Below are positions 1-64,000 of a stretch of DNA of 64,000 bases, piece after piece. Origin of the DNA: Leucobacter denitrificans. GTDB lineage: Bacteria; Actinomycetota; Actinomycetes; Actinomycetales; Microbacteriaceae. The stretch is from contig NZ_CP060716.1 in assembly GCF_014396385.1 (NCBI RefSeq), positions 1,178,001 to 1,242,000 on the forward strand, given 5' to 3'. The notes beneath the pieces were generated by a model. It worked only from the letters and a program-made list of their open reading frames with translations, made no database searches and was not told the origin of the DNA. Positions within the stretch are counted from its first letter, which is position 1; every line of letters begins with the position of its first letter. The position numbers and the translations under genes were made by a program.

Positions 1-12
1 GGGAGGTGCGGG

Positions 13-729
13 GTGCAGACCAAGCAGGGCAACGCCGCCGACGCCACCGGCATCACCGGCACCACGGCCGCTGCCATCGCTGCAGACACGGCCCCGCGGC
101 GTCCCGGCCGCCCATCACGCCCCGCACTCACCGAAGAGGCGATCGCCAAAGAAGCGCTCGCGATCATCGACGAGCTCGGCTGGGCCGCTTGCACGATGAA
201 GCTGCTGGCCTCGAGACTCGGCGTGCGATCCCCCTCGCTCTATCACCACATCGATGGGCAGCACAGCCTCATCGACCTCGTGCGCATCCTCGTGGTTCGT
301 GAGTTCCACGACCCCGCTATCGTCGACATGCCGTGGGAAGATGCGTTCAGAACCTTTGGAATTGGTTACTACCGCGCCTTCGCACGACACCCGAATACGA
401 TCCAGGTGCTGTCAACGACCCCCGTGCGCGACGGCCTGACGCTCGAAATGTACGAGACGTTCTTGCGCTCCATGGTCGACCACGGCTGGGACCCATCGAA
501 GGCGTTCGAGGCGATGCTCGGCCTCGAGCATCTGGCACTCGGCTTCGCCTACGAGTGGAACGCGGAAGACCTCATGCTCGATCCGGCATATATCGCAAAC
601 CATGGCGCACCGCTGCTCGCCGAGGTTACTAAAGAACGCACCGACCAGGCGGCGAGCGCTGAGACGACGTTCATGGCGCTTCTCGGTCGCCACATCGATA
701 TGTATCGCAACAACTTCGACTCCCCCTAA
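13..729 (+). CDS. TetR/AcrR-family transcriptional regulator
   Basis: A 238-residue DNA-binding protein. After a disordered Ala/Thr/Arg-rich leader (about 1-35) comes a TetR-type helix-turn-helix around residues 38-90, with the typical TMKLLASRLGV and SLYHHIDG pieces, followed by an all-helical ligand-binding domain. The GTG start at 13 is supported by GGAGG at 2-6, seven bases upstream, so the window begins right at this gene's ribosome binding site. It points in the same direction as the amidohydrolase 75 bp downstream, so I infer that it controls that gene. The ligand is unknown. A second TetR protein lies at 18086-18781 beside a paralogous amidohydrolase/permease pair. Confidence 0.85.
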   Translation: MQTKQGNAADATGITGTTAAAIAADTAPRRPGRPSRPALTEEAIAKEALAIIDELGWAACTMKLLASRLGVRSPSLYHHIDGQHSLIDLVRILVVREFHDPAIVDMPWEDAFRTFGIGYYRAFARHPNTIQVLSTTPVRDGLTLEMYETFLRSMVDHGWDPSKAFEAMLGLEHLALGFAYEWNAEDLMLDPAYIANHGAPLLAEVTKERTDQAASAETTFMALLGRHIDMYRNNFDSP

Positions 730-752
730 GCCCCGATCCACTCGAGACTCAG

Positions 753-777
753 CCCACACATTCTTTCCCACACATTC
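753..777 (+). repeat. Short tandem direct repeat upstream of the amidohydrolase
   Basis: The 11-mer CCCACACATTC occurs at 753-763 and again at 767-777, 14 bp apart centre to centre, just upstream of the amidohydrolase start at 805. It could be a regulator site in the intergenic region. It is not palindromic, so it is not a classic TetR operator. Confidence 0.3.
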
Positions 778-804
778 CGATCCACCTCTTGAAAGGCACC
801 CAGC

Positions 805-2472
805 GTGAACGACACCGCAGTCCCCACCCCCGCCGACCTCCTCATTCACTCAGCGAAGCTGTGGTCTGACGGCTCGTACCTTCCGCACAGTGTGCTCGTC
901 GCTAAGGATGGCGCAATCGTCGCGCTCGGCGGCGACGAGCTGCGCGACGCCTACGACGCGGCGCGGGTCATCGATGCGGGCGGCGGGCTCGTTACGCCGA
1001 GCTTCGTCGACTCCCACGTGCACATGACGCAGGGCGGCATCGAGCAGCTTCGCTGCGACCTTACCGAGTGCACCTCCGCCGAAGAGGTGTATGCCGAGAT
1101 CAAGGCGTACGCTGCCGCGAATCCAGATGCCGAGTGGATCCTCGGGGGCGGCTGGCGCATGCCGCAGTTCCCGGGTGGCAAGCCGACCAAGGAAGCCCTC
1201 GACGAGCTCGTACCAGACCGGCCCGCGTACCTCATCAATGCCGACCACCACGGCGCGTGGGCGAACTCGCTCGCACTCGAAGCTGCTGGCATCACTGCTG
1301 ACACGCCTGATCCCGAAGACGGGCGCATTGAGCGCGATGCCGACGGCAATCCGATGGGCACGCTCCAAGAGGGCGCGGCCGACCTCGTGGGCCGCGTGCT
1401 TCCTGAGGTCACCGACGAAGAGATTCGAGCGGGCCAGATCGCTGGCGAGAAGTACCTCTTCAGCTTCGGCGTGACCGGCTGGCAGGAGGCCATTCTCGGC
1501 GACTTCCTCGGGTATGAAGATTTCACCCCCATGTTCCGCCGCCTCATCGACGAGGGTGAGATTCAGGGCCGGGTCACCGGTGCACTCTGGGTGTCACGCG
1601 GGTTTGAAGGCATGACCATTCCCGAGTTTGTCGCCGATCTCGAGCGACGCCGCGAGGAGTTCGGCGGGCGGGGCCTCACCATCAACACTGCGAAGATCAT
1701 GGTCGATGGCGTTGCCGAGAACGAGACCGCCGCGATGGAAGAGCCCTACCTCAAGGCGTGCACCTGCGGTGACAGTGGATCGGGCGAGGGCAACACCGGC
1801 CTCGCCTATTTCAGCCGCGAAGAGCTGCTCGAGGTCGTGCCGCTGCTCAACGAGCGCGGGTTCAATGTTCACTTCCACACGATCGGCGACCGTGCCGCCC
1901 GCTATGCGCTCGACGCGGTTGAGCAGGTGCCCGCCGAGACCCGCGCGAAGATGCGCAACCACATCGCCCACATTCAGGTAGTGAACCCAGAAGATGTGGG
2001 CCGGTTTGCCCCACTCAACGTGACCGCTAACATGCAGGCGCTCTGGGCGAGTTACGACGCTCAGATGCTCGACCTCACCGTTCCGATCATGGGCGACGAG
2101 CGCATGAAGTGGCAGTACCTGTTCCGCTCGCTCGAGAAGGCCGGCACGACGCTCGCCTGTGGTTCCGACTGGCCGGTGTCGACGCCGGATCCGTGGCAGG
2201 CGATCCACGTCGCAGTGAACCGTCGTACCCCCGGCGTCACCGACTTACCGCAGTTGCTCCCCGAGGAGGCACTGTCGCTCGAGTCGATGCTCACCGCGTA
2301 CACGCGCGGGTCGCACGAGCTCATCGGCATTCCGGGTGGCGTGCTTGAGGTGGGCGAGGCGTGCGATCTCGCAATTGCGGATCGCGATCCATTCACCGCC
2401 GACCCCGCCGACATTTACCGCACCACCAACGTAGCGACGGTGCTCGCCGGCGAAGTCGTGTACGAGGCGTAA
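805..2472 (+). CDS. YtcJ-type metal-dependent amidohydrolase (amidohydrolase family 3)
   Basis: A 555-residue hydrolase of the amidohydrolase superfamily, expected to cleave an amide or cyclic amide in the cytoplasm; the substrate cannot be read from sequence. The metal site is visible: His71-x-His73 in DSHVHMTQ, a candidate bridging Lys in TAKIMVDGV, a third His in HFHTIGDRAA, a fourth in NHIAHIQ, and the catalytic Asp in CGSDWPVSTPDPW. The GTG start has GAAAGG at about 791-796. Length is typical of the family. It follows a TetR gene and is clearly paralogous to the enzyme at 14977-16605, sharing the GSDWPV(S/T)TPD and RYALD segments. Convergent with the cupin gene, one base away. Confidence 0.88.
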   Translation: MNDTAVPTPADLLIHSAKLWSDGSYLPHSVLVAKDGAIVALGGDELRDAYDAARVIDAGGGLVTPSFVDSHVHMTQGGIEQLRCDLTECTSAEEVYAEIKAYAAANPDAEWILGGGWRMPQFPGGKPTKEALDELVPDRPAYLINADHHGAWANSLALEAAGITADTPDPEDGRIERDADGNPMGTLQEGAADLVGRVLPEVTDEEIRAGQIAGEKYLFSFGVTGWQEAILGDFLGYEDFTPMFRRLIDEGEIQGRVTGALWVSRGFEGMTIPEFVADLERRREEFGGRGLTINTAKIMVDGVAENETAAMEEPYLKACTCGDSGSGEGNTGLAYFSREELLEVVPLLNERGFNVHFHTIGDRAARYALDAVEQVPAETRAKMRNHIAHIQVVNPEDVGRFAPLNVTANMQALWASYDAQMLDLTVPIMGDERMKWQYLFRSLEKAGTTLACGSDWPVSTPDPWQAIHVAVNRRTPGVTDLPQLLPEEALSLESMLTAYTRGSHELIGIPGGVLEVGEACDLAIADRDPFTADPADIYRTTNVATVLAGEVVYEA

Positions 2473-2473
2473 G

Positions 2474-2851
2474 CTAGACCGCCAGCGTGAGCAGCAGGTG
2501 GGCGTCGGTCACGGCCTCGAGCTCGTGAAGCTCGCTCGGTTCGACGTGCAGGATCGCGCCCGCAGGCAACGTGAGTTCCTCGCCTGCGATGCGGAACGCG
2601 ACCGTGCCCTCAAGCACCTGCACTACGAGGGGCGCGTTCGTCGAGTGCTCGCGCATGGTCTGCCCCGCGGCAAACGTGAGGCGGATCATGCGCACCCCAG
2701 TGCCCTGAAAGATGCGCTTGATCTGAAACTTCTCGCCTGAGACCGGCGCCGCAGCGAGCAGGTCATCGAGGTTTGCCGCGGCGAGGGTGAACGGCTTCGG
2801 GCCGTTCACCGATCTACCGTTCACGTCACCCGCGCCACTCACGGCGCTCAC
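2474..2851 (-). CDS. Cupin-domain protein
   Basis: A 125-residue single cupin beta-barrel protein. The cupin core runs from about residue 40 to the end: the first motif gives His in AGQTMREHSTNAP and the second is LHVEPSELHELEAV. The motifs are compatible with a bound metal but degenerate. It starts with GTG inside the stop of the DUF2249 gene (GTGA overlap), so the two are translationally coupled. Small cupins next to DUF2249 genes occur near nitrogen-oxide and hemerythrin genes, which fits the nitrite reductase operon on the other side of the shared promoter. Exact role unknown. Confidence 0.75.
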   Translation of the reverse strand: MSAVSGAGDVNGRSVNGPKPFTLAAANLDDLLAAAPVSGEKFQIKRIFQGTGVRMIRLTFAAGQTMREHSTNAPLVVQVLEGTVAFRIAGEELTLPAGAILHVEPSELHELEAVTDAHLLLTLAV

Positions 2852-3162
2852 GCGACCCGGCGAATCAGAATGCGCCAGCGCTCAGGCCCCTCGTCGAGGT
2901 ACTTCGTGTTGTAGGCGTCACCGTGCCGATCTGCGAGCTGCTGCAGCAGCGGCAGCGGATTGTGCGTCGCCGAAATAATCATGCCCGCATCGAGCAAGAG
3001 CGACTCGATCGCACCGAAGATCGATGCGTGGCGGATCGCATGGGGAATCGTCTGCACGTCGAGCTCGGGCAGCCCCTCGTCGTGTTCACCGCACGCACAG
3101 CCACCGGTTGTTGTTTGATCTACCGCTTCTTCACGCGAACGGTGAATGTCGATGTGGGCCAT
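2848..3162 (-). CDS. DUF2249 domain protein
   Basis: A 104-residue protein. A short N-terminal segment carries GGCACGEHDEG with two cysteines, a possible metal site. The DUF2249 domain follows, with the family hallmarks LDVQTIPHAIRHASIFGA, HNPLPLLQQL and a closing GPERWRILIRR. ATG at 3160-3162 is preceded by AAAGGAG. DUF2249 proteins are widespread beside nitrite/NO reduction genes, but their biochemical role is not established. It is divergent from the regulator-NirK operon across about 75 bp and probably shares its control. Confidence 0.8.
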   Translation of the reverse strand: MAHIDIHRSREEAVDQTTTGGCACGEHDEGLPELDVQTIPHAIRHASIFGAIESLLLDAGMIISATHNPLPLLQQLADRHGDAYNTKYLDEGPERWRILIRRVA

Positions 3163-3236
3163 GTGCGCTCCTTTGAATCACGAGTGTTGATCTGAAACGA
3201 ATGTCGATCGCTCGTAATTTTACTACAATTAATCCC
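3163..3236. promoter_or_regulatory. Divergent promoter/operator of the nitrogen-oxide module
   Basis: An AT-rich patch in GC-rich DNA. On the + strand TACAAT at 3224-3229 is a -10 element seven bases before GTG 3237. On the - strand TAAAAT (complement of 3217-3222) is a possible -10 for the DUF2249 gene. Between and overlapping them is the partial palindrome GTAATTTTAC (3214-3223), a plausible operator for the regulator encoded at 3237. Confidence 0.55.
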
Positions 3237-3932
3237 GTGGATAAGTTTTCAGAGAACGCGGGACCAGATGTCCCCCGTCGAACGGCGAAGGATCGGCAGC
3301 ACTCGGCCAGCCGAGAGCGCATCCTTCGCGCGCTCGAACTCGGTGGATCGGCGACGGTGAGTGCGCTTTCGCGATCCACCGGGCTGCACGAAAACACGGT
3401 GCGCGGGCACCTCACGCGACTCGAGGCCGATGGGTACGCTCGGCGCGAATCGGGCGCGCAGAGTGTGGATCCGCTCCCCGAAACGGGTCGCGGTCGCGGT
3501 CGCCCGACCGTCACCTGGAGCGCCGTCGCACCCGAAGAGCTCGGGCCGTATGCGGGGCTCGCTGCGACGCTCGCCGACGCGCTCGCCGAGACCGGCGACG
3601 ATGGTGCCGCACTCGCCCGCGAGGCAGGTGAGCGCTGGGGCGCGAAGCTTGCTGAGGGCATTGGCGGCACGCGATCCGCCCGCGAGGCAGTGCTCAGCGT
3701 CATGCGCGAGCAGGGTTTCGCGCCCGAAGAGACCGACGACGGCGACATCGTGCTCACCCGCTGCCCGCTGCTCGCCGCGGCGGCGAAGCGCGCCGACATC
3801 GTGTGCGCGGTGCACGCGGGGATGATCGCGGGCATCTCGCGGTCGGCAGGTAACGAAGCAGTCCCCGCCTCGAGCCTGCTGCCATTTGTGACGCCTGACA
3901 GTTGCCAGATTCACCTGAAGTTCGCCTCATGA
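3237..3932 (+). CDS. SufR/COG2345-like winged-helix regulator with C-terminal cysteines
   Basis: A 231-residue regulator. Residues about 20-75 form a winged helix (RERILRALELGGSATVSALSR, TGLHENTVRGHLTRL). The C-terminal part has the Cys pattern of the SufR-like family, RCPLL, VCAVH and SCQIH, which in this family can hold an Fe-S cluster. Cluster binding and NO or redox sensing are inference. An upstream ATG at 3201 exists but would place the AT-rich promoter inside the gene. GTG 3237 with TACAAT seven bases upstream fits a leaderless mRNA. Its stop overlaps the next gene (ATGA), so it is the first gene of the NirK operon and likely autoregulates it. Confidence 0.78.
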   Translation: MDKFSENAGPDVPRRTAKDRQHSASRERILRALELGGSATVSALSRSTGLHENTVRGHLTRLEADGYARRESGAQSVDPLPETGRGRGRPTVTWSAVAPEELGPYAGLAATLADALAETGDDGAALAREAGERWGAKLAEGIGGTRSAREAVLSVMREQGFAPEETDDGDIVLTRCPLLAAAAKRADIVCAVHAGMIAGISRSAGNEAVPASSLLPFVTPDSCQIHLKFAS

Positions 3933-5122
3933 GCCGATCCACTGAGCGCGCCGCGCAAGCACCCGGCACCTCGAGCACACCGGCCGCGCCGGCACCGAGC
4001 TCGCCTGGCCCTACTCGAGACTCGGGCGCGCCAAAACGCAAGCTCCCCTCGAAACGCCTGCTCTGGATGCTCCCCGCCGGCCTCGCCCTGCTCGGCGGCC
4101 TCGACGCGGGGCTCCTGCTCATGGGCCTCCCCGCGCCGATCACGACCCGCCGCCTCCCTGAGGTGCACGGCGCCCTGCTCATTCTCGGTTTCGTCGCAAC
4201 CCTCGTTTCGCTCGAGCGGGCGACCGCGCTCGGCAGGTGGTACGGCTTCATCGCACCCGCGATTCTCGGGCTCGGCGCGATTCTGCTCGTGACCGACCCG
4301 GTGCCGCTCGTCGCCGCAAAGTGCGTCGTCGCAGCGGGCCTCGCGGCGTTCACCGCGCTCTACATTCCACTCTGGCGGCGCCAGTACGACGCTTCGACGC
4401 TCACCCAATTGCTCGGCACCGGGCTCGCCCTCGCGGGCGCAATATTGTGGATCGGCGACGCCCCCTTCAGCCGCATCGTTCCCTGGCTCATCGGGTTTCT
4501 CGTGCTCACCATTGCCGCAGAGCGGGTCGAGCTCGGCAGAATTACGATGGGGCCAAACGCCGGATCGCGGCTGCTCCTCCACGCCTGGGCGCTCACTGCG
4601 GCTCTCATGATCGGGATCGTCTTCGAAGACGCTGGCGCAATCGCCCTCGGCGTGGTGCTGCTCTCGCTCGTCGCGTGGCTCGCAAAGCACGACATCGCGC
4701 GCCGCACGATTCGGACGACCGGTGTCACGAGGTACATGGCCGCGTGCATTCTCGCGGGCTACGTGTGGCTCGCGGTCGCGGGGGCGCTGCTGCTCTTCGG
4801 GTTCCCCAATGAGCAGCCGTTCTACGACTCCATCGCGCACGCCGTGTTCCTCGGGTACACGTTCTCGATGATCATGGCGCACGCAACTACGATCCTCCCT
4901 GCGGTGCTCGCGATCAACCTCCCGTACCGGGGACTGTTCTGGGTTCCCGCGATGCTGCTGCAGGTCGCGCTCATTGTGCGCCTGGGAATCGGCAACGCGT
5001 TTGGGGTACGCGAGGCCTGGCACCTGGGCGGGTACCTCGGCGTCGCGGCACTATTACTCTTCGTACTCACCGCTGTCGGCAGCGCGGTGGTCGGCAAACC
5101 CCGGAAAGGCAATCGCGCATGA
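3929..5122 (+). CDS. NnrS-like polytopic membrane protein
   Basis: A 397-residue integral membrane protein with a roughly 45-residue Pro/Ala/Ser-rich cytoplasmic leader and about 11-12 hydrophobic helices. Histidines inside the membrane part, in EVHGALLILGF and in the HAVFLGYTFSMIMAHATTILP helix, resemble the conserved His of NnrS-type haem/copper membrane proteins involved in NO tolerance. The ATG at 3929 overlaps the regulator's stop and its own stop overlaps the nirK start (ATGA at both ends), so the three genes are one translationally coupled operon. Likely role: partner of the copper nitrite reductase or NO protection. Assignment to NnrS is by topology and context. Confidence 0.65.
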   Translation: MSRSTERAAQAPGTSSTPAAPAPSSPGPTRDSGAPKRKLPSKRLLWMLPAGLALLGGLDAGLLLMGLPAPITTRRLPEVHGALLILGFVATLVSLERATALGRWYGFIAPAILGLGAILLVTDPVPLVAAKCVVAAGLAAFTALYIPLWRRQYDASTLTQLLGTGLALAGAILWIGDAPFSRIVPWLIGFLVLTIAAERVELGRITMGPNAGSRLLLHAWALTAALMIGIVFEDAGAIALGVVLLSLVAWLAKHDIARRTIRTTGVTRYMAACILAGYVWLAVAGALLLFGFPNEQPFYDSIAHAVFLGYTFSMIMAHATTILPAVLAINLPYRGLFWVPAMLLQVALIVRLGIGNAFGVREAWHLGGYLGVAALLLFVLTAVGSAVVGKPRKGNRA

Positions 5123-7833
5123 GCCTGCTTTCCTACTCGAGCAACTCGGGCAAACCGAACGCAGGAGCCGGCCAGGCTCCCGATCCTGACTCCGCCGCAC
5201 CCCGTGGCTTCTGGCCAATGCGCGACCTACCGACTGCGGTCTGGCTGATCCTCACGGTCGTCGCAGTGCTCTTCCACCGGCAGATTCCGATGGCTCGCTG
5301 GCTCATGATCCACCTGCTTCTGCTCGGCGCGATCACCCACGCGATTCTCGTGTGGAGCCAGTACTTCTCGTTCGCCCTGCTCCGCAGCCGCGCGACGCTG
5401 CGCGATCGGCGCACCCAGAACATCAGGCTCGTGCTCGCGAACGTCGGCGCGGTGCTCGTCTTTGTCGGCGTGCCGACTGGCGTGTGGGCGCTCACCGTCG
5501 CGGGCGCCGCCGCGCTCGTCACCGCGGTCGGATGGCACGCCGTGTCACTGGTTCGCAGGGCGCGCAAGAGCATGCCCGGCAAGTTCGGGCGCACCACGCG
5601 CTACTACATCGCATCGAGCGGGCTCCTCATCGTCGGCGCATCGCTCGGCGCGATCATCGCACGAGAGGCGACCACTGCGCTCGTGCTCGCGCACACGCTC
5701 GTGAACCTCCTCGGCTGGGTGGGACTCACCGTCGCAGGCACGGTCGTCACCCTCTGGCCAACGATGCTCCGCACCCGCGCCGACGAACACGCGGCAGGCG
5801 GGGCGGCACGTGCGCTTCCCGCTCTCGCAATTGGTGTGCTCGTCGCCGCGGTTGGCGCAGCAGGCATGTGGATCCCGATCCTCGCCCTCGGCCTCGCCCT
5901 TTACGTCGCCGGGCTCGTCATGATCGGGGTGTCGCTCGCGCGCGCCGCCCGCCGAGCGGCACCGTACAGCTTCGCGGCGCTCTCGGTGGCGAGCGCGCTC
6001 GTGTGGTGGTTCGGATGTGTCGTGTACGCGCTCGTTGGCACGGTCGTCGCGCTCGTCCAGGAGGCTGAGTTTGCGGGCGTCGCGACGCACATCAGGTCGA
6101 TCGCTCCGTACCTTGCGGCGGGCTTCGCCGCGCAGGTGCTCGTCGGCGCGCTGAGCTACCTCGTTCCCGTCGTGCTCGGCGGTGGCCCGACTCCCGTTCG
6201 CGTGGGCACCGCAGCGTTCGACCGGCTCGGCGTGCTCCGCGTCGCGACCGCGAACTCTGCCCTCGCTGTGTGCGCCCTGCCGGTGTCGAGCATCACGCGC
6301 GTCGCCGCCTCGATGCTCTACCTCATCGCGATTGCTTCATTCCTCGTCATCATGGTGGGTGCGATGCGGGCTCAGCGTCGCGCGAAGGCGGCGGGGGCGC
6401 GGCTCGAGGAACCATCGCGCGGCCCGATCGTGCCGGAGGGCGAGCAGCCGCGCGGGCGTCGAGCGGGGCAAGCTGTTGCGGGTTTGCTCGCGGTCGTGCT
6501 CACCGTCGTTGTGAGCGTTGCGGCCGACCCTGTCGGGTTGCAGACCGGTGCGGCGCCGACGGGTGATGCGAACGCGCCCGTGCTGGTCGTCGAAATCGAG
6601 GCCGCAGACATGCGGTTCACCCCCGACCGTGTCGAGGTGCCCGTCGGCACCCGGCTCGTCATAGAAGTGACGAACACCGACGTTGAACAGTCGCACGACC
6701 TCGTCTTCGAGAACGGCATCACCGGCGGACGGCTCGCCCCCGGCGAGTCCGAGTCTCTCGACGTCGGCGTCATCACCACGAGTCTCGACGGCTGGTGCTC
6801 GATAATTGGGCACCGGCAGATGGGCATGACATTCGAGGTCGTTGCCGTCGACGTGAGCGGAAACCCTGTGGCAGGCGACGAGGGCAATGACGCTTCCGAG
6901 TCAGGCGGTGGATCCGAGCACGCCGGTCACACGAGTGGCGAGATCAACCTTATGGCCGATCCTGGCCCAGACTTCACCCCGTTCGACGCGGTGCTCCCGG
7001 CGCTCCCTCCCAACACCGGGCCCGTGACGCATGAACTCACCCTCAGGGCACAGGACACGCTCCAAGAGGTCGCCCCCGGGGTGACTCAGACACTCTGGAC
7101 GTTCGGTGAGACCGCACCCGGCCCAGTACTTCACGGCCGCGTCGGCGACACGTTCGAGATCACACTCGTGAACGACGCCTCGATCGGGCACTCGATCGAT
7201 TTCCACGCGGGTGCGCTCGCTCCCGACGAGCCCATGCGCACGATCGCTCCGGGAGAGTCGCTCACCTATACCTTCACCGCGACACGTTCCGGCATCTGGA
7301 TGTACCACTGCTCGACCATGCCGATGTCGGCGCACATCGCAAATGGCATGTACGGTGGCGTCGTCATCGAGGATCCCGATCTCCCACCCGTCGATCGCAG
7401 CTATGTGCTCGTGCAGGGCGAGTACTATCTCGGAGATCACGACGGGGGCGAGGTTGATGTCGACAAGATCGCAGCACGCAACCCAGACCTCGTTGTCTTC
7501 AATGGTTACGCGAACCAGTACGATCACGCGCCGCTCGACGCCGTCGTCGGTGAACGGGTGCGCGTCTGGGTGCTCGACGCGGGCATCGAGCGGTCCTCGA
7601 GCTTCCATGTCATCGGCGGCCAGTTCGACACCGTCTGGGCAGAGGGTCGCTACCTCATCAACCGAGTCGAGGGCACCGGGTCGCAGGCGCTCGGGCTCTT
7701 CCCCGCGCAGGGAGGCTTCGTCGAACTCACCTTCCCCGAGGCGGGCCACTACCCCTTCGTCTCTCACTTCATGATTGACGCCGAACGCGGCGCGCACGGC
7801 ATTTTCAAGGTGACAGATCCACTAGGTAATTGA
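5119..7833 (+). CDS. nirK: Membrane-anchored copper nitrite reductase fused to an extra cupredoxin
   Basis: A 904-residue mosaic. Residues about 30-435 are a polytopic membrane domain resembling the preceding NnrS-like protein. About 485-580 is a cupredoxin with type-1 copper ligands His526 (QSHDLVF), Cys560 and His565 (WCSIIGH), and Met568 or Met570. About 635-900 is a two-domain NirK: His691, Asp694 and His696 (HSIDFH), His730-Cys731 (MYHCS), His739, Met744, catalytic His830 (SFHVIGG) and His883 (VSHFMID). These match the type-1 and type-2 copper ligands and the Asp/His catalytic pair of nitrite reductases. Expected to reduce nitrite to NO outside the membrane, with the extra cupredoxin as a built-in electron carrier (inference). 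Last gene of a coupled three-gene operon. Confidence 0.85.
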   Translation: MSLLSYSSNSGKPNAGAGQAPDPDSAAPRGFWPMRDLPTAVWLILTVVAVLFHRQIPMARWLMIHLLLLGAITHAILVWSQYFSFALLRSRATLRDRRTQNIRLVLANVGAVLVFVGVPTGVWALTVAGAAALVTAVGWHAVSLVRRARKSMPGKFGRTTRYYIASSGLLIVGASLGAIIAREATTALVLAHTLVNLLGWVGLTVAGTVVTLWPTMLRTRADEHAAGGAARALPALAIGVLVAAVGAAGMWIPILALGLALYVAGLVMIGVSLARAARRAAPYSFAALSVASALVWWFGCVVYALVGTVVALVQEAEFAGVATHIRSIAPYLAAGFAAQVLVGALSYLVPVVLGGGPTPVRVGTAAFDRLGVLRVATANSALAVCALPVSSITRVAASMLYLIAIASFLVIMVGAMRAQRRAKAAGARLEEPSRGPIVPEGEQPRGRRAGQAVAGLLAVVLTVVVSVAADPVGLQTGAAPTGDANAPVLVVEIEAADMRFTPDRVEVPVGTRLVIEVTNTDVEQSHDLVFENGITGGRLAPGESESLDVGVITTSLDGWCSIIGHRQMGMTFEVVAVDVSGNPVAGDEGNDASESGGGSEHAGHTSGEINLMADPGPDFTPFDAVLPALPPNTGPVTHELTLRAQDTLQEVAPGVTQTLWTFGETAPGPVLHGRVGDTFEITLVNDASIGHSIDFHAGALAPDEPMRTIAPGESLTYTFTATRSGIWMYHCSTMPMSAHIANGMYGGVVIEDPDLPPVDRSYVLVQGEYYLGDHDGGEVDVDKIAARNPDLVVFNGYANQYDHAPLDAVVGERVRVWVLDAGIERSSSFHVIGGQFDTVWAEGRYLINRVEGTGSQALGLFPAQGGFVELTFPEAGHYPFVSHFMIDAERGAHGIFKVTDPLGN

Positions 7834-7883
7834 CTCGCTGGCACAACTGAGACCCGGGCCCGCCGGTCCGTCGGCTGATCCAC

Positions 7884-7897
7884 TACCCTTGAGAGTT
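7884..7897 (+). promoter_or_regulatory. Leaderless-type promoter of purU
   Basis: TACCCT at 7884-7889 is a -10-like hexamer eight bases before GTG 7898. No Shine-Dalgarno sequence precedes the start. Confidence 0.45.
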
Positions 7898-8839
7898 GTG
7901 AATACGACTGTGACGAACGACAACACTCAGTGGGTGCTCACCCTCAGCTGCATCGACGGGCCCGGCATCGTGCACGCGATCAGCGGTGCGATCGTGGCCG
8001 CGGGTGGCAACATCGCTGAGAGCCAGCAGTTCGCATCGGCCGACACCGGCCGCTTCTTCATGAGGCTCCAAGTTGAGATTGCGAACGTTCCCAGTGGATC
8101 GGCATCTGTAGGCCAAAACTCCGACAGCGTCACGGGCACTGCAACTACCCCCGAGAACTTCGAAGCGCGGTTCCGCGAATCGCTCGCCCCGGTGACCGAA
8201 CGCTACGACATGAACTGGCGGCTTGACCGCGTCGGTCGCCCTGTGCGCACCCTGATTCTCGCGTCGACCGCGACTCACTGCGTGAACGACCTGCTCTACC
8301 GCCGCCGTGCGGGTCAGCTTCCGATCGAGGTTCCGCTCGTGCTCTCAAACCACGAGACCGTGCGCGACATCGCCGAGTTCTATGGGGTGCCATTCGAATA
8401 CAAGCCCGTAACCGGCGCCGAAGAGAAGGCTGCGTTCGAAGCGCGCGTACTCGAGGCTGTCGAGCAGCACGACATCGAGCTCGTGGTGCTCGCCCGCTAC
8501 ATGCAGATCCTCTCCCCCGAACTGTGCGAGGCACTCGAGGGTAAGGCGATCAACATTCACCACTCATTCTTGCCCGGGTTTAAGGGTGCGAACCCCTACA
8601 AGCAGGCCCATGAGCGTGGCGTCAAGCTGATTGGTGCGACCGCACACTTTGTCACCACTGACCTCGATGAGGGCCCGATTATCGAGCAAGACACCACTCG
8701 GGTGGATCATGCCTACACCCCTCGCGAACTCGTACAGCTGGGGCAAGACATTGAGGCCCGCGTGCTCAGGCACGCGGTGAACTGGTTCGCCGAGAACCGA
8801 GTCCTCGCCGACGGCGACCGCACCATCATCTTCCGCTAG
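7898..8839 (+). CDS. purU: Formyltetrahydrofolate deformylase
   Basis: A 313-residue enzyme that hydrolyses 10-formyl-THF to formate and THF, balancing one-carbon pools and feeding formate to purine synthesis. The N-terminal ACT domain (about 5-85) begins WVLTLSCIDGPGIVHAISG. The formyltransferase-like catalytic domain contains NIHHSFLPGFKG, the catalytic His in GATAHFVT, and the Asp of DLDEGPII. A TTG at 7889 could extend it by three codons, but GTG 7898 fits the upstream -10 element. It stands alone and converges with the ABC transporter operon. Confidence 0.92.
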   Translation: MNTTVTNDNTQWVLTLSCIDGPGIVHAISGAIVAAGGNIAESQQFASADTGRFFMRLQVEIANVPSGSASVGQNSDSVTGTATTPENFEARFRESLAPVTERYDMNWRLDRVGRPVRTLILASTATHCVNDLLYRRRAGQLPIEVPLVLSNHETVRDIAEFYGVPFEYKPVTGAEEKAAFEARVLEAVEQHDIELVVLARYMQILSPELCEALEGKAINIHHSFLPGFKGANPYKQAHERGVKLIGATAHFVTTDLDEGPIIEQDTTRVDHAYTPRELVQLGQDIEARVLRHAVNWFAENRVLADGDRTIIFR

Positions 8840-8872
8840 GCGCCCGGCAACTACCACTGAGCACCCACCGGA

Positions 8873-8925
8873 GGCTGCCACCCCACTCCGCCTCAATGCA
8901 AGTGCGCGAAGCGCACGCGGCAGCC
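8873..8925. terminator. Nested hairpin between convergent purU and ABC operon
   Basis: An outer stem GGCTGCC (8873-8879) / GGCAGCC (8919-8925) encloses an inner perfect stem GTGCGC (8902-8907) / GCGCAC (8911-8916) with a GAA loop. No U-tract follows, which is common for GC-rich actinobacterial terminators. Its place between converging genes supports bidirectional termination. Confidence 0.6.
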
Positions 8926-8927
8926 AC

Positions 8928-9734
8928 CTACAGCACGCTGTCGAGGAACCCCTTCGTGCGATCACTCTGGGGGTTGTCGAAGACATCGTCGGGGCTACCG
9001 GATTCGACGACGACGCCGTCATCCATGAACACGACCGTGTCGGCTGCGCTCCGCGCGAATCCGATCTCGTGCGTCACCACAACCATCGTGGTCCCGGCCT
9101 GAGCCAGGTCACGCATGACCTCGAGCACGTCACCGACGAGTTCAGGGTCGAGCGCACTCGTCGGTTCATCGAACAGCATGATCTTCGGTTTCATTGCGAG
9201 CGCGCGAGCGATCGCGATCCGCTGCTGCTGCCCACCAGAGAGCTGGGCGGGGTAGTGATTCGCCCACTCGCTGAGCCCGACTTTCTCGAGCAGTTCGAAC
9301 GCTTCCTTGCGCACCTCAGCACGTGGGCGTCGCGCGACACCGAGAGGCGCCTCCATGATGTTCTCGATTGAGGTCTTGTGCGGAAAGAGGTTGAACCGCT
9401 GAAACACCATGCCGATCTTGCGGCGCTGCTTCGCAACCGCCCGAGGGTGCATCTCATAGAGTTCACCGTTCTTCTCGCGGTAGCCGACGAGCTCTCCGTC
9501 GACGTAGATCTTGCCACCGTTGATCGACTCGAGGTGGTTGATGCATCGAAGCAGCGTCGATTTCCCAGACCCAGAGGGCCCGAGCAGGCACGTCACTTCG
9601 CCCTCGCGCACATCCATGTCGATGCCTTTGAGCACTTCGAGCGGCCCAAACCGCTTGCGCACGCCACGCAACCGCACGAGCGACGTATCGTCGAGCACCT
9701 GGTCATTCACCCGGTCAAGCACCTGGTCACTCAT
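8928..9734 (-). CDS. Polar amino-acid ABC transporter ATP-binding protein
   Basis: A 268-residue ATPase of the GlnQ/HisP type that powers the importer formed with the next two genes. It has a Walker A (GPSGSGKST), Q-loop (FQRFNLFPH), signature LSGGQQQR, Walker B (IMLFDEP) and H-loop (VTHEIGFA). ATG at 9732-9734 overlaps the permease stop by one base (TGATG), so the genes are coupled. Last gene of the operon reading leftward from 13064. Confidence 0.93.
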
Positions 9735-10690
9735 CAGTTTCCCCTTCGCTTACGCTTGTGCGCGCGCTGCACCTGAATTGACCCGGTGTATTCGCGGGCC
9801 TTCTCCATGAGTGTCTGCGGCTGGTTCTTCGTGCTTCCTCGCCCGAAGTACCGTTCGAGATAGTGCTGCGGAACAGACAGCACAGACACGATCGCGAGAT
9901 ACCAAATACTCACGACAATGAGTAGCTCGACCTGGCGCAGGTTCTGCGCCGAGATCTGGGTCGCCTGAGTGTAGAGCTCGAGCACCGCGATGAGCGAGAG
10001 CAGCGAGGTGTTCTTAATCATCGAGATCAGCTGGTTGCCCATGGGCGGAATGATCACGCGCATGGCCTGTGGCAGGAGCACCCGCATGAAGCAGTAGGCG
10101 GGGCTCATGCCGAGCGAGGCTGCGGCTTCTCGTTGCCCCTCGTCGACAGAGAGCATTCCGGATCGCACGATCTCTGACGAATACGCCGCCTCATTGAGTG
10201 TCAGCGCAATAATGCCCGCGACCAGCGCTGTGAGCAGGGTGTTGGTGTCGGCCTGCCAGAACACGATGTCGGTGAACGGGATACCCAGCGTGATCTTGTC
10301 GAAGATCAGCCCGAAGTACCCCCAGATCACGATCTGCACGAGCAGTGGCGTGCCGCGGAATGCCCACACGTAGATCGCCGCGACCGCGACAAGTACCGGG
10401 TTTCCTGACATGCGCATCGAGGCGATGATGACGGCGAGAATCGCGGCCGCCACCATCGAGATCACGGTGATCACCAGAGTGAGTTGCACACCTGAGAGGA
10501 TGCGCTCGTGAAACATGAACTCGCCGATGGTCGGAAAGTCGATGTTCTTGTTGGTGGCGATCGCTTGCACGAACGCCACCAACAGAAACAGAATCACGAC
10601 GGTGCTGACCCAACGGCCGGGGCGCCGAAGCGGGTGAACGACGTTGTCGAACTCCCGGCTCGGCGCGGCCGTGGCTACCTTCGTTGCCAT
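9734..10690 (-). CDS. Amino-acid ABC transporter permease (HisMQ type)
   Basis: A 318-residue membrane protein. After a leader of about 30 residues there are about 6 hydrophobic helices. The EAA-type loop contacting the ATPase reads [22 protein letters not shown], followed by MRVIIPP, as in the polar amino-acid uptake family. It probably forms a homodimeric channel, as no second permease gene is present. The C-terminus is basic (HKRKRRGN). Sits between the binding protein and ATPase genes. Confidence 0.92.
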
Positions 10691-10716
10691 AGTGAGTGCC
10701 TTACTTGGTTACTTGT

Positions 10717-11697
10717 TTAGCTTGTTGCGGCATTCACGAGAGCCGATTCAATTGCGAGTGAGCCCATGCCGTGCTCGTCAAGAATTGACTGGTAGATGCC
10801 CTCGTCGATGAGCGACTGCATTGCGGCCTGCAGTGCGTCAGTGAGTTCGGTGCGCTCCTTGAGCAGTCCGAATCCGCTGTAGACGGGGTTGAATCCCTGT
10901 GGGTTTTCGGGATCCTGCACGAGCTCGAAGTACTCTCCGTCACCAGCGGTTTGAGCTGTGTAGGCGGCGACCGGAGCGTCAACGATATAGGCTTGCGCAC
11001 GTCCAGCGCGCACGGCGGTCTGCGAGTCCTGCGCTACCGGCAGCGCCTGCACGTCGATGCCTTGTTTGCCGTCTGCCTCGCACTCGTCAGAGAGTTCGTA
11101 GAGCAGCTCGGCCTGAACGGTTGACTTCTGCGTCGACGCACTCAGGCCGCACAAATCTGTGAGCGTTGTTATGCCCTCGGGGTTGCCCTTCTCCACCACA
11201 ATCGCAAATCCGGCGTTGATCTCCTCGATGAAGTTCAGGGTGCCTTGGCGCTCCTTCGAATCGTTCATTCCCATCATGATGAGGTCGTGACGGTCTGACT
11301 GCAGTGACGGAATCACTGATTCGAACGGCTGGTGTTGCACCGTGAAGTCGATGCCGAGCTTCTGGCCGAGCGCGATGGCCATGTCGACGTCGAGACCGAC
11401 AAGATCGTCGGTTTCGTTCACCGCGACGAACGGTGGGTAGGGAACACCCATCGCGACGCGAACGGCGCCGCGATCGGTAACGTCGCCCGGAAGCATCGCT
11501 GCAGCGGCCTCGTCGACCTCGGTCGAGAAATCGGTCGTCTGCTGCAGGCTGAGGCCAGCCTGGCTTGAATCGGAGGTCTCCACATCGCCAGTGTCAGCCC
11601 CCTCCGCCTCGCTGCCTCCGGCACTGCAGGCTGAGAGCGCGAGCGCGGCGGCCGCGGTGAGCGCCAAGACGTGTGGGATTCGATTCTTCTTGAACAT
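10717..11697 (-). CDS. Amino-acid ABC transporter substrate-binding lipoprotein
   Basis: A 326-residue family-3 solute-binding protein. The signal peptide ends in a lipobox (LALSACS), so it is lipid-anchored outside the membrane. The binding domain shows the family start GVPYPPF, GLDVDMAIALGQKLG and MMGMNDSKERQGTLNF. ATG at 11697 follows AAAGGA. An upstream in-frame start at 11778 would bury the signal peptide and is rejected. The ligand is likely a polar or basic amino acid; the LysA-type gene in the same operon suggests a diamino or D-configured substrate (inference). Confidence 0.9.
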   Translation of the reverse strand: MFKKNRIPHVLALTAAAALALSACSAGGSEAEGADTGDVETSDSSQAGLSLQQTTDFSTEVDEAAAAMLPGDVTDRGAVRVAMGVPYPPFVAVNETDDLVGLDVDMAIALGQKLGIDFTVQHQPFESVIPSLQSDRHDLIMMGMNDSKERQGTLNFIEEINAGFAIVVEKGNPEGITTLTDLCGLSASTQKSTVQAELLYELSDECEADGKQGIDVQALPVAQDSQTAVRAGRAQAYIVDAPVAAYTAQTAGDGEYFELVQDPENPQGFNPVYSGFGLLKERTELTDALQAAMQSLIDEGIYQSILDEHGMGSLAIESALVNAATS

Positions 11698-11762
11698 ACT
11701 GTTCCTTTCGGTGAGAAACTTCTTCGTTTCGTGTGTGGCTTGGTTTGTGGGTATGGATCGGG

Positions 11763-13064
11763 CTAGGGCGCGCTCCAATCAATCTCGAGCGCAGGTTCGT
11801 GTGGCGCGAGGTACTCAGTCATGGTCTGCCGACGAACCGCAAGGTTTGCCACTCCGTCTCGGCAGAACACCACGGCCGGATGCAGCGCTCCGTTGTAGTT
11901 GTTCACGAAGGTATAGCCATACGCTCCGGTTCCCGCGATCACGATGGTGTCACCCTGCTTCGGGTCCTGCAACTTGGCCTGATCCACCAGCAAGTCACCA
12001 GATTCGCACTGGCGGCCCACGAGCTGGGCCGTCGTTGAGGGTGGGTCGGTGACGCGATCCGCCACAACCGCGGTGTATTGATCGTCAGTCAAAGCAATAT
12101 TCATCTGCTCGGACATGCCGCCGTCGACGGCGACAAACGTCGCATGTGAGCGCTTGATATTGCGCACCCGGTACGCGGTGACCCCGCTTCGCGCGACGAG
12201 CGAACGACCTGGCTCCACGAGCAGCTGTGCCCCCTCAGGCAGCACCTTGGCGGCGGCCCCGCACACAGCATCGAGGTAGTCCTCGATCTCGGGTGCAACG
12301 TCGTCGTCTGAGTAGTTCACGCCGAGCCCGCCACCGACGTTGTAGATGTCGAACTCGCCTGCGTTCGCAATGATGCCGAGCGCCTCGACAAACGGGTCGA
12401 TGTCGAGAATCTGCGACCCGATGTGCACGTGAACTCCGCGCACACGCACGTTTGGGTGACCATTGAGCTGCTCAATGAGCTGCAGTGCCTCATCAAAGGG
12501 AAGGCCGAACTTTGACCCGGCACCACCGGTCTGAATCGACGGGTGTGTGTCGGTCTCGATGCCGGGCAGAATGCGGATTAGTACATCCTGGCGCGGCCCA
12601 CCGTACGCCGCGATCATTTCGATGTCTGTCTCGTTGTCTACGACGATGAGGCCCACACCCATAGAGCGCGCGAGTTCGATCTCTGCGGCGCTCTTTGCGT
12701 TTCCGTGGAGCACGATGCGCGAGGGATCCACCCCCGCTTCGAGGGCAAGTTGCAACTCGCCCTCGCCCGCGACGTCGACCGAGATGCCTTCCGCCTGCGC
12801 AATCGCGTACGCGGCAATGATGGGGAGCGACTTTGAGGCGAAGCACACGCGCGAGTTCGGCCAGCGCTCGGCGAGACCGTCGCGGTATCGGCGCATCGTC
12901 TCGCGCAGGTTTTGTTCGTCGAAGATAAAGAGCGGGCTCCCGTGCTCGGCCGTAAGTTCAGGCACCGAGCACCCACCGATCGTAAGCGCTCCCGACCCGT
13001 CAACACCTATGTGCGCGGGCAGCACTCTGGCAAGAGATTCGGGTATCGAGTGCTGACTCTTCAC
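11763..13064 (-). CDS. LysA-type PLP decarboxylase (diaminopimelate decarboxylase family)
   Basis: A 433-residue fold-III PLP enzyme. The PLP Lys is Lys78 in CFASKSLP; the Gly-rich phosphate site is GGGLG; HVHIGSQ and the C-terminal CESGD motif, characteristic of diaminopimelate decarboxylases, are present. The reaction would be decarboxylation of meso-diaminopimelate to lysine or of a related D-centre amino acid. GTG 13064 has GAGG upstream. It heads the operon with the amino-acid importer and is divergent from a PucR regulator. That is not the usual argS-lysA-hom setting of the biosynthetic gene, so a specialised role is possible. Confidence 0.85.
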   Translation of the reverse strand: MKSQHSIPESLARVLPAHIGVDGSGALTIGGCSVPELTAEHGSPLFIFDEQNLRETMRRYRDGLAERWPNSRVCFASKSLPIIAAYAIAQAEGISVDVAGEGELQLALEAGVDPSRIVLHGNAKSAAEIELARSMGVGLIVVDNETDIEMIAAYGGPRQDVLIRILPGIETDTHPSIQTGGAGSKFGLPFDEALQLIEQLNGHPNVRVRGVHVHIGSQILDIDPFVEALGIIANAGEFDIYNVGGGLGVNYSDDDVAPEIEDYLDAVCGAAAKVLPEGAQLLVEPGRSLVARSGVTAYRVRNIKRSHATFVAVDGGMSEQMNIALTDDQYTAVVADRVTDPPSTTAQLVGRQCESGDLLVDQAKLQDPKQGDTIVIAGTGAYGYTFVNNYNGALHPAVVFCRDGVANLAVRRQTMTEYLAPHEPALEIDWSAP

Positions 13065-13105
13065 TTGGTGTCCTCGTCTTCATTGGCGGGTGATCTCGGG
13101 CCTAT

Positions 13106-13117
13106 GTGCAATTGCAC
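13106..13117. promoter_or_regulatory. Perfect palindrome GTGCAATTGCAC, candidate operator
   Basis: A 12-bp perfect palindrome in the 122-bp region between the divergent lysA-type operon and the pucR gene, about 40 bp upstream of the GTG of the former. Its position suggests an operator for the neighbouring PucR protein, which is inference. Confidence 0.45.
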
Positions 13118-13174
13118 GGTGCCCGTGTAATCCACGCTAGAGGTGTGACCCTTTCGCATTCTTGTCGAATCCGA

Positions 13175-13186
13175 TAAATTTCTGGA
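13175..13186 (+). promoter_or_regulatory. Leaderless-type promoter of the pucR gene
   Basis: TAAATT at 13175-13180 followed by six bases and ATG 13187. No Shine-Dalgarno sequence. Confidence 0.55.
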
Positions 13187-14833
13187 ATGGTTCGTTTGAA
13201 TTCGATAGATACTCGGGTCAACGACGGCCACTACGGCGTATCGCTTCGTCAAATCGAGGGTCGGCTCGGCAGCGATGTCGTGCGCATTGAATACGCCGCA
13301 GATGCCCCTGACCCGAACGTGCGCGCGCTCGACATCTATGACGCGGCGAGCAGCGAAGCGTCAGGCGAGGTCGGCGCCGAGGGCATGCTGCTCTGCCTCG
13401 TTTCAGCCGACGCGATGCGCCCCGAAGAACTCGAGCGAGCACTGGCAGCGGCCGCGAACAACAGTTGCGCGGGCGTTGCGATCAAGGTCGCAGCGGGGAG
13501 TGAGCGCGAGTCCGAGCTCATCGCCCAGATCTCACGCATGCAGCTCGCGACCGTCATTCTCAGCCCCGAAGTCAGCTGGCGCGAGTTCGACGCACTCATC
13601 ACGGGCACCCTCGGCGAGAACGCACAGTCACTCAACCTCGCACCATCGGCTGGCGACAAGCTGTTCGCGCTCGCGAACACTATTGCGCGCACATTCGGTG
13701 GATCGGTGGCGATCGAAGATCACCAGCGCAGCATTCTCGCGCACTCCTCGGTCACAGGGCAGGCGATCGACGACCTGCGAACCACCGGCATTCTGTTTCG
13801 CAGGGCCGGCGACGCACCTGTGAATGAGGCCCGGTACCGCGAGGTGCTCGAGGCTGAGGGGCCGATCCGCTTCCCTCGATACGGCGATTATCTGCCCCGT
13901 GCCGCGATCGCGGTGCGAGCCGGCACGATTCCGCTCGGCTCGATTTGGGTGTTAGATCCAGACGGCGACGCAACCGGCGACACCGACGGCACGCAACTTT
14001 CAACAGAGAAGGCCGAGGTGCTCGAGCGCGCGGCAGCGATGGCCGCTGGGACACTGCTCGAGGCCTGGAAAGCGAGTAGCCGCTCGGGGTCGAGGCGGGA
14101 GTCGGCGCTTCGACGGGTGCTCATCGCGGCGGCGCAGCAGGGTGACCGGGAGGAGCTCGATCCAACCGGCGACGCCGTCGGCGTGATTCTCGCGGCGACC
14201 GTCGCGGCGGGCCCCCGATCCGCTGGCCGGATCGCCGAGGCGCGGGCCGTATTCGCGCGACACCTCGCGATGTACGTGCCCAACGTGGTCATCTCAGCAG
14301 AGGCGAACGAGATCATCGCGCTGTGCCCCACGCCGCTCGTCGAGCAGGTGCGCGAGTGGGCACTGTCTGCACTTGCGGATCTCTCTGACGACACCTCCGC
14401 CGGGATTCAGGTGGGCGTGAGCGACGCGCACAGCATCTCGAACCGACTGCCGTTTGCCGCGAACGAGGCGCGCGATGTTGCGCGTCATTCCCGCTCGACC
14501 GGTGAGCCCGTCGGAACCGTTACCCGGGTGCGCACGCAACTGTTTCTCGCGGCCTGCCGGTCGCAGCTCGAACTCGACGACCGCCTCCTCCTGCCCGAGG
14601 TGCGCGAGTTACTTGAGAGCGGCGAGAGCAAACACCAACTCGTCGACACGCTCGAATGCTGGCTCTCCGAGGTCGGCAACGTGGCCCGAACCGCTGAGCG
14701 GCTCCTCGTGCATGAGCAGACTGTGCGGTACCGACTCAAGCGACTGCGCGAGCTCTTCCCTCTCGAGGGCGCTGAGCCCGACTACCTCGTCACCTTGTGG
14801 GCCCAACTTCGCGCCATGCGCGACCGCACCTAG
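13187..14833 (+). CDS. PucR-family transcriptional regulator
   Basis: A 548-residue regulator. The N-terminal part (about 1-160) resembles a PucR ligand domain. The middle is GGDEF/GAF-like as in CdaR-type proteins. The C-terminal PucR helix-turn-helix (about 480-535) is clear: QLVDTLECWLSEVGNVARTA and HEQTVRYRLKRLRELF. Such proteins activate purine, amino-acid or amide catabolism. It is divergent from the LysA/ABC operon and upstream of an amidohydrolase and an amino-acid permease, so it probably coordinates uptake and breakdown of one nitrogen compound. Confidence 0.85.
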   Translation: MVRLNSIDTRVNDGHYGVSLRQIEGRLGSDVVRIEYAADAPDPNVRALDIYDAASSEASGEVGAEGMLLCLVSADAMRPEELERALAAAANNSCAGVAIKVAAGSERESELIAQISRMQLATVILSPEVSWREFDALITGTLGENAQSLNLAPSAGDKLFALANTIARTFGGSVAIEDHQRSILAHSSVTGQAIDDLRTTGILFRRAGDAPVNEARYREVLEAEGPIRFPRYGDYLPRAAIAVRAGTIPLGSIWVLDPDGDATGDTDGTQLSTEKAEVLERAAAMAAGTLLEAWKASSRSGSRRESALRRVLIAAAQQGDREELDPTGDAVGVILAATVAAGPRSAGRIAEARAVFARHLAMYVPNVVISAEANEIIALCPTPLVEQVREWALSALADLSDDTSAGIQVGVSDAHSISNRLPFAANEARDVARHSRSTGEPVGTVTRVRTQLFLAACRSQLELDDRLLLPEVRELLESGESKHQLVDTLECWLSEVGNVARTAERLLVHEQTVRYRLKRLRELFPLEGAEPDYLVTLWAQLRAMRDRT

Positions 14834-14867
14834 ATCCAACCACTTTGGCATCTACGCGCAACATGCC

Positions 14868-14887
14868 TTATCCTTGCGGATGGATAA
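14868..14887. promoter_or_regulatory. Inverted repeat TTATCC-N8-GGATAA, candidate operator
   Basis: Perfect 6+6 inverted repeat in the 143-bp gap between pucR and the second amidohydrolase, about 60 bp upstream of a possible -10 TAGAGT (14948-14953). Confidence 0.45.
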
Positions 14888-14900
14888 AAAGAACTCTGTT

Positions 14901-14915
14901 CATTTCTTTGAAATG
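14901..14915. promoter_or_regulatory. Inverted repeat CATTTC-TTT-GAAATG, candidate operator
   Basis: Perfect 6+6 palindrome with a 3-base spacer, 13 bp after the TTATCC/GGATAA repeat and upstream of the amidohydrolase promoter. Two different dyads suggest either two regulators (PucR and the TetR at 18086) or a composite site. Confidence 0.45.
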
Positions 14916-14976
14916 CACAGTCAGGGCACAACAACGTACCTGAGGCGTAGAGTTCATTGCAGCAAGGAGGCTCAGC

Positions 14977-16605
14977 ATGGGCGTGACAATTTTTACCGGT
15001 GGATCAGTACTTATTGCTGCCAATACAGCGGCTAGCTCACTCGTGACTCACGCGCTCGCGGTGCGCGACGGGGTCGTCGTTGCACATGGTGACGAAGCGC
15101 TCGCCCTCGCCGAGGAAAGCAATAGCACCGCAGAAATCATCGACCTTCAGGGCGGCACGCTCGCACCAGCTCCGGGCGACGGCCACGCCCACCCAATGTT
15201 CGGGGGCCTCGAGGCACTCGGCCCAAACATTCGCGCCGCCGAAGATCTGCAGGGCATCCTCGATGCGGTCGCTGAGTGGAAGGCCGCGAACCCCGACGCC
15301 AAGTGGATCGTCGGCGGCAGCTACGACTCGACCTTCACCCCGCGGGGCGAGTTCGATGCCCGCTGGCTCGACGAGGTCACAGGCGACACCCCGACGATCT
15401 TGCGCGCATGGGATTACCACACTGCGTGGGTGAACTCTGCAGCCCTCAAGGTCGGCGGCATCACGGCAGACACGCCAGACCCCGAGCTGGGGCGCATCGT
15501 GCGCCGCGAAGACGGTTCACCACTTGGCACCCTGCAGGAGTCGGCAGCGAACAACTTCCTCGCAAACGTCGTTCCGTCATTCACCCTGGAACAGCGCGTC
15601 GGCGCAATCGAGGCAGCAACACAGAGGTACGCAGCCCAGGGCACCACGTGGGTGCAAGACGCGTGGGTCGAGCCCGGCGACCTCGAGGTGTACTTCGAGG
15701 CGGCGAAGCAGAACCGCCTGCACGCTCGAGTGAATTTGGCGTTTCGCGCCGATCCACTCACCTGGCGTGACCAGGTGACCGACTTCATCGCAGCACGCAA
15801 CAGAGTGCGAGAAACAGGCGCCGAACGCCTCACCGGCGAGACCGTCAAGTTCTTCCTCGACGGGGTGGTCGAGAGCCACACTGCGGCAATGCTCGAACCC
15901 TACGCAGACCGCCCAGACGAGCGCGGGCTACCCAACTGGACCCCAGACGAGCTCACCGAAGCGCTCAAGGCTTTCGATGCCGAGGGCTTCCAACTGCACC
16001 TGCACGCAATCGGCGACGCAGCAAACCGCTACGCCCTCGACGGCCTCGAGGCAGTGCGAGAGAGCAACCCCAAGCGCGAGCATAACCACGTCATTGCGCA
16101 CGTCGCGGTGCTCTCACCCGAAGACGTCGAACGCTTCGCGAAGCTCGACGTCATCGCGAACTTCGAGCCCTACTGGGCCCAGTGCGACGCGGTGATGCTT
16201 GAGCTCACCACCCCGCACCTGGGCCACGAGCGCGAGCATTGGCAGTACCTCATCGGCTCGGTGTCAGGCAGCGGCGCGACCGTCTCGTTCGGCAGCGACT
16301 GGCCTGTCACCACGCCCGACTGGCGCCCGGCGCTCGCAACGGCGGTTACGCGTCATGACCCAACCGACCCCGAGGCAGAATCGTGGATCCCAGAAGAGCG
16401 CGTCAGCGCCGCAACCGCCTTCGCCGCTTACACCACCGGCATCGCGCGCCAGGCACTCGCGCCAAACCGCGGCACCCTCGAGGTTGGAAAGACCGCCGAC
16501 CTCGTGTGGCTCTCGGCCAACCCGCTCGAGATCACACCAACCAACATTCCCTCCATCGAAGTTCGCGGCACCTGGCTTGCCGGCAACGCCACGTACCGCG
16601 CATAA
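14977..16605 (+). CDS. YtcJ-type metal-dependent amidohydrolase, second paralogue
   Basis: A 542-residue enzyme of amidohydrolase family 3. Metal ligands: His-x-His in GDGHAHPMFGG, candidate carboxylated Lys in TVKFFLDGVVESHTAAM, then HLHAIGDAAN, NHVIAHVAV, and the catalytic Asp in FGSDWPVTTPDW. ATG has a strong AAGGAGG at 14964-14970. It is a paralogue of the enzyme at 805-2472 but has its own regulatory region and is followed 36 bp later by an APC permease, implying that one imports the substrate the other hydrolyses. Substrate unknown. Confidence 0.88.
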   Translation: MGVTIFTGGSVLIAANTAASSLVTHALAVRDGVVVAHGDEALALAEESNSTAEIIDLQGGTLAPAPGDGHAHPMFGGLEALGPNIRAAEDLQGILDAVAEWKAANPDAKWIVGGSYDSTFTPRGEFDARWLDEVTGDTPTILRAWDYHTAWVNSAALKVGGITADTPDPELGRIVRREDGSPLGTLQESAANNFLANVVPSFTLEQRVGAIEAATQRYAAQGTTWVQDAWVEPGDLEVYFEAAKQNRLHARVNLAFRADPLTWRDQVTDFIAARNRVRETGAERLTGETVKFFLDGVVESHTAAMLEPYADRPDERGLPNWTPDELTEALKAFDAEGFQLHLHAIGDAANRYALDGLEAVRESNPKREHNHVIAHVAVLSPEDVERFAKLDVIANFEPYWAQCDAVMLELTTPHLGHEREHWQYLIGSVSGSGATVSFGSDWPVTTPDWRPALATAVTRHDPTDPEAESWIPEERVSAATAFAAYTTGIARQALAPNRGTLEVGKTADLVWLSANPLEITPTNIPSIEVRGTWLAGNATYRA

Positions 16606-16641
16606 ACACCCCACCATTCCCTCCACGCAGAAAGTAACCTC

Positions 16642-17994
16642 ATGTCAGATACCAGCCAACCGAGGCTCAAGCGCTCACTCGGGGTCGTCGGGCTCACCCT
16701 GTTCGGCGTCACCTACATGACCGTCATCACTGTGTTCACGACGTATGGCATCGTGAACCAGGTCACCGACGGGCACCTCCCCGCGGCGTACGTCATCGCC
16801 GTCATCGCGATGCTCTTTACCGCGGGCAGTTACGCCGCCATGGTGCGCCGGTATCCGGTCGCTGGATCGGCATACACCTACACACAGCAGTCGTTCGGCG
16901 GCTCGGCCGGCTTCTTGACCGGCTGGGTCATGCTCCTCGACTACCTCTTCATTCCGATGATCAACTTCATGCTCATCGGCATCTACCTGAACACGCAGTT
17001 CCCCGCGATTCCAGCCTGGCTCTTCACGCTCGTCGCACTGTTGCTCGTACTGCTGTTCAACATTCTCGGCATCAACCTCGTGAACCAGGCAAACTTCGTG
17101 ATTGTTGGCCTGTCGGTGATCCTCGTCATCGTGTTCATGGCGCTCGCATTCAAGCAGTACCTTGGTGGCGACGTGTCGATTGGCCTCATCGAGCCGTTCA
17201 CGTTCGGCGAGGGCGGCATCGGCGCAATCGCATCGGGTGCTGCGATCCTCGCGCTCTCGTTCCTCGGGTTCGACGCTGTTTCGACACTTTCTGAGGAGGC
17301 GAAGAACCCCCGCCGCGACATTCCTCGCGCGATCATCGGCGCGACCCTGCTCGGTGGCTTCTTCTTCATCCTGGTCTCGTGGACTGGAGCGCTCGCGTTC
17401 AACCCAGACTGGTCAACCCTCACCGACACCCAGATCGATGCGGCGGGCACCACGGTCATGGACAGCCTCGGTGTGAGCTGGTTCACCTCGTTCTTCGTCG
17501 CGATCTACGTTGTCGGCGCGTTCGGCTCGGGTATGACCGGCCAAGTCTCGGTCTCGCGTATTCTCTACGCGATGGGCCGCGACGGCATGCTGCCGAGGTC
17601 GCTCTCGAAGCTCGGTCGGCGCTTCGGCACCCCGATTGTCGCGGCCTGCGTCGTGTCGATCTTCGCGCTCTCGGCGCTCTTCCTGTCGCTCGATGTCGTA
17701 GCATTCATGATCAGCTTCGGCGCGCTCGCCGCCTTCGCAATGGTGAACCTGTCGGTGATCCGCACCTACATCTTCCCGAAGGGCGGCAGGCGTCAGCCCC
17801 TCACCGCGAAGAACGTGGTCCTTCACCTCATTTTCCCGCTCATCGGCTTCGCCCTGACGATCTGGCTGTGGACCTCACTCGAGGCCCTCACCTGGCTCGT
17901 GGGTGCGATCTGGATCGCCATCGGTGTCGTGATCATCGCGATCGTCACCGGCGGATTCAAGCGCCCGGTACCGAAGCTCGACTTCTCCGAGTAA
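16642..17994 (+). CDS. APC-superfamily amino-acid permease
   Basis: A 450-residue transporter with about 12 hydrophobic helices. The N-terminal helix carries the APC signature around GVTYMTVI, and TM6/cytoplasmic-loop features such as FLGFDAVSTLSEEAKNPRRDIPRAI are typical of the YhdG/PuuP-like group. It likely imports an amino acid, amine or amide processed by the amidohydrolase just upstream. The gene ends at TAA 17992, but the same frame continues open for 22 codon-like triplets, so it may have lost a C-terminal tail (see the next entry). Confidence 0.88.
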   Translation: MSDTSQPRLKRSLGVVGLTLFGVTYMTVITVFTTYGIVNQVTDGHLPAAYVIAVIAMLFTAGSYAAMVRRYPVAGSAYTYTQQSFGGSAGFLTGWVMLLDYLFIPMINFMLIGIYLNTQFPAIPAWLFTLVALLLVLLFNILGINLVNQANFVIVGLSVILVIVFMALAFKQYLGGDVSIGLIEPFTFGEGGIGAIASGAAILALSFLGFDAVSTLSEEAKNPRRDIPRAIIGATLLGGFFFILVSWTGALAFNPDWSTLTDTQIDAAGTTVMDSLGVSWFTSFFVAIYVVGAFGSGMTGQVSVSRILYAMGRDGMLPRSLSKLGRRFGTPIVAACVVSIFALSALFLSLDVVAFMISFGALAAFAMVNLSVIRTYIFPKGGRRQPLTAKNVVLHLIFPLIGFALTIWLWTSLEALTWLVGAIWIAIGVVIIAIVTGGFKRPVPKLDFSE

Positions 17995-18060
17995 GATCCG
18001 ACGACCGAGCAGATCGATCAGCTCGCCGAGGATTACCCGCTCGAGGGCGACCGCAGCTAG
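17995..18060 (+). other. In-frame coding-like tail after the permease stop codon
   Basis: Directly after TAA 17992-17994, the same frame reads 22 residues (DPTTEQIDQLAEDYP then LEGDRS) to TAG at 18058. Third positions are almost all G or C, as in real genes here. It looks like a hydrophilic C-terminal tail cut off by a recent nonsense mutation such as GAA or CAA to TAA. Confidence 0.5.
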
Positions 18061-18085
18061 CGGCTCACGCCACGCGCTCGGCCGT

Positions 18086-18781
18086 CTAGTGGGGCTCTCG
18101 ATTCGATTGTGGATCGGGGGCCCCACTCGCGTGCGCACCGAGCTGCGCCCTGAGCCCGCCAATAAATATGCTGAGCCCAAGCTCAAAAGCCTGATCTGCG
18201 GGGCTCTGTCCCTGCTCGGCGAGGGTCTCCCCGCGCTCGCGGTACGCGGCGGTGAGTTCTGGAACGTCGTCGCGGTCTCCCGGATCCATCATGTCGGGAG
18301 CTGCCGCGGCGTCGAGCGCCGACCCGAGGATGAATGACTCGAGCGCTACGAGCACGCTCAGCGCTTCGCCTCGGGGCCACCCCTGCCCCACCAGTGTCGA
18401 GATGACTCGGTCGTAGGCGAGGCCCACCTGTGACGTTGGGTCGAACGGCATCACTGCGAGCAGAGCGATGGTTGGCGGGTGCGCCGCAAATGCGTCTCGG
18501 TAGTTGCGGGCCCAGGCGGCAATCCCTTCGTCCCAGGGCAGACCGTCAAAGATGCCGGGCGCGATTTGCTCGCCGATGAGCTCGCGTATGCCGCGGGTGA
18601 TGTCGTCTTTGCCCGACACGTGGTTGTACAGCGCAGACGGTCGAACGCCGAGGCGCTGCGCGATGTCGCGCATGCCGTAGCCCTGTTCCCCGTGCTCATC
18701 GAGGAGCTCGAGCGCGGCCTCCACAATCTTGGTGCGCGAGAGCACCTGCTTGCTCGGGCGCCCCACTCGCCGATTCGCCAT
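18086..18781 (-). CDS. TetR/AcrR-family transcriptional regulator
   Basis: A 231-residue regulator. The TetR helix-turn-helix occupies about residues 8-60 (GRPSKQVLSRTKIVEAALELL, YGMRDIAQRLGVRPSALYNHVSGKDD). A helical ligand domain with a TetR_C-like layout follows (PWDEGIAAWARNYRDAF). ATG 18781 has a strong GGAGGTGA at 18789-18796; a GTG further upstream would include that sequence and is rejected. It converges on the permease gene and resembles the TetR at 13-729 in layout, so the pair may regulate the two amidohydrolase loci. Confidence 0.87.
   Translation of the reverse strand: MANRRVGRPSKQVLSRTKIVEAALELLDEHGEQGYGMRDIAQRLGVRPSALYNHVSGKDDITRGIRELIGEQIAPGIFDGLPWDEGIAAWARNYRDAFAAHPPTIALLAVMPFDPTSQVGLAYDRVISTLVGQGWPRGEALSVLVALESFILGSALDAAAAPDMMDPGDRDDVPELTAAYRERGETLAEQGQSPADQAFELGLSIFIGGLRAQLGAHASGAPDPQSNREPH
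18088..18127. terminator. Hairpin between convergent permease and TetR genes
   Basis: Perfect 8-bp stem AGTGGGGC (18088-18095) / GCCCCACT (18120-18127) with a 24-nt loop. It overlaps the 3' end of the TetR gene and lies between converging genes, fitting a bidirectional terminator without a U-tract. Confidence 0.5.
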
Positions 18782-18809
18782 CTGTGTCACCTCCACTCAC
18801 CACACCCCA

Positions 18810-19694
18810 CTATCGCAGGTGTTCGATGTCGGCGGCGTTCACCTCGAGCGATCCACCGGTTGGCAGGTCGATGATGAGCGCACCGTCAGCTGCGAGCGCG
18901 CGTGCGCGACCGTCGACGAGCTTGCCGCCCGGTAGGTGCGCGCGCACCTCGGTTCCGAGTGTGAGTGAGTTTCTCGCGACTCGATTGCGGATCGCCTGAG
19001 GGCTCTCTGCCGCAAGCTTTGTGAGGCGCAACAGGTCAGACACGATGCCTTCGATCACGCGGTCGGCGAGATCCGCCCCTGCTTCGTCGGCGAACGACTC
19101 GGCCCCGCCCACGTCTGCTCCCGACGCGAGGAGCGAGGTCGCGCGATCGGTCGGTAACTCCCACTCGGGAATGAGCAGGTTGAGTCCCATGCCGAACACT
19201 GCGCTGCCGTCTGGCAAGAGTTCGCAGAGAATGCCGCAGAGCTTCTTGCCGGGGCGCCCCTCAATCGCGTCATCTTCGTCGCGAACGTGCACGTCGTTCG
19301 GCCACTTCGTGCCAACTCGCAGTGCTTCGTGATCATCAGTCGCCCGATACAGCGGCTGCAGGCCAGCGGTGACCGCCGATCCCGCGATGAGCGGCAACCA
19401 GGCCGGTCCGAGTTCGCCCCAGTCTGGTTTCCCCGTCGCGTCACCAATTTCTGCACCGAATCCCCGCACGAGCACCGACACCGCGAGCGCCTGGCCCTTC
19501 GGTGTCACCCAGCCGCGCTCGAGCCTTCCCTTACCCGCCGTCTGCTGATCTGTCACGAGTAGGATGCCGTGCGGCAGCGGCGATCCACTGCGAACTGCAG
19601 CCTGCGCCATCTCGCGCAGTTCGGCGTTCGTCGAGGGTGATTCTTCGCGCCACTCAACGCGTGGAAGCAGGGCGTGAGTCCGATCGAGGTGCAT
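18810..19694 (-). CDS. birA: Biotin-[acetyl-CoA carboxylase] ligase
   Basis: A 294-residue monofunctional biotin protein ligase that makes biotinyl-AMP and transfers biotin to a carrier lysine. Seen: the substrate loop QTAGKGRLERGW, the adenylate-binding KWPNDV, the KLCGIL lysine segment, and a small C-terminal SH3-like domain. There is no N-terminal helix-turn-helix, so it is not a repressor. The start has no Shine-Dalgarno sequence but TAGCCT six bases upstream. Its targets are probably the biotinylated subunit at 42112-43878 and similar proteins. Divergent from the TPM gene. Confidence 0.93.
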   Translation of the reverse strand: MHLDRTHALLPRVEWREESPSTNAELREMAQAAVRSGSPLPHGILLVTDQQTAGKGRLERGWVTPKGQALAVSVLVRGFGAEIGDATGKPDWGELGPAWLPLIAGSAVTAGLQPLYRATDDHEALRVGTKWPNDVHVRDEDDAIEGRPGKKLCGILCELLPDGSAVFGMGLNLLIPEWELPTDRATSLLASGADVGGAESFADEAGADLADRVIEGIVSDLLRLTKLAAESPQAIRNRVARNSLTLGTEVRAHLPGGKLVDGRARALAADGALIIDLPTGGSLEVNAADIEHLR

Positions 19695-19774
19695 GCAAAG
19701 AGGCTACCGCGGCAGCGGCGGCAAAACGCCCAAAGAATAGACCGGTACCGCCCCCGGGCAATACACTGCGAAGT
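19695..19774. promoter_or_regulatory. Divergent leaderless-type promoters of birA and the TPM gene
   Basis: On the - strand TAGCCT (complement of 19701-19706) lies six bases before the birA ATG. On the + strand TACACT (19762-19767) lies seven bases before GTG 19775. Neither gene has a Shine-Dalgarno sequence. Confidence 0.6.
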
Positions 19775-21883
19775 GTGGAACACTCGCAACCGAGCAACCA
19801 ACAGCACAACGTCCGATCGATTCTCGCAGCGGCGACCAAATGGCTCGCTACTGCGGCCATCGGTGCAGCCTGGATGCTGGGGTCGAGTGTCGCGGCGAGC
19901 GCAACCGAGCCAGTGAGTCTCGACAGTGGGTACGTCACCGACTCGGCGGGAGTTCTGTCGGCCGACGATATTGAGTCGGCGAATGATCGACTCGCCACGA
20001 CGTATGGCGAGACCGGCATCGACCTCTACGTCGTGTTTGTCGACGAGTTCACGAACCCGTCGGATCGCATCGAGTGGACGAACACGACCGCCGACATGAA
20101 CGGCCTCGGCGAGACACAGTACCTGCTCGCGGTTGCCACAGAGGGCAGGCAGTACTTTATTTCGGGCTACACGAGCGGGCCGCTGAGCGACTCAGACCTC
20201 GACAAGATCGAGCAAGAGATACTTCCGACACTGCGAGATTCGAACTGGCTTGGCGCGGTGAGCTCTGCCGCCGCCGCTATCGAAAGCCAGCACTCTGCGC
20301 CGGGCCGGAATGCCGCCGTCGCGGTGGGCATCGGTGTCGGCGCGGTCGGGCTCGGCGGCGCAGCCTGGGGCGTCACCCGAATTGCGCGCAACAAACGCAA
20401 GCAGGCGTCTGCACAGGCTGACCTCACCGAACTCGATCGCACCGCGGGCGCAGCACTTGTCGCGGCCGACGACGCAGTGAAGTCGAGCGCGCAGGAGCTC
20501 GAATTTGCACGCGCGCAGTTCGGCGATGGCGCGGTTGAAGACTTCATCGCAGCACTGGAGAATGCAAGATCCGAACTGTTGCGGGCATTTGCTCTCAGGC
20601 AACTCCTCGACGATTCGGCGCCAGATACACGTGAGCAGAAAGTGGAATGGCTCGAGGAAATCATTGAGCTTTGTGACGCGGTTGACACCACGCTCGACGC
20701 ACAGGTCGATGAGTTCGACGCGTTGCGAGCCATCGAGCAGAACGCTCCGGCAGTGCTGCAGAAGCTTACCCAGCGCCGGCAGCAGGTCGAGGGTATGGTT
20801 CCGCAAGTTGAGGCCGAAGTCGCGCGACTCAACGCGACGTACGCGTCGAGTGCGCTCGCGTCGTTCAGCGGATCGACCGAGCAGCTCGCGAAGCTCATTG
20901 CTTTCGCGACCGAGCGCGAGACCGAGGCGCAGTCAGTGCTCGATACACGGGGTGACGCTCCAGCCGCGCACCCGGCGGCCGTGCCCACCACGCCTGATGC
21001 GACCGCCACACCCGGCGGATCCGTAGCGATCACGATCCGTGAGGGCGAGGCCGCGATTGGCCAAGCCGAAGAACTCGCCCGCACCATTACTGAGCATGGC
21101 GAGCGACTCGCAGAGGTCGAAAAGCGATGCGCGGAACTCATCACTGAACTCGAACGCGATGTCGCGACCGCGCGTACGCTTGGCGACCCCGACGGGAGCG
21201 TGGCCGGCGCGATCGCAGCGACCGAGCAGCAGATCGCGCAGGCACGGGTACAGCTCAGCGGTACGGGCCGCGATCCTGACCGTGCCCTGCAAGAACTCGA
21301 TGCAGCGAACACTCACATCGATAGCGTCGTCGAGGCCGCGCAGCAGGCAGTGCGCAACCAGCAGTTGCTCGATGCGCAGCTTGCTCAGGCTGGTGACCAG
21401 GTGCGTCAGGCTGAGGCATACATTGACGCACGGCGAGGAGCGGTAGGTGTAACTGCCCGCACGCGAGTAGCAGAAGCTCGGGCTTCGCTCTCACGAGCGA
21501 TCGCGCTTCAGGGTGGGAACACTCCGGGAGCACTTGTCGAAGTGCGACGCGCATCGAAGCTAGCTTCCGAGGCTCTCTCCTCAGCCCAGTCCGACGTTTC
21601 GGGGTTCGGCGGCGGTTACAGCGGCGGTTACGGCGGGGGCTCATACTCGAGCGGCGACGCCACGCTCGGTGCGATTCTCGGTGCAATCCTCGGCAGCGGT
21701 GGATCCGGCGGCCGATCCTCAGGCCGCGGCGGAGGCTTCGGCGGCTACAGCGGTGGCTTCGGCGGCGGATCACGTAGCGGTGGCAGATCTCGCAGCGGGG
21801 GCTTTGGTGGCAGCTCGAGAAGCAGCGGCCGTCGCAGCGGCGGTGGCGGCGGACGCCGATCCCGCGGAGGAGGGCGTTTCTGA
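19775..21883 (+). CDS. TPM-domain membrane protein with coiled coil and Gly-rich tail
   Basis: About 702 residues. A signal peptide (about 10-40, ending near SVAASA) precedes a TPM (YgcG/Psb32-like) domain at about 45-165, including YVTDSAGVLS and YVVFVDEF. A membrane helix at about 178-200 follows, then a basic stretch (RNKRKQA), a long helical region to about 605 rich in Ala/Glu/Gln, and a Gly/Ser/Arg-rich tail (about 609-702) of GGYGGG and RSGG repeats. The TPM domain is predicted extracytoplasmic, the helical part cytoplasmic. GTG 19775 fits the leaderless promoter; longer upstream starts would run through the divergent promoter. Next to pspA, so an envelope-stress role is likely. Confidence 0.75.
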   Translation: MEHSQPSNQQHNVRSILAAATKWLATAAIGAAWMLGSSVAASATEPVSLDSGYVTDSAGVLSADDIESANDRLATTYGETGIDLYVVFVDEFTNPSDRIEWTNTTADMNGLGETQYLLAVATEGRQYFISGYTSGPLSDSDLDKIEQEILPTLRDSNWLGAVSSAAAAIESQHSAPGRNAAVAVGIGVGAVGLGGAAWGVTRIARNKRKQASAQADLTELDRTAGAALVAADDAVKSSAQELEFARAQFGDGAVEDFIAALENARSELLRAFALRQLLDDSAPDTREQKVEWLEEIIELCDAVDTTLDAQVDEFDALRAIEQNAPAVLQKLTQRRQQVEGMVPQVEAEVARLNATYASSALASFSGSTEQLAKLIAFATERETEAQSVLDTRGDAPAAHPAAVPTTPDATATPGGSVAITIREGEAAIGQAEELARTITEHGERLAEVEKRCAELITELERDVATARTLGDPDGSVAGAIAATEQQIAQARVQLSGTGRDPDRALQELDAANTHIDSVVEAAQQAVRNQQLLDAQLAQAGDQVRQAEAYIDARRGAVGVTARTRVAEARASLSRAIALQGGNTPGALVEVRRASKLASEALSSAQSDVSGFGGGYSGGYGGGSYSSGDATLGAILGAILGSGGSGGRSSGRGGGFGGYSGGFGGGSRSGGRSRSGGFGGSSRSSGRRSGGGGGRRSRGGGRF

Positions 21884-21962
21884 TCCATCGCAAACTGACC
21901 CAGCAGACTCATTGAGTTCTCGAATACACTCTCAACACCCGCCTCGGCGAAAGGAAAACACT

Positions 21963-22697
21963 ATGTCAAAGCAGTCCATTCTTGGTCGTGTGACCACCCT
22001 GATTCGCGCAAACATCAACTCCATCATCGACTCCGCAGAAGACCCTGAGAAGATGATCGATCAGCTTATTCGTGACTACACGAACAACATCGCAGACGCC
22101 GAATCGGCGATCGCCGAAACAATCGGTAATTTGCGACTCCTTGAGCAAGATCACGCGGAAGATGTGAAGACCGCAGGCGAGTGGGGTCGCAAGGCTCTCG
22201 CCGCGAGCGCGAAGGCTGACGAAATGCGTGCGGCCGGAAACGCGACTGACGCCGACAAGTTCGACAACCTCGCGAAGGTTGCACTGCAGCGTCAGATCAC
22301 CGCTGAGAACGAGGCAACCGCTGCCGCGCCGATGATCGCAACGCAGCAGGAAGTCACCGAGAAGCTCAAGAACGGGCTCGCGGGAATGAAGGAAAAACTC
22401 AAGCAGCTGCAGACAAAGCGCGCCGAACTCGTCGCGCGCGCGAAGACCGCAGAGGCGCAGAACCGCGTCGCCGACGCTGTGAAGTCGATCGACGTGCTCG
22501 ACCCGACGAGCGACCTCGGCCGCTTCGAAGAGAAGATTCGCCGCCAAGAGGCGCTCGCCCGCGGCAAGCAGGAAGTCGCTGCGTCGTCGCTTGACTCGCA
22601 GTTCAACGAGCTCGAGAACTTCGAGGTTGTGACCGAGGTTGAGGCGCGTCTCGCTGCCCTCAAGTCGGGCAACGCACCGCAGGCGCTCGAGCAGTAG
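21963..22697 (+). CDS. pspA: PspA/IM30-family membrane-associated protein
   Basis: A 244-residue coiled-coil protein of the PspA/Vipp1 family. It opens with the amphipathic helix SILGRVTTLIRANINSIID, followed by EDPEKMIDQLIRDY and long heptad-rich helices with few turns. Family members bind and remodel stressed inner membranes. ATG follows GAAAGGAAA. It is sandwiched between the TPM protein and a shorter paralogue of that protein's helical domain, suggesting that the three act together. Confidence 0.9.
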   Translation: MSKQSILGRVTTLIRANINSIIDSAEDPEKMIDQLIRDYTNNIADAESAIAETIGNLRLLEQDHAEDVKTAGEWGRKALAASAKADEMRAAGNATDADKFDNLAKVALQRQITAENEATAAAPMIATQQEVTEKLKNGLAGMKEKLKQLQTKRAELVARAKTAEAQNRVADAVKSIDVLDPTSDLGRFEEKIRRQEALARGKQEVAASSLDSQFNELENFEVVTEVEARLAALKSGNAPQALEQ

Positions 22698-22792
22698 TAC
22701 GAAACACCAGACAGCTGTGAGGGTGTGGAATGGTCCGCGGGATTGATCCACACCCTTCGCAGTGATGACTTGACACCGGAGTAATTTGCATC

Positions 22793-24100
22793 GTGGGATT
22801 TTGGGGACGCCGCAGTCGCGAGGCCAACGCGGCACAAGACGCCGCCGACACTGAGTTGTCGCGGAAAGCACAACTTGCGCTCGTGGCAGCTGACGAGCGT
22901 ATTCGGGTGGCGAGCGACGAACTCGCATTTGCAACAGCTGAACTCGGAGACAGCGCAACTGCGAACCTCAAGGTTGGGTTGGATGCGGTGCGCGAGCACA
23001 TGACCGAAGCGTTTCAGCTGCACCAGTTGAACCACGATCACATTCCCGACACGGCAGACGAGCTTCGCACCAGAAACGCGCGCATCGTGCAGCTGTGCGA
23101 GTGGGCCGAGTCGGTGCTCGACGAGCGCACCACAGAGCTCAAGGAACGCGTCGAACGGGTGCGGCGCGCGCCCGAAACGCTCGCTCGGGTACGCGCGACC
23201 GCCGAGGCACTGCGCTCCAGGTTGCCCGATATGCAGGGCACGCTCGAGCGACTGGCCGCCATGTACTCCCCTGCTGCATTACAGCGGGTGCGCCTCAATG
23301 CCGACGATGCCGAGCAGTTGCTTGACTTCGCGGTGCGATCTGCCGACCTGTCTGAGCGGCGCCGAGCCTCGGGGAAGCTCGAAGATGCGAACCTCGCACT
23401 CGAGGCCGCTACCGAGACTCTGCGGCGCGCGGAGTCTATCTTCGACAGCATCGACGGCTTCGAAATTGAGGCACTTCGCACCCAGACCACACTTGCAGAC
23501 GTCATCGAGGACTCCCGCGGCGATCTCGTCGCCGCTCGAACCGAGCGCCGCACCCCCGAGGTCGAAGCAGCGATTGAACGGCTCGACGCAGCACTCGCTG
23601 AGGTTTCAGGAAGCAGACAGCGCGATCCCTTTGCCGATCTCGCTCTCGTCTCAGCGGCGAACGCTGCTCTCGACGAAGCTCGCGAGAAAGCTGCAAAACC
23701 CGTCATCCCCCTCGAGCATGTGCGACATGCAATCTCTGCCGCAGATCACTCGATCGGCATCGCTGCGGGAGTCATCGATGGCCACCGCGGGTGGATCGGC
23801 GCAGACGCCCGCACCCGTCTCTCTGAAGCGCGACGCATTCGCTCCGACATCTCGGCGCTCCCCTCCTCCGAAGGCACACGTGAGGAGGCGCTCAGGCTCG
23901 CGCATCGAAGCTCGGCACTCGCGGAGGACGCGTTGAGTCTCGCTCAGCGTGACATTGACTCCTCGCGAAACGGCCACGGCGGTGGCGACTGGGGTAACTG
24001 GGGCGGACGTAGCGGGAGATCCGGTGGAGCTGGAAGCGTGCTCGGCCCAGTAATCGGCGGAGTCATTCTCGGCGGGCTACTCGACGACATCTTTGACTAG
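22793..24100 (+). CDS. Coiled-coil protein paralogous to the helical part of the TPM protein
   Basis: A 435-residue, mostly helical soluble protein with no signal peptide and no TPM domain. Its body aligns by eye with the cytoplasmic helical region of the TPM protein two genes upstream: ALVAADERIRVASDELAFA against ALVAADDAVKSSAQELEFA, and later IVQLCEWAESVLDERT against IIELCDAVDTTLDAQV. It also ends with a Gly-rich stretch (GGDWGNWGGRSG) and a hydrophobic C-terminus. I infer duplication of the TPM gene with loss of the exported domain. GTG 22793 is the best start; the promoter is unclear. Function unknown, probably a PspA partner. Confidence 0.7.
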   Translation: MGFWGRRSREANAAQDAADTELSRKAQLALVAADERIRVASDELAFATAELGDSATANLKVGLDAVREHMTEAFQLHQLNHDHIPDTADELRTRNARIVQLCEWAESVLDERTTELKERVERVRRAPETLARVRATAEALRSRLPDMQGTLERLAAMYSPAALQRVRLNADDAEQLLDFAVRSADLSERRRASGKLEDANLALEAATETLRRAESIFDSIDGFEIEALRTQTTLADVIEDSRGDLVAARTERRTPEVEAAIERLDAALAEVSGSRQRDPFADLALVSAANAALDEAREKAAKPVIPLEHVRHAISAADHSIGIAAGVIDGHRGWIGADARTRLSEARRIRSDISALPSSEGTREEALRLAHRSSALAEDALSLAQRDIDSSRNGHGGGDWGNWGGRSGRSGGAGSVLGPVIGGVILGGLLDDIFD

Positions 24101-24190
24101 GGCACTCTGCGGACTCTGATCCACCGCGAACCAGCTACCGACGTCGCGCGCACGCTCACGCACGCGCGCACCCCGCGCCGGCGATTTGGC

Positions 24191-24217
24191 GGGTTTCGAC
24201 CAAAGAAACGCAAACCC
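24191..24217. terminator. Weak hairpin downstream of the coiled-coil gene
   Basis: GGGTTT (24191-24196) and AAACCC (24212-24217) can pair in the 168-bp gap before the carboxylase beta gene. There is no U-tract; moderate support only. Confidence 0.3.
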
Positions 24218-24256
24218 GTTGGAGGTGTTCTTACGCGAACTGAATATCTTGCGCGC

Positions 24257-24268
24257 TAGGCTGATCTC
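24257..24268 (+). promoter_or_regulatory. Leaderless-type promoter of the carboxylase beta gene
   Basis: TAGGCT at 24257-24262 followed by six bases and GTG 24269. The same hexamer precedes the carboxylase alpha gene (42099-42104, seven bases before its ATG). Confidence 0.6.
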
Positions 24269-25873
24269 GTGACCCAAGAGAACACTCAGACTCCAGAGTC
24301 CCTCGCAACCACGGCTGGTCGAATCGCCGACCACCGACGCAAGTATCAGGAGGCCGTTGGAGACCGCGACGCCGCGGCTGCCGAGAAGCAGCACGCCCGC
24401 GGAAAGATGACCGCGCGCGAGCGCATCTCGAGCCTCCTCGATCCCGGCTCGTTCGTCGAGTTCGACAAGTACGTGAAGCACCGTGCCACCGCGTTCGGCA
24501 TGGACAAGCACCACCCGTTTGGTGACTCGGTGGTAACGGGGGCTGGCACGATCCACGGCCGCCAAGTCGTCGTGTACTCACAAGATTTCACCGCGTTCGG
24601 CGGTTCGCTCGGCGAGGCTGCCGGCGAGAAGATCGTGAAGGCGATGGAGTTCGCACTCAAGACCGGTGCCCCGATCATCGGCATGCTCGACTCGGGCGGT
24701 GCGCGTATTCAAGAGGGCGTGTTCTCGCTCTCGCAGTACGCGAAGATCTTCAAGCGCAACACGATGTCTTCGGGCGTCATTCCGCAGATCTCGATCGTCA
24801 TGGGGCCGTCGGCCGGTGGCGCCGTGTATTCGCCAGCGCTCACCGACTTTGTCATCATGGTCGACAAGACGAGCAACATGTTCGTCACCGGCCCAGACGT
24901 CATCAAGACCGTCACTGGCGAAGAGGTGGGCTTCGAAGAGCTCGGCGGCGCGCTTACGCACAACAAGACGAGCGGTGTCTCGCACTATCTCGCGAGCGAC
25001 GAGCTCGATGCGCTCGACTACGCGCGCACGCTGATCAGCTACCTGCCCGACAACAACCTCGCCGAAGCGCCGGTGTACGACAGTGACACGGTGTACGAGA
25101 TCACTGAGGCGGATCGGGCGCTGAACACCATCATCCCCGACAGTGCGAATCAGCCCTACGACATGAAGACCGTCATCGAGGCGATTCTCGACGGTGGCGA
25201 CTTCCTTGAGGTGCAGCCGCTGTTCGCCCCGAACATTCTCATCGGCTTCGGTCGCGTCGAGGGCCGCACGGTCGGCATCGTCGCGAACCAGCCAAACCAG
25301 ATGGCTGGCACGCTCAACATCGACGCGAGCGAGAAGGCTGCCCGCTTCGTGCGGTTCTGTGACGCGTTCTCGATCCCCATCCTCACCCTTGTCGATGTGC
25401 CCGGGTTCTTGCCCGGCACTGACCAGGAATACCAGGGCATCATTCGCCGCGGCGCGAAGCTGCTGTACGCCTACGCTGAGGCGACCGTTCCGCTCGTCAC
25501 CATCATCACCCGCAAGGCCTACGGCGGCGCGTACATCGTGATGGCGTCGAAGGAGATGGGTGCCGACTTCAACATCGCGTGGCCCACCGCCGAGATCGCG
25601 GTGATGGGTGGCGCGGGTGCCGTCAACATTCTGTACCGCAAGGAGCTCGCTGCGGCCGAGGCTGCGGGCGAAGACGTCGAAGCGCTGCGCGCCAAGCTCA
25701 CCGCCCAGTACACGGCTGATGTGACGTCGCCGTTCTTGGCCGCCGAGCGCGGCGAGATCGATAACGTTCTCGAGCCAGCGGGTACCCGTCTCGCGGTCAT
25801 CAAGGCGCTCCGCGGCCTGCGCGGCAAGCGCCAAGAGGGTCCCGCCAAGAAGCACGGAAACATTCCGCTATGA
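24269..25873 (+). CDS. pccB: Acyl-CoA carboxylase beta subunit (carboxyltransferase)
   Basis: A 534-residue carboxyltransferase that moves CO2 from carboxybiotin to acetyl- or propionyl-CoA. Two crotonase-like halves are visible, with GARIQEGV and a [13 protein letters not shown] oxyanion region in the first, and the second-half glycines and [14 protein letters not shown] in the second. Length and layout match AccD5/PccB. GTG 24269 has a -10 hexamer six bases upstream. Its stop overlaps the epsilon gene (ATGA). It should work with the biotinylated alpha chain at 42112, which is BirA's likely substrate. Very few TGGATC sites, suggesting high expression. Confidence 0.94.
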
Positions 25874-26178
25874 GTCCCGCAGTGCCCGCGGTTCCACCCG
25901 TGCCCGCCGACGAGTCGCTTCCACCCGACGCGCTCAAGCGAGACGCGCTCAAGCGTGAAGAGGTCGGCGAGGTGTCAGATGCGCTCACGGGCGACGACAT
26001 CCACTTCGTCACACGCAAGGTGAGCGACGAAGAGCGCGCGGCGGTCATCGCGGTGCTCACTGAGGCGCGGGCCGAAGAGACGAGACGCGCGAAGCGCATC
26101 GCCCGCAAGGATCGCGAACCCTGGGCACGCTCTCAGCGCGTGAACGACCGCATCATCGACATGCTCAACGAGCGGTAG
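25870..26178 (+). CDS. Acyl-CoA carboxylase epsilon subunit-like protein
   Basis: A 102-residue protein. The first 40 residues are Pro/Asp-rich and disordered. The C-terminal part has the epsilon-subunit pattern: a short strand ([20 protein letters not shown]) and a basic helix ending [10 protein letters not shown]. Actinobacterial epsilon subunits stabilise the alpha-beta carboxylase complex. Start-stop overlap with the beta gene supports joint synthesis. Confidence 0.8.
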
Positions 26179-26197
26179 GTAGCGCTCACCCATCTGT

Positions 26198-26280
26198 GAG
26201 CACCAGGCGAAATTTGAGCACCAGGCTAACTCCCAGTCAAAAATCCTTCGCATGATGCCGATTTTCGCCTGACGCTAACT
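26198..26280. repeat. Short repeats in the gap between epsilon subunit and panB
   Basis: GAGCACCAGGC is repeated directly at 26198-26208 and 26216-26226. CAGGCGAAATT (26204-26214) and ATTTTCGCCTG (26261-26271) form an imperfect inverted repeat. The genes converge here, so it may act as a terminator. No gene seen. Confidence 0.4.
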
Positions 26281-26317
26281 GGGCGGATCAGCGCAGGTGG
26301 ATCGGGACTGCGCCCGC

Positions 26318-27175
26318 TCAGCGCAGGCGCTTGAGCGCAGCGCGGGCGGCCTCGACGACCTCGTCGTCGGCACCGTACTGGTGCTCCGCCCCTGGGAATA
26401 CCCCAGACCGCACCTCCGAGGTGTACGCCTCGACCGCGGCATGCAGCGCATCGCCCACCTGCCCAAACTGCTTCACAAACTTGGCCGTCTTGCCCTCGGT
26501 GATGCCAGCAAGATCGTGCAGCACAAGTACTTGACCGTCAGCTGGTCCGGCACCGATCCCAATCACGGGGATCCGCAACTCTGACGCAAACACCTCAGTA
26601 ATCTTCGTCGGAACAGCCTCGACGACAACCGCAACAGCACCCGCCTCTTCGACGGCGAGCGCCTCGGTCACCGCCCGCTCGGCGGTTTCAACCGTGCGAC
26701 CCTGGGCGCGCAGGCCGCCAAGTGCGGTCGCGGTCTGCGGAGTGAGACCAATGTGCCCAAAGACCGGAATACCCGCAGCGGTAATCGCGCGAATGCGGCT
26801 CAGGCGATCGGGCCCGGCCCCTTCGATCTTCACCGCGTCCGCACCGGCCTCCTTAACAAAGCGGATCGCCGTCTCAACCGCCTGCGCGTCTGAAACCTCG
26901 GTCGACCCAAACGGCACATCACACACCACTAAAGCGCGACTCACTCCCCGGCGCACGGCACCCGCAAGCACGAGCATCTCGTCGGTCGTGACCGATACCG
27001 TAGAGCTGTGGCCGAGCACCACCTGCGCGCCCGAGTCGCCGACGAGTACGAGGTCGACGCCCGCGCGATCCACAATGCGGGCTGTCGGGTAATCGTAGGC
27101 GGTGACCATGACAAGTTGTTCACCCTGCGCCTTCATTTCGGCAAGACGCAGCATCGTGAGTGGGGCACTAGACAC
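26318..27175 (-). CDS. panB: 3-methyl-2-oxobutanoate hydroxymethyltransferase
   Basis: A 285-residue TIM-barrel enzyme that adds a hydroxymethyl group from methylene-THF to ketoisovalerate, the first step to pantoate. Seen: MVTAYDYPTARI, the Mg-binding VGDSGAQVVLGH, the acidic EGAG segment, HIGLTPQ, and the C-terminal VLHDLAGI and GKTAKFVKQF. GTG at 27175 has GAAGGG eight bases upstream; a GTG at 27184 abuts that sequence and is less likely. panC lies upstream in the same direction. Confidence 0.93.
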   Translation of the reverse strand: MSSAPLTMLRLAEMKAQGEQLVMVTAYDYPTARIVDRAGVDLVLVGDSGAQVVLGHSSTVSVTTDEMLVLAGAVRRGVSRALVVCDVPFGSTEVSDAQAVETAIRFVKEAGADAVKIEGAGPDRLSRIRAITAAGIPVFGHIGLTPQTATALGGLRAQGRTVETAERAVTEALAVEEAGAVAVVVEAVPTKITEVFASELRIPVIGIGAGPADGQVLVLHDLAGITEGKTAKFVKQFGQVGDALHAAVEAYTSEVRSGVFPGAEHQYGADDEVVEAARAALKRLR

Positions 27176-27256
27176 GGGAGACACCCTTCGGGTCGAAGTG
27201 ATTGACCCGGCACGACACCGGGCAGCTTGCCTTCCAGAGTACCCCGCGCATCATGC

Positions 27257-28159
27257 CTAGGCTGATTCGGCTCCGTCACGCAACTCAATGTTGTCGATGA
27301 GTCGCACCTCGCCGACGCGCGCGGCGAGCGCAAAAAGTGTCGGCTGGTGGGTACTCGTCACGGGCACGAGCGACTCGGGGTCGACGAACGCCAAATACTC
27401 GGCCTCGATCTGTTCGGCCGCGAGAATCTCGGTCGCAAGCGCACGCAATCGTTGTGGATCGAACTCCCCCGCCCCCACCGCAGCAGCAACCTCTGTGAGG
27501 GCTCGGGGTATGGCGAGGGCGCGCGAGCGATCTGCTGCGCTCAAGCGCACGTTGCGGCTCGATCGCGCGAGCCCGTCGGCGTCGCGCGAGGTCGGGCACA
27601 CAACCACGCGGGCGGGAATGCCGAGGTCTGCAACCATGCGCTTGACGACGACGACCTGCTGGGCATCTTTCGCACCGAAGTATGCGTTGTCGGCGAGCGC
27701 GGCGAGCAGCAGCTTCGCGACGATTGTCGCGACCCCGTCGAAGTGTGAGGCTCCGCGCGAGGCGCCCTCGAGTGTTTCGGTGATGGATCCGGTCACGCTC
27801 ACAGTCGTCGCGAACCCTTCGGGGTACATCTCTGCCGCACTCGGCGCAAAGACGATGTCGGCACCGGCGTCTGCCGCGAGTCGAGTGTCGCGCTCCTCGT
27901 TGCGGGGGTATGCGTCGAGGTCTGCGGGTTCGTTGAACTGGGTTGGGTTCACAAAGATCGAGACGACGACGACAGCGTTGTCTGCGCGGGCCGCCCGCAC
28001 GAGCGAGAGGTGTCCCTCGTGGAGCGCACCCATGGTCGGCACGATGCCGATGCTGCCAGCCGAGCCAGTGGGGCCCGAGGAGCCGGCAGAACCGGCCGCA
28101 CCCGCCAGCAACTCCTTGGTCGCGGCTCGAAGCTCGGCGACTGTGCGTACCACTCTCAT
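27257..28159 (-). CDS. panC: Pantothenate synthetase
   Basis: A 300-residue ligase that joins pantoate and beta-alanine with ATP. Motifs: VPTMGALHEGHLSLV with the HxGH nucleotide site, FVNPTQF, YFGAKDAQQ, and R-x-LSAADRSRA (KMSKS-like region). A Gly/Ser/Ala insert after residue 20 (GAAGSAGSSGPTGSAGS) is low-complexity and unusual. ATG at 28159 has GGAGGAA upstream and overlaps the DUF2520 stop (ATGA). Confidence 0.93.
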   Translation of the reverse strand: MRVVRTVAELRAATKELLAGAAGSAGSSGPTGSAGSIGIVPTMGALHEGHLSLVRAARADNAVVVVSIFVNPTQFNEPADLDAYPRNEERDTRLAADAGADIVFAPSAAEMYPEGFATTVSVTGSITETLEGASRGASHFDGVATIVAKLLLAALADNAYFGAKDAQQVVVVKRMVADLGIPARVVVCPTSRDADGLARSSRNVRLSAADRSRALAIPRALTEVAAAVGAGEFDPQRLRALATEILAAEQIEAEYLAFVDPESLVPVTSTHQPTLFALAARVGEVRLIDNIELRDGAESA

Positions 28160-28983
28160 GCGGTTCCTCCGTTGGCGGTGTCTTGGGCTTGATCGACACC
28201 GATGTCAGGTTCGGAATCGTGACCCTGGACCAGGGAGTCGCTGGCCGATTTCGACCTCGCGGCAAGCTCCCGCGTCGCTGCGGCGAGCGCGTCAAAAAGT
28301 CCCACCTGCTCAGGCAGCCGCTCGGCAACCGCCGCACGCTGCCGCTCTACGGTGGCCTCATCGCCCCGCACGATCGGCCCGGTGAGCGCTCCTTTGGCAC
28401 CGCGCTCAGCCCAGTTCTCGACGGCGGCACGAACGAGCGGCAGTAGCGCCTCCCGATCCACCCCTGCCGACGCAGCGAGTTGTTCGGCGAACCCCTCAAG
28501 TGTGACGAGAAAATTCGACGCGATTGAGGCTGCTGCATGGTAGGCGGTGCGATCCACATCGCGAACCTGAAACGCAGTCATGCTTAGGGCGCCAGCGAGC
28601 TGCCGCGCAACCGACAGCGCGCGCTTGGTGCCACCATCGACGGCGGCGTATCCGCCAGAAAAGTCGTGCCCCGCACCGGCGACCGTCGTGAGCGGGTGCA
28701 GGCTGAAACTCTCGTGCGGCGACAAAGGCGCAAGCTCGGTCGCCCCCGAGAGGTGGCCCACGAGCCGACCCGGGGGAATGAGGCTCGCAGCCGAGGCAAT
28801 CGCCGAGTCAGGCACGGCAAGTAGCACGACATCGGCGCCTTCGCCTGTCGATCCACGCCCCTCGGGCCCAAGCACATCGACACCCGCGGCGCGAAGCGCA
28901 CCCGCGATGGCCGACCCCATGCGACCCGCGCCAACCACAAGCACACGCCCGATCTCGGACACTCGCTGCGACGCAGTTGACAT
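28156..28983 (-). CDS. Rossmann-fold and DUF2520 domain protein
   Basis: A 275-residue predicted NAD(P)-dependent oxidoreductase. The N-terminal Rossmann domain carries VLVVGAGRMGSAIAGAL. The C-terminal DUF2520 helical domain has GTKRALSVARQLAG and YHAAASIASNFLVTL. In actinobacteria it is commonly found right before panC, as here, and may serve pantothenate synthesis as a ketopantoate-reductase-like step (inference). ATG 28983 fits TATTCT seven bases upstream; a GTG at 28989 is the alternative. Confidence 0.82.
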   Translation of the reverse strand: MSTASQRVSEIGRVLVVGAGRMGSAIAGALRAAGVDVLGPEGRGSTGEGADVVLLAVPDSAIASAASLIPPGRLVGHLSGATELAPLSPHESFSLHPLTTVAGAGHDFSGGYAAVDGGTKRALSVARQLAGALSMTAFQVRDVDRTAYHAAASIASNFLVTLEGFAEQLAASAGVDREALLPLVRAAVENWAERGAKGALTGPIVRGDEATVERQRAAVAERLPEQVGLFDALAAATRELAARSKSASDSLVQGHDSEPDIGVDQAQDTANGGTA

Positions 28984-29059
28984 GCGCACAAGAATAGCCC
29001 GAGTGCGGCGCTCGCCCCGAATCGCGCGGAATCACCCGGCCGACGATTATGGTTGAACT
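28984..29059. promoter_or_regulatory. Divergent leaderless-type promoters
   Basis: On the - strand TATTCT (complement of 28991-28996) lies seven bases before ATG 28983. On the + strand TATGGT (29048-29053) lies six bases before ATG 29060. Confidence 0.55.
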
Positions 29060-29737
29060 ATGCCTCGTACCGCTGCCGAAGCCAGGGAAGAGCTCAGGCA
29101 ATTGCTCGACCGCGGCGTCGACCTCGATTTCATGACACAGGGTCCGCTCGCAAATCTGCCGTCGCGCAGGTCGGCCGTTCTCATTCTCTTCGGCGCCCTC
29201 GATCGTGTGCCCGCCATCGCCGCCGATATGCCCGTGCCGCCCGAGCTCGATGTGCTGCTCATGCGCCGCGCCAACACGCTGCGGCACCACGCGGGCCAGA
29301 TCTCGTTTCCGGGCGGCGGCGTCGAGCCCCAAGACGACGGGCCGGTCGCGACCGCGCTGCGTGAGGCGAACGAAGAGACCGGGCTCGACCCCGCGGGCGT
29401 CGAGGTGCTCGGCATGCTGCCCGAGGTGCATGTCGCGGTGAGCAACAACGTCGTTACCCCGGTTGTGGGGTGGTGGACGAAACCGACCGCCGTCGAAGCC
29501 GACGAGAGCGAATCAGTCGAGGTGTTTCGCACGCCGATTGCCGAGATGCTCAACCCGGCGGCGCGCGGCACGTCGGTCATCACACGCGGTGGATCGACGT
29601 TTCGCGGCAAGGCGTTCGTGCTTCGGCAGGGGCACGTGGTCTGGGGGCTCACCGGAATCCTGCTCGCGAACATCTATGAGCAGGTTGGGTGGGAGCTTCC
29701 GTGGGATAAGTCCCGGGAGATCCCCGTGAGCGCGTAA
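29060..29737 (+). CDS. Nudix hydrolase, coenzyme A pyrophosphatase type
   Basis: A 225-residue Nudix enzyme expected to cleave CoA or acyl-CoA to phosphopantetheine and ADP. The CoA-specific motif precedes the Nudix box: MRRANTLRHHAGQISFPGGG. The box ends in ALREANEETGL, with Asp at the usual first Glu position, as in this subgroup. Divergent from the pantothenate genes, fitting CoA turnover. ATG is supported by the -10 hexamer six bases upstream. Confidence 0.88.
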   Translation: MPRTAAEAREELRQLLDRGVDLDFMTQGPLANLPSRRSAVLILFGALDRVPAIAADMPVPPELDVLLMRRANTLRHHAGQISFPGGGVEPQDDGPVATALREANEETGLDPAGVEVLGMLPEVHVAVSNNVVTPVVGWWTKPTAVEADESESVEVFRTPIAEMLNPAARGTSVITRGGSTFRGKAFVLRQGHVVWGLTGILLANIYEQVGWELPWDKSREIPVSA

Positions 29738-29759
29738 CGCGCGGGCCGCACCTACGCCC

Positions 29760-31358
29760 CTACGCCCCGATAAACGTCTGGTGCGTTGCGATCGCCTGTT
29801 GGTCGCTCAGCGATGACACGTAGTCGAGAATCGCGCGCGACCGCCCCTGACGTCGCAGCGCGGCGTCGCTCGTGTCGCCGAGCAGCAACTCGGGGTGTTC
29901 GCCGCGCGCCCGAAACGACTCCTCAGTTACTTCCTCAGCCCACTCGATGATGCGGCGCGGCGCGCGAGGCGCGTCCTCCGGATCCGACAGCCAATCGTCG
30001 AACCCGAGCGCGAGATCGGTGATGACCTTCGCCATTCCCCGCTGAGGCAGGGCAAGCTCTGGCCGTTCAAGCACGAAGTGCGCGTGCACGAACTTCAGCA
30101 CCATCACCTCGTGCCACGCCTGGCGGTCGAGCCTCACGTGTCCGCTGCGAATGTGCGGCCGCTCTTCGACAACGATCGATGTGCGCAGGTGCTCGATCCA
30201 CCGTCTCGTGAACCCCGACATCGCGCGCTCGCTGTCAATTCCGCCGTCATACGGGGTCGCAAGTAGCGACTCTCCGAGGTCGTCGCTCACCCGCTGCACC
30301 GCTACGATGAAGGCGTCGCGGTCGGCGATCCAATCGTCTTTCATGTGCAGCCGTCGCCACAGCAGCTCGAGCGAGGCGCCGGGGTTGCGACGTCGCATCT
30401 CGAGTGAGGGCGTCGCCTCATCGGCGAACTCGCGCGACCCCGCAAGCCAGGTGCGAAACTCGGCAGCCACCGCCGCCTGCTGCAGCACCCCTGCCCGCGC
30501 AAAGTCGTCAAGGTCGTGCACGGCGTAGGCGATGTCGTCTGCGAGATCCATCACCGCGCACTCGACCGTCTGCCGCCCCTCGCCGATGCCAGGAAAGGCG
30601 GCGAGCGCCTGATCCATCGATGCTTTGTCGAGCGCGTAGACCGAGAACTTCTCGGCACCCGTGGCCGGGTCGAGGCCGACGCCGCGAGGCCGCTCAGAGA
30701 CCGGAATGTCGTCTGCGCTCACGCCGATCCACTTCGCGCGCGTCCACGGGTACTTGAGCGTCGCGGCCCGCGTCGCCGCCGTGAGGTTAAGCCCCGGAAA
30801 GTCGCGGCCGAGCGTGTCGAGCTGCACAAGAATGCGAAAGCTCTGCGCGTTGCCCTCGAAACCCTCTGGCAGGCCGAGTTTCTCGCGCGCCACCCGGTCG
30901 AGCACGCGCTCGCCGAGGTGCCCGAACGGCGGGTGCCCGAGGTCGTGGGCGTGCGCGGCCGACTGCGCAATCACGGTGTCGCAGCCACCAAGCTTCGCAA
31001 CGATCGCGCCGGTCGCGTCGTCTTCGCGCGCCTCGCCGCGCACGAACGCACGGTGCCGGGCCTCTGCCCCCGCGAGATTCGCCGCAATCACGCGCGCCAC
31101 GGCGCTCACCTTGAGCGAGTGCGTGAGTCGGTTGTGCATGACCGGGCCGACGCCCGACTGCGGCACGACCTGCGTCACATCAGACAGGCGGGCGAAGTAT
31201 GACGAGAAGCGGATCCGCTCAAGATCAATGCGAAACTCATCTGCCGCAGAGCCACTGGCCTCGACATCGTTTGCGTCAAGCGAGCCCCCGTCGACGTTCA
31301 ACGCCGCATGTTGTGATGACTCAAACTCGGCGTGTGCCCTCGTGGTGCGCTCGGTCAT
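29760..31358 (-). CDS. dgt: Deoxyguanosinetriphosphate triphosphohydrolase-like protein
   Basis: A 532-residue HD-domain dNTPase that removes triphosphate from dNTPs. The metal site shows RLTHSLKVSAVARVIA and AAHAHDLGHPPFGHLGE with the HD pair, and a later Asp in DLADDIAYAVHDLDD. The C-terminal helical part is typical of long actinobacterial dGTPases. ATG 31358 is chosen; a TTG at 31370 is possible. Divergent from the gene at 31393. Confidence 0.9.
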   Translation of the reverse strand: MTERTTRAHAEFESSQHAALNVDGGSLDANDVEASGSAADEFRIDLERIRFSSYFARLSDVTQVVPQSGVGPVMHNRLTHSLKVSAVARVIAANLAGAEARHRAFVRGEAREDDATGAIVAKLGGCDTVIAQSAAHAHDLGHPPFGHLGERVLDRVAREKLGLPEGFEGNAQSFRILVQLDTLGRDFPGLNLTAATRAATLKYPWTRAKWIGVSADDIPVSERPRGVGLDPATGAEKFSVYALDKASMDQALAAFPGIGEGRQTVECAVMDLADDIAYAVHDLDDFARAGVLQQAAVAAEFRTWLAGSREFADEATPSLEMRRRNPGASLELLWRRLHMKDDWIADRDAFIVAVQRVSDDLGESLLATPYDGGIDSERAMSGFTRRWIEHLRTSIVVEERPHIRSGHVRLDRQAWHEVMVLKFVHAHFVLERPELALPQRGMAKVITDLALGFDDWLSDPEDAPRAPRRIIEWAEEVTEESFRARGEHPELLLGDTSDAALRRQGRSRAILDYVSSLSDQQAIATHQTFIGA

Positions 31359-31392
31359 GACTCCATTCAATCACTCGGCATACACTGAAGCT

Positions 31393-31956
31393 ATGAGTGG
31401 CACGAGTGGTAATCAGACGCGCGCGACGAGCACACAGGCAAACGAGCGCGCGACGGGGCGTTCGTGGGGCGAGTGGATCGAGCACTTCGAATCGCACGGT
31501 GCGCAAAAACTTGGCCACCCCGAGATTGCGAAGCTCGCGCTTTCTGCGATGCCCGCGACTCTCGAGAACCCCGAGTGGTGGGCGCAGGGCACCGCGATTG
31601 CGTTCGAGCAGCACGCGGGGTTGCGGGTGCCGGGCCAATCGTCGACGGGTGACTTTCGCGTGAGTGTGAGTCGCACACTCCCAGTGGATCGCGACGCCGC
31701 ACTGGAGGCCTGGAGCGAGCGATTCGGGAACACCGAATCACACCAGGACCACGCCGTCGAGAATGTGCGCGAGTCGCGCACAGAGAAGCGGTCGTTCATC
31801 AGGTTCTCGCTCGTAGGTGCCGGAAAGGTCGAGGTCGCCGCGTCGCCAAAGGATGCAGCCAAGACTTCCCTGGCAATTAACCACACAGGTCTTGAAAGCG
31901 CAGGTCTCGTGGAGGATTGGCGCGCATACTGGAAGGCATTGCTCACCGAATTGTAA
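31393..31956 (+). CDS. Uncharacterised protein with WIEHF/WWAQ motifs
   Basis: A 187-residue soluble protein. Its N-terminal half has the pattern seen in DUF4287-like and SRPBCC-associated proteins: SWGEWIEHFESHGAQKLGH, EWWAQGTAIAFEQHAG and a basic-acidic C-terminal strand region. The C-terminal half (about 110-187) looks like a single alpha/beta domain ending DWRAYWKALL. The start fits TACACT (31381-31386) six bases upstream. A weak GAGG precedes the following YceI gene. Function unknown. Confidence 0.7.
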   Translation: MSGTSGNQTRATSTQANERATGRSWGEWIEHFESHGAQKLGHPEIAKLALSAMPATLENPEWWAQGTAIAFEQHAGLRVPGQSSTGDFRVSVSRTLPVDRDAALEAWSERFGNTESHQDHAVENVRESRTEKRSFIRFSLVGAGKVEVAASPKDAAKTSLAINHTGLESAGLVEDWRAYWKALLTEL

Positions 31957-31969
31957 GGCGAGGTGCCAC

Positions 31970-32694
31970 GTGAAGAGAACCCAGAAGGTCCTGATCGCTT
32001 CGGGTGTCGGCGTCATCGTGCTCGGTGTTCTCGTCGCACTCGCTGGTCCGCCAATTTATCGAGATTTCATCGCCCCGCCGGCGGCCGAGGCGCCGACGCT
32101 GATGGGCGATCCATCACTGACTGGCGAATCTGAGGTGCCAGCGCTCGACGGCCCCTCGAACCGGCAGATATTGCGGGGGCCTGGTCGATCTCTGAGGGAT
32201 CAGTTGCTGGGTACCGAGTCAATGAGGTGCTGCGCGGAACCGACGTTACGGTAACGGGCCGCACGTCTGAGGTGACCGGTTCGCTCGAGATCAGTGATGA
32301 CGGGCTCACGCTCGAAACGGCAGAGTTCACGGTCGATGTTGCGTCGATCGCGACCGACCAGAGCCAGCGCGACTCATATTTTAGGGACTCAGCGATCCGC
32401 GTATCCGAAAACCCCGAGGCAGGGTTCGTGCTCACCTCACCGGTGACGGTCGATGCGCTCCCCGAGGCGGGCGAAATTGTCGAGCTTGAGATCACGGGCG
32501 ACCTCTCCATCGCTGGCGAAACCAACGCTGTCACAACGGTCGTGCAGGTGCGCAGCGATGGATCCACAACCGAACTCGCGGGCTCGATACCCATCACCTT
32601 TGCCGACTACGGCGTCGAGGCACCAAGCCTCGGGTTCGTGAAGGTCGAAGACAACGGGTTCGTGGAATTTCAGCTCGTCGCCATGAAGGGTTAG
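31970..32694 (+). pseudogene. YceI-family protein gene with a one-base frameshift
   Basis: GTG 31970 opens a frame with a membrane anchor (VLIASGVGVIVLGVLVALAG) and a Pro/Ala linker. At 32161-32162 the frame breaks: TCGAACCGGCAGAT reads SNRQ, whereas an extra C (AACCCGG) would give SNPADIAGAWSIS and continue into the intact YceI domain (GYRVNEVLRGTDVTVTG through FVEFQLVAMKG) ending at 32694. YceI domains are lipocalin-like beta-barrels that bind isoprenoids or quinones outside the membrane. Either a real inactivating deletion or a sequencing error in a C/G run. The rest is unmutated, so the change is recent or artefactual. Confidence 0.75.
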
Positions 32695-32695
32695 C

Positions 32696-33907
32696 CTACG
32701 CCCCGGCCTGGGGGCCCTCGGCGAGCTCCTGCGCCTCGGGCGAAAGCTTGCGCACGCGGGCACGGCGGCGGCGACGCTCTGGAATCATGCCGCGCATCTC
32801 CTCAAGCTTGCCGAAGCACAGCAGGCGATCTTCAGCCTCGAGCACCACGTGCTTGCGAGGGTTCGGGATCACCTGCACACCACGGTGCAGGGTAAGCACG
32901 GTGATGTCGCGATCCCACAGCCCAAGCTCGCCGAGCTGTTTGCCGACCTGCTCGGCACCGGCGTGCATCACGAGTTCGGCAACACCGTACCCTGTCGACA
33001 CTGAGAGCCTCTGGCGCACGTCGATCTCTGGGAAGTTCACCTGGTTCGCGATGTAGTCGATGATCGCGCCGGCCACGTCGAGCCCGGTCGCGGCCTCGAT
33101 GCCTTGAAGCCCCGGTGACGAGTTCACCTCCATGACGAGCGGCCCCTCGTTGCCCTCAAGCATGTCGACGCCGGCGACGCGCAGCCCCATGATCTGCGCC
33201 GCGCGCACAGCCGCCTGCTCGTATGAGGGGTCGAGCTGCACGGCCTCCACCGATCCACCCCTGTGCACATTGGATCGAAACTCATCGCCCGACGCACTGC
33301 GTCGCATCGCCGCAACCACCCGGTCGCCAACAACGAGTGCCCGCACGTCGCGGCCTCGGCTCTCTGACACGAAGCGCTGAATAAGCACGTTCTGGCGGGT
33401 CGAATGCAGCGTCTCAATGATGGCCTCGGCGACCTTCACCTGCGGCGCGAGGATCACCCCGATGCCCTGCGTTCCTTCGAGCAACTTGATCACGACGGGC
33501 GCACCGCCGACGCTCTCGATTGCCGGGCGCACGTCTGCCCGGTTGCGCACAAACGCGGTCGCGGGCATCGCAATATTGTGACGCAGCAGAATCTGCGTCG
33601 CGCGCAGCTTGTCGCGCGAGTTCGTGATGCCGTTCGCGGTGTTCGGGGTGTACACGTCCATCTGCTCGAACTGGCGCACGACCGCGGTGCCGAAGTAGGT
33701 GATGGAGTTGCCGATGCGAGGTAGAATCGCGTCGTAATCGCTGAGCTGTTTGCCCCGATATTGCAGGTCTGGCTCGTCGCCCGCAAGGTCAATCGCAAAG
33801 CGGAGCGTGTTCAGCACTTTCACCTTGTGTCCGCGCTCTGCAGCGGCAGCGCGAAGGCGCTGCGTGGAATAAGCCTGCGGGGCGCGCGAGAGAATCGCGA
33901 GTTTCAA
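32696..33907 (-). CDS. rimK: RimK-type ATP-grasp ligase with C-terminal RCK_C-like domain
   Basis: A 403-residue protein. Residues 1-300 are a RimK ATP-grasp ligase, which adds glutamate to ribosomal protein S6 or similar targets: MKLAILSRAPQAYSTQRL start, VVIKLLEGTQGIGV, LIQRFVSESRGRDVRALVVG, GVDMLEGNEGPLVMEVNSSPG. About 315-385 resembles a TrkA-C/RCK_C regulatory domain (DITVLTLHRGVQVIPNP, EAEDRLLCFG), then a basic tail. Normal RimK is about 300 residues. TTG 33907 is chosen because AGGA lies seven bases upstream and the protein then starts like other RimKs. Divergent from rimB, with 26 bp between starts. Confidence 0.85.
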   Translation of the reverse strand: MKLAILSRAPQAYSTQRLRAAAAERGHKVKVLNTLRFAIDLAGDEPDLQYRGKQLSDYDAILPRIGNSITYFGTAVVRQFEQMDVYTPNTANGITNSRDKLRATQILLRHNIAMPATAFVRNRADVRPAIESVGGAPVVIKLLEGTQGIGVILAPQVKVAEAIIETLHSTRQNVLIQRFVSESRGRDVRALVVGDRVVAAMRRSASGDEFRSNVHRGGSVEAVQLDPSYEQAAVRAAQIMGLRVAGVDMLEGNEGPLVMEVNSSPGLQGIEAATGLDVAGAIIDYIANQVNFPEIDVRQRLSVSTGYGVAELVMHAGAEQVGKQLGELGLWDRDITVLTLHRGVQVIPNPRKHVVLEAEDRLLCFGKLEEMRGMIPERRRRRARVRKLSPEAQELAEGPQAGA

Positions 33908-33933
33908 GTAAATTTCCTGCCAATATAGAGAAC
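33908..33933. promoter_or_regulatory. Very short divergent promoter between rimK and rimB
   Basis: Only 26 bp separate the two starts. AATATA/TATATT at 33922-33927 can serve as a -10 in both directions: on the - strand TATATT, giving a short leader with AGGAAAT; on the + strand about six bases before GTG 33934. Confidence 0.5.
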
Positions 33934-34407
33934 GTGAACTCCCACTATTCAAGCACTCTCACGGGCTGGCGTGAATGGGTCAGCCTGCCCGATGTCGGGG
34001 TGCCGTGGATCAAAGCCAAGATAGACACGGGCGCGCAGACCTCAGCGCTGCACGCAGACGACATTGTCGAGTTCGAGAACGACGGCGTGGCGTGGGTTCG
34101 GTTCACCGTGCACCCGTGGCAGGTCGGCACGGGCGATGCGGTGACGGTGGAGTTGCCGATCCACGACCGCCGCACCGTACGCAGCTCGTCTGGCCACACC
34201 CAAGATCGCCTGGTCGTCATGATGAACCTCATGCTCGTCGGCCGCGAGATTCCCGTCGAGGTCACGCTCACCGACCGCGATGAGATGGTGTTTCGCATGC
34301 TCATTGGGCGCGAGGCGCTGCAGCAAGGTTACGTTGTTGACTCGGGCGCGTCGTATTTGGGTGGCCGCCCGGCTGCTTCAATCCGCCGCCGCAATCAAGG
34401 CAAGTAA
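33934..34407 (+). CDS. rimB: RimB-type retropepsin-like protease
   Basis: A 157-residue protein of the ATP-dependent zinc protease/RimB family (PF05618-type), a retropepsin-like aspartic protease fold. Key features are WIKAKIDTGAQTSALHA with the catalytic DTG, a strand-rich core, and FRMLIGREALQQG with VDSGASYLG at the end. It is commonly paired with RimK-type ligases, where it processes the glutamate tail of S6. GTG 33934 probably gives a leaderless mRNA. Confidence 0.85.
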   Translation: MNSHYSSTLTGWREWVSLPDVGVPWIKAKIDTGAQTSALHADDIVEFENDGVAWVRFTVHPWQVGTGDAVTVELPIHDRRTVRSSSGHTQDRLVVMMNLMLVGREIPVEVTLTDRDEMVFRMLIGREALQQGYVVDSGASYLGGRPAASIRRRNQGK

Positions 34408-34521
34408 CCAAGGTAAGTAGGCACACGCGCAGGCCACAGTGTGACGGTCTGTTACGTGTTTTCGTGACGCCAGGTTACTCCGGGCATCGCGCTTCTCGGG
34501 CCTGAGGAGCATGATGGGCAC

Positions 34522-35826
34522 ATGTCCGACTGTCCCGCTCCACAGCTCCCCCTCACCGACGCTAGCGGTGTGCCGTTCTCGGCACTCGACCCGGCACTGC
34601 TGCGCGAGCAGCGCAGGAGCATTAAGTGGACGCGGTTTCCGGCCGACGTGCTGCCCCTGTTCGTCGCCGAAATGGATTTCACGGTTGCTCCCGCGATCAA
34701 GCGCGAGCTCATCGAGCGGATCGAGCACTCCGACACCGGCTATCTCGAGGGCGCAGGTGACCTCGCGGTAGCGTTCGCCGAGTTCGCGCGCGACCGTTGG
34801 GGTTGGGAGATTTCGACCTCGCACGTGCGTCTCGCGACCGATGTCGCGACGGGCGTTGTCGAGTCGCTGCGCGTCTGGCTCAAGGCGCACGGCGCCGCAT
34901 TCGGGGTGGATCGCGCTCCGCGCATCGCCCTCCCCGTACCCGTCTACCCGGGCTTCTTTGAAATGCTCGAGGAGGTTCCCTTCGAGATCGTGGAGCTTCC
35001 GCTCACAAAGGCCACCGATGCCGATGCCGATGCCGCTGCCGCTGCCGCTGCCGCTGGTGGATCCGCACGCCTCGACTTCGCGGCGATCGAGCGCGAGTTC
35101 GCGAGCGAGCGGGGCATCGACGCGTTTCTGCTCTGCAACCCGCACAACCCGCACGGGCTCGTGCACACCCGCGAAGAGCTCGCTGAACTCGCGAGGCTCG
35201 CCGCGAAGCACGAGGTGTTTGTCGTCTCAGACGAGATCCACGCGCCACTCACCCACGCAGGTGAGACCTTCACACCGTTTGCACCGCTCGCGGCCACCGC
35301 CGGGGCACTCGCGGTAACGACCACCTCTGCGAGCAAGGGCTGGAACCTCGCGGGCACCAAGTGCTCGGTCATTGTCGCGGCAGACGAGCGCGCGAACGAA
35401 CTGCTGAAGTTGCTGCCACCCGAGACCGAGGTGCGGGCGAGCATTCTCGGTCTGCACGCATCGATCGCGGCGTTCCGCGATGCGCGCGATTGGCTCGACG
35501 CAACCGTCGCGCAGATCGAGTCGAACATCGCGCTCTTCGCAGAGCTCGCAGACGAGCATCTACCGGGTGTGACGTACACGATCCCGAAGTCAAGCTACCT
35601 CGTGTGGCTCGACTTCCGAGACGCGGGCCTCGGCGAGAACCCGTACGCACGGTTGCTTCGCGACGCGAAGGTCGCGCTCAACGACGGCGTCTACTTCGGC
35701 GCCGGCGGCGAGAGCCACGCCCGCATCAACCTCGCGTGCGCACCCGACACGATCCGCGAAGCCGTTCGGCGCATCGCTCAGGTTCTTCCTCAGGCAGATT
35801 CCACTCAACCAGAGGCTGGTGAATGA
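34522..35826 (+). CDS. PatB/MalY-type aminotransferase, cystathionine beta-lyase
   Basis: A 434-residue fold-I PLP enzyme that cleaves C-S bonds of cystathionine or cysteine. The PLP Lys is Lys272 in TSASKGWNLAGTK. Also seen: DAxx entry MDFTVAPAI, CNPHNPHGLVHT, and SDEIHAPLTH. A short run of Ala/Asp repeats (about 170-185, from GCCGATGCC-type repeats) is a low-complexity insertion. A CATGAT -10-like element is six bases before the ATG and no good Shine-Dalgarno sequence is at the right distance. Its stop overlaps the metY start (ATGA). Confidence 0.88.
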   Translation: MSDCPAPQLPLTDASGVPFSALDPALLREQRRSIKWTRFPADVLPLFVAEMDFTVAPAIKRELIERIEHSDTGYLEGAGDLAVAFAEFARDRWGWEISTSHVRLATDVATGVVESLRVWLKAHGAAFGVDRAPRIALPVPVYPGFFEMLEEVPFEIVELPLTKATDADADAAAAAAAAGGSARLDFAAIEREFASERGIDAFLLCNPHNPHGLVHTREELAELARLAAKHEVFVVSDEIHAPLTHAGETFTPFAPLAATAGALAVTTTSASKGWNLAGTKCSVIVAADERANELLKLLPPETEVRASILGLHASIAAFRDARDWLDATVAQIESNIALFAELADEHLPGVTYTIPKSSYLVWLDFRDAGLGENPYARLLRDAKVALNDGVYFGAGGESHARINLACAPDTIREAVRRIAQVLPQADSTQPEAGE

Positions 35827-37235
35827 TGAGCACGATCCACCCCAATACGCGCGAAGCGGCCACCCCAATCTACGACTGGGAGGGCTACGACTTCGACACC
35901 CGCCAGGTGCACGCCGGCGAGTACCCCGACCTCAATAACGGGCTACGAGTGCCGCCAATCGCCCTCTCGGCCGGATACGTGTTCGACGACTTCGACGATC
36001 AGGTCGAGCGGTTCTCCGCGGTTCCGTCGCGCGACGGGGCGTTTCACGGCGACTCCGAAGCGACCCCGGGCCCGATCTACTCGCGCCAGGGCAACCCGAC
36101 GAACTCGGTTGCAGAAGAGCGGCTCGCCTCGCTCGAGGGTGGATCAAACACCGTGCTCGTCTCGAGCGGGCAGGCGGCGATCACCTCGGCGCTCTTGACG
36201 CTCGCGCAGGGCGGCGACCATATCGTCTCGACCGCGTCGATCTACGGCGGTACCCGAATCCTCTTCGGGCGCAGCATCAAGCGATTCGGCATCGACGTCG
36301 ACTATGTGTGGGATTCGGAGGACGACGACGAGTGGGCCCGCGCGATTCGACCGAACACGAAGGCGATATACGCTGAGTCGATCCCGAACCCCCGCAACGA
36401 CATCACCGACCTCCGCCGCATCGCTGAGGTCGCGGCGCGCTACCACCTGCCGCTCGTCGTCGACAACACCGTCGGGTCGCCCGCGCTCATCAGACCCTTC
36501 GAGCACGGCGCCAACATCGTCGTGCACTCGACCACGAAGTTCCTCACCGGACACGGCGCGGTCGTTGGCGGCGCGATCGTCGATGGCGGCAACTTCGACT
36601 GGGAGGCCGCGGTGGCTGCTGGTCGCGCGTACCCGCTGCTCACGTCGAGCCCGCGCCCGGGTGTTGGGTCGATGGTGGATCGCTTCGGCCCCGCCGCCTA
36701 CGCCCGTGCCACCCGGGAGGCTGTCGTCAACGACATCGGCCCCGCGCTATCGCCGTTCAGCGGATTTCTGCTGCACCAGGGCCTCGAAACACTTTCTGTG
36801 CGCATGGAGCGGCACGTGAACTCTTCGCTTGAGATCGCCTCCTGGCTCGAGCAGCAACCCGAGGTCGAGCAGGTCGACTACGCGGGGCTCCCAACCTCTC
36901 CCCTATACGAGCTCGCGGTGCGGGACTACGGGCTCGCCACGAACGGGCTCGGTGCTCGGACGAGCTCTGTGTTCGGGGTGAAGGTTCGCGGCGGCATTGA
37001 CGGTGCTCGTGCATTCGTGAACGGGTTGCGAGTCTTCTCACGCATGACAGGTATTGGCGATACTCGGTCTATGGTGATCCACCCCGGAACGTCGACGCAC
37101 GCAACCTTCGCACCCGAGATCAATGATCGGCTTGGCATCACCCCGGGGCTGCTGCGCCTCTCGGTCGGCCTCGAGTCGCCGCGCGATCTCATTGCGGATC
37201 TGCGCGTCGGCCTCGACCACGTCGCCGTCCTATAG
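35823..37235 (+). CDS. metY: O-acetylhomoserine sulfhydrylase (Cys/Met metabolism PLP enzyme)
   Basis: A 470-residue gamma-family PLP enzyme. The PLP Lys is Lys239 in HSTTKFLTGHG. Motifs include TRQVHAGEYPD, SRQGNPTNSVAEERLASLEGG and SSGQAAITSALL. Such enzymes combine O-acetylhomoserine with sulfide to homocysteine, or act as cystathionine synthases. Translationally coupled to the C-S lyase. An extra N-terminal segment (IYDWEGYDFD) is typical of the long MetY forms. It overlaps the convergent Fic gene by six bases. Confidence 0.87.
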   Translation: MMSTIHPNTREAATPIYDWEGYDFDTRQVHAGEYPDLNNGLRVPPIALSAGYVFDDFDDQVERFSAVPSRDGAFHGDSEATPGPIYSRQGNPTNSVAEERLASLEGGSNTVLVSSGQAAITSALLTLAQGGDHIVSTASIYGGTRILFGRSIKRFGIDVDYVWDSEDDDEWARAIRPNTKAIYAESIPNPRNDITDLRRIAEVAARYHLPLVVDNTVGSPALIRPFEHGANIVVHSTTKFLTGHGAVVGGAIVDGGNFDWEAAVAAGRAYPLLTSSPRPGVGSMVDRFGPAAYARATREAVVNDIGPALSPFSGFLLHQGLETLSVRMERHVNSSLEIASWLEQQPEVEQVDYAGLPTSPLYELAVRDYGLATNGLGARTSSVFGVKVRGGIDGARAFVNGLRVFSRMTGIGDTRSMVIHPGTSTHATFAPEINDRLGITPGLLRLSVGLESPRDLIADLRVGLDHVAVL

Positions 37236-38015
37236 GGTCTCGACGAAGTCCGCAAAGCGGGCGTAATAGTCGTCTTGCAATTGGCGGAACGTGTCGAGCA
37301 GGAATCCGGGCTTCTCCTCGTACTCACGAAGGCCGCGGTAATAGAACGCCTTACGACCATCGAGCACGATGAACGGCATGATGTTGTTCTGCAGACACTG
37401 CTGAAACATAAGCGCCCTGCCAACGCGGCCGTTCCCGTCTTGGAACGGATGAATACTCTCAAAGCGATAGTGGAAGTCTGCGATGTCGGTGAAGGACATG
37501 CGCTGCGGCGTGACATCAAGCATCTCGGCGACTGCAAGTTCGACCTTCTCCGGCGGCACTGTGCGCTGATTCCCAACTACGTTGGCATGGCGCTTCCAGT
37601 CACGGACCGCGAACGACGGCCGGTTGGCGTCTGCAGTTCCGCGCTTAAGCGTTTGATGGTAATTCTTCATCGTCTGCGCAGTGATCGGCTCGTCCAAACC
37701 GTCGAGCACTGCATCGAACAACTCAAAGGAGTTCACCGTCTCCATGACGTCGTCGACTCTTACAGCTGGCGTGTCCTCATCGGTGAAGATCGTTCGCGTC
37801 TCGTAGATATAACGCGTCTGCTCCTCATCGAGCTGACTCCCCTCGATCCGGTTCGTGTTATACGCCATGAGAATCTGGTTCAGGTGGTAGAGACCACCCT
37901 TCTGACGGCTCGCGCGCTGACTCAGCAGCGTCTGCCGAAACAGACTGGCGTCGATGGCGTACTCATCGGGCTGCGAGCCAGTCATGTGCAGCGATCCTTC
38001 CGTGTAATTGGTCAT
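37230..38015 (-). CDS. Fic-domain protein with N-terminal inhibitory motif
   Basis: A 261-residue predicted AMP-transferase or related nucleotidyl transferase acting on a protein. The catalytic Fic motif is HPFQDGNGRVGR, His189. Upstream, TNRIEG fits the (S/T)xxxE(G/N) inhibitory helix, so it is an N-terminally autoinhibited (class II) Fic protein. The flap region is NRPSFAVRDW. No antitoxin partner is adjacent; inhibition is intramolecular. ATG 38015 fits TACGCT seven bases upstream; GTG/ATG starts further up are less likely. Base composition is a little less GC-rich than neighbours, a weak hint of transfer. Confidence 0.87.
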   Translation of the reverse strand: MTNYTEGSLHMTGSQPDEYAIDASLFRQTLLSQRASRQKGGLYHLNQILMAYNTNRIEGSQLDEEQTRYIYETRTIFTDEDTPAVRVDDVMETVNSFELFDAVLDGLDEPITAQTMKNYHQTLKRGTADANRPSFAVRDWKRHANVVGNQRTVPPEKVELAVAEMLDVTPQRMSFTDIADFHYRFESIHPFQDGNGRVGRALMFQQCLQNNIMPFIVLDGRKAFYYRGLREYEEKPGFLLDTFRQLQDDYYARFADFVETL

Positions 38016-38112
38016 TGGCTCTAGCGTACGCACCTAGATCGCCCTAGACACGACGAACACTCGAACAACATTCGAAGACGGCCTTCCAACCATGCTGGGT
38101 TACAGTGCTGTC

Positions 38113-39141
38113 ATGCCCACACTGCGCATTCTGCACCTCAGTGACACCCACCTGTTCGGTGACGATTCGAAGCACTACGACGTCGTTGATACCGAGGAGC
38201 ACCTGCGGCGAGCACTCAAACATATAGCTAAGCAGGAGTTCGATCTGATGGTGTGCTCGGGCGACGTGAGCAACGACGGAACCGAGACGTCGTATCGGAA
38301 GGCGCGAGATGTGATCGGTGTTTGGGCAGCCGAGCGCGGTGCCCGCACGATCTTCGCGATGGGCAATCACGATGAGCGCCAGGGGTTTCGCGCGGTGCTC
38401 GGCAGCGGGCAGCCCGGTGTAGAGGCGAGGTGTCTTGTGGGCGACGCCGATCCACCACACTTCGCCACCCCAACCACCGAACGCGCCACGCTAGCCGCAC
38501 ACAGTGAATCGCTCACCGAGCCACCAATCGCGTCTAGCGCGACCGTCGACGGGTGGCGAACCATCGTGCTCGACACGTCAGTCCCGCGCGCAGGGTATGG
38601 ATCGCTTGAGCCCTCCCAACTCGACTTTCTGCGCGCCGAACTCGCCTCCCCCGCCCCGAACGGCACTCTCATCATCATGCATCACCCGCCCATTGCAGCC
38701 CAGACTGACCTGCTGGAGGCACTCGCGCTCGGCGAGCAAGATGCCGCGGCATTCTGGGAGATCGTGCGCGGTGCCGAGGCCGGTAGTTTATCTGAAGGCA
38801 GTTCTGCGGGCCAGGGCGCTTCCCCAGGCCAGAGCACCGACGTACGGGCGATTCTCTGCGGTCACTACCACCAGCCGATCGTCGAATACGTGCACGGAAT
38901 CCCCGTGATTGTGGCGCCTGGAGTGTCCAATCTCGCCGACGCGTTTGGCCCCCGTGATGAGGAGGCCGCGAGCGATTACTTCGGCGGGGCGACGGTCGAG
39001 ATCACGGGCTCAATCTCAGCCAGCCGGGTACGCGTGCTCCTCTTTACGGTGCCGGTGACGGGCGCTGAGGTGTTCCGCTACCCCAACAACATAGTGGATC
39101 AGATAATAAGGGCCGCCGGTCGCCAAGATCAGGAAAAATAG
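38113..39141 (+). CDS. Calcineurin-like metallophosphoesterase
   Basis: A 342-residue dinuclear metal phosphodiesterase related to cyclic nucleotide phosphodiesterase CpdA. Metal ligands: Asp and His in LHLSDTHL, Asp in VCSGDVSNDG, Asn-His in AMGNHDE, His in IMHHPP, and GHYHQP. A loop of Ser/Gly/Gln (SLSEGSSAGQGASPGQS) is inserted before the last motif. ATG 38113 fits TACAGT (38101-38106) six bases upstream; the longer start at 38092 is rejected. Converges with murB across a structured repeat region. Confidence 0.88.
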   Translation: MPTLRILHLSDTHLFGDDSKHYDVVDTEEHLRRALKHIAKQEFDLMVCSGDVSNDGTETSYRKARDVIGVWAAERGARTIFAMGNHDERQGFRAVLGSGQPGVEARCLVGDADPPHFATPTTERATLAAHSESLTEPPIASSATVDGWRTIVLDTSVPRAGYGSLEPSQLDFLRAELASPAPNGTLIIMHHPPIAAQTDLLEALALGEQDAAAFWEIVRGAEAGSLSEGSSAGQGASPGQSTDVRAILCGHYHQPIVEYVHGIPVIVAPGVSNLADAFGPRDEEAASDYFGGATVEITGSISASRVRVLLFTVPVTGAEVFRYPNNIVDQIIRAAGRQDQEK

Positions 39142-39190
39142 GCGCAAGAGAATCCCTTTCTCAGGCCCCAAATCACTGATTCTCTTGCGC
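39142..39190. terminator. Perfect 12-bp inverted repeat between convergent genes
   Basis: GCGCAAGAGAAT (39142-39153) and ATTCTCTTGCGC (39179-39190) pair perfectly with a 25-nt loop, immediately after the phosphoesterase stop. A likely terminator, possibly bidirectional, lying ten bases before the GA microsatellite. Confidence 0.6.
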
Positions 39191-39196
39191 AGATTC

Positions 39197-39257
<61 letters not shown>

Positions 39258-39262
39258 CGGCC

Positions 39263-40411
39263 CTAGAGCTCTATCCCATAGAGGTTCGGCTCAGGCACGA
39301 GCAGCACCCCGAACTCCTGCTGCACGCGCTGCACGATAAGCCTGGCAAGCTCGCCGATATCCTCCGCGGTGGCGGCCCCACGGTTGGTGATGGCAAGCGT
39401 GTGCTTCGAGGAAATCGCGGCCCCCGAACCCGGCAGGCGGAACCCCTTGGGCACGCCAGATTGCTCAATCAACCACGCCGCCGACAATTTGACCCGCTGA
39501 TCGGGGTTCGCCTCAGGAATCGACACCGGAACACCGGCGTTGAACTCGTCGAGCGACAGCACCGCTGGCTCAACCTCTTGCTCACCCAAAGGAAACGTAG
39601 GCGCTCCAGCAGGCAGCGCACGAGCAAAGTGGGCAGAAACAATCGGGTTCGTGAAGAAGGATCCGGCGCTCCAGCTGTCGTGATCCTCGGCATCCAACAC
39701 CATGCCCTTCGACGCACGCAGCGACAGCACGGCCGATCGCACGACGGCGAGCGGCACCCGAGAACCAAGCTCAACGCCAACGGCAGACGCCAGTTGCGGA
39801 AATCTAATGCGACCCGAAACCGGCACCGGCCCGGAACTCGCCGAGGTAAGCACAGCAGCGTCTGCGAGCACGAGGTCGATCGACAGCACAACACCCTGCA
39901 GCCCCTGCTTTAACACCGAATCGCGGTATCCGAGTCCGAGCTCAGCAGCGAGCATACGCCGAGGCTCATACGTCTCTGCGTCGAGAAACTCGATCGAGTG
40001 CAGCACGTCAGACAGCTCTTGGCCATACGCGCCAATGTTCTGCACGGGCGCGGCACCCGCAAGCCCCGGAATACCCGAGAGCGCCTCGATGCCCGCCCAG
40101 CCGCGCTCGACGCACTCAGCAACGAGCGCATCCCAGTCGTGGCCAGCCTGCACCCGCAGGCGCACGGAGCCGGCACCGAGCTCCGGATCATCAACTATCT
40201 CGAGACCAGACGTGCGCACCAGCAGGACGGGACCCGGATAGCCTTCGTCGGCGACGACCGTGTTCGATCCACCGCCGAGCAGTAACCAGTCTTCGCGCGT
40301 CTCCCAGAGTTCGACGGCTCGGTCGATGAGTTCGTCGCGAGTGCTGGCCGTGATAATACGATCGGCGGGCCCGCCGACGCGCATCGTCGTGAGCTCAGCG
40401 AGGGTAGTCAC
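39263..40411 (-). CDS. murB: UDP-N-acetylenolpyruvoylglucosamine reductase
   Basis: A 382-residue FAD enzyme that makes UDP-N-acetylmuramic acid for peptidoglycan. FAD site LLLGGGSNTVV; GIPGLAGAAPVQNIGAYGQE; the proton-donor Ser in SAGSFFTNPIV; and the C-terminal Glu region. The long form has an additional C-terminal part, KHTLAITNRGAATAEDI. Its GTG overlaps the stop of the dehydratase gene (GTGA), giving a coupled operon. Confidence 0.94.
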   Translation of the reverse strand: MTTLAELTTMRVGGPADRIITASTRDELIDRAVELWETREDWLLLGGGSNTVVADEGYPGPVLLVRTSGLEIVDDPELGAGSVRLRVQAGHDWDALVAECVERGWAGIEALSGIPGLAGAAPVQNIGAYGQELSDVLHSIEFLDAETYEPRRMLAAELGLGYRDSVLKQGLQGVVLSIDLVLADAAVLTSASSGPVPVSGRIRFPQLASAVGVELGSRVPLAVVRSAVLSLRASKGMVLDAEDHDSWSAGSFFTNPIVSAHFARALPAGAPTFPLGEQEVEPAVLSLDEFNAGVPVSIPEANPDQRVKLSAAWLIEQSGVPKGFRLPGSGAAISSKHTLAITNRGAATAEDIGELARLIVQRVQQEFGVLLVPEPNLYGIEL

Positions 40412-40833
40412 GCGAACGCCACCACCAGTTGCGACTTGCCGAGCACCGTCGACCCGTCGAAGACAACCTTGAGGTCGATGCGCGCGGTTCTGGCCTCGGC
40501 GTCGAGTGCGCCGACGGTCGCAGTGACGTTCACGAGCGCTCCAAGCTGCGCATCAACGGGCACGGGCCGCGTGAAGCGCGACTGGTAGTCCTTGACCCAG
40601 CCGGCATCGCTGATCCAGTCGGTCGCCACGGCTCCAGCGACGCCCATCGTGAGCATGCCGTGCGCGAGCACACCGGGCAGACCGACAGACTGCGCGACGT
40701 CGTCGCGATAATGGATCGGGTTGAAGTCACCCGATGCCCCGGCGTACCGCACGAGGTTGTCGCGCGTGAGCGTGATCTCCCGCTCGGCAACGACTGCGCC
40801 AACTTCGAGTTCGTCAAACACAGGTGCGCTCAT
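40408..40833 (-). CDS. MaoC-like hot-dog dehydratase, HadB type
   Basis: A 141-residue hot-dog fold (R)-hydratase/dehydratase. The catalytic hydratase motif GDFNPIHYRDD and the GVLAHGMLTMG helix are present. It probably pairs with the adjacent HadA-like subunit to dehydrate 3-hydroxyacyl thioesters in fatty-acid synthesis. Start and stop overlap both neighbours (ATGA, GTGA). Confidence 0.87.
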   Translation of the reverse strand: MSAPVFDELEVGAVVAEREITLTRDNLVRYAGASGDFNPIHYRDDVAQSVGLPGVLAHGMLTMGVAGAVATDWISDAGWVKDYQSRFTRPVPVDAQLGALVNVTATVGALDAEARTARIDLKVVFDGSTVLGKSQLVVAFA

Positions 40834-41273
40834 TCTTCGCCCCTCACTACCAGTGTCGAAATTGCTGTCACGACGTGTGCACCCTCGGCGTCGACGATCT
40901 CGCTCGAGGCTGTTACCATCGAGTGCCCGCCGAGTTGCTTCACCGCCGCGATTGTCAGTGTCGCGGTCAGTTCGTCGCCAGCGACAATTGGCCGGGTGTA
41001 GGTGAAGCGCTGGTCGCCGTGCACGACGCGCGAGAAGTCGACGCCCGCCTCGTCGTCTGCGAGCAGTTGCGCGAGCGTCGCCTCTTGAATCGTCACCGCG
41101 AAGGTCGGCGGGGCGACCACATCTGAGAACCCCGCGGCACGGGCCGCTTCGGGGTCGTGGTGGATCGGCGACTCGCTAAGCACAGCCCGAGCGAACTCGC
41201 GCACTTTCTCGCGACCGACGAGGTATGGCACTGTCGACGGGTAGACCCGCCCCTGAACGTCTGGATTAACCAC
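40830..41273 (-). CDS. FAS1-like/HadA-type hot-dog dehydratase subunit
   Basis: A 147-residue hot-dog domain protein of the MaoC N-terminal/HadA type: YLVGREKVREFARAV, SPIHHDPEAARAAGFSDVVAPPTFAV. It lacks the full catalytic motif of its partner and likely supplies the acyl-binding surface. GTG 41273 has TAGACT (complement of 41280-41285) six bases upstream and no Shine-Dalgarno sequence, so it heads a leaderless three-gene operon with murB. Confidence 0.85.
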   Translation of the reverse strand: MVNPDVQGRVYPSTVPYLVGREKVREFARAVLSESPIHHDPEAARAAGFSDVVAPPTFAVTIQEATLAQLLADDEAGVDFSRVVHGDQRFTYTRPIVAGDELTATLTIAAVKQLGGHSMVTASSEIVDAEGAHVVTAISTLVVRGEE

Positions 41274-41302
41274 GCACCCAGTCTATGCGAGGTCGCAAAT
41301 GC

Positions 41303-41932
41303 CTATCGGCCGAGCAAGCCACCAAGTAACCCGCCGAGGCCACCGCCATTGCTGCCGCTCGACGCTCCGCCCGATCCACCGCCAAGGAGACCACCGAGGA
41401 TATCGCCGAGGCCGCCAGACGATGCTGCGGTTGAAGAGCCCGATCCACCACCGAGCAGGCCGCCCAGCAGGTCGCCGAGGCCACCCGCGATGCCGCCCTC
41501 GGACTGCTGCTGAGTCTTCTCAGCGCCGCCGCCGAACTTGCCCGCAAGAAATTGCATGACGATCGGCGCGAGAATTGGCAGGAGCATCGGAATGAGCTTC
41601 GCGATGCCCGAACTCTGCGCGTTCGTGCTCAACGCATTCGTGACAGCCTCTTCTTTGTCGCCAAGCACGTGCTTCACGATCTTCTTGCCGTCTTCGGTGT
41701 CGACCGCGTCGAGCGAGATCTTGCCGTCTTTGGGGGTGTGCTTGTCGAGCGCACCAACCAGCTTCTGCTCACCCTCAGCGTCGCTCGCATTGACGGCCAT
41801 TCCGCCGAGGAGCCCCGGTAGCGTCTGCTTCACCGCTCCAAGAGCCGTGTCTTCATCGACACCAAGCTGCTTCGCAATGTCGTCAACAGGAATCTGCGCA
41901 AGCAGAGCATCGAGGTCAACGTTATTCGCCAT
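41303..41932 (-). CDS. DUF937 domain protein with Gly-Leu repeats
   Basis: A 209-residue protein. The DUF937 part (about 1-125) has IAKQLGVDEDTALGAVKQTLPGLLGGM and LIPMLLPILAPIVMQFL. The C-terminal 80 residues are three GGLGDLLGGLLGGG-type repeats joined by Ser-rich linkers. Its role is unknown; related proteins are described as YidB-like. ATG has AAGGAGAT upstream. Confidence 0.8.
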   Translation of the reverse strand: MANNVDLDALLAQIPVDDIAKQLGVDEDTALGAVKQTLPGLLGGMAVNASDAEGEQKLVGALDKHTPKDGKISLDAVDTEDGKKIVKHVLGDKEEAVTNALSTNAQSSGIAKLIPMLLPILAPIVMQFLAGKFGGGAEKTQQQSEGGIAGGLGDLLGGLLGGGSGSSTAASSGGLGDILGGLLGGGSGGASSGSNGGGLGGLLGGLLGR

Positions 41933-42013
41933 GAGATCTCCTTCATTGGAACATGCCGCGAGTGGCGGTGCTCAAATCCTACTGTGCTACGCGAACGCTG
42001 TGCCCGTAACTTA

Positions 42014-42035
42014 TGCACAACTGTTGAACTGTGCA
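42014..42035. promoter_or_regulatory. Inverted repeat TGCACA-N10-TGTGCA upstream of the carboxylase alpha gene
   Basis: A perfect 6+6 dyad about 75 bp upstream of ATG 42112 and about 80 bp upstream of the divergent DUF937 start. A candidate operator for either gene. Confidence 0.35.
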
Positions 42036-42098
42036 CTCCGGCAACGTTTTCGTGAAAGTTTTGTACTGAATATCCAAGGGTTGCGTGCGTTCCTCCAA

Positions 42099-42111
42099 TA
42101 GGCTGGAACGC
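42099..42111 (+). promoter_or_regulatory. Leaderless-type promoter of the carboxylase alpha gene
   Basis: TAGGCT (42099-42104) followed by seven bases and ATG 42112. Identical to the -10 of the carboxylase beta gene at 24257. Confidence 0.6.
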
Positions 42112-43878
42112 ATGTCGCGCATTCGTAAAGTGCTTATCGCCAACCGTGGTGAGATCGCCGTTCGCATTATCCGTGCCGCAGCAGACAGTGGCATCGCCTC
42201 AGTCGCTGTTTACGCAGACCAAGATCGCGATGCGTTGCATGCGCAGCTTGCTGACGAGGCCTACGCACTCGGTGGATCGACGAGCGCAGAGACGTACCTC
42301 GTCATCGACAAGATTCTCGGGGTCGCACGCCGCTCTGGCGCCGATGCGGTGCACCCGGGCTATGGGTTCCTCGCGGAGAACGCAGAGTTCGCGAAGGCCG
42401 TGATTGACCAGGGACTTACCTGGATCGGGCCAAGCCCCGAGGCCATCGAGCGCCTCGGCGACAAGGTGTCCGCACGCCACGTCGCCGAAAAGGTGAACGC
42501 GCCACTCGCCCCTGGCACAAGCGATCCCGTCGCGGGTGCCGAAGAGGTGCTCGCGTTTGCGGATCAGGTCGGGCTTCCCGTCGCCATCAAGGCGGCATTC
42601 GGTGGTGGTGGTCGCGGCCTCAAGGTTGCGTACGAGCGCGACGAGGTCGCAGACCTCTTTGAATCGGCAACCCGCGAGGCCGTCGCCGCATTCGGTCGAG
42701 GCGAGTGCTTTGTCGAGAAGTTCCTTGAGAAGCCCCGCCACGTTGAGACGCAGTGCCTCGCCGACAGCCACGGAAACGTCGTAGTCGTGTCGACCCGCGA
42801 CTGCTCGCTTCAGCGACGCCACCAGAAGCTTGTCGAAGAAGCGCCTGCACCGTTCCTCAGCGATGAGCAGAACGAAAAGTTGTACGCCGCGTCGAAGGCG
42901 ATCCTCAAAGAGGTTGGTTATGTGGGTGCCGGCACCTGCGAGTTCCTCGTCGCAATCGACGGCACGATCTCGTTCCTCGAGGTCAACACCCGCCTACAGG
43001 TCGAGCACCCGGTCTCTGAAGAGATCACGGGTATTGACCTCGTGCGCGAGCAGTTCCGCATCGCCGAGGGCGGGGTGCTCGACTACGACGACCCCGTGAC
43101 GCACGGTCACTCCATCGAGTTCCGTCTCAACGGCGAAGACGCAGGCAACGGGTTCCTCCCGGCTCCTGGCCCGGTCGCGCTCTTCAAGCCTGCGTCGGGC
43201 CCTGGTGTTCGCATCGATACCGGCGTCGAGACCGGTGACGTAGTTTCGGGCGCCTTCGATTCCATGCTCGGCAAGCTCATCGTTACAGGATCAACACGTG
43301 AGGAGGCGCTGCAGCGCGCCCGCCGTGCCCTCGACGAGTTCGAGATTCAGGGTCTGCCAACCGTGCTGCCGTTCCACCGCAAGATCGTGCGCGACCCCGC
43401 ATTCACCGCGCCAGACGGCGACTTCAAGGTCTACACCACCTGGATCGAGAACGAGTTCGAAAACGACATCGCTCCGTGGGAGGGCGAGACGCCGCCACTC
43501 GCGAACGACCCACGCCGCCAGGAGGTCGTTGTCGAGGTCGCTGGCCGCCGCATTGAAGTATCGATGCCAACCACACTGCTGCCGCTCGCCGATCAAGACG
43601 TGACTCGTGGCCCAGCGCCGAAGCGCGCGAAGGGCCTAGGTGTCGCTGCGACGACCGGCGACGCCGTGCTCGCGCCGATGCAGGCGACCGTCGTGAAGGT
43701 GCTCGCTGAAGCTGGTCAAGAGGTGCAAGAGGGCGATCTGCTGCTCGTGCTCGAGGCGATGAAGATGGAGCAGTCCGTCTACGCACACCGCGCGGGCACC
43801 GTTTCGACCATCGATGCACCCGTGGGGCAGACGGTTCCGAGCGGGCACCTGCTGCTCGCGATCACCGACGCGGTGTAA
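42112..43878 (+). CDS. accA: Acyl-CoA carboxylase alpha chain (biotin carboxylase + BCCP)
   Basis: A 588-residue bifunctional subunit. The biotin carboxylase domain (1-450) shows [15 protein letters not shown], the ATP-grasp Gly-rich loop [33 protein letters not shown] and the ATP/bicarbonate residues. The C-terminal biotin carrier domain (about 515-588) has EAMKMEQ, with Lys551 the biotin site. It carboxylates biotin, then passes CO2 to beta subunits such as that at 24269. The start is corrected to 42112 from the leaderless promoter. Confidence 0.94.
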
Positions 43879-43942
43879 CCGACGCGAAGTAATTGCGGGT
43901 CGGTCGCGGAATAGTCGCGGCCCAGACCCGGTTGCATCCAGC

Positions 43943-44941
43943 ATGGCCGACTTGAAGCTCTCGTTCCTTGACCTCGCAACTGTCGAACGCGACGGTGACA
44001 TCGCCGCTGCCCTCGCGCACTCAGTAGAACTCGCGAGGGCCGCCGAGGCGGGCGGGTACGAACGAATCTGGTACGCAGAGCACCACAACATGCCGACCAT
44101 CGCGTCGAGCGCGCCCGCGGTGCTCATCGCGCACATCGCGGCGCACACCGAGCGAATCGGGTTAGGTTCGGGCGGCGTTATGCTCCCGAATCACTCGCCG
44201 CTTGTGGTCGCCGAGCAGTTTGGCACGCTCGCCGAGTTGCACCCAGGGCGGATCCACATTGGCCTCGGCCGAGCCCCCGGCACCGATGGTGCGACCTTCC
44301 GCGCACTGCGTCGTACGGTTCAGGCCGCTGACTCGTTCCCGCAAGACGTACTCGAACTGCAGGCGCTCCTCGGCGACGAGCTGCCCCGTTCAGGAGTGAA
44401 CGCGTATCCCGGTCGCGGTACCAAGATCCCGCTGACGATTCTCGGTTCGAGCCTCTTCGGTGCGAACCTTGCAGCACAGCTTGGCCTCCCCTACTCCTTC
44501 GCCTCGCACTTCGCACCTCAGGCGCTCACGCAAGCCGTGCAGCACTATCGCGACAACTACCAGCCGAGCGAGGCTCACCCCGAACCCTACGTCAGCGCCG
44601 GAGTGAACGTGGTCGCTGCCGAGTCAGACCAGGCCGCCGCCGAGCTCTTCGGCCGGGCAGAAGTCGAGCGGATCCGCAGTTTTCTCTCGCGCGGTCGCGA
44701 AACGCCGATCACTACCGAGCAGGCCGAGCAACTCATCGACTCACCCGCGGCGTACGAAATTCGCCAGATGCTGCACTACTCAGCGGTTGGCGGGCCCGAG
44801 CGGGTGCGCGAGCAACTCGCTGAGTTCGCGAAGCTCGCGAACGCCGATGAACTCGTCACGGTGCACCCGCTGCCCACTCGCGAAGAGCAACTCGCGTCGC
44901 TCCGCATCGCTGCACCGGCTGCTGCTGCTGCCACGGTTTAG
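43943..44941 (+). CDS. Luciferase-like (LLM) flavin-dependent monooxygenase
   Basis: A 332-residue TIM-barrel flavin enzyme of the LLM class, MsnO8 subgroup: [64 protein letters not shown]. The family oxidises varied substrates using reduced FMN or F420; the specificity cannot be predicted. ATG 43943 matches the usual family start; a long upstream extension overlaps the carboxylase gene and is rejected. Confidence 0.87.
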
Positions 44942-44945
44942 CCCG

Positions 44946-45308
44946 TCAGTTAACATGAACGACCCCGGTCATTTCGGGGTGGATCGAGCAGACATACGGG
45001 AACTCGCCTGACTCATCGAACACGTGAGTGTAAGTACCCTCGTACATGAGCTCGCTCACAAAGCTGCCGTCATCGGCCACTACATCGTGCTTTGCTGAGC
45101 CCTGGAACACCCATTGCACTGCTTCGCCAGCTTCGATCTCGACCTCGCTCGGCTCGTACCTGTTATCGATCACCGTCACGACGACCGCGGGCTCGACACC
45201 GTCATCCGAGGGCACCACTTCGGGCGGCGAGGCACACGCTGCGAGCGTGAGAGCGAGGGTCAAGGCGCCGAGTGTTGCGGCGGCGCGAGCCGCGATCCGC
45301 CTGCTCAT
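44946..45308 (-). CDS. Plastocyanin-like copper lipoprotein
   Basis: A 120-residue small cupredoxin. A signal peptide with lipobox LAACAS anchors it outside the membrane. Type-1 copper ligands are visible: His in SAKHDVV, then Cys, His and Met in YVCSIHPEM. It likely shuttles electrons, perhaps to or from membrane oxidases or the copper nitrite reductase (inference). ATG overlaps the stop of the flavoprotein gene (ATGA), so the two are co-translated. Confidence 0.88.
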   Translation of the reverse strand: MSRRIAARAAATLGALTLALTLAACASPPEVVPSDDGVEPAVVVTVIDNRYEPSEVEIEAGEAVQWVFQGSAKHDVVADDGSFVSELMYEGTYTHVFDESGEFPYVCSIHPEMTGVVHVN

Positions 45309-46738
45309 TGCCGCACGTGCATCGCGCGGGCGGCGTCGGTAATCGCGCCCGTGAGCGATGGGTAGACGGTGAATGCTGACGCTACCTGATCCACTGTCAA
45401 ACGGTGCTCAACCGCGAGTGCGAGCGGGAAAATCAGCTCACTCGCGCGGTGAGCAACGATGACGCCGCCGATCACGGTGCCCGACGCCTCCCATGCGAAG
45501 AGCTTTACGAAGCCGTCGGTGAACCCAATCATCTTCGCGCGAGGGTTACCGTTCAGCGGAATCGTGTGTGTGACAGCCTTCGCAACGTTGCTCGCGTCGG
45601 CGAGGGTGTGCTCGTTCCACCCGACCGTCGCGATCTCGGGGTAGGTAAACACGTTTGCGGCGACGTTGCGCAGCGATATGGGGCGCACGAAGTCGCCGAG
45701 CGCGTGCATGATCGCGGTGCGGCCCTGCATCGAGGCCACCGATGCGAGCGGAAAGAAGTCGGTGCAGTCGCCAGCCGCGTAGACCGAAGGTATCGACGTT
45801 CGAGCAACCTTATTCACGCGAATGTGGCCGCTCTCGGTGAGCTCGATGCCGGCTTCTTCGAGCCCAAGACCCTCGGTGTTCGGGGTGGATCCCACAGCCA
45901 TGAGACAGTGCGACCCCTCAACTGTGCGCCCGTCGGCAAGCGTGACGAGTACGCCCTTCTCGGTACGCTCCACGGACTCTGCGCGCGACTTCGACATCAC
46001 GTTCATGCCGATCCGCTTGAACTCGTGCTCGATCACCGCGGCGGCATCTGGGTCTTCGCCCGGGAGCACCTGCTCGCGGCTCGACACGAGAGTTACCTCG
46101 GCCCCGAGCGTCGCGTACGCGTTCGCGAACTCTGCACCGGTCACGCCAGACCCGACGACAATGAGGTGCTCGGGCACATCTTGCAGGTCATAGAGCTGTT
46201 TCCAGGTGAGAATTCGCTCGCCATCTGGCTTCGCCGAGTCGAGCTCGCGCGGGCTCGCACCCACCGACACCACAATGGTGTCTGCTTCAACCCGGTCAAA
46301 ATCAGTTCCGCCGTCACTTGAGGTCGACACCAGTACAGCGCCTGGCCCGTCGAGACGCCCCGATCCGTGAACAATGCGTACGCCCGCAGCCTCGAGGCTT
46401 TCTCGCATATCTACCGACTGCGCACCCGCCATCGCGAGAAGTCGCTTATTCACTGCCGCGAGGTTGACCGCGATCTCAGGACGCAAGGGCTTGCCGTCGC
46501 CACCAGGCAGAAACGCCTGTACTCCAAGCTTGCCTGCGTCGCGCACGGCCTGCGCCGCGCCAGCGGTTGCAATCAGACTCTTCGACGGCACAACATCGGT
46601 GAGCACCGTCGATCCACCAACGCCCGCGCGTTCAATGAGCGTGACCTCGGCACCCAACTGCGCGCCGGTGAGCGCGGCTTCATATCCGCCCGGACCGCCG
46701 CCAACGACAACGATTCGATGCTTTCGTTCTTTCGCCAT
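45305..46738 (-). CDS. lpdA: NAD(P)H quinone reductase of the LpdA/disulfide-reductase family
   Basis: A 477-residue FAD/NAD(P) flavoprotein. FAD site VVGGGPGGYEAAL; NAD site VVGSGVTGAEFANAYATLG; VYAAGDCTDFFPLASVA; C-terminal dimerisation domain. The redox-active CxxxxC of lipoamide dehydrogenases is absent (GGSTVLTDVVPSKS), as in mycobacterial LpdA, so the function is quinone reduction rather than dithiol chemistry. Leaderless-type start with TAGACT six bases upstream. Operon with the copper lipoprotein. Confidence 0.88.
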   Translation of the reverse strand: MAKERKHRIVVVGGGPGGYEAALTGAQLGAEVTLIERAGVGGSTVLTDVVPSKSLIATAGAAQAVRDAGKLGVQAFLPGGDGKPLRPEIAVNLAAVNKRLLAMAGAQSVDMRESLEAAGVRIVHGSGRLDGPGAVLVSTSSDGGTDFDRVEADTIVVSVGASPRELDSAKPDGERILTWKQLYDLQDVPEHLIVVGSGVTGAEFANAYATLGAEVTLVSSREQVLPGEDPDAAAVIEHEFKRIGMNVMSKSRAESVERTEKGVLVTLADGRTVEGSHCLMAVGSTPNTEGLGLEEAGIELTESGHIRVNKVARTSIPSVYAAGDCTDFFPLASVASMQGRTAIMHALGDFVRPISLRNVAANVFTYPEIATVGWNEHTLADASNVAKAVTHTIPLNGNPRAKMIGFTDGFVKLFAWEASGTVIGGVIVAHRASELIFPLALAVEHRLTVDQVASAFTVYPSLTGAITDAARAMHVRQ

Positions 46739-46855
46739 ACCTCAAGTCTAGGCGCGCGCAGGCATGGGTCGCACCGTATGATCAGGGAGGCGGATCGCAG
46801 CACAGGGGTGTTGCTCGCGTCGCCACCGTGTGAACAGTGCAGTTGGAGGCGAAAT
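46739..46855. promoter_or_regulatory. Divergent promoter of lpdA and the amino-acid decarboxylase
   Basis: On the - strand TAGACT (complement of 46745-46750) lies six bases before ATG 46738. On the + strand TATGAT (46777-46782) is a good -10 for the decarboxylase, giving a leader of about 67 nt that carries GGAGG (46845-46849). Confidence 0.55.
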
Positions 46856-49549
46856 ATGTCAGACCCGCAGGCAGAATCAGTGCTTGAACGCGACTCGGGT
46901 ATGCCCGCGAGCACCTGGAGATTGCGAAGCGATGCCTGGGAGTTTCTGAGGTTCGCGGTGAAGCGCCTCGTGTACGGCGATGGATCCGAGGTTTCTGAAG
47001 CTCTTGCTCCGGACGGCGAGATTCGGCGCTCACTTCGCACACTTGAAACCGTTGAGATGTACTGGGCGGGGTTCGGCAGACGCTACACCAGGGAGATTGG
47101 TGAGCTCCTCGATGAGGGCAAGTTCCAGATCGCGCTCGATCGCATCGGCAAGGTCGTCAACCGACTCCGCACCGCGGGCACGCCCGAAGAGGCGACGAAT
47201 CTCGCGGTCGAAGAAGACGAAGTTGAAACCGACGTCGACCCCAGGCCGCGCTTCGAGGTGCTCGTTATTGATGAGACGACCGAGGCTGACCGCGAGGCGA
47301 TGCACGCCGATGTGCTGCGCATGCGAAGCTCTGCCGACGCGTTCGTCTACGAATACGTCATCGTACCGTCGGCGGACGATGCGGTCGCTGCGGTGCTCAC
47401 CAACCCGAACATCCTCGCCTGCGTAATTCGCCCCGGATTCAGCGAGCGAACCAAGCGCAGCCTGAGTTCCGATCTTCGTCGGTCGATCGAACTCGCGCAC
47501 GGGGCGGTTACTGCGCCGCAAACCTCGCTGCGCAATCAGCTCCAGTCAGTACAGCGCGTGCTCGGACTTGCCGACACACTCGCGAGCGTCAGGCCCGAGC
47601 TCGACCTCTACCTCATGGCGGGCGCCCACATCGAAGACCTTGCGGGCTCCCTCACCAAGCGTTTCCGCCGTATTTTCCGCCGCGAGGACCAGCTAGAACT
47701 GCACCTCTCGCTGCTGCGTCGCGTCTCGCACCTGTACGACACTCCGTTCTTCTCCGCGATCCAAGACCACGCACGTCGCCCGGTCGGCGTGTTCCACGCG
47801 TTGCCCGTCGCTCGCGGTGGCTCGGTGGTTTCGTCGAAGTGGATCCGCGACCTCGCCGACTTCTACGGCCTCAACCTACTACTTGCCGAGACGTCTGCGA
47901 CGTCAGGCGGGCTCGATTCGCTGCTCGCTCCAGTGCACACGCTCAAGAAGGCGCAGGAGCTCGCCGCCCGCGCATACGGCGCGAAGCATACGTTCTTTGT
48001 GACTAACGGCACGTCGACCGCAAACAAGATCGTGCACCAGGCGCTCGTGTCTCCCAACGAGGTCGTGATGGTGGATCGCAACTGCCACAAGTCGCACCAC
48101 CACTCAGTAATGCTCACGGGTGCCCGACCCGCCTACCTCGAGGCGTACCCGCTCAACGAGTTCGCGTTCTACGGCGCGGTTCCGCTCAGCCAGATCAAGC
48201 AGATGCTGCTCGACTACCGCGCCGCTGGCCGCCTCGACGAGGTGCGAATGGTGACGCTGACCAACTGCACCTTTGACGGCATCGTCTACGACCCTGCCCG
48301 CATCATGGCTGAGTGCCTCACGATCAAACCAGACCTCGTGTTTCTCTGGGATGAGGCATGGTTCGCCTTCGGCGCCTTCCATCCCGTCACCCGCCGCCGC
48401 ACGGCAATGGCCTCGGCGAAGCAGCTGGAACAGCAGCTCAAGACGTCGGCACACGCTGCCGCGTATCAGGAGCAACAGGAGCGGCTGTTCGACGCCGACG
48501 GTAACGCAGCCCCCGATGAGGTGTGGATCAACGAGCGTCTCATCCCTTCACCCGATGCCCGTATTCGGGTCTACGCCACCCAATCTACGCACAAGACTCT
48601 AACGGCGCTTCGCCAAGGTTCGATGATCCACGTTTATGACCAGGACTGGGTACGCGACGCGGAAGATCCATTCCACGAGGCGTATATGACTCACACGTCA
48701 ACCTCGCCGAACTACCAGATTCTCGCCTCGCTCGACATTGGCCGTCGCCAGGTCGAGCTCGAGGGTTTCGAGCTCGTGCAGCGGCAGCTCGATCTCGCGA
48801 CGAGCCTGAAGCAGTCGATCTCGCGCCATCCGCTCTTGAAGCGCACCTTTAGGGTGCTCACGGGGCACGACCTGATCCCCGAGGAGTACCGAGGCGTGGG
48901 CGGCCCGATGCCGCTCCGCGAAGGGCTCTCGAACATGTGGGAGGCGTGGGATCACGACGAGTTTGTGGTGGATCCGTCGCGCATCACCATCGAGATTTCT
49001 CGCTCTGGCGTGAGCGGAGACACCTTCAAGCACGAGCTGCTCATGGACCGCTACGGCATCCAAGTCAACAAGACGAGCCGCAACACCGTGCTGTTCATGA
49101 CGAACATCGGCACCTCGCGCAGCGCGATCGCATACCTCATCGAGGTACTCGTGAAGCTCGCCGAGCGCTTCGAGGAGGAGAGTGCGCAGCGCGATCCGGA
49201 CCAACTGGTGCCCGAGGAAGTGCCGATGCCTCCGCTCCCCGACTTCAGTTCATTCGCGCCCGAGTATGCGAGCGACGAGGTACTTCGTGACGGAGACATG
49301 CGCCGTGCGTTCTTCAAGGGCCAGCGACGCAACAATGTTGAGTACGTGCTGGGTGATGACCTGCGCGCCCGCGTCGAGGCCGGCGAGCAGCCGGTGTCTG
49401 CCGCGTTCGTGACGCCGTACCCACCGGGCTTCCCCGTACTGGTTCCCGGTCAAGTTGTCTCGCGCGAGGTGCTCGCGTTTATGCAGGTGCTCGATACGCG
49501 CGAGATCCACGGCTACGACCCGCTTCGCGGATACCGCATCCTCAAGTAA
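46856..49549 (+). CDS. Ornithine/lysine/arginine decarboxylase (large fold-I type)
   Basis: An 897-residue PLP decarboxylase of the bacterial inducible/AspC-fold family that produces a polyamine or cadaverine. N-terminal wing domain about 1-270 (receiver-like, RFEVLVIDETTEAD), then the PLP core with GTSTANKIVHQ, DRNCHKSHHHSVML, WDEAWFAFGAFHP, and Lys580 in TQSTHKTLTALRQGSM, then a C-terminal domain. ATG 46856 is chosen because GGAGG lies seven bases upstream. Longer upstream frames run through the divergent promoter. Confidence 0.9.
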   Translation: MSDPQAESVLERDSGMPASTWRLRSDAWEFLRFAVKRLVYGDGSEVSEALAPDGEIRRSLRTLETVEMYWAGFGRRYTREIGELLDEGKFQIALDRIGKVVNRLRTAGTPEEATNLAVEEDEVETDVDPRPRFEVLVIDETTEADREAMHADVLRMRSSADAFVYEYVIVPSADDAVAAVLTNPNILACVIRPGFSERTKRSLSSDLRRSIELAHGAVTAPQTSLRNQLQSVQRVLGLADTLASVRPELDLYLMAGAHIEDLAGSLTKRFRRIFRREDQLELHLSLLRRVSHLYDTPFFSAIQDHARRPVGVFHALPVARGGSVVSSKWIRDLADFYGLNLLLAETSATSGGLDSLLAPVHTLKKAQELAARAYGAKHTFFVTNGTSTANKIVHQALVSPNEVVMVDRNCHKSHHHSVMLTGARPAYLEAYPLNEFAFYGAVPLSQIKQMLLDYRAAGRLDEVRMVTLTNCTFDGIVYDPARIMAECLTIKPDLVFLWDEAWFAFGAFHPVTRRRTAMASAKQLEQQLKTSAHAAAYQEQQERLFDADGNAAPDEVWINERLIPSPDARIRVYATQSTHKTLTALRQGSMIHVYDQDWVRDAEDPFHEAYMTHTSTSPNYQILASLDIGRRQVELEGFELVQRQLDLATSLKQSISRHPLLKRTFRVLTGHDLIPEEYRGVGGPMPLREGLSNMWEAWDHDEFVVDPSRITIEISRSGVSGDTFKHELLMDRYGIQVNKTSRNTVLFMTNIGTSRSAIAYLIEVLVKLAERFEEESAQRDPDQLVPEEVPMPPLPDFSSFAPEYASDEVLRDGDMRRAFFKGQRRNNVEYVLGDDLRARVEAGEQPVSAAFVTPYPPGFPVLVPGQVVSREVLAFMQVLDTREIHGYDPLRGYRILK

Positions 49550-49583
49550 GCGAGCAACGGCACGGCGAAGTACGCTTGTGCTC

Positions 49584-50390
49584 ATGGAGAACTCACAAGA
49601 CCCGAAGGCCCTTGCTGCCGAAGCCGCAGCAGTCATCGCTGACCTCACCGGTGTCGCTCACCACGACATCGCGCTCACGCTCGGAAGCGGCTGGGGCAAG
49701 GCCGCAGACGTCATCGGCGAGACCGTGTCGGTGCTCGACGCCGAGCAGGTGCCGGGCTTTCACACGTCGGGCGTGCCCGGTCACTCGGGAACGCTGAAGT
49801 CGATCCGCCTCGAAAACGGCAAGCATGCGCTCGTCATCGGCGCCCGCACCCACTTCTATGAGGGGCGCGGCGTGCGCGCGGTCGTGCACGGGGTGCGCAC
49901 CGCGGCCGCCACTGGCGCGAAAATCATGGTGCTGACGAATGGCGCGGGTGGCGTGAACCCGAACTACGCGCCGGGTCAGCCGGTGCTCATTCGCGATCAC
50001 ATCAATCTCACGGCGGCGTCGCCGCTCGAGGGCGCGACATTTGTGGATCTCACCGACCTCTACTCGCAGCGACTGCGCGCACTTGCCCTCGAGGTGGATC
50101 CGACACTGAACGAGGGCGTCTACACCCAATTCACTGGTCCTCACTACGAGACTCCGGCGGAGGTGCGCTACGCAGGGATCATTGGCGGCGACATCGTAGG
50201 TATGTCGACCGCGCTCGAGGCGATCGCGGCGCGTGAGGCTGGCATGGAGATTCTAGGGTTCTCGCTCATCACGAACCTTGCCGCCGGAATCCAAGAGACC
50301 CCACTAAGCCACGCCGAGGTGCTCGAAGCCGGCCGCGACGCCGAGCCGCGCCTCGCGAAGCTGCTCAGCGAGATCGTCACTCGTTTCTAA
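49584..50390 (+). CDS. punA: Purine nucleoside phosphorylase
   Basis: A 268-residue trimeric-type PNP that splits purine nucleosides with phosphate. Seen: TLGSGWGKAADV, the phosphate loop VPGHSGTL, RTHFYEG, TNGAGGVNP, the substrate Glu/Asn region GPHYETPAEVR and MSTALEAIAA, and FSLITNLAAG. ATG 49584 fits TACGCT (49571-49576) seven bases upstream, a leaderless start. Confidence 0.93.
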   Translation: MENSQDPKALAAEAAAVIADLTGVAHHDIALTLGSGWGKAADVIGETVSVLDAEQVPGFHTSGVPGHSGTLKSIRLENGKHALVIGARTHFYEGRGVRAVVHGVRTAAATGAKIMVLTNGAGGVNPNYAPGQPVLIRDHINLTAASPLEGATFVDLTDLYSQRLRALALEVDPTLNEGVYTQFTGPHYETPAEVRYAGIIGGDIVGMSTALEAIAAREAGMEILGFSLITNLAAGIQETPLSHAEVLEAGRDAEPRLAKLLSEIVTRF

Positions 50391-50496
50391 TCAAGCTCAC
50401 CGGGCGCCTTAGGTCCGTCGAACTCGTCATGCACATCGGGCCAAACAGGCCGCACAGGACCCGGCCCGGAATTACCAGAAAAAGCAGAAGGATCTC

Positions 50497-51834
50497 ATGC
50501 ACACTGTCGATGTTGTGGTGATTGGTGCGGGCTTCGCGGGGCTTACTGCATCGCGCGAACTCTCGAACGCGGGCTACGAGGTGCTCACGCTCGAGGCGAG
50601 AGACCGCATTGGTGGACGCACCTGGACCGACTATCGCCTCGGTCACGACCTCGAACTCGGCGCGAACTGGGTTCACTGGGTGCAGCCGCACGTCTGGGCC
50701 GAGATGACCCGCTACTCCCGCGGCATCGAGCGCAGCCCAAGGGCCGAAGAGGCCTACTGGCACGGTGCCGATGGCAAGCCGAGGCAGGGCACACTCGAGG
50801 AGTTCATGGCGCTCATCGACGAGGGTCAGCAGCTCGTCATCGACGATGTGCGCGAGGCGATGCCGCGCGGCGCAGAGCCAACAGTGGGGCGGATCGAAGA
50901 GCTCGACCACCTCTCAATACAAGATCGGTTTGACCGCCTCGGCCTCGCCTCAGAGGCCAAGGCAGCGAACGAGTCGGTGTGGGTCGGGCACGTGAACGCT
51001 CCGCTCTCAGAGGTCGGCCTATCGAGCGCCCTCCGCTGGGTGGCCGCCACAGGCGGGCACTGGCAGCTCATGCACGAGGCGTCGGCAACCTACCGAGTGG
51101 CGGGAGGGCTCAAAGCTTTCACCGCCGCAATTGCGAGCGAGATCACGGGCGAGATCCGCCTGAACTCGCGCGTCGCCTCGGTGGCCCAGTCAGGAACAGG
51201 CGCCGACGCGCACGCAGTGGTCACGCTCGAAAGTGGCGAGCAGATTCGCGCGAAGCGCGTCGTCTCCACCCTCCCCGTGAACGCAATTGGCGAGATCGCC
51301 TTCGAACCAGAGCTTCCGCTCGCCTGGCGTCGCCAGCACGCCGAGCGCGTTGCGTCACAGGGCACTAAGGTGTGGATCCGCGTAGGCGGCCACGTGTCCA
51401 GGTTCTTCGCGTACGCCAACCAAAACGACCCGATCTCGGTGCTCAAGGCAGAGTTCTACTGCGCGGATGAGCGCGGTAACTACACGATCCTCGTTGGGTT
51501 CGGCCCCGACCACAGTCGCGTCGATGTCGACGACATCGCCTCGCTGCAGGCGGCAGTTGACCGCTGCAGGCCGGGGCTCGCCGTGGAAGAGGCGACCGCG
51601 CACGACTGGATGGCCGATCCACTGTCTCAGACGACCTGGATGACGCATCGCCCGCACCAACTCACCCGCGACCTCACCGAGCTACAGGCGACGCAGGGCA
51701 TGCTGCACTTCGCGACCACCGACAACGCGAACCTCTGGGGCGGCTTTATCGATGGCGCGATTGAGAGTGGGCTTCGCGAGGCGCGGCGCATCATCGATTC
51801 GCTTCCTCGGCCGCAACGTCGATCGGGGTCGTGA
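50497..51834 (+). CDS. Flavin amine oxidase
   Basis: A 445-residue FAD-dependent amine oxidase related to monoamine/putrescine oxidases. FAD motif VVIGAGFAGLTASRELSNAGYEV, RIGGRTWTDY, and the C-terminal flavin segment NLWGGFIDGAIESG. It oxidises an amine to the aldehyde with peroxide. It sits after the decarboxylase and PNP genes, so a polyamine from the decarboxylase is a reasonable substrate (inference). ATG has AAGGA upstream. Confidence 0.9.
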   Translation: MHTVDVVVIGAGFAGLTASRELSNAGYEVLTLEARDRIGGRTWTDYRLGHDLELGANWVHWVQPHVWAEMTRYSRGIERSPRAEEAYWHGADGKPRQGTLEEFMALIDEGQQLVIDDVREAMPRGAEPTVGRIEELDHLSIQDRFDRLGLASEAKAANESVWVGHVNAPLSEVGLSSALRWVAATGGHWQLMHEASATYRVAGGLKAFTAAIASEITGEIRLNSRVASVAQSGTGADAHAVVTLESGEQIRAKRVVSTLPVNAIGEIAFEPELPLAWRRQHAERVASQGTKVWIRVGGHVSRFFAYANQNDPISVLKAEFYCADERGNYTILVGFGPDHSRVDVDDIASLQAAVDRCRPGLAVEEATAHDWMADPLSQTTWMTHRPHQLTRDLTELQATQGMLHFATTDNANLWGGFIDGAIESGLREARRIIDSLPRPQRRSGS

Positions 51835-51930
51835 GCGGACCGCAGCAACCTCTCACGCCCTCAATGCGGGGTTCGTCGCAACTGGGTGGTAGCTTAAATG
51901 GCGTTACCTAGACATGTCGGTAAGGGGGAG

Positions 51931-53694
51931 ATGGTGGAACAGGAACAGCTCGATCAGCTGATTGCGCACGCAGAACGCTGGGCTGCAGACGATATTGACG
52001 ACCTCACCCGAGCCGAGGCAACACGCCTCTTGGAACACGCACGCGAGGGCGACGAAGCTTCAATTGCCGAGCTCGAAGCCTGCTTTTCCGATCGGCTCGC
52101 CTTCGGCACCGCGGGTCTTCGAGGCAAGCTCGGCCCCGGCCCCTCACGCATGAACCGCATTGTTGTTTCACAAACCAGCGCGGGCTTCGCCGCGTTCTTG
52201 CTCGCCCGGGCGGCTGCCGGTGAGACCACGTCTCCTCCATCTGTCGTCATCGGATACGACGCCCGCGTGAACTCAGACGTCTTTGCAAAGGACGCGGCCG
52301 AGATTATGGCGGGCGCGGGCGTTCGCGTCATCCTGCTACCTCAAGCCGGCCCGACTCCGCTCACCGCCTTCGCTGTTCGGCACCTCGGCGTCTCGGCTGG
52401 CGTGATGGTGACCGCAAGTCACAATCCTCCGCGCGACAACGGGTACAAGGTGTACCTGGGAGACTCAGACGGTGGATCGCAGATAGTGCCCCCGGCCGAC
52501 GCCGATATCGCGAAGCGTATTCTCGAAGCCGCCTCGCAGCCAGTTAGCGAGTTCGCCCGCAGTGACAAGTACGAGGTCGCCGACGAGGAGATCGCGAACG
52601 CGTACGTGCAACGGACCGCCGCGGCCCTGGTTGCCGGATTTGATGCCGACAAAGATGGTGCGGTGCTCGGCAGTGACACCCCACTCACCGTCGTGTATAC
52701 GGCAATGCACGGGGTCGGCGCGGAGCTCGCGCAGCGTGTCTTCCTTGCGAGCGGGCTGCCGAAGGTTACTGTTGTCGCCGAGCAAGTCGAGCCCGACGGG
52801 AATTTCCCGACAGTAGATTTCCCGAATCCAGAGGAGCCGGGTGCACTCGATCTCGCGATCCGCACCGCGAACGAGACCGAGGCAGATCTCATCGTCGCCC
52901 ACGACCCCGATGCCGATCGCCTGGCGATCGCAGTACCCCACCCCGATGCCGAGGGCGGGTACCGCAGGCTCACCGGCAATGAACTCGGGCTGCTGCTCGG
53001 GTGGCGCGCGGCAGAGCGTGCACAGCAGGCGGCCGAACTGCGCAACGAGGAGTTCAGCGGTTCCCTGGCTTGCACCATCGTGTCCTCTCCGGCGCTCGGT
53101 GCGGTCGCACGCGAGTTCGGACTCGACTACGCGGAGACGCTGTCGGGCTTCAAATGGGTGTCTCGCGTTCCGAACCTCATCTTCGGGTTCGAGGAAGCCC
53201 TTGGCTACCTCACGCACCCCGATGTAGTGCGCGACAAAGACGGCATCTCTGCGAGCGGTGACGCCATCGCGATGGTGCGTGAGTGCAAAGCCCGCGGCAT
53301 TGATATCTGGGGTCTTCTCGACGAGGCTGCTGAGCTGTTCGGGCATTTCTCGAGCACCCAGGTCACGCTGCGGCTCGACTCGATGGCTGCGGCTGCAGAC
53401 CTTTCGAGCAAGGTTCGCGATACTCCCCCGACCTCGTTCGGTGTGCGCGTCGTCGAGACTACGCAAGACTTGCTCGAGCCGGGTCTCGCGGAGATTCCCT
53501 CGAACGTGCTGCGCTATGACCTGTCAGACGGCTCGCGCGTCATGATTCGCCCGAGCGGCACCGAGCCGAAGCTCAAGGTATACCTCGACACGTTTAGTGA
53601 TCGTGGCAATGCCGCTGCTCGGCGCTCGGCCGCGGAGAGCGCTCTCGCAGAGCTCGAGACCGACGTGCGGTCGTTCCTCGACAAGCTGCAGTAG
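51931..53694 (+). CDS. Phospho-sugar mutase (phosphomannomutase/phosphoglucomutase)
   Basis: A 587-residue alpha-D-phosphohexomutase that moves phosphate between C1 and C6 (or C5 in pentoses). Catalytic phosphoserine Ser163 in TASHNPPRDNGYKVY; Mg site HDPDADRLAI; sugar loop GFEEALGYL; phosphate-binding RPSGTEPKLKVYL. TAGCTT (51890-51895) is a likely -10; ATG 51931 or GTG 51934 follows a purine-rich AAGGGGGAG. The start is uncertain by one codon; a longer start at 51898 is too close to the -10. Confidence 0.88.
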   Translation: MVEQEQLDQLIAHAERWAADDIDDLTRAEATRLLEHAREGDEASIAELEACFSDRLAFGTAGLRGKLGPGPSRMNRIVVSQTSAGFAAFLLARAAAGETTSPPSVVIGYDARVNSDVFAKDAAEIMAGAGVRVILLPQAGPTPLTAFAVRHLGVSAGVMVTASHNPPRDNGYKVYLGDSDGGSQIVPPADADIAKRILEAASQPVSEFARSDKYEVADEEIANAYVQRTAAALVAGFDADKDGAVLGSDTPLTVVYTAMHGVGAELAQRVFLASGLPKVTVVAEQVEPDGNFPTVDFPNPEEPGALDLAIRTANETEADLIVAHDPDADRLAIAVPHPDAEGGYRRLTGNELGLLLGWRAAERAQQAAELRNEEFSGSLACTIVSSPALGAVAREFGLDYAETLSGFKWVSRVPNLIFGFEEALGYLTHPDVVRDKDGISASGDAIAMVRECKARGIDIWGLLDEAAELFGHFSSTQVTLRLDSMAAAADLSSKVRDTPPTSFGVRVVETTQDLLEPGLAEIPSNVLRYDLSDGSRVMIRPSGTEPKLKVYLDTFSDRGNAAARRSAAESALAELETDVRSFLDKLQ

Positions 53695-53810
53695 CTTACC
53701 CAGCTCCGGCGTCTAACAGCCTGGCTCAGCCGAGCCCGGCCTAGCCCGACCCCCAGCTCCCAGCCTTTCTACCCACCCCGGCCCAGCTCCCACTCCTGGC
53801 CCGGCCCAAA
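53695..53810. other. C-rich low-complexity spacer
   Basis: A pyrimidine-rich stretch with CCCAGCTCC at 53699-53707, 53752-53760 and 53782-53790. No gene. It borders the left inverted repeat of the DUF559 island. Confidence 0.5.
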
Positions 53811-53868
53811 CTTCGAGTCAAAGTTTGCCCTTATCCCTGGCCTCTTGCCAGCAAACTTGCACTCGGAT
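53811..53868 (-). repeat. 58-nt palindromic element, copy A
   Basis: Inverted relative to copies B and C. It begins right after the TAA stop of the DUF559 gene. Read in that gene's direction it starts ATCCGAGTGCAAGTTTGC and ends GCAAACTTTGACTCGAAG. Confidence 0.8.
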
Positions 53869-54777
53869 TTAGGCCGCATGAGTACGTTGGTAGATCGCAT
53901 GAGCCAAACGACCAAGATACTCGCGGGGATCACGAAGATCACGGGCAGTTGCCTGCAGCACGATCCACCCAGCATCGACCATTGCTTCGCGCCGAGACAC
54001 ATCGCGCCTAGCTTGTTCAACTCCGCCAGTGAAGTGGTACTCGCCCTCATATTCACAAGCGATCTTCCACTGCGGGTACCCCAAGTCTGAGTGGAAGAGG
54101 CGAATATTGGTAGGAACAGGACAGCACGTGACGAGGTCGGGAAAACCAGCGCGAAGAATATGAAGCCGCAGTTGGCTCTCAGATGGCGATTCGACGCCGG
54201 TGCGCAAAAGCGGAAGGGCCACGCGCATCTTCTGGGACCCGGCGCACCCCGAGAAGCGAAGCCGAGCTGCCTCTAGCTCTTCCAGTGAACTCAACGGGCG
54301 GCTGCGGCGAGAAAGACCCGAAATGAGTGCGTCACCGACTGCAATGAGCTGATCGACAGTGAGTACGGCCGCGAGAAGTGCCCATACATCGGCTGGCACG
54401 GGAAGCCAGTCTGGTGCGCTTGGCAACTGCAGTAGGCACCCCTCACGCACCCTGTGAGGAGAAATACCTACACGTCGAGGAGGAGTCGTCGGCCAATGGA
54501 CCCCAACGTCAATTGCTCCATCGCCACCGTATTCCGGGAGGTCGTAAAGTTTTGCGGCCGTACGTCGAGAGAGAAAACTGCCTGGTTTGAGGAGTAACTT
54601 CGCGGCTGCAACACGTGTTGTGAATGCGTCCGGATCTACGCCTGGCGCTGGCACGATTCCATAAATAGTGCGGGCCTGATCACTCGCATAGAGTCGGTGG
54701 TGAGGCACACCCGATGCGCGCAAATCAGCAACGCGCGCGATTGGTCCAGATGTGACGATAGGTGGCAGCGGTCTCAT
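53869..54777 (-). CDS. DUF559 domain protein with AbiEi-like N-terminus
   Basis: A 302-residue protein. The N-terminal part (about 1-100) resembles the winged-helix region of AbiEi-type antitoxin-like proteins (ADLRASGVPHHRLYAS, TIYGIVPAPG). The C-terminal DUF559 domain has a nuclease-like pattern: PSESQLRLHILRAGFP, HSDLGYPQWKIACEYEGEYH, and REAMVDAGWIVLQATARDL, compatible with a PD-(D/E)xK/Vsr endonuclease active site (Glu, Asp, Glu). ATG 54777 has TACGGT six bases upstream, leaderless. Base usage is less GC-rich than the neighbours. It has no partner toxin gene and is framed by the 58-nt repeats. Confidence 0.75.
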   Translation of the reverse strand: MRPLPPIVTSGPIARVADLRASGVPHHRLYASDQARTIYGIVPAPGVDPDAFTTRVAAAKLLLKPGSFLSRRTAAKLYDLPEYGGDGAIDVGVHWPTTPPRRVGISPHRVREGCLLQLPSAPDWLPVPADVWALLAAVLTVDQLIAVGDALISGLSRRSRPLSSLEELEAARLRFSGCAGSQKMRVALPLLRTGVESPSESQLRLHILRAGFPDLVTCCPVPTNIRLFHSDLGYPQWKIACEYEGEYHFTGGVEQARRDVSRREAMVDAGWIVLQATARDLRDPREYLGRLAHAIYQRTHAA

Positions 54778-54917
54778 TCGAAAACCGTAGGGGTGGATCG
54801 CACCTCTAAAACGGTTCTCCACAACAGAAGCACCTGGATCTGAGCAATCGCCCACTGTGGACGAGGCTCTCCCCGCCGGACCAGGCAAACCCACCTGGCC
54901 CCCCAAGTATCACGCCG

Positions 54918-54975
54918 ATCCGAGTCAAAGTCTTCGGTAAACCGTGGCCGAATTGCCACAGACATTGACTCGGAT
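54918..54975 (+). repeat. 58-nt palindromic element, copy B
   Basis: Perfect 11-bp terminal arms ATCCGAGTCAA / TTGACTCGGAT. Same orientation as copy C. Confidence 0.8.
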
Positions 54976-54992
54976 TCACTAGCACAACCAAA

Positions 54993-55015
54993 GATGCAGC
55001 TGACGAGGCTGCATC
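54993..55015. repeat. Perfect hairpin between copies B and C
   Basis: GATGCAGC (54993-55000) / GCTGCATC (55008-55015) with a 7-nt loop. Possibly a terminator or structured spacer. Confidence 0.55.
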
Positions 55016-55032
55016 AGGATGCTACGGCCCCA

Positions 55033-55090
55033 ATCCGAGTCACAGATTGCGGTTAAAAGTGGCCAGATAGTCGCAAACTTTGACTCGAAG
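55033..55090 (+). repeat. 58-nt palindromic element, copy C
   Basis: It starts ATCCGAGTCACAG and ends GCAAACTTTGACTCGAAG, the same end as copy A. It forms the right terminal inverted repeat of the island. Confidence 0.8.
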
Positions 55091-55091
55091 T

Positions 55092-55115
55092 TGGTGGAGG
55101 GGTGGGGTGGGGTGG
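55092..55115 (+). other. G-rich tract with quadruplex potential
   Basis: Contains GGAGGGGTGGGGTGGGGTGG, four or more G-runs with one-base loops. It lies just outside the right inverted repeat and downstream of resB. Confidence 0.5.
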
Positions 55116-55138
55116 ATCAGGCAAGGCCCGCCAGGCCC

Positions 55139-56803
55139 CTAGAGCACGTCGCGGTGGGCCTCGCGAAGGTCCTCAACGGCGCGGTCGAGCGATGGGTCGT
55201 CGCCGCGGGCGAGCCCCGCGTACTGCAGCACGATGCCGTCGTCTGTCGGGATCGCCTTCACCCAGACGCGACGCCGCGGCACAAAGAGTGACCAGAGCAG
55301 GCCACCGAGCGAGAGCAAAGCGAACAGCAGCACACCGATCTGGAACGGGTTCTGCATGACGTCGAACGATGCGTAACGCGGCACGTCGGTGAGGGTGACA
55401 GTGCCGAGGCCGTCTGGCAGATCCACCGTATCGCCCGGGCGCAACTCGAGCGAAGGCACATCGATCGCGCGACCTGTCAACTGAGTCATGCCGTCTGTTT
55501 CGAGCACGTAGACCGACTGCGGAATGCCGTTGTCGACTCCGAGGTCGCCCTCGAATGCGTCGAGTGTGAGAACCGGGTTCTCAAGGTCTGGGTAGTTCGA
55601 CGTGTACGCACCTGATTCGAGCTTGGTCTGGGTCGGGTAGAAGAAACCACGCAACCCGAGCTGCACCGTGTTGCCGTCGGCATCGGTGAGCCCGTTGAGC
55701 ACCTTCACGACACCGATGGAGGTGAGGTTTGGATCGGCTCCCTGCGGAATGAACGGCACCGACTCCTCGAACACAACTTCACCGTCAGCGTTCTTAATGG
55801 AGAGTGTCGGTGCGTACCCGTTGGCCAGAAGATAGACCGGCGAGCCGTGCACGCGCAACGGGTGATTCACACGGATAACCTCGCTCGACTCCGTGCCGTC
55901 GGGGCTTGTAAGGGTCATGCTCGCGACGAAGTCTTTGACCTGACCGATGGCGTTGTTGTTGCCGTCGTCTGGGGTGATGTAACTCACGTCAAGATCGTCG
56001 AGCCTGAGACTGAAAGGTTCGAGTGTGGCTGGGTTGAACGCACGACCAGACTTCGCCGAGTCATAGTCGATGAGCTGGTTCACAAAGGTTTCGCCCTCGT
56101 AGATGACTCGCTGTCCGTTAAAGGTGAATGCGCTTCCGAGCCCCACGCACACGAGCACGCCGAGCAGCGCGAAGTGGAAGATGAGGTTACCAGTCTCGCG
56201 AAGGTAGCCTCGCTCTGCCGACACCGAGACCTCTGAAACGCCACGCACGGTAGCCTCTTGCACCTCAACGCGGTAACGCTGGCGCTTGAGCAGCGCCGCT
56301 GCCGATTCGACAGCTTGTTTCGCAAAGCTCTCACGCTCTGCGGCACTCGCCTCAGCGTTGGTGACACGAATCTCAGAGAACCCGGCCATGCGATTCAGCC
56401 GGGCGGGAGTCTTCGGCGGCGTTCCGCGCCACGCCTTCCAGTGGTGCACGAGTCGTGGCAGCACACAGCCGATCAGCGAGATGAAGAGCAGCAAGTAGAT
56501 GGCCGAGAACCAGACCGAGCCGTAGACATCGAAGGCCTGGATTGGGAACGCATCAAGCACCTTGAAGAGCTTCGGGTGTTCCTCTTCATACTGGATCACA
56601 CCATTGGGGTCCGCGCCACGCTGTGGCACGAGTGACCCGGGGATCGCGGCAACCGCAAGCAGGAGCAGCAGGATCAGCGCGACCTTCATGCTCGTGAGTT
56701 GACGCCAGAACCAGCGCCCCCACCCGATCAGGCCGAGTTCGGGGTTTGTGATTGCGCGCTCTGGGGCGCCCGATCCATCATCGTAATCAGAGGGGCGTGA
56801 CAT
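55139..56803 (-). CDS. resB: Cytochrome c biogenesis protein ResB
   Basis: A 554-residue membrane protein of the system II cytochrome c maturation complex, which delivers haem to apocytochromes. N-terminal membrane helices (WRQLTSMKVALILLLLLAVAAIPGSLVPQR, then FSAIYLLLFISLIGCVLPRLVHHW and LIFHFALLGVLVCVGLG), a large outside domain of about 300 residues with NHPLRVHGSPVYL, and a final helix. It overlaps the ccdA gene by 17 bp. A ccsB/resC gene, the usual next gene, is not present downstream; the DUF559 island is there instead. Confidence 0.91.
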   Translation of the reverse strand: MSRPSDYDDGSGAPERAITNPELGLIGWGRWFWRQLTSMKVALILLLLLAVAAIPGSLVPQRGADPNGVIQYEEEHPKLFKVLDAFPIQAFDVYGSVWFSAIYLLLFISLIGCVLPRLVHHWKAWRGTPPKTPARLNRMAGFSEIRVTNAEASAAERESFAKQAVESAAALLKRQRYRVEVQEATVRGVSEVSVSAERGYLRETGNLIFHFALLGVLVCVGLGSAFTFNGQRVIYEGETFVNQLIDYDSAKSGRAFNPATLEPFSLRLDDLDVSYITPDDGNNNAIGQVKDFVASMTLTSPDGTESSEVIRVNHPLRVHGSPVYLLANGYAPTLSIKNADGEVVFEESVPFIPQGADPNLTSIGVVKVLNGLTDADGNTVQLGLRGFFYPTQTKLESGAYTSNYPDLENPVLTLDAFEGDLGVDNGIPQSVYVLETDGMTQLTGRAIDVPSLELRPGDTVDLPDGLGTVTLTDVPRYASFDVMQNPFQIGVLLFALLSLGGLLWSLFVPRRRVWVKAIPTDDGIVLQYAGLARGDDPSLDRAVEDLREAHRDVL

Positions 56804-57560
56804 AGCCGCCGATCACCACCTGCAGTTGGTTCATAATTAAGCTCCACACGCCCGTCACCATGAGCAAGCCAATCACAATGAGCAGTATGCCGCCGACGAT
56901 GTTCACCGCGCGAATGTGTCGCCGGAAGAAGCTCAGTGTCTGTGTCATCCAGCCGAAACCGAATGCAGCAAGGATGAACGGCAATCCGAGTCCGATGCAA
57001 TACAGTGCTGCGAGGATCGCGGCTCTCGGTGCTGACCCCTGCTGCATTGCCAAGAGCCCGACCGTGCCGATTGTTGGCCCGAGACACGGTGCCCACCCGA
57101 TCGCGAAGACCACACCGAGGAGCGGAGCACCCGCGAGCCCAACCTTCGGGCTGAACTTCATGCGACTGGTTCGCTGGAGTCGCGAGAACGCGCCCATAAA
57201 CACGAGGCCCAAGACAATGACGATGACGCCCATCACGCGCAGAATCACGTCTTGCCAGTCGAGATACCAGGTGCTCGCCCCCACCGCGCCAGACAGCATG
57301 AGCAGCAGCACGAACACAGCGGTAAAACCAAGCACGAACAGCAGCGCACCGAGCACCATGCGGCGTCGTTCGCGAACTGCGGCGCGCTTCGGGTCGGCCG
57401 CAGCAGCGCTCGGGGCACCCGCAATGCCCGAGACGTAGGCAAGATAGCCGGGAATGAGTGGAAGCACGCACGGCGAGAGGAACGAAACGAGTCCAGCGGC
57501 GAGCGCAATCGCCGCAGCGACGAGCAGTTGACCGTTAGCGATCGTCTGCTGGATATCCAT
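56787..57560 (-). CDS. ccdA: Thiol-disulfide exchange membrane protein CcdA
   Basis: A 257-residue six-helix membrane protein that carries reducing power across the membrane to ResA. SFLSPCVLPLIPGYLAYV and GWAPCLGPTIGTV hold the two conserved cysteines. Start TGATG-overlaps the thioredoxin gene's stop. Confidence 0.93.
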   Translation of the reverse strand: MDIQQTIANGQLLVAAAIALAAGLVSFLSPCVLPLIPGYLAYVSGIAGAPSAAAADPKRAAVRERRRMVLGALLFVLGFTAVFVLLLMLSGAVGASTWYLDWQDVILRVMGVIVIVLGLVFMGAFSRLQRTSRMKFSPKVGLAGAPLLGVVFAIGWAPCLGPTIGTVGLLAMQQGSAPRAAILAALYCIGLGLPFILAAFGFGWMTQTLSFFRRHIRAVNIVGGILLIVIGLLMVTGVWSLIMNQLQVVIGGYVTPL

Positions 57561-58222
57561 CAGCTCGCGTCCGATGCAGCGGCATCCGAGGTTTCAGCAC
57601 CGGTGGTCGCTGCATCCGAGTCGGTCTCTGCGAGGGTCTCTGAAATGAGGGTGCGCAGCTGCGATGCACCTGCGATCTGCCCCACTACGCGGTGTGCTAC
57701 GCGCCCCTCGGTATCAAGCACAAGAGTTGTTGGCACCGCGTTCAACGGGATCTGGCCCGCAAACGCGCGCTGCACCGAACGGCCGCCCGGATTGTCGAGA
57801 ATCGACGGGTATTCGATGCCGAACTGCTCTGCGAACTGGATCGCCTGGGCGGCTTGGTCTCTCGTGTTCACGCCGACGAACTGCACGCCCTCTGGTGAGA
57901 ACTCGTCGTATGCTTCTTCGAGGTCTGGCGCCTCGGCGCGGCAGGGCGCGCACCCGGCGTACCAAAAGTTCACGACGGTGACGTTGCCAATGGTGTCTGT
58001 CGACCCAAATGATTCACCGTGCTCGGTTTCGCCCGCAAATTCAACGGGCTCACCGCGTTCTGACGCGGGCAGGGAGTACGACGATCCATCGCCAGCGACA
58101 TAGCCCTTATCGCCACCGTCTTGCCACTGCTGTGAAAGACTGTCGGCCTCGTTCGTGCTGCATCCCGTGAGTGCGAGCGCGGCTACAGCCGCTACTGTCA
58201 CTGCGAACTTCGCGCCTCTCAT
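57560..58222 (-). CDS. resA: ResA/TlpA-type thioredoxin lipoprotein
   Basis: A 220-residue lipid-anchored thioredoxin. Lipobox ALTGCS after about 20 residues; thioredoxin fold with active site FWYAGCAPCRAEAP (Cys-Ala-Pro-Cys). It reduces apocytochrome c haem-site cysteines, fed by CcdA. ATG 58222 overlaps the phosphatase stop (ATGA). The longer upstream frame is rejected because it would bury the signal peptide. Confidence 0.91.
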   Translation of the reverse strand: MRGAKFAVTVAAVAALALTGCSTNEADSLSQQWQDGGDKGYVAGDGSSYSLPASERGEPVEFAGETEHGESFGSTDTIGNVTVVNFWYAGCAPCRAEAPDLEEAYDEFSPEGVQFVGVNTRDQAAQAIQFAEQFGIEYPSILDNPGGRSVQRAFAGQIPLNAVPTTLVLDTEGRVAHRVVGQIAGASQLRTLISETLAETDSDAATTGAETSDAAASDAS

Positions 58223-58863
58223 ACAGCACCCACGTCGAGTGCGCCGTCGAGCAGCCCATCTGCGGGGGTGCGGTAATCGACCTCGAACCAGCGCTCGCCA
58301 CGGCGTTCGAAGCTCGTGATACTCGAAAGCGCGCAGCGGCGCGATGCCGGGTTGTGAAAGAGGGGCTTGCCCGCGATGTCTAGGTGCGCCATCCAAATAG
58401 GCGACTGGTGCGAGACCATCACGATGTCACCATCGGTGGTGTCCTCCCACGCATCGTCCATTGCCTCGCGCACGCGCGCCGCCACCTGGCGGTACGGCTC
58501 GCCCCAGCTCGGGCGGAATGGGTTCGCAAACTTGTACCAGTAGATCGGGTTCTTGAACGCAGCCTTGGGGCCAGAGTTCACTTTGCCCTCGAAGAAGTTC
58601 GTGGGCTCGATGATGCGCTCCTCGGTCTGAATGTCGAGGTTTAGCGCGTGCGCGATTGGCTTTGCAGACTGCTGAGCGCGCTCAAGCGGAGATGCGTACA
58701 GCGCCGCAACCTTTCGGTCGCTGCCTGCGAGTTCGAGTGCTGCCGCTTCGGCCATTTCGTGCCCGCGTTCTGACAGGCGAAAGCCCGGAATGCGCCCGTA
58801 CAGCACGAGATCAGGGTTGTGCACTTCACCATGGCGCACGAGATGCAAGAGTTTGTCGCTCAC
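58219..58863 (-). CDS. Histidine phosphatase-family protein
   Basis: A 214-residue phosphoglycerate-mutase-like phosphatase with LHLVRHGEVHNP (catalytic RHG), SPLERAQQSA, and MVSHQSPIWMA. Substrate unknown. It commonly heads the cytochrome c biogenesis operon in related actinobacteria. GTG 58863 has TAGAAT (complement of 58870-58875) six bases upstream: leaderless. Confidence 0.89.
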   Translation of the reverse strand: MSDKLLHLVRHGEVHNPDLVLYGRIPGFRLSERGHEMAEAAALELAGSDRKVAALYASPLERAQQSAKPIAHALNLDIQTEERIIEPTNFFEGKVNSGPKAAFKNPIYWYKFANPFRPSWGEPYRQVAARVREAMDDAWEDTTDGDIVMVSHQSPIWMAHLDIAGKPLFHNPASRRCALSSITSFERRGERWFEVDYRTPADGLLDGALDVGAV

Positions 58864-58867
58864 GCCC

Positions 58868-60085
58868 TTATTCTAGGCGGGGTGCACCTGAGAGATTGGC
58901 CAACGGCGTTGTCGCGGCAAGCACGGTGAACGTCTTGTCACGCGCGAGCTGGCGCACAGGCCCTATTGCGGCCTCGACGAGCGGTCGGTGTGCGAGGTGC
59001 GAGTTGTAGACGATTCGCAGTTCGCCGCCGGGCCGTAGCACGCGCGCGCAGTCGCGAATGAGTCGGTGCGCGACCCCCGCGTGCACGGTTGCACCGGTGT
59101 GAAACGGCGGGTTGAGCAGCACCAGGTCGATCGATGCGTCGGGCACGGCCTCGGTTCCGTCTGCCCGGTGGATCACTAACCGCTCCGAGACTCCGGCAGC
59201 CTCTGCGGTGAGAGCCGTCGCTCGAACCGCTGCCTCAGATTGGTCGCTGGCAACAATCTCGGCGTCCGGCCAGGTCAGAGCCGCCGACACGGCAAGCACA
59301 CCGTTGCCGCACCCGAGATCGAGCACGCGTTTGGGCTCACGCGCGGGCGGCTGTGACCGCAGCGTCGAGAGCAGCAGCCTGCTGCCGTGGTCGAGCTTTG
59401 GGCCGCCGAAGGTCGCGCCGAATGCGGCGAGTTTGAACGGCAGTTCGCGATCCACACCCCACTTGGGAAATGGCGGCTCAGCGACCGGGCGTGGCACAGC
59501 CGTCTCGAGCACCCTGGCTTTGCGCCAGCCGAGCCCTGCCTTGACCTCGCCAAAGTACCGCCTGAGCACTTCGTTCTGCGCGAGCATCATGTGCTTCACG
59601 CGGCCGCCCGCGAAGACCCTCACGTCTGGATGCGCGCGCTGCGCGATCGCCCACGCGATCTCGTCAAGCGCTTCGAGGCCGCGCGGCAGTTGCATAATCA
59701 CCGTACGAGCGCCCGACAGCAGCGAGGCATCGAGCGGGTGAGAGCTATAGGTTTCACTAAGCCCCAGTCGATCTGCGTTACGCGCGAGGGCTCGCTCGCC
59801 AAGCAGTGGGTCTTGGTGGGTGCGGATCCCCCGTGCACCCAGCACAGCCGCTGCGCCCAGGGTGAGTGCGCCGTGCCGATCGCCGATGATGGCGAGCGAG
59901 CCTGGAGCAGGAGGCTCGCCCGCATCGCTGAGCAGTTGAGGCGCCGCGGTGCGCATTAGCAGCGCGTCGGCAGCATCGTGTGCCAGCAGCTCTGGTGCAT
60001 CAAAGTCTGGTGTGCGCTCTAACCGCTGGAACAGCGCCTCGAGCTCCGCGGCGATATCGTTCGCGCGAGCATCATTCTCGGTCAC
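58868..60085 (-). CDS. RsmC/RlmG-type rRNA guanine-N2 methyltransferase
   Basis: A 405-residue SAM-dependent methyltransferase of the two-domain RsmC/RlmG kind: an N-terminal substrate-binding half and a C-terminal Rossmann methyltransferase with VLDLGCGNGVLAV and the NPPFH catalytic motif. It is expected to methylate a guanine in 16S or 23S rRNA. The start is uncertain; GTG 60085 avoids overlap with hspR. Confidence 0.85.
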   Translation of the reverse strand: MTENDARANDIAAELEALFQRLERTPDFDAPELLAHDAADALLMRTAAPQLLSDAGEPPAPGSLAIIGDRHGALTLGAAAVLGARGIRTHQDPLLGERALARNADRLGLSETYSSHPLDASLLSGARTVIMQLPRGLEALDEIAWAIAQRAHPDVRVFAGGRVKHMMLAQNEVLRRYFGEVKAGLGWRKARVLETAVPRPVAEPPFPKWGVDRELPFKLAAFGATFGGPKLDHGSRLLLSTLRSQPPAREPKRVLDLGCGNGVLAVSAALTWPDAEIVASDQSEAAVRATALTAEAAGVSERLVIHRADGTEAVPDASIDLVLLNPPFHTGATVHAGVAHRLIRDCARVLRPGGELRIVYNSHLAHRPLVEAAIGPVRQLARDKTFTVLAATTPLANLSGAPRLE

Positions 60086-60095
60086 CTGTGTACGA

Positions 60096-60515
60096 CTACG
60101 GCTTCCATACAACGATCTCGGCGTTGCGGCGCACTCGGGTCCCTCGGCGGATCGTCACAACCTCGCCACCCGCGCCAGCTGCAAACACCCGGCGCTCGGG
60201 CCGCTTGAGCACCTCGTCAGAAAGAGCTCGTTCGAGGTCGCGCACCTGTAATTCAAGTTCGCGCACCCGATCTTCGAGACTGAGCACCCTGCGAATGCCC
60301 TCGAGGCTCAGCCCTTCGGCCGACAGCCTCGCGACTTCTTGCAGGCGCTGAACATCGTGCAGCGAGTATCGCCGCGTGTTGCCACTCGTGCGTTGCGGCA
60401 CGACAAGGCCAATGCGGTCGTACTGCCGAAGGGTTTGCGGATGCATCTCGGCGAGTTCGGCCGCAGCGGCGATCGCAAATACCGGGGTGTACCGATCCAT
60501 TTGCACTCTCGCCAC
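60096..60515 (-). CDS. hspR: Heat-shock repressor HspR (MerR family)
   Basis: A 139-residue repressor of the dnaK operon, acting with DnaK as co-repressor. MerR-type helix-turn-helix: FAIAAAAELAEMHPQTLRQYDRIGLVVPQR, with RRYSLHDVQRLQEV. C-terminal coiled coil (RVRELELQVRDLERAL). GTG 60515 follows GGGAGG. It binds HAIR inverted repeats, which must lie upstream of dnaK beyond the window. Confidence 0.93.
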   Translation of the reverse strand: MARVQMDRYTPVFAIAAAAELAEMHPQTLRQYDRIGLVVPQRTSGNTRRYSLHDVQRLQEVARLSAEGLSLEGIRRVLSLEDRVRELELQVRDLERALSDEVLKRPERRVFAAGAGGEVVTIRRGTRVRRNAEIVVWKP

Positions 60516-60558
60516 TGCGTCCCTCCCTACGTCGTTCTATTCAGCATATGTGCGAACC

Positions 60559-61512
60559 CTACGCGCGCGCCCTCGCAATGAGGTCTTCACGTGGATTCTC
60601 TTGCGGTTCAACCTTTTGGAATGCCTCGAGGGCTTCCTTCGCCTCGGCGCTCATGTTGCCGGGAACGGCCACTTGAACTTCTGCGAGGAGGTCGCCAGTG
60701 CCCTTTGAGGTCTGCACCCCGCGGCCCTTCACGCGAAGCACACGGCCGCTCGGTGTGCCAGGCTGCACCTTGAGTTTCACACTCGGGCCGCCAAGAGTCG
60801 GCACCTCAACGGTCGCCCCGAAGACCGCCTCAGTGAACGTCACTGGCAGCTTGAACTTGAGGTTCAAACCGTCACGCTCAAAGATGGGGTGCTTGCGAAC
60901 CGTCACCGTGAGTAGCAGGTCTCCAGCGGGCCCGCCGCTTGGGCTTGGTTGGCCTTTGCCCTTCACTCGGATCTTTTGCCCGTCTGCGACACCGGCCGGA
61001 ATCTTCACCTTCACGGTGCCGCTCGTGGACTGCAGCGTCACCGTCTTGCCGTTGACTGCGGTTTCGAAGTCGATTGTTGTCGTTGCGTTCGTGTCTTGCC
61101 CCTTTTGGGGCCCACGAGGTGCTCCGCCACCAAACATGTTGAAAATATCTTCGTAGCCGCCGCCCTGCTGAAAGTTGAACTGGGTGTTCCGACCTCCAGC
61201 ACCGCCAAACATGCCGCCAAAGATGTCGTCGAATCCTTGACCACCGGCACCGCCCGCGGTGAAGCGGGCGCCGCCCGCGCCCATGGCTCGAATCTGGTCG
61301 TACTCCGAGCGCTGCTCTTTGTCGGATAGCACCGAGTATGCCTCGCTGATCTCCTTGAACTTCGCCTCGGCCGCAGTGTCTCCCGGCTTGGAGTCAGGGT
61401 GATACTCCCGTGCGAGCTTGCGGTACTTCTTCTTCAGCTCAGCGTCACTAACGTCTTTCGAGACACCGAGGATCTTGTAGAAGTCTTTCTCTAACCAGTC
61501 TTGACTAGCCAT
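60559..61512 (-). CDS. dnaJ: DnaJ-family co-chaperone lacking the zinc finger
   Basis: A 317-residue J-protein that stimulates DnaK ATPase activity. J domain with HPD (REYHPDSKPGD), Gly/Phe-rich linker (GGMFGGAGG), then directly the two C-terminal substrate domains (ADGQKIRVKGKG, KHPIFERDGLNLK). The four CxxCxGxG zinc repeats of type-A DnaJ are missing, so it is a type-B protein; this is known for actinobacterial operon copies. It overlaps grpE by eight bases. Confidence 0.93.
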   Translation of the reverse strand: MASQDWLEKDFYKILGVSKDVSDAELKKKYRKLAREYHPDSKPGDTAAEAKFKEISEAYSVLSDKEQRSEYDQIRAMGAGGARFTAGGAGGQGFDDIFGGMFGGAGGRNTQFNFQQGGGYEDIFNMFGGGAPRGPQKGQDTNATTTIDFETAVNGKTVTLQSTSGTVKVKIPAGVADGQKIRVKGKGQPSPSGGPAGDLLLTVTVRKHPIFERDGLNLKFKLPVTFTEAVFGATVEVPTLGGPSVKLKVQPGTPSGRVLRVKGRGVQTSKGTGDLLAEVQVAVPGNMSAEAKEALEAFQKVEPQENPREDLIARARA

Positions 61513-62110
61513 CAGCCCCCACCGCCACCGCTACCTTCGCGGGGCGTAACTCGACATCTCCAATGCGATAGCCCCGTTCTACAACGTCGAGCACAGTGTG
61601 CTCTTCTGTGCCAGGAACCGGCACCTGGGCAATGGCTTCGTGGAACTGGGGGTCGAACGGATCACCCTTCTCCCCAAAACCTTCGAGACCGAGGCGTTCG
61701 AGCGTGCTGCGCAGCTTCTGAGCAATCGTTGCAAACGCGCTGCCCTCTTCAAGGTCGCCGTGTTGTTCAGCACGATCGAGATCGTCGAGGATCGGAAGCA
61801 GTGCGACAACCGCCGCCGCGGTTGCGCGCTGCTTGTCGATCTCTACGTTCGCCTCAGTGCGCTTGCGATAGTTTGCGTACTCGGCCGAGAGCCTCCGCAG
61901 ATCTTCGAGGTAGGGGTTCGCCGTGTCCTCGAGCGGATCAACGGCCTCCTCAGCCTCTTCCGCGTTAGTTGCCCCCTCAGCCTGAGCAGCCTCATCGGTC
62001 TGCTCAGCACCGAGAATGTCTTCTACCGTAAGGTCTTCGTCCTGCGGCTCGGGGCCGGAGCCCTGAGGCTCCGAGCCCTCTGCAGGAACGCTGTCGTCCC
62101 GGTTCGCCAT
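61505..62110 (-). CDS. grpE: Nucleotide exchange factor GrpE
   Basis: A 201-residue exchange factor for DnaK. The first 60 residues are acidic and disordered (EPQDEDLTVEDILGAEQ); the long coiled coil is LRRLSAEYANYRKRTE; the C-terminal beta domain has GEKGDPFDPQFHEAIAQVPVPG. Starts three bases after the dnaK stop. Confidence 0.94.
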   Translation of the reverse strand: MANRDDSVPAEGSEPQGSGPEPQDEDLTVEDILGAEQTDEAAQAEGATNAEEAEEAVDPLEDTANPYLEDLRRLSAEYANYRKRTEANVEIDKQRATAAAVVALLPILDDLDRAEQHGDLEEGSAFATIAQKLRSTLERLGLEGFGEKGDPFDPQFHEAIAQVPVPGTEEHTVLDVVERGYRIGDVELRPAKVAVAVGADG

Positions 62111-62112
62111 TG

Positions 62113-63999
<1,887 letters not shown>

Positions 64000-64000
64000 G

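Follow-up and report, generated by a model that had tools for sequence, protein, structure and literature searches.

A predicted AbiEi/Vsr-like nuclease gene of Leucobacter denitrificans and its flanking and dispersed dyads: a candidate enzyme-and-target module

Introduction

When a nuclease gene carries related inverted-repeat elements on both sides and further copies of those elements lie elsewhere in the genome, do gene and elements belong together? The question is raised by a locus in a 64,000-nt stretch of the Leucobacter denitrificans genome (here called the window), where a predicted nuclease gene lies between the phosphomannomutase gene pmm (PF02878) and resB (PF05140), with no further open reading frame (ORF) of ≥100 amino acids between these neighbors. 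The original prediction for this DNA, made from its letters, described a DUF559-type gene framed by three 58-nt palindromes and suggested either a REP/MITE-type system whose enzyme is a nuclease instead of a transposase or a nuclease that recognizes the dyads.

Results

The nuclease gene (positions 53869 to 54777, minus strand; 302 amino acids) is accompanied by three dyads of 58 nt each. Copy A (53811 to 53868, minus strand) lies directly 3′ of the nuclease stop codon, a TAA at 53871-53869 that adjoins it; copy B (54918 to 54975, plus strand) lies ~140 nt 5′ of the nuclease ATG; and copy C (55033 to 55090, plus strand) has the resB stop codon 48 nt away. The outer two are inverted, and A and C together yield a perfect inverted repeat of exactly 20 bp, whose left member (53809 to 53828, plus strand) is the outer arm of A and whose right member (55073 to 55092, minus strand) is the outer arm of C. 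All of these placements, including that of copy A, bear out the original prediction, as does the length of 58 nt; Watson-Crick pairs occur at 15, 19, and 17 of 24 outer positions in A, B, and C, respectively, making the dyads imperfect. On both strands, folding of A, B, and C was more stable than that of dinucleotide shuffles (z scores of −3.2 to −6.8). A fixed dyad pattern with ≤3 mismatches was found at 6 places in the genome when read forwards and at none when read backwards, and an Rfam search of positions 53600 to 55300 found nothing. The sequence CTTCGAG is confined to the outward ends of A and C (53811-53817 and 55084-55090). ATCCGAG stands instead at their inward ends and in nearly all other copies, which sets the two outer halves apart as a pair of their own.

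Judging by homologues and a matching ATG, the probable start of the gene is at 54777 and not at the TTG of the longer, 345-amino-acid ORF that was listed as reaching 54906. In a confident AlphaFold2 model of the 302-amino-acid protein (mean pLDDT, 93.8), fold comparison predicted an AbiEi-antitoxin-like N-terminal half (residues about 1 to 192) and a Vsr/I-Bth0305I-like nuclease half (residues about 195 to 302). The model and the alignment contain a PD-(D/E)xK-type core with the E, D, H, and D residues of the Vsr/EDxHD fold, and E200, D231, H248, D259, and R262 are invariant in 32 of 32 aligned homologues. Superposition of AbiEi on the model was loose (6.2 Å), and Foldseek gave no match in the PDB at an E value of ≤0.001, the best being Rv2827c (7.8e-3). 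One sequence search against solved structures returned a single match, to a solute-binding protein (E value, 0.074), which is no convincing relative, and a second returned no match. The window protein itself reached no model in Pfam or NCBIfam, so the DUF559 name of the original prediction holds only by way of its relatives: MTES_1575 was matched by 23 and DUF559 by 14 of 32 homologues (E value of ≤0.01), and no other Pfam family was found among them. PADLOC gave only weak matches for the 32 family members (mREase_II in 6/32, best E value of 0.00046; PDC-S37 in 1/32). No partner toxin gene adjoins the window nuclease gene, the DUF1814 nucleotidyltransferase operon being absent at this locus.

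A covariance model of the 58-nt dyad, trained on seven copies, found 13 strong places plus one weak one in the 2.40-Mb genome. Three of the 13 strong dyads surround the nuclease gene, and the other 10 lie away from it; with 13 strong places and an empty reversed pattern, the dyad family exceeds chance expectation. Length is exactly 58 nt in 12 of the 13 strong copies, and the remaining copy (L024) is shorter by 8 nt, which is not a helical turn. The arms change in step (for example, CAAAGT/ACTTTG, GCGAGT/ACTCGC, and GGGAGT/ACTCCC), and covariation among the first seven copies was barely above that of shuffles. In 53 other Leucobacter genomes, the window-family model gave no match at an E value of ≤1e-4 among the matches listed, under stricter filters that could miss weak copies in other species, and at the loci of 16 relatives it found nothing. 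Within the window's genome, a paralogue at 1286735 has a second dyad family on both sides, with two more copies elsewhere, whereas our scans detected no dyad on the left or right of L004 (1626588-1627508), a 57%-identical paralogue.

Homologues of the nuclease are present in 45 of 54 Leucobacter genomes (the window's genome counted), and 29 named loci with homologues came from Leucobacter, Ancrocorticia, Schumannella, Microbacterium, Brevibacterium, Jiangella, Brachybacterium, Amnibacterium, and Agrococcus. In 20 stretches of 19 kb (two paralogues from the window's genome and 18 others), palindromes were 14 times denser within 1 kb of the gene (25 in 40 kb versus 15 in 340 kb), and 17 of the 20 loci had one within that distance. 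The 29 named loci, which include nine duplicate places of this set, held 38 palindromes in 58 kb near the gene versus 15 in 269 kb elsewhere. We then compared flanks at the 49 of 54 nuclease loci with ≥500 nt available per side. A strong palindrome was found at 34 of the 49 and on each side at 11, against 7.2% and 0, respectively, in 1466 random placements. At a lower score limit, palindromes of one family stood on both sides of the gene in 24 of 49 nuclease loci versus 0 of 222 control ORFs; palindromes as such occupied both sides in 28 of 49. Homologues are thus repeatedly flanked by matching dyads, a point that the original prediction had asked to have checked. A motif-first test was positive at 35 of 54 loci, which are not independent since several come from sister species, and the inner spacing was equal within 1 nt in all 35; with flanks swapped between loci, 55 of 810 combinations were positive. 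The palindrome scorer misses imperfect dyads, and the window locus itself scored negative in all three flank tests. Four of the 49 loci (L004, L030, L045, and L171) had no palindrome by this scorer, and at L059 the sole palindrome, 578-620 nt away, may be an ordinary terminator.

The two sides of the same gene resembled each other more than sides of different genes did (19.9 versus 7.1; 0 of 20000 permutations), and the opposite side of its own gene was the best partner in 10 of 12 cases. Dyads differed between paralogues in the three same-genome pairs compared. Across genera that include Leucobacter, Brevibacterium, Jiangella, and Amnibacterium, the flanking dyads are lineage specific in sequence yet match across each gene. 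An exact Brevibacterium pattern was matched in three of seven Brevibacterium genomes (3, 2, and 1 copies) and in neither Jiangella nor Amnibacterium, as expected for a lineage-specific family. Protein similarity correlated with dyad similarity over 39 loci, a correlation that shared descent of the hosts may partly explain. As to whether the 58-nt elements are scattered at random without nuclease genes, 10 of the 13 strong copies do lie away from the gene, which would be so for any dispersed family, but dyads are nonrandom relative to nuclease genes.

A further model, R2, came from an alignment of 29 dyads hand-picked from known palindromes, mostly of the GTCA type, with the non-GTCA families (L027/L058, L044, and L057) left out. 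By R2 counts, which include both strands and are partly circular, copies are present in at least 29 of 54 Leucobacter genomes, comprising at least 13 of the 16 with a close homologue (E value of ≤1e-45) and at least 16 of the other 38. Genome G006 has at least 48 R2 strand-matches and only distant homologues (best E value, 3.6e-13); in G022, whose near homologue contains an in-frame stop, no more than 2 R2 strand-matches were among the matches listed. These two are close relatives (91% at resB), and the contrast between them indicates that gene presence is not closely coupled to the number of dyads. Near homologues without any R2 match among the matches listed occur in G026, G033, and G041; their dyads, where seen, differ in sequence from the R2 family.

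Pairing holds for 93.4% of arm cells in the alignment of 29 dyads, where two-sided changes occur in 190 cells versus 52.6 in shuffles. The distance between the inner edges of GTCA and TGAC in 60 elements was 36-38 (n = 32), 47-48 (n = 27), or 32 (n = 1), with none at 39-46, so that this Leucobacter family has two spacer lengths about one DNA turn apart in 59 of 60 elements; most of these loci came via R2, and because that model drew on both length classes, selection was not blind, whereas the distance scan was. Arms measured 23-24 bp in both length classes, and the spacer was free in sequence. When loci of different lineages were compared, spacing differed by 0-1 (28 comparisons), 9-11 (17), or other values (10). 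A turn of B-DNA is ~10.5 bp, and steps of about one turn would keep both half-sites facing the same side of the helix. As described in PMC7319586, AbiEi binds inverted repeats of 23 bp separated by a 3-bp gap, and the gap within pairs of Rv2827c repeats is 13 bp. The geometry fits a dimeric protein that reads double-stranded DNA, in the manner of AbiEi proteins on their 23-bp inverted repeats, better than an RNA terminator.

Among 30 resB loci, pmm was within reach in six, and the nuclease gene lay between the two in none of them (gaps of 202 nt in G003, 218 nt in G017, 384 nt in G004, 712 nt in G030, 755 nt in G018, and 1099 nt in G036). Empty alleles thus exist in relatives, in six of six gaps, as the original prediction had asked one to look for. 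In G004, G003, and G017 (L105, L106, and L108), the gap holds a different palindrome of 62-86 nt, as if the convergent pmm-resB gap often hosts palindromes. In G053, a GTCA-type dyad lies ~45 nt from resB, close to the position of copy C; taken by itself, this dyad is compatible with gene insertion beside a dyad, and the dyads that flank the window gene are intact. G006 carries a distant homologue (L115, 515-1195; 30% identical) beside resB, with pmm out of reach, and the resB neighborhood may have received such a nuclease gene twice.

Comparison of blocks from G008 and G007 showed that seven of eight G008 dyads have a positional counterpart in G007. In three aligned pairs the arms are kept and the spacers differ, and the dyad 5′ of the nuclease gene differs between the two genomes by paired changes. 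One G008 dyad is absent from G007, and no target duplication is visible in this single filled/empty pair, the flanks of which have diverged. A dispersed dyad of B. iodinum has a positional counterpart in B. renqingii, where the spacer differs, and, among the genomes compared, is missing from the closer B. permense, strain UCMA 11754, and B. sandarakinum. Several Brevibacterium species and a few Leucobacter pairs share the neighbors to the left and right of the nuclease gene; overall, any neighbor was shared in 27 of 780 pairs of locus stretches, a count obtained by neighbor comparison after a tblastx synteny count was discarded because GC-rich frames match everywhere. Relatives at an E value of ≤1e-5 were found in 5 of 72,556 plasmid records and 1 of 50,697 phage records. 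The module looks mostly chromosomal and slow-moving.

Discussion

We consider it fairly probable, judging from sequence patterns, that the gene and its dyads constitute one module, in which a cognate dyad-binding nuclease has dispersed targets that it reads by dimeric half-site recognition. Both forms of this idea in the original prediction, a nuclease that recognizes the dyads and a REP-type system with a nuclease for a transposase, are the ones we favor, since homologues are repeatedly flanked by matching dyads and more dyads lie away from the gene. Granted such a module, the AbiEi-like halves of two protein copies would very likely read the two inverted half-sites of 23-24 bp on the same face of double-stranded DNA. 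Whether the nuclease halves would then make nicks or breaks within the unconserved spacer or next to it we regard as evenly balanced, although we take cutting as such to be likely. Less probably, repair of the break might copy arms and even them out between sites, so that dyads would multiply over time and a gene could settle between two of them; spreading by break repair is our guess. Dyads adjacent to the promoter would probably also throttle the gene, by analogy with AbiEi autoregulation. Taken together as a layout like that of a zinc-finger nuclease, with AbiEi heads gripping phased half-sites, Vsr-like domains cutting the spacer, and repair spreading and evening out the dyads and now and then moving the gene, the scheme is a tentative one, to which we give less than even credence. 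Several observations weigh against the module: the nuclease genes at L004, L030, L045, and L171 that lack a dyad by these tests, the mismatch of gene and dyad number in G006 and G022, the near homologues of G026, G033, and G041 that have no listed R2 match, the spacing exceptions (L024, by 8 nt, and the one GTCA distance of 32), the marginal covariation of the first seven copies, the lack of a Foldseek match at an E value of ≤0.001, and the loose AbiEi superposition. A nuclease with 13 or more chromosomal cut sites would, moreover, need control, and we have no candidate for it at hand.

The main rival is that the protein is an AbiEi-type autoregulator, with the flanking dyads as its operators and the dispersed dyads as its regulon, and with a nuclease half that is secondary or acts elsewhere, for example on foreign DNA. 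The AbiEi-like half in the fold comparison suits this account, as do the frequent dyads 5′ of the gene and the repression by AbiEi and Rv2827c of their own promoters via 23-bp inverted repeats, reported in PMC7319586. An operator would not be expected soon after a stop codon, however, where dyads are also frequent (palindromes occupy both sides in 28 of 49 loci), and a regulon should favor promoters. We found 10 convergent, 18 codirectional, and 0 divergent gene pairs around the 28 dyad copies with both neighbors called. The set for this count held 41 loci, among them a duplicate pair (L085 = L020) and several dyads that adjoin nuclease genes; copies A, B, and C of the window and the weak L025 were excluded, and the gene finder relied on a crude GC-position filter and called no gene in three loci. 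We judge regulation unlikely as the whole explanation; it may hold in addition to the module.

It is improbable that the dyads are bidirectional terminators or mRNA-stabilizing hairpins that collected near the gene by chance. Four dyads folded as RNA were more stable than shuffles, 10 of 28 copies lie between convergent genes, other palindromes occupy the pmm-resB gap in G003, G004, and G017, and the G053 dyad sits beside resB, all of which would suit such hairpins. They would have no need, however, of a quantized spacer or of sequence matching across the gene, which was seen in 0 of 222 control ORFs, and a terminator scan called no window dyad while calling two terminator-like sites elsewhere (it allowed loops of 3-8 nt, so that dyads with 10-nt loops could escape). 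An ordinary transposon, with A and C as insertion sequence ends, the nuclease as transposase, and the other dyads as MITEs, is very hard to credit, and the MITE part of the original prediction loses ground with it: terminal inverted repeats and dispersed noncoding copies do recall IS elements and MITEs, but there is no known transposase, copy B lies inside the presumed ends, the location is conserved in one genus, neighbors on both sides stay constant in several Brevibacterium species and a few Leucobacter pairs, no target duplication is visible at the one aligned G008/G007 pair (diverged flanks), and relatives on plasmids (5/72,556) and phages (1/50,697) are rare.

In organization, the system closest to the proposed module is REP/REPIN-RAYT (TnpA_REP, “REPtrons”). 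In both, dispersed palindromes lie mostly between genes, copies from the dispersed family flank the gene for the enzyme, each lineage has its own palindrome family that changes together with its enzyme, and the location is mostly chromosomal. REPtrons encode an IS200/IS605-like HUH tyrosine transposase, whereas the enzyme here is a predicted PD-(D/E)xK Vsr-like nuclease, and the dyads are about 50-80 nt long with no GTAG or CGTC end tag (29 aligned elements, judged by eye), whereas REPs are defined, in PMC3733652, as palindromes of 20-40 bp with such a tag. Spacing quantized by the DNA turn likewise suggests recognition of a double strand and not of a folded single strand. With AbiEi antitoxins (Streptococcus agalactiae AbiEi and Rv2827c), the window protein shares a predicted N-terminal fold, and its dyad family shares two ~23-bp inverted repeats with spacers 10 bp apart in length; it departs from AbiE type IV toxin-antitoxin systems in having no DUF1814 toxin operon at its locus and a nuclease as its C-terminal half, and its repeats are also dispersed and 3′ of the gene. 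The nuclease fold and the invariant E, D, H, and D are those of Vsr/EDxHD homing endonucleases (I-Bth0305I), MTES_1575 Vsr-REases, and DUF559 proteins (VsrA), MTES_1575 itself being described in PMC3710099 as a giant multidomain protein. In homing endonucleases the gene interrupts the site; the dyads here are intact and flank the gene, and the G053 dyad would also be compatible with insertion beside one.

No link between DUF559, MTES_1575, or PF18741 genes and flanking palindromes appeared in titles or abstract openings among the matches listed from open-licence PubMed Central full text, and no such pairing of gene and palindrome was seen in passages of PMC3733652, PMC12907096, PMC7319586, PMC8049555, PMC3710099, and PMC8266576. 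The comparisons, made on sequence, point to an undescribed enzyme-and-target system in actinobacteria. This type of nuclease is frequent in Leucobacter (45/54 genomes), mostly without an assigned function, and the dyads give a subgroup of it a predicted target, specified even in the length of its arms and the phase of its spacer. Should the module spread or maintain its own dyads, then REP-like repeats would have emerged alongside an enzyme that has no relation to transposases. A protein that cuts a free spacer between long half-sites, if this one does so, would offer a natural source of prematched protein/site pairs, one per lineage, and if the reading as a two-half-site nuclease is true, a transposase-independent class of dispersed repeat plus enzyme would be widespread in Actinomycetota.

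Some minor observations concern single dyads and genomes. In a comparison of filled and empty sites between G006 and G022 (200 kb each), the chosen stretches were without a model match. Two close pairs of dispersed dyads in G008 were considered as carriers of cargo and rejected; both enclose short-chain dehydrogenase-like genes (read by eye), so that the pairs look like independent intergenic dyads. One dispersed dyad of the window's own genome, L012, sits at a synteny break. Finally, a second, unrelated palindrome of the TTGACGAGGGTCAA type lies ~230 nt 5′ of the nuclease gene in G007 (L034) and at the same place in G008; it is largely conserved between the two and looks like a regulator's binding site.
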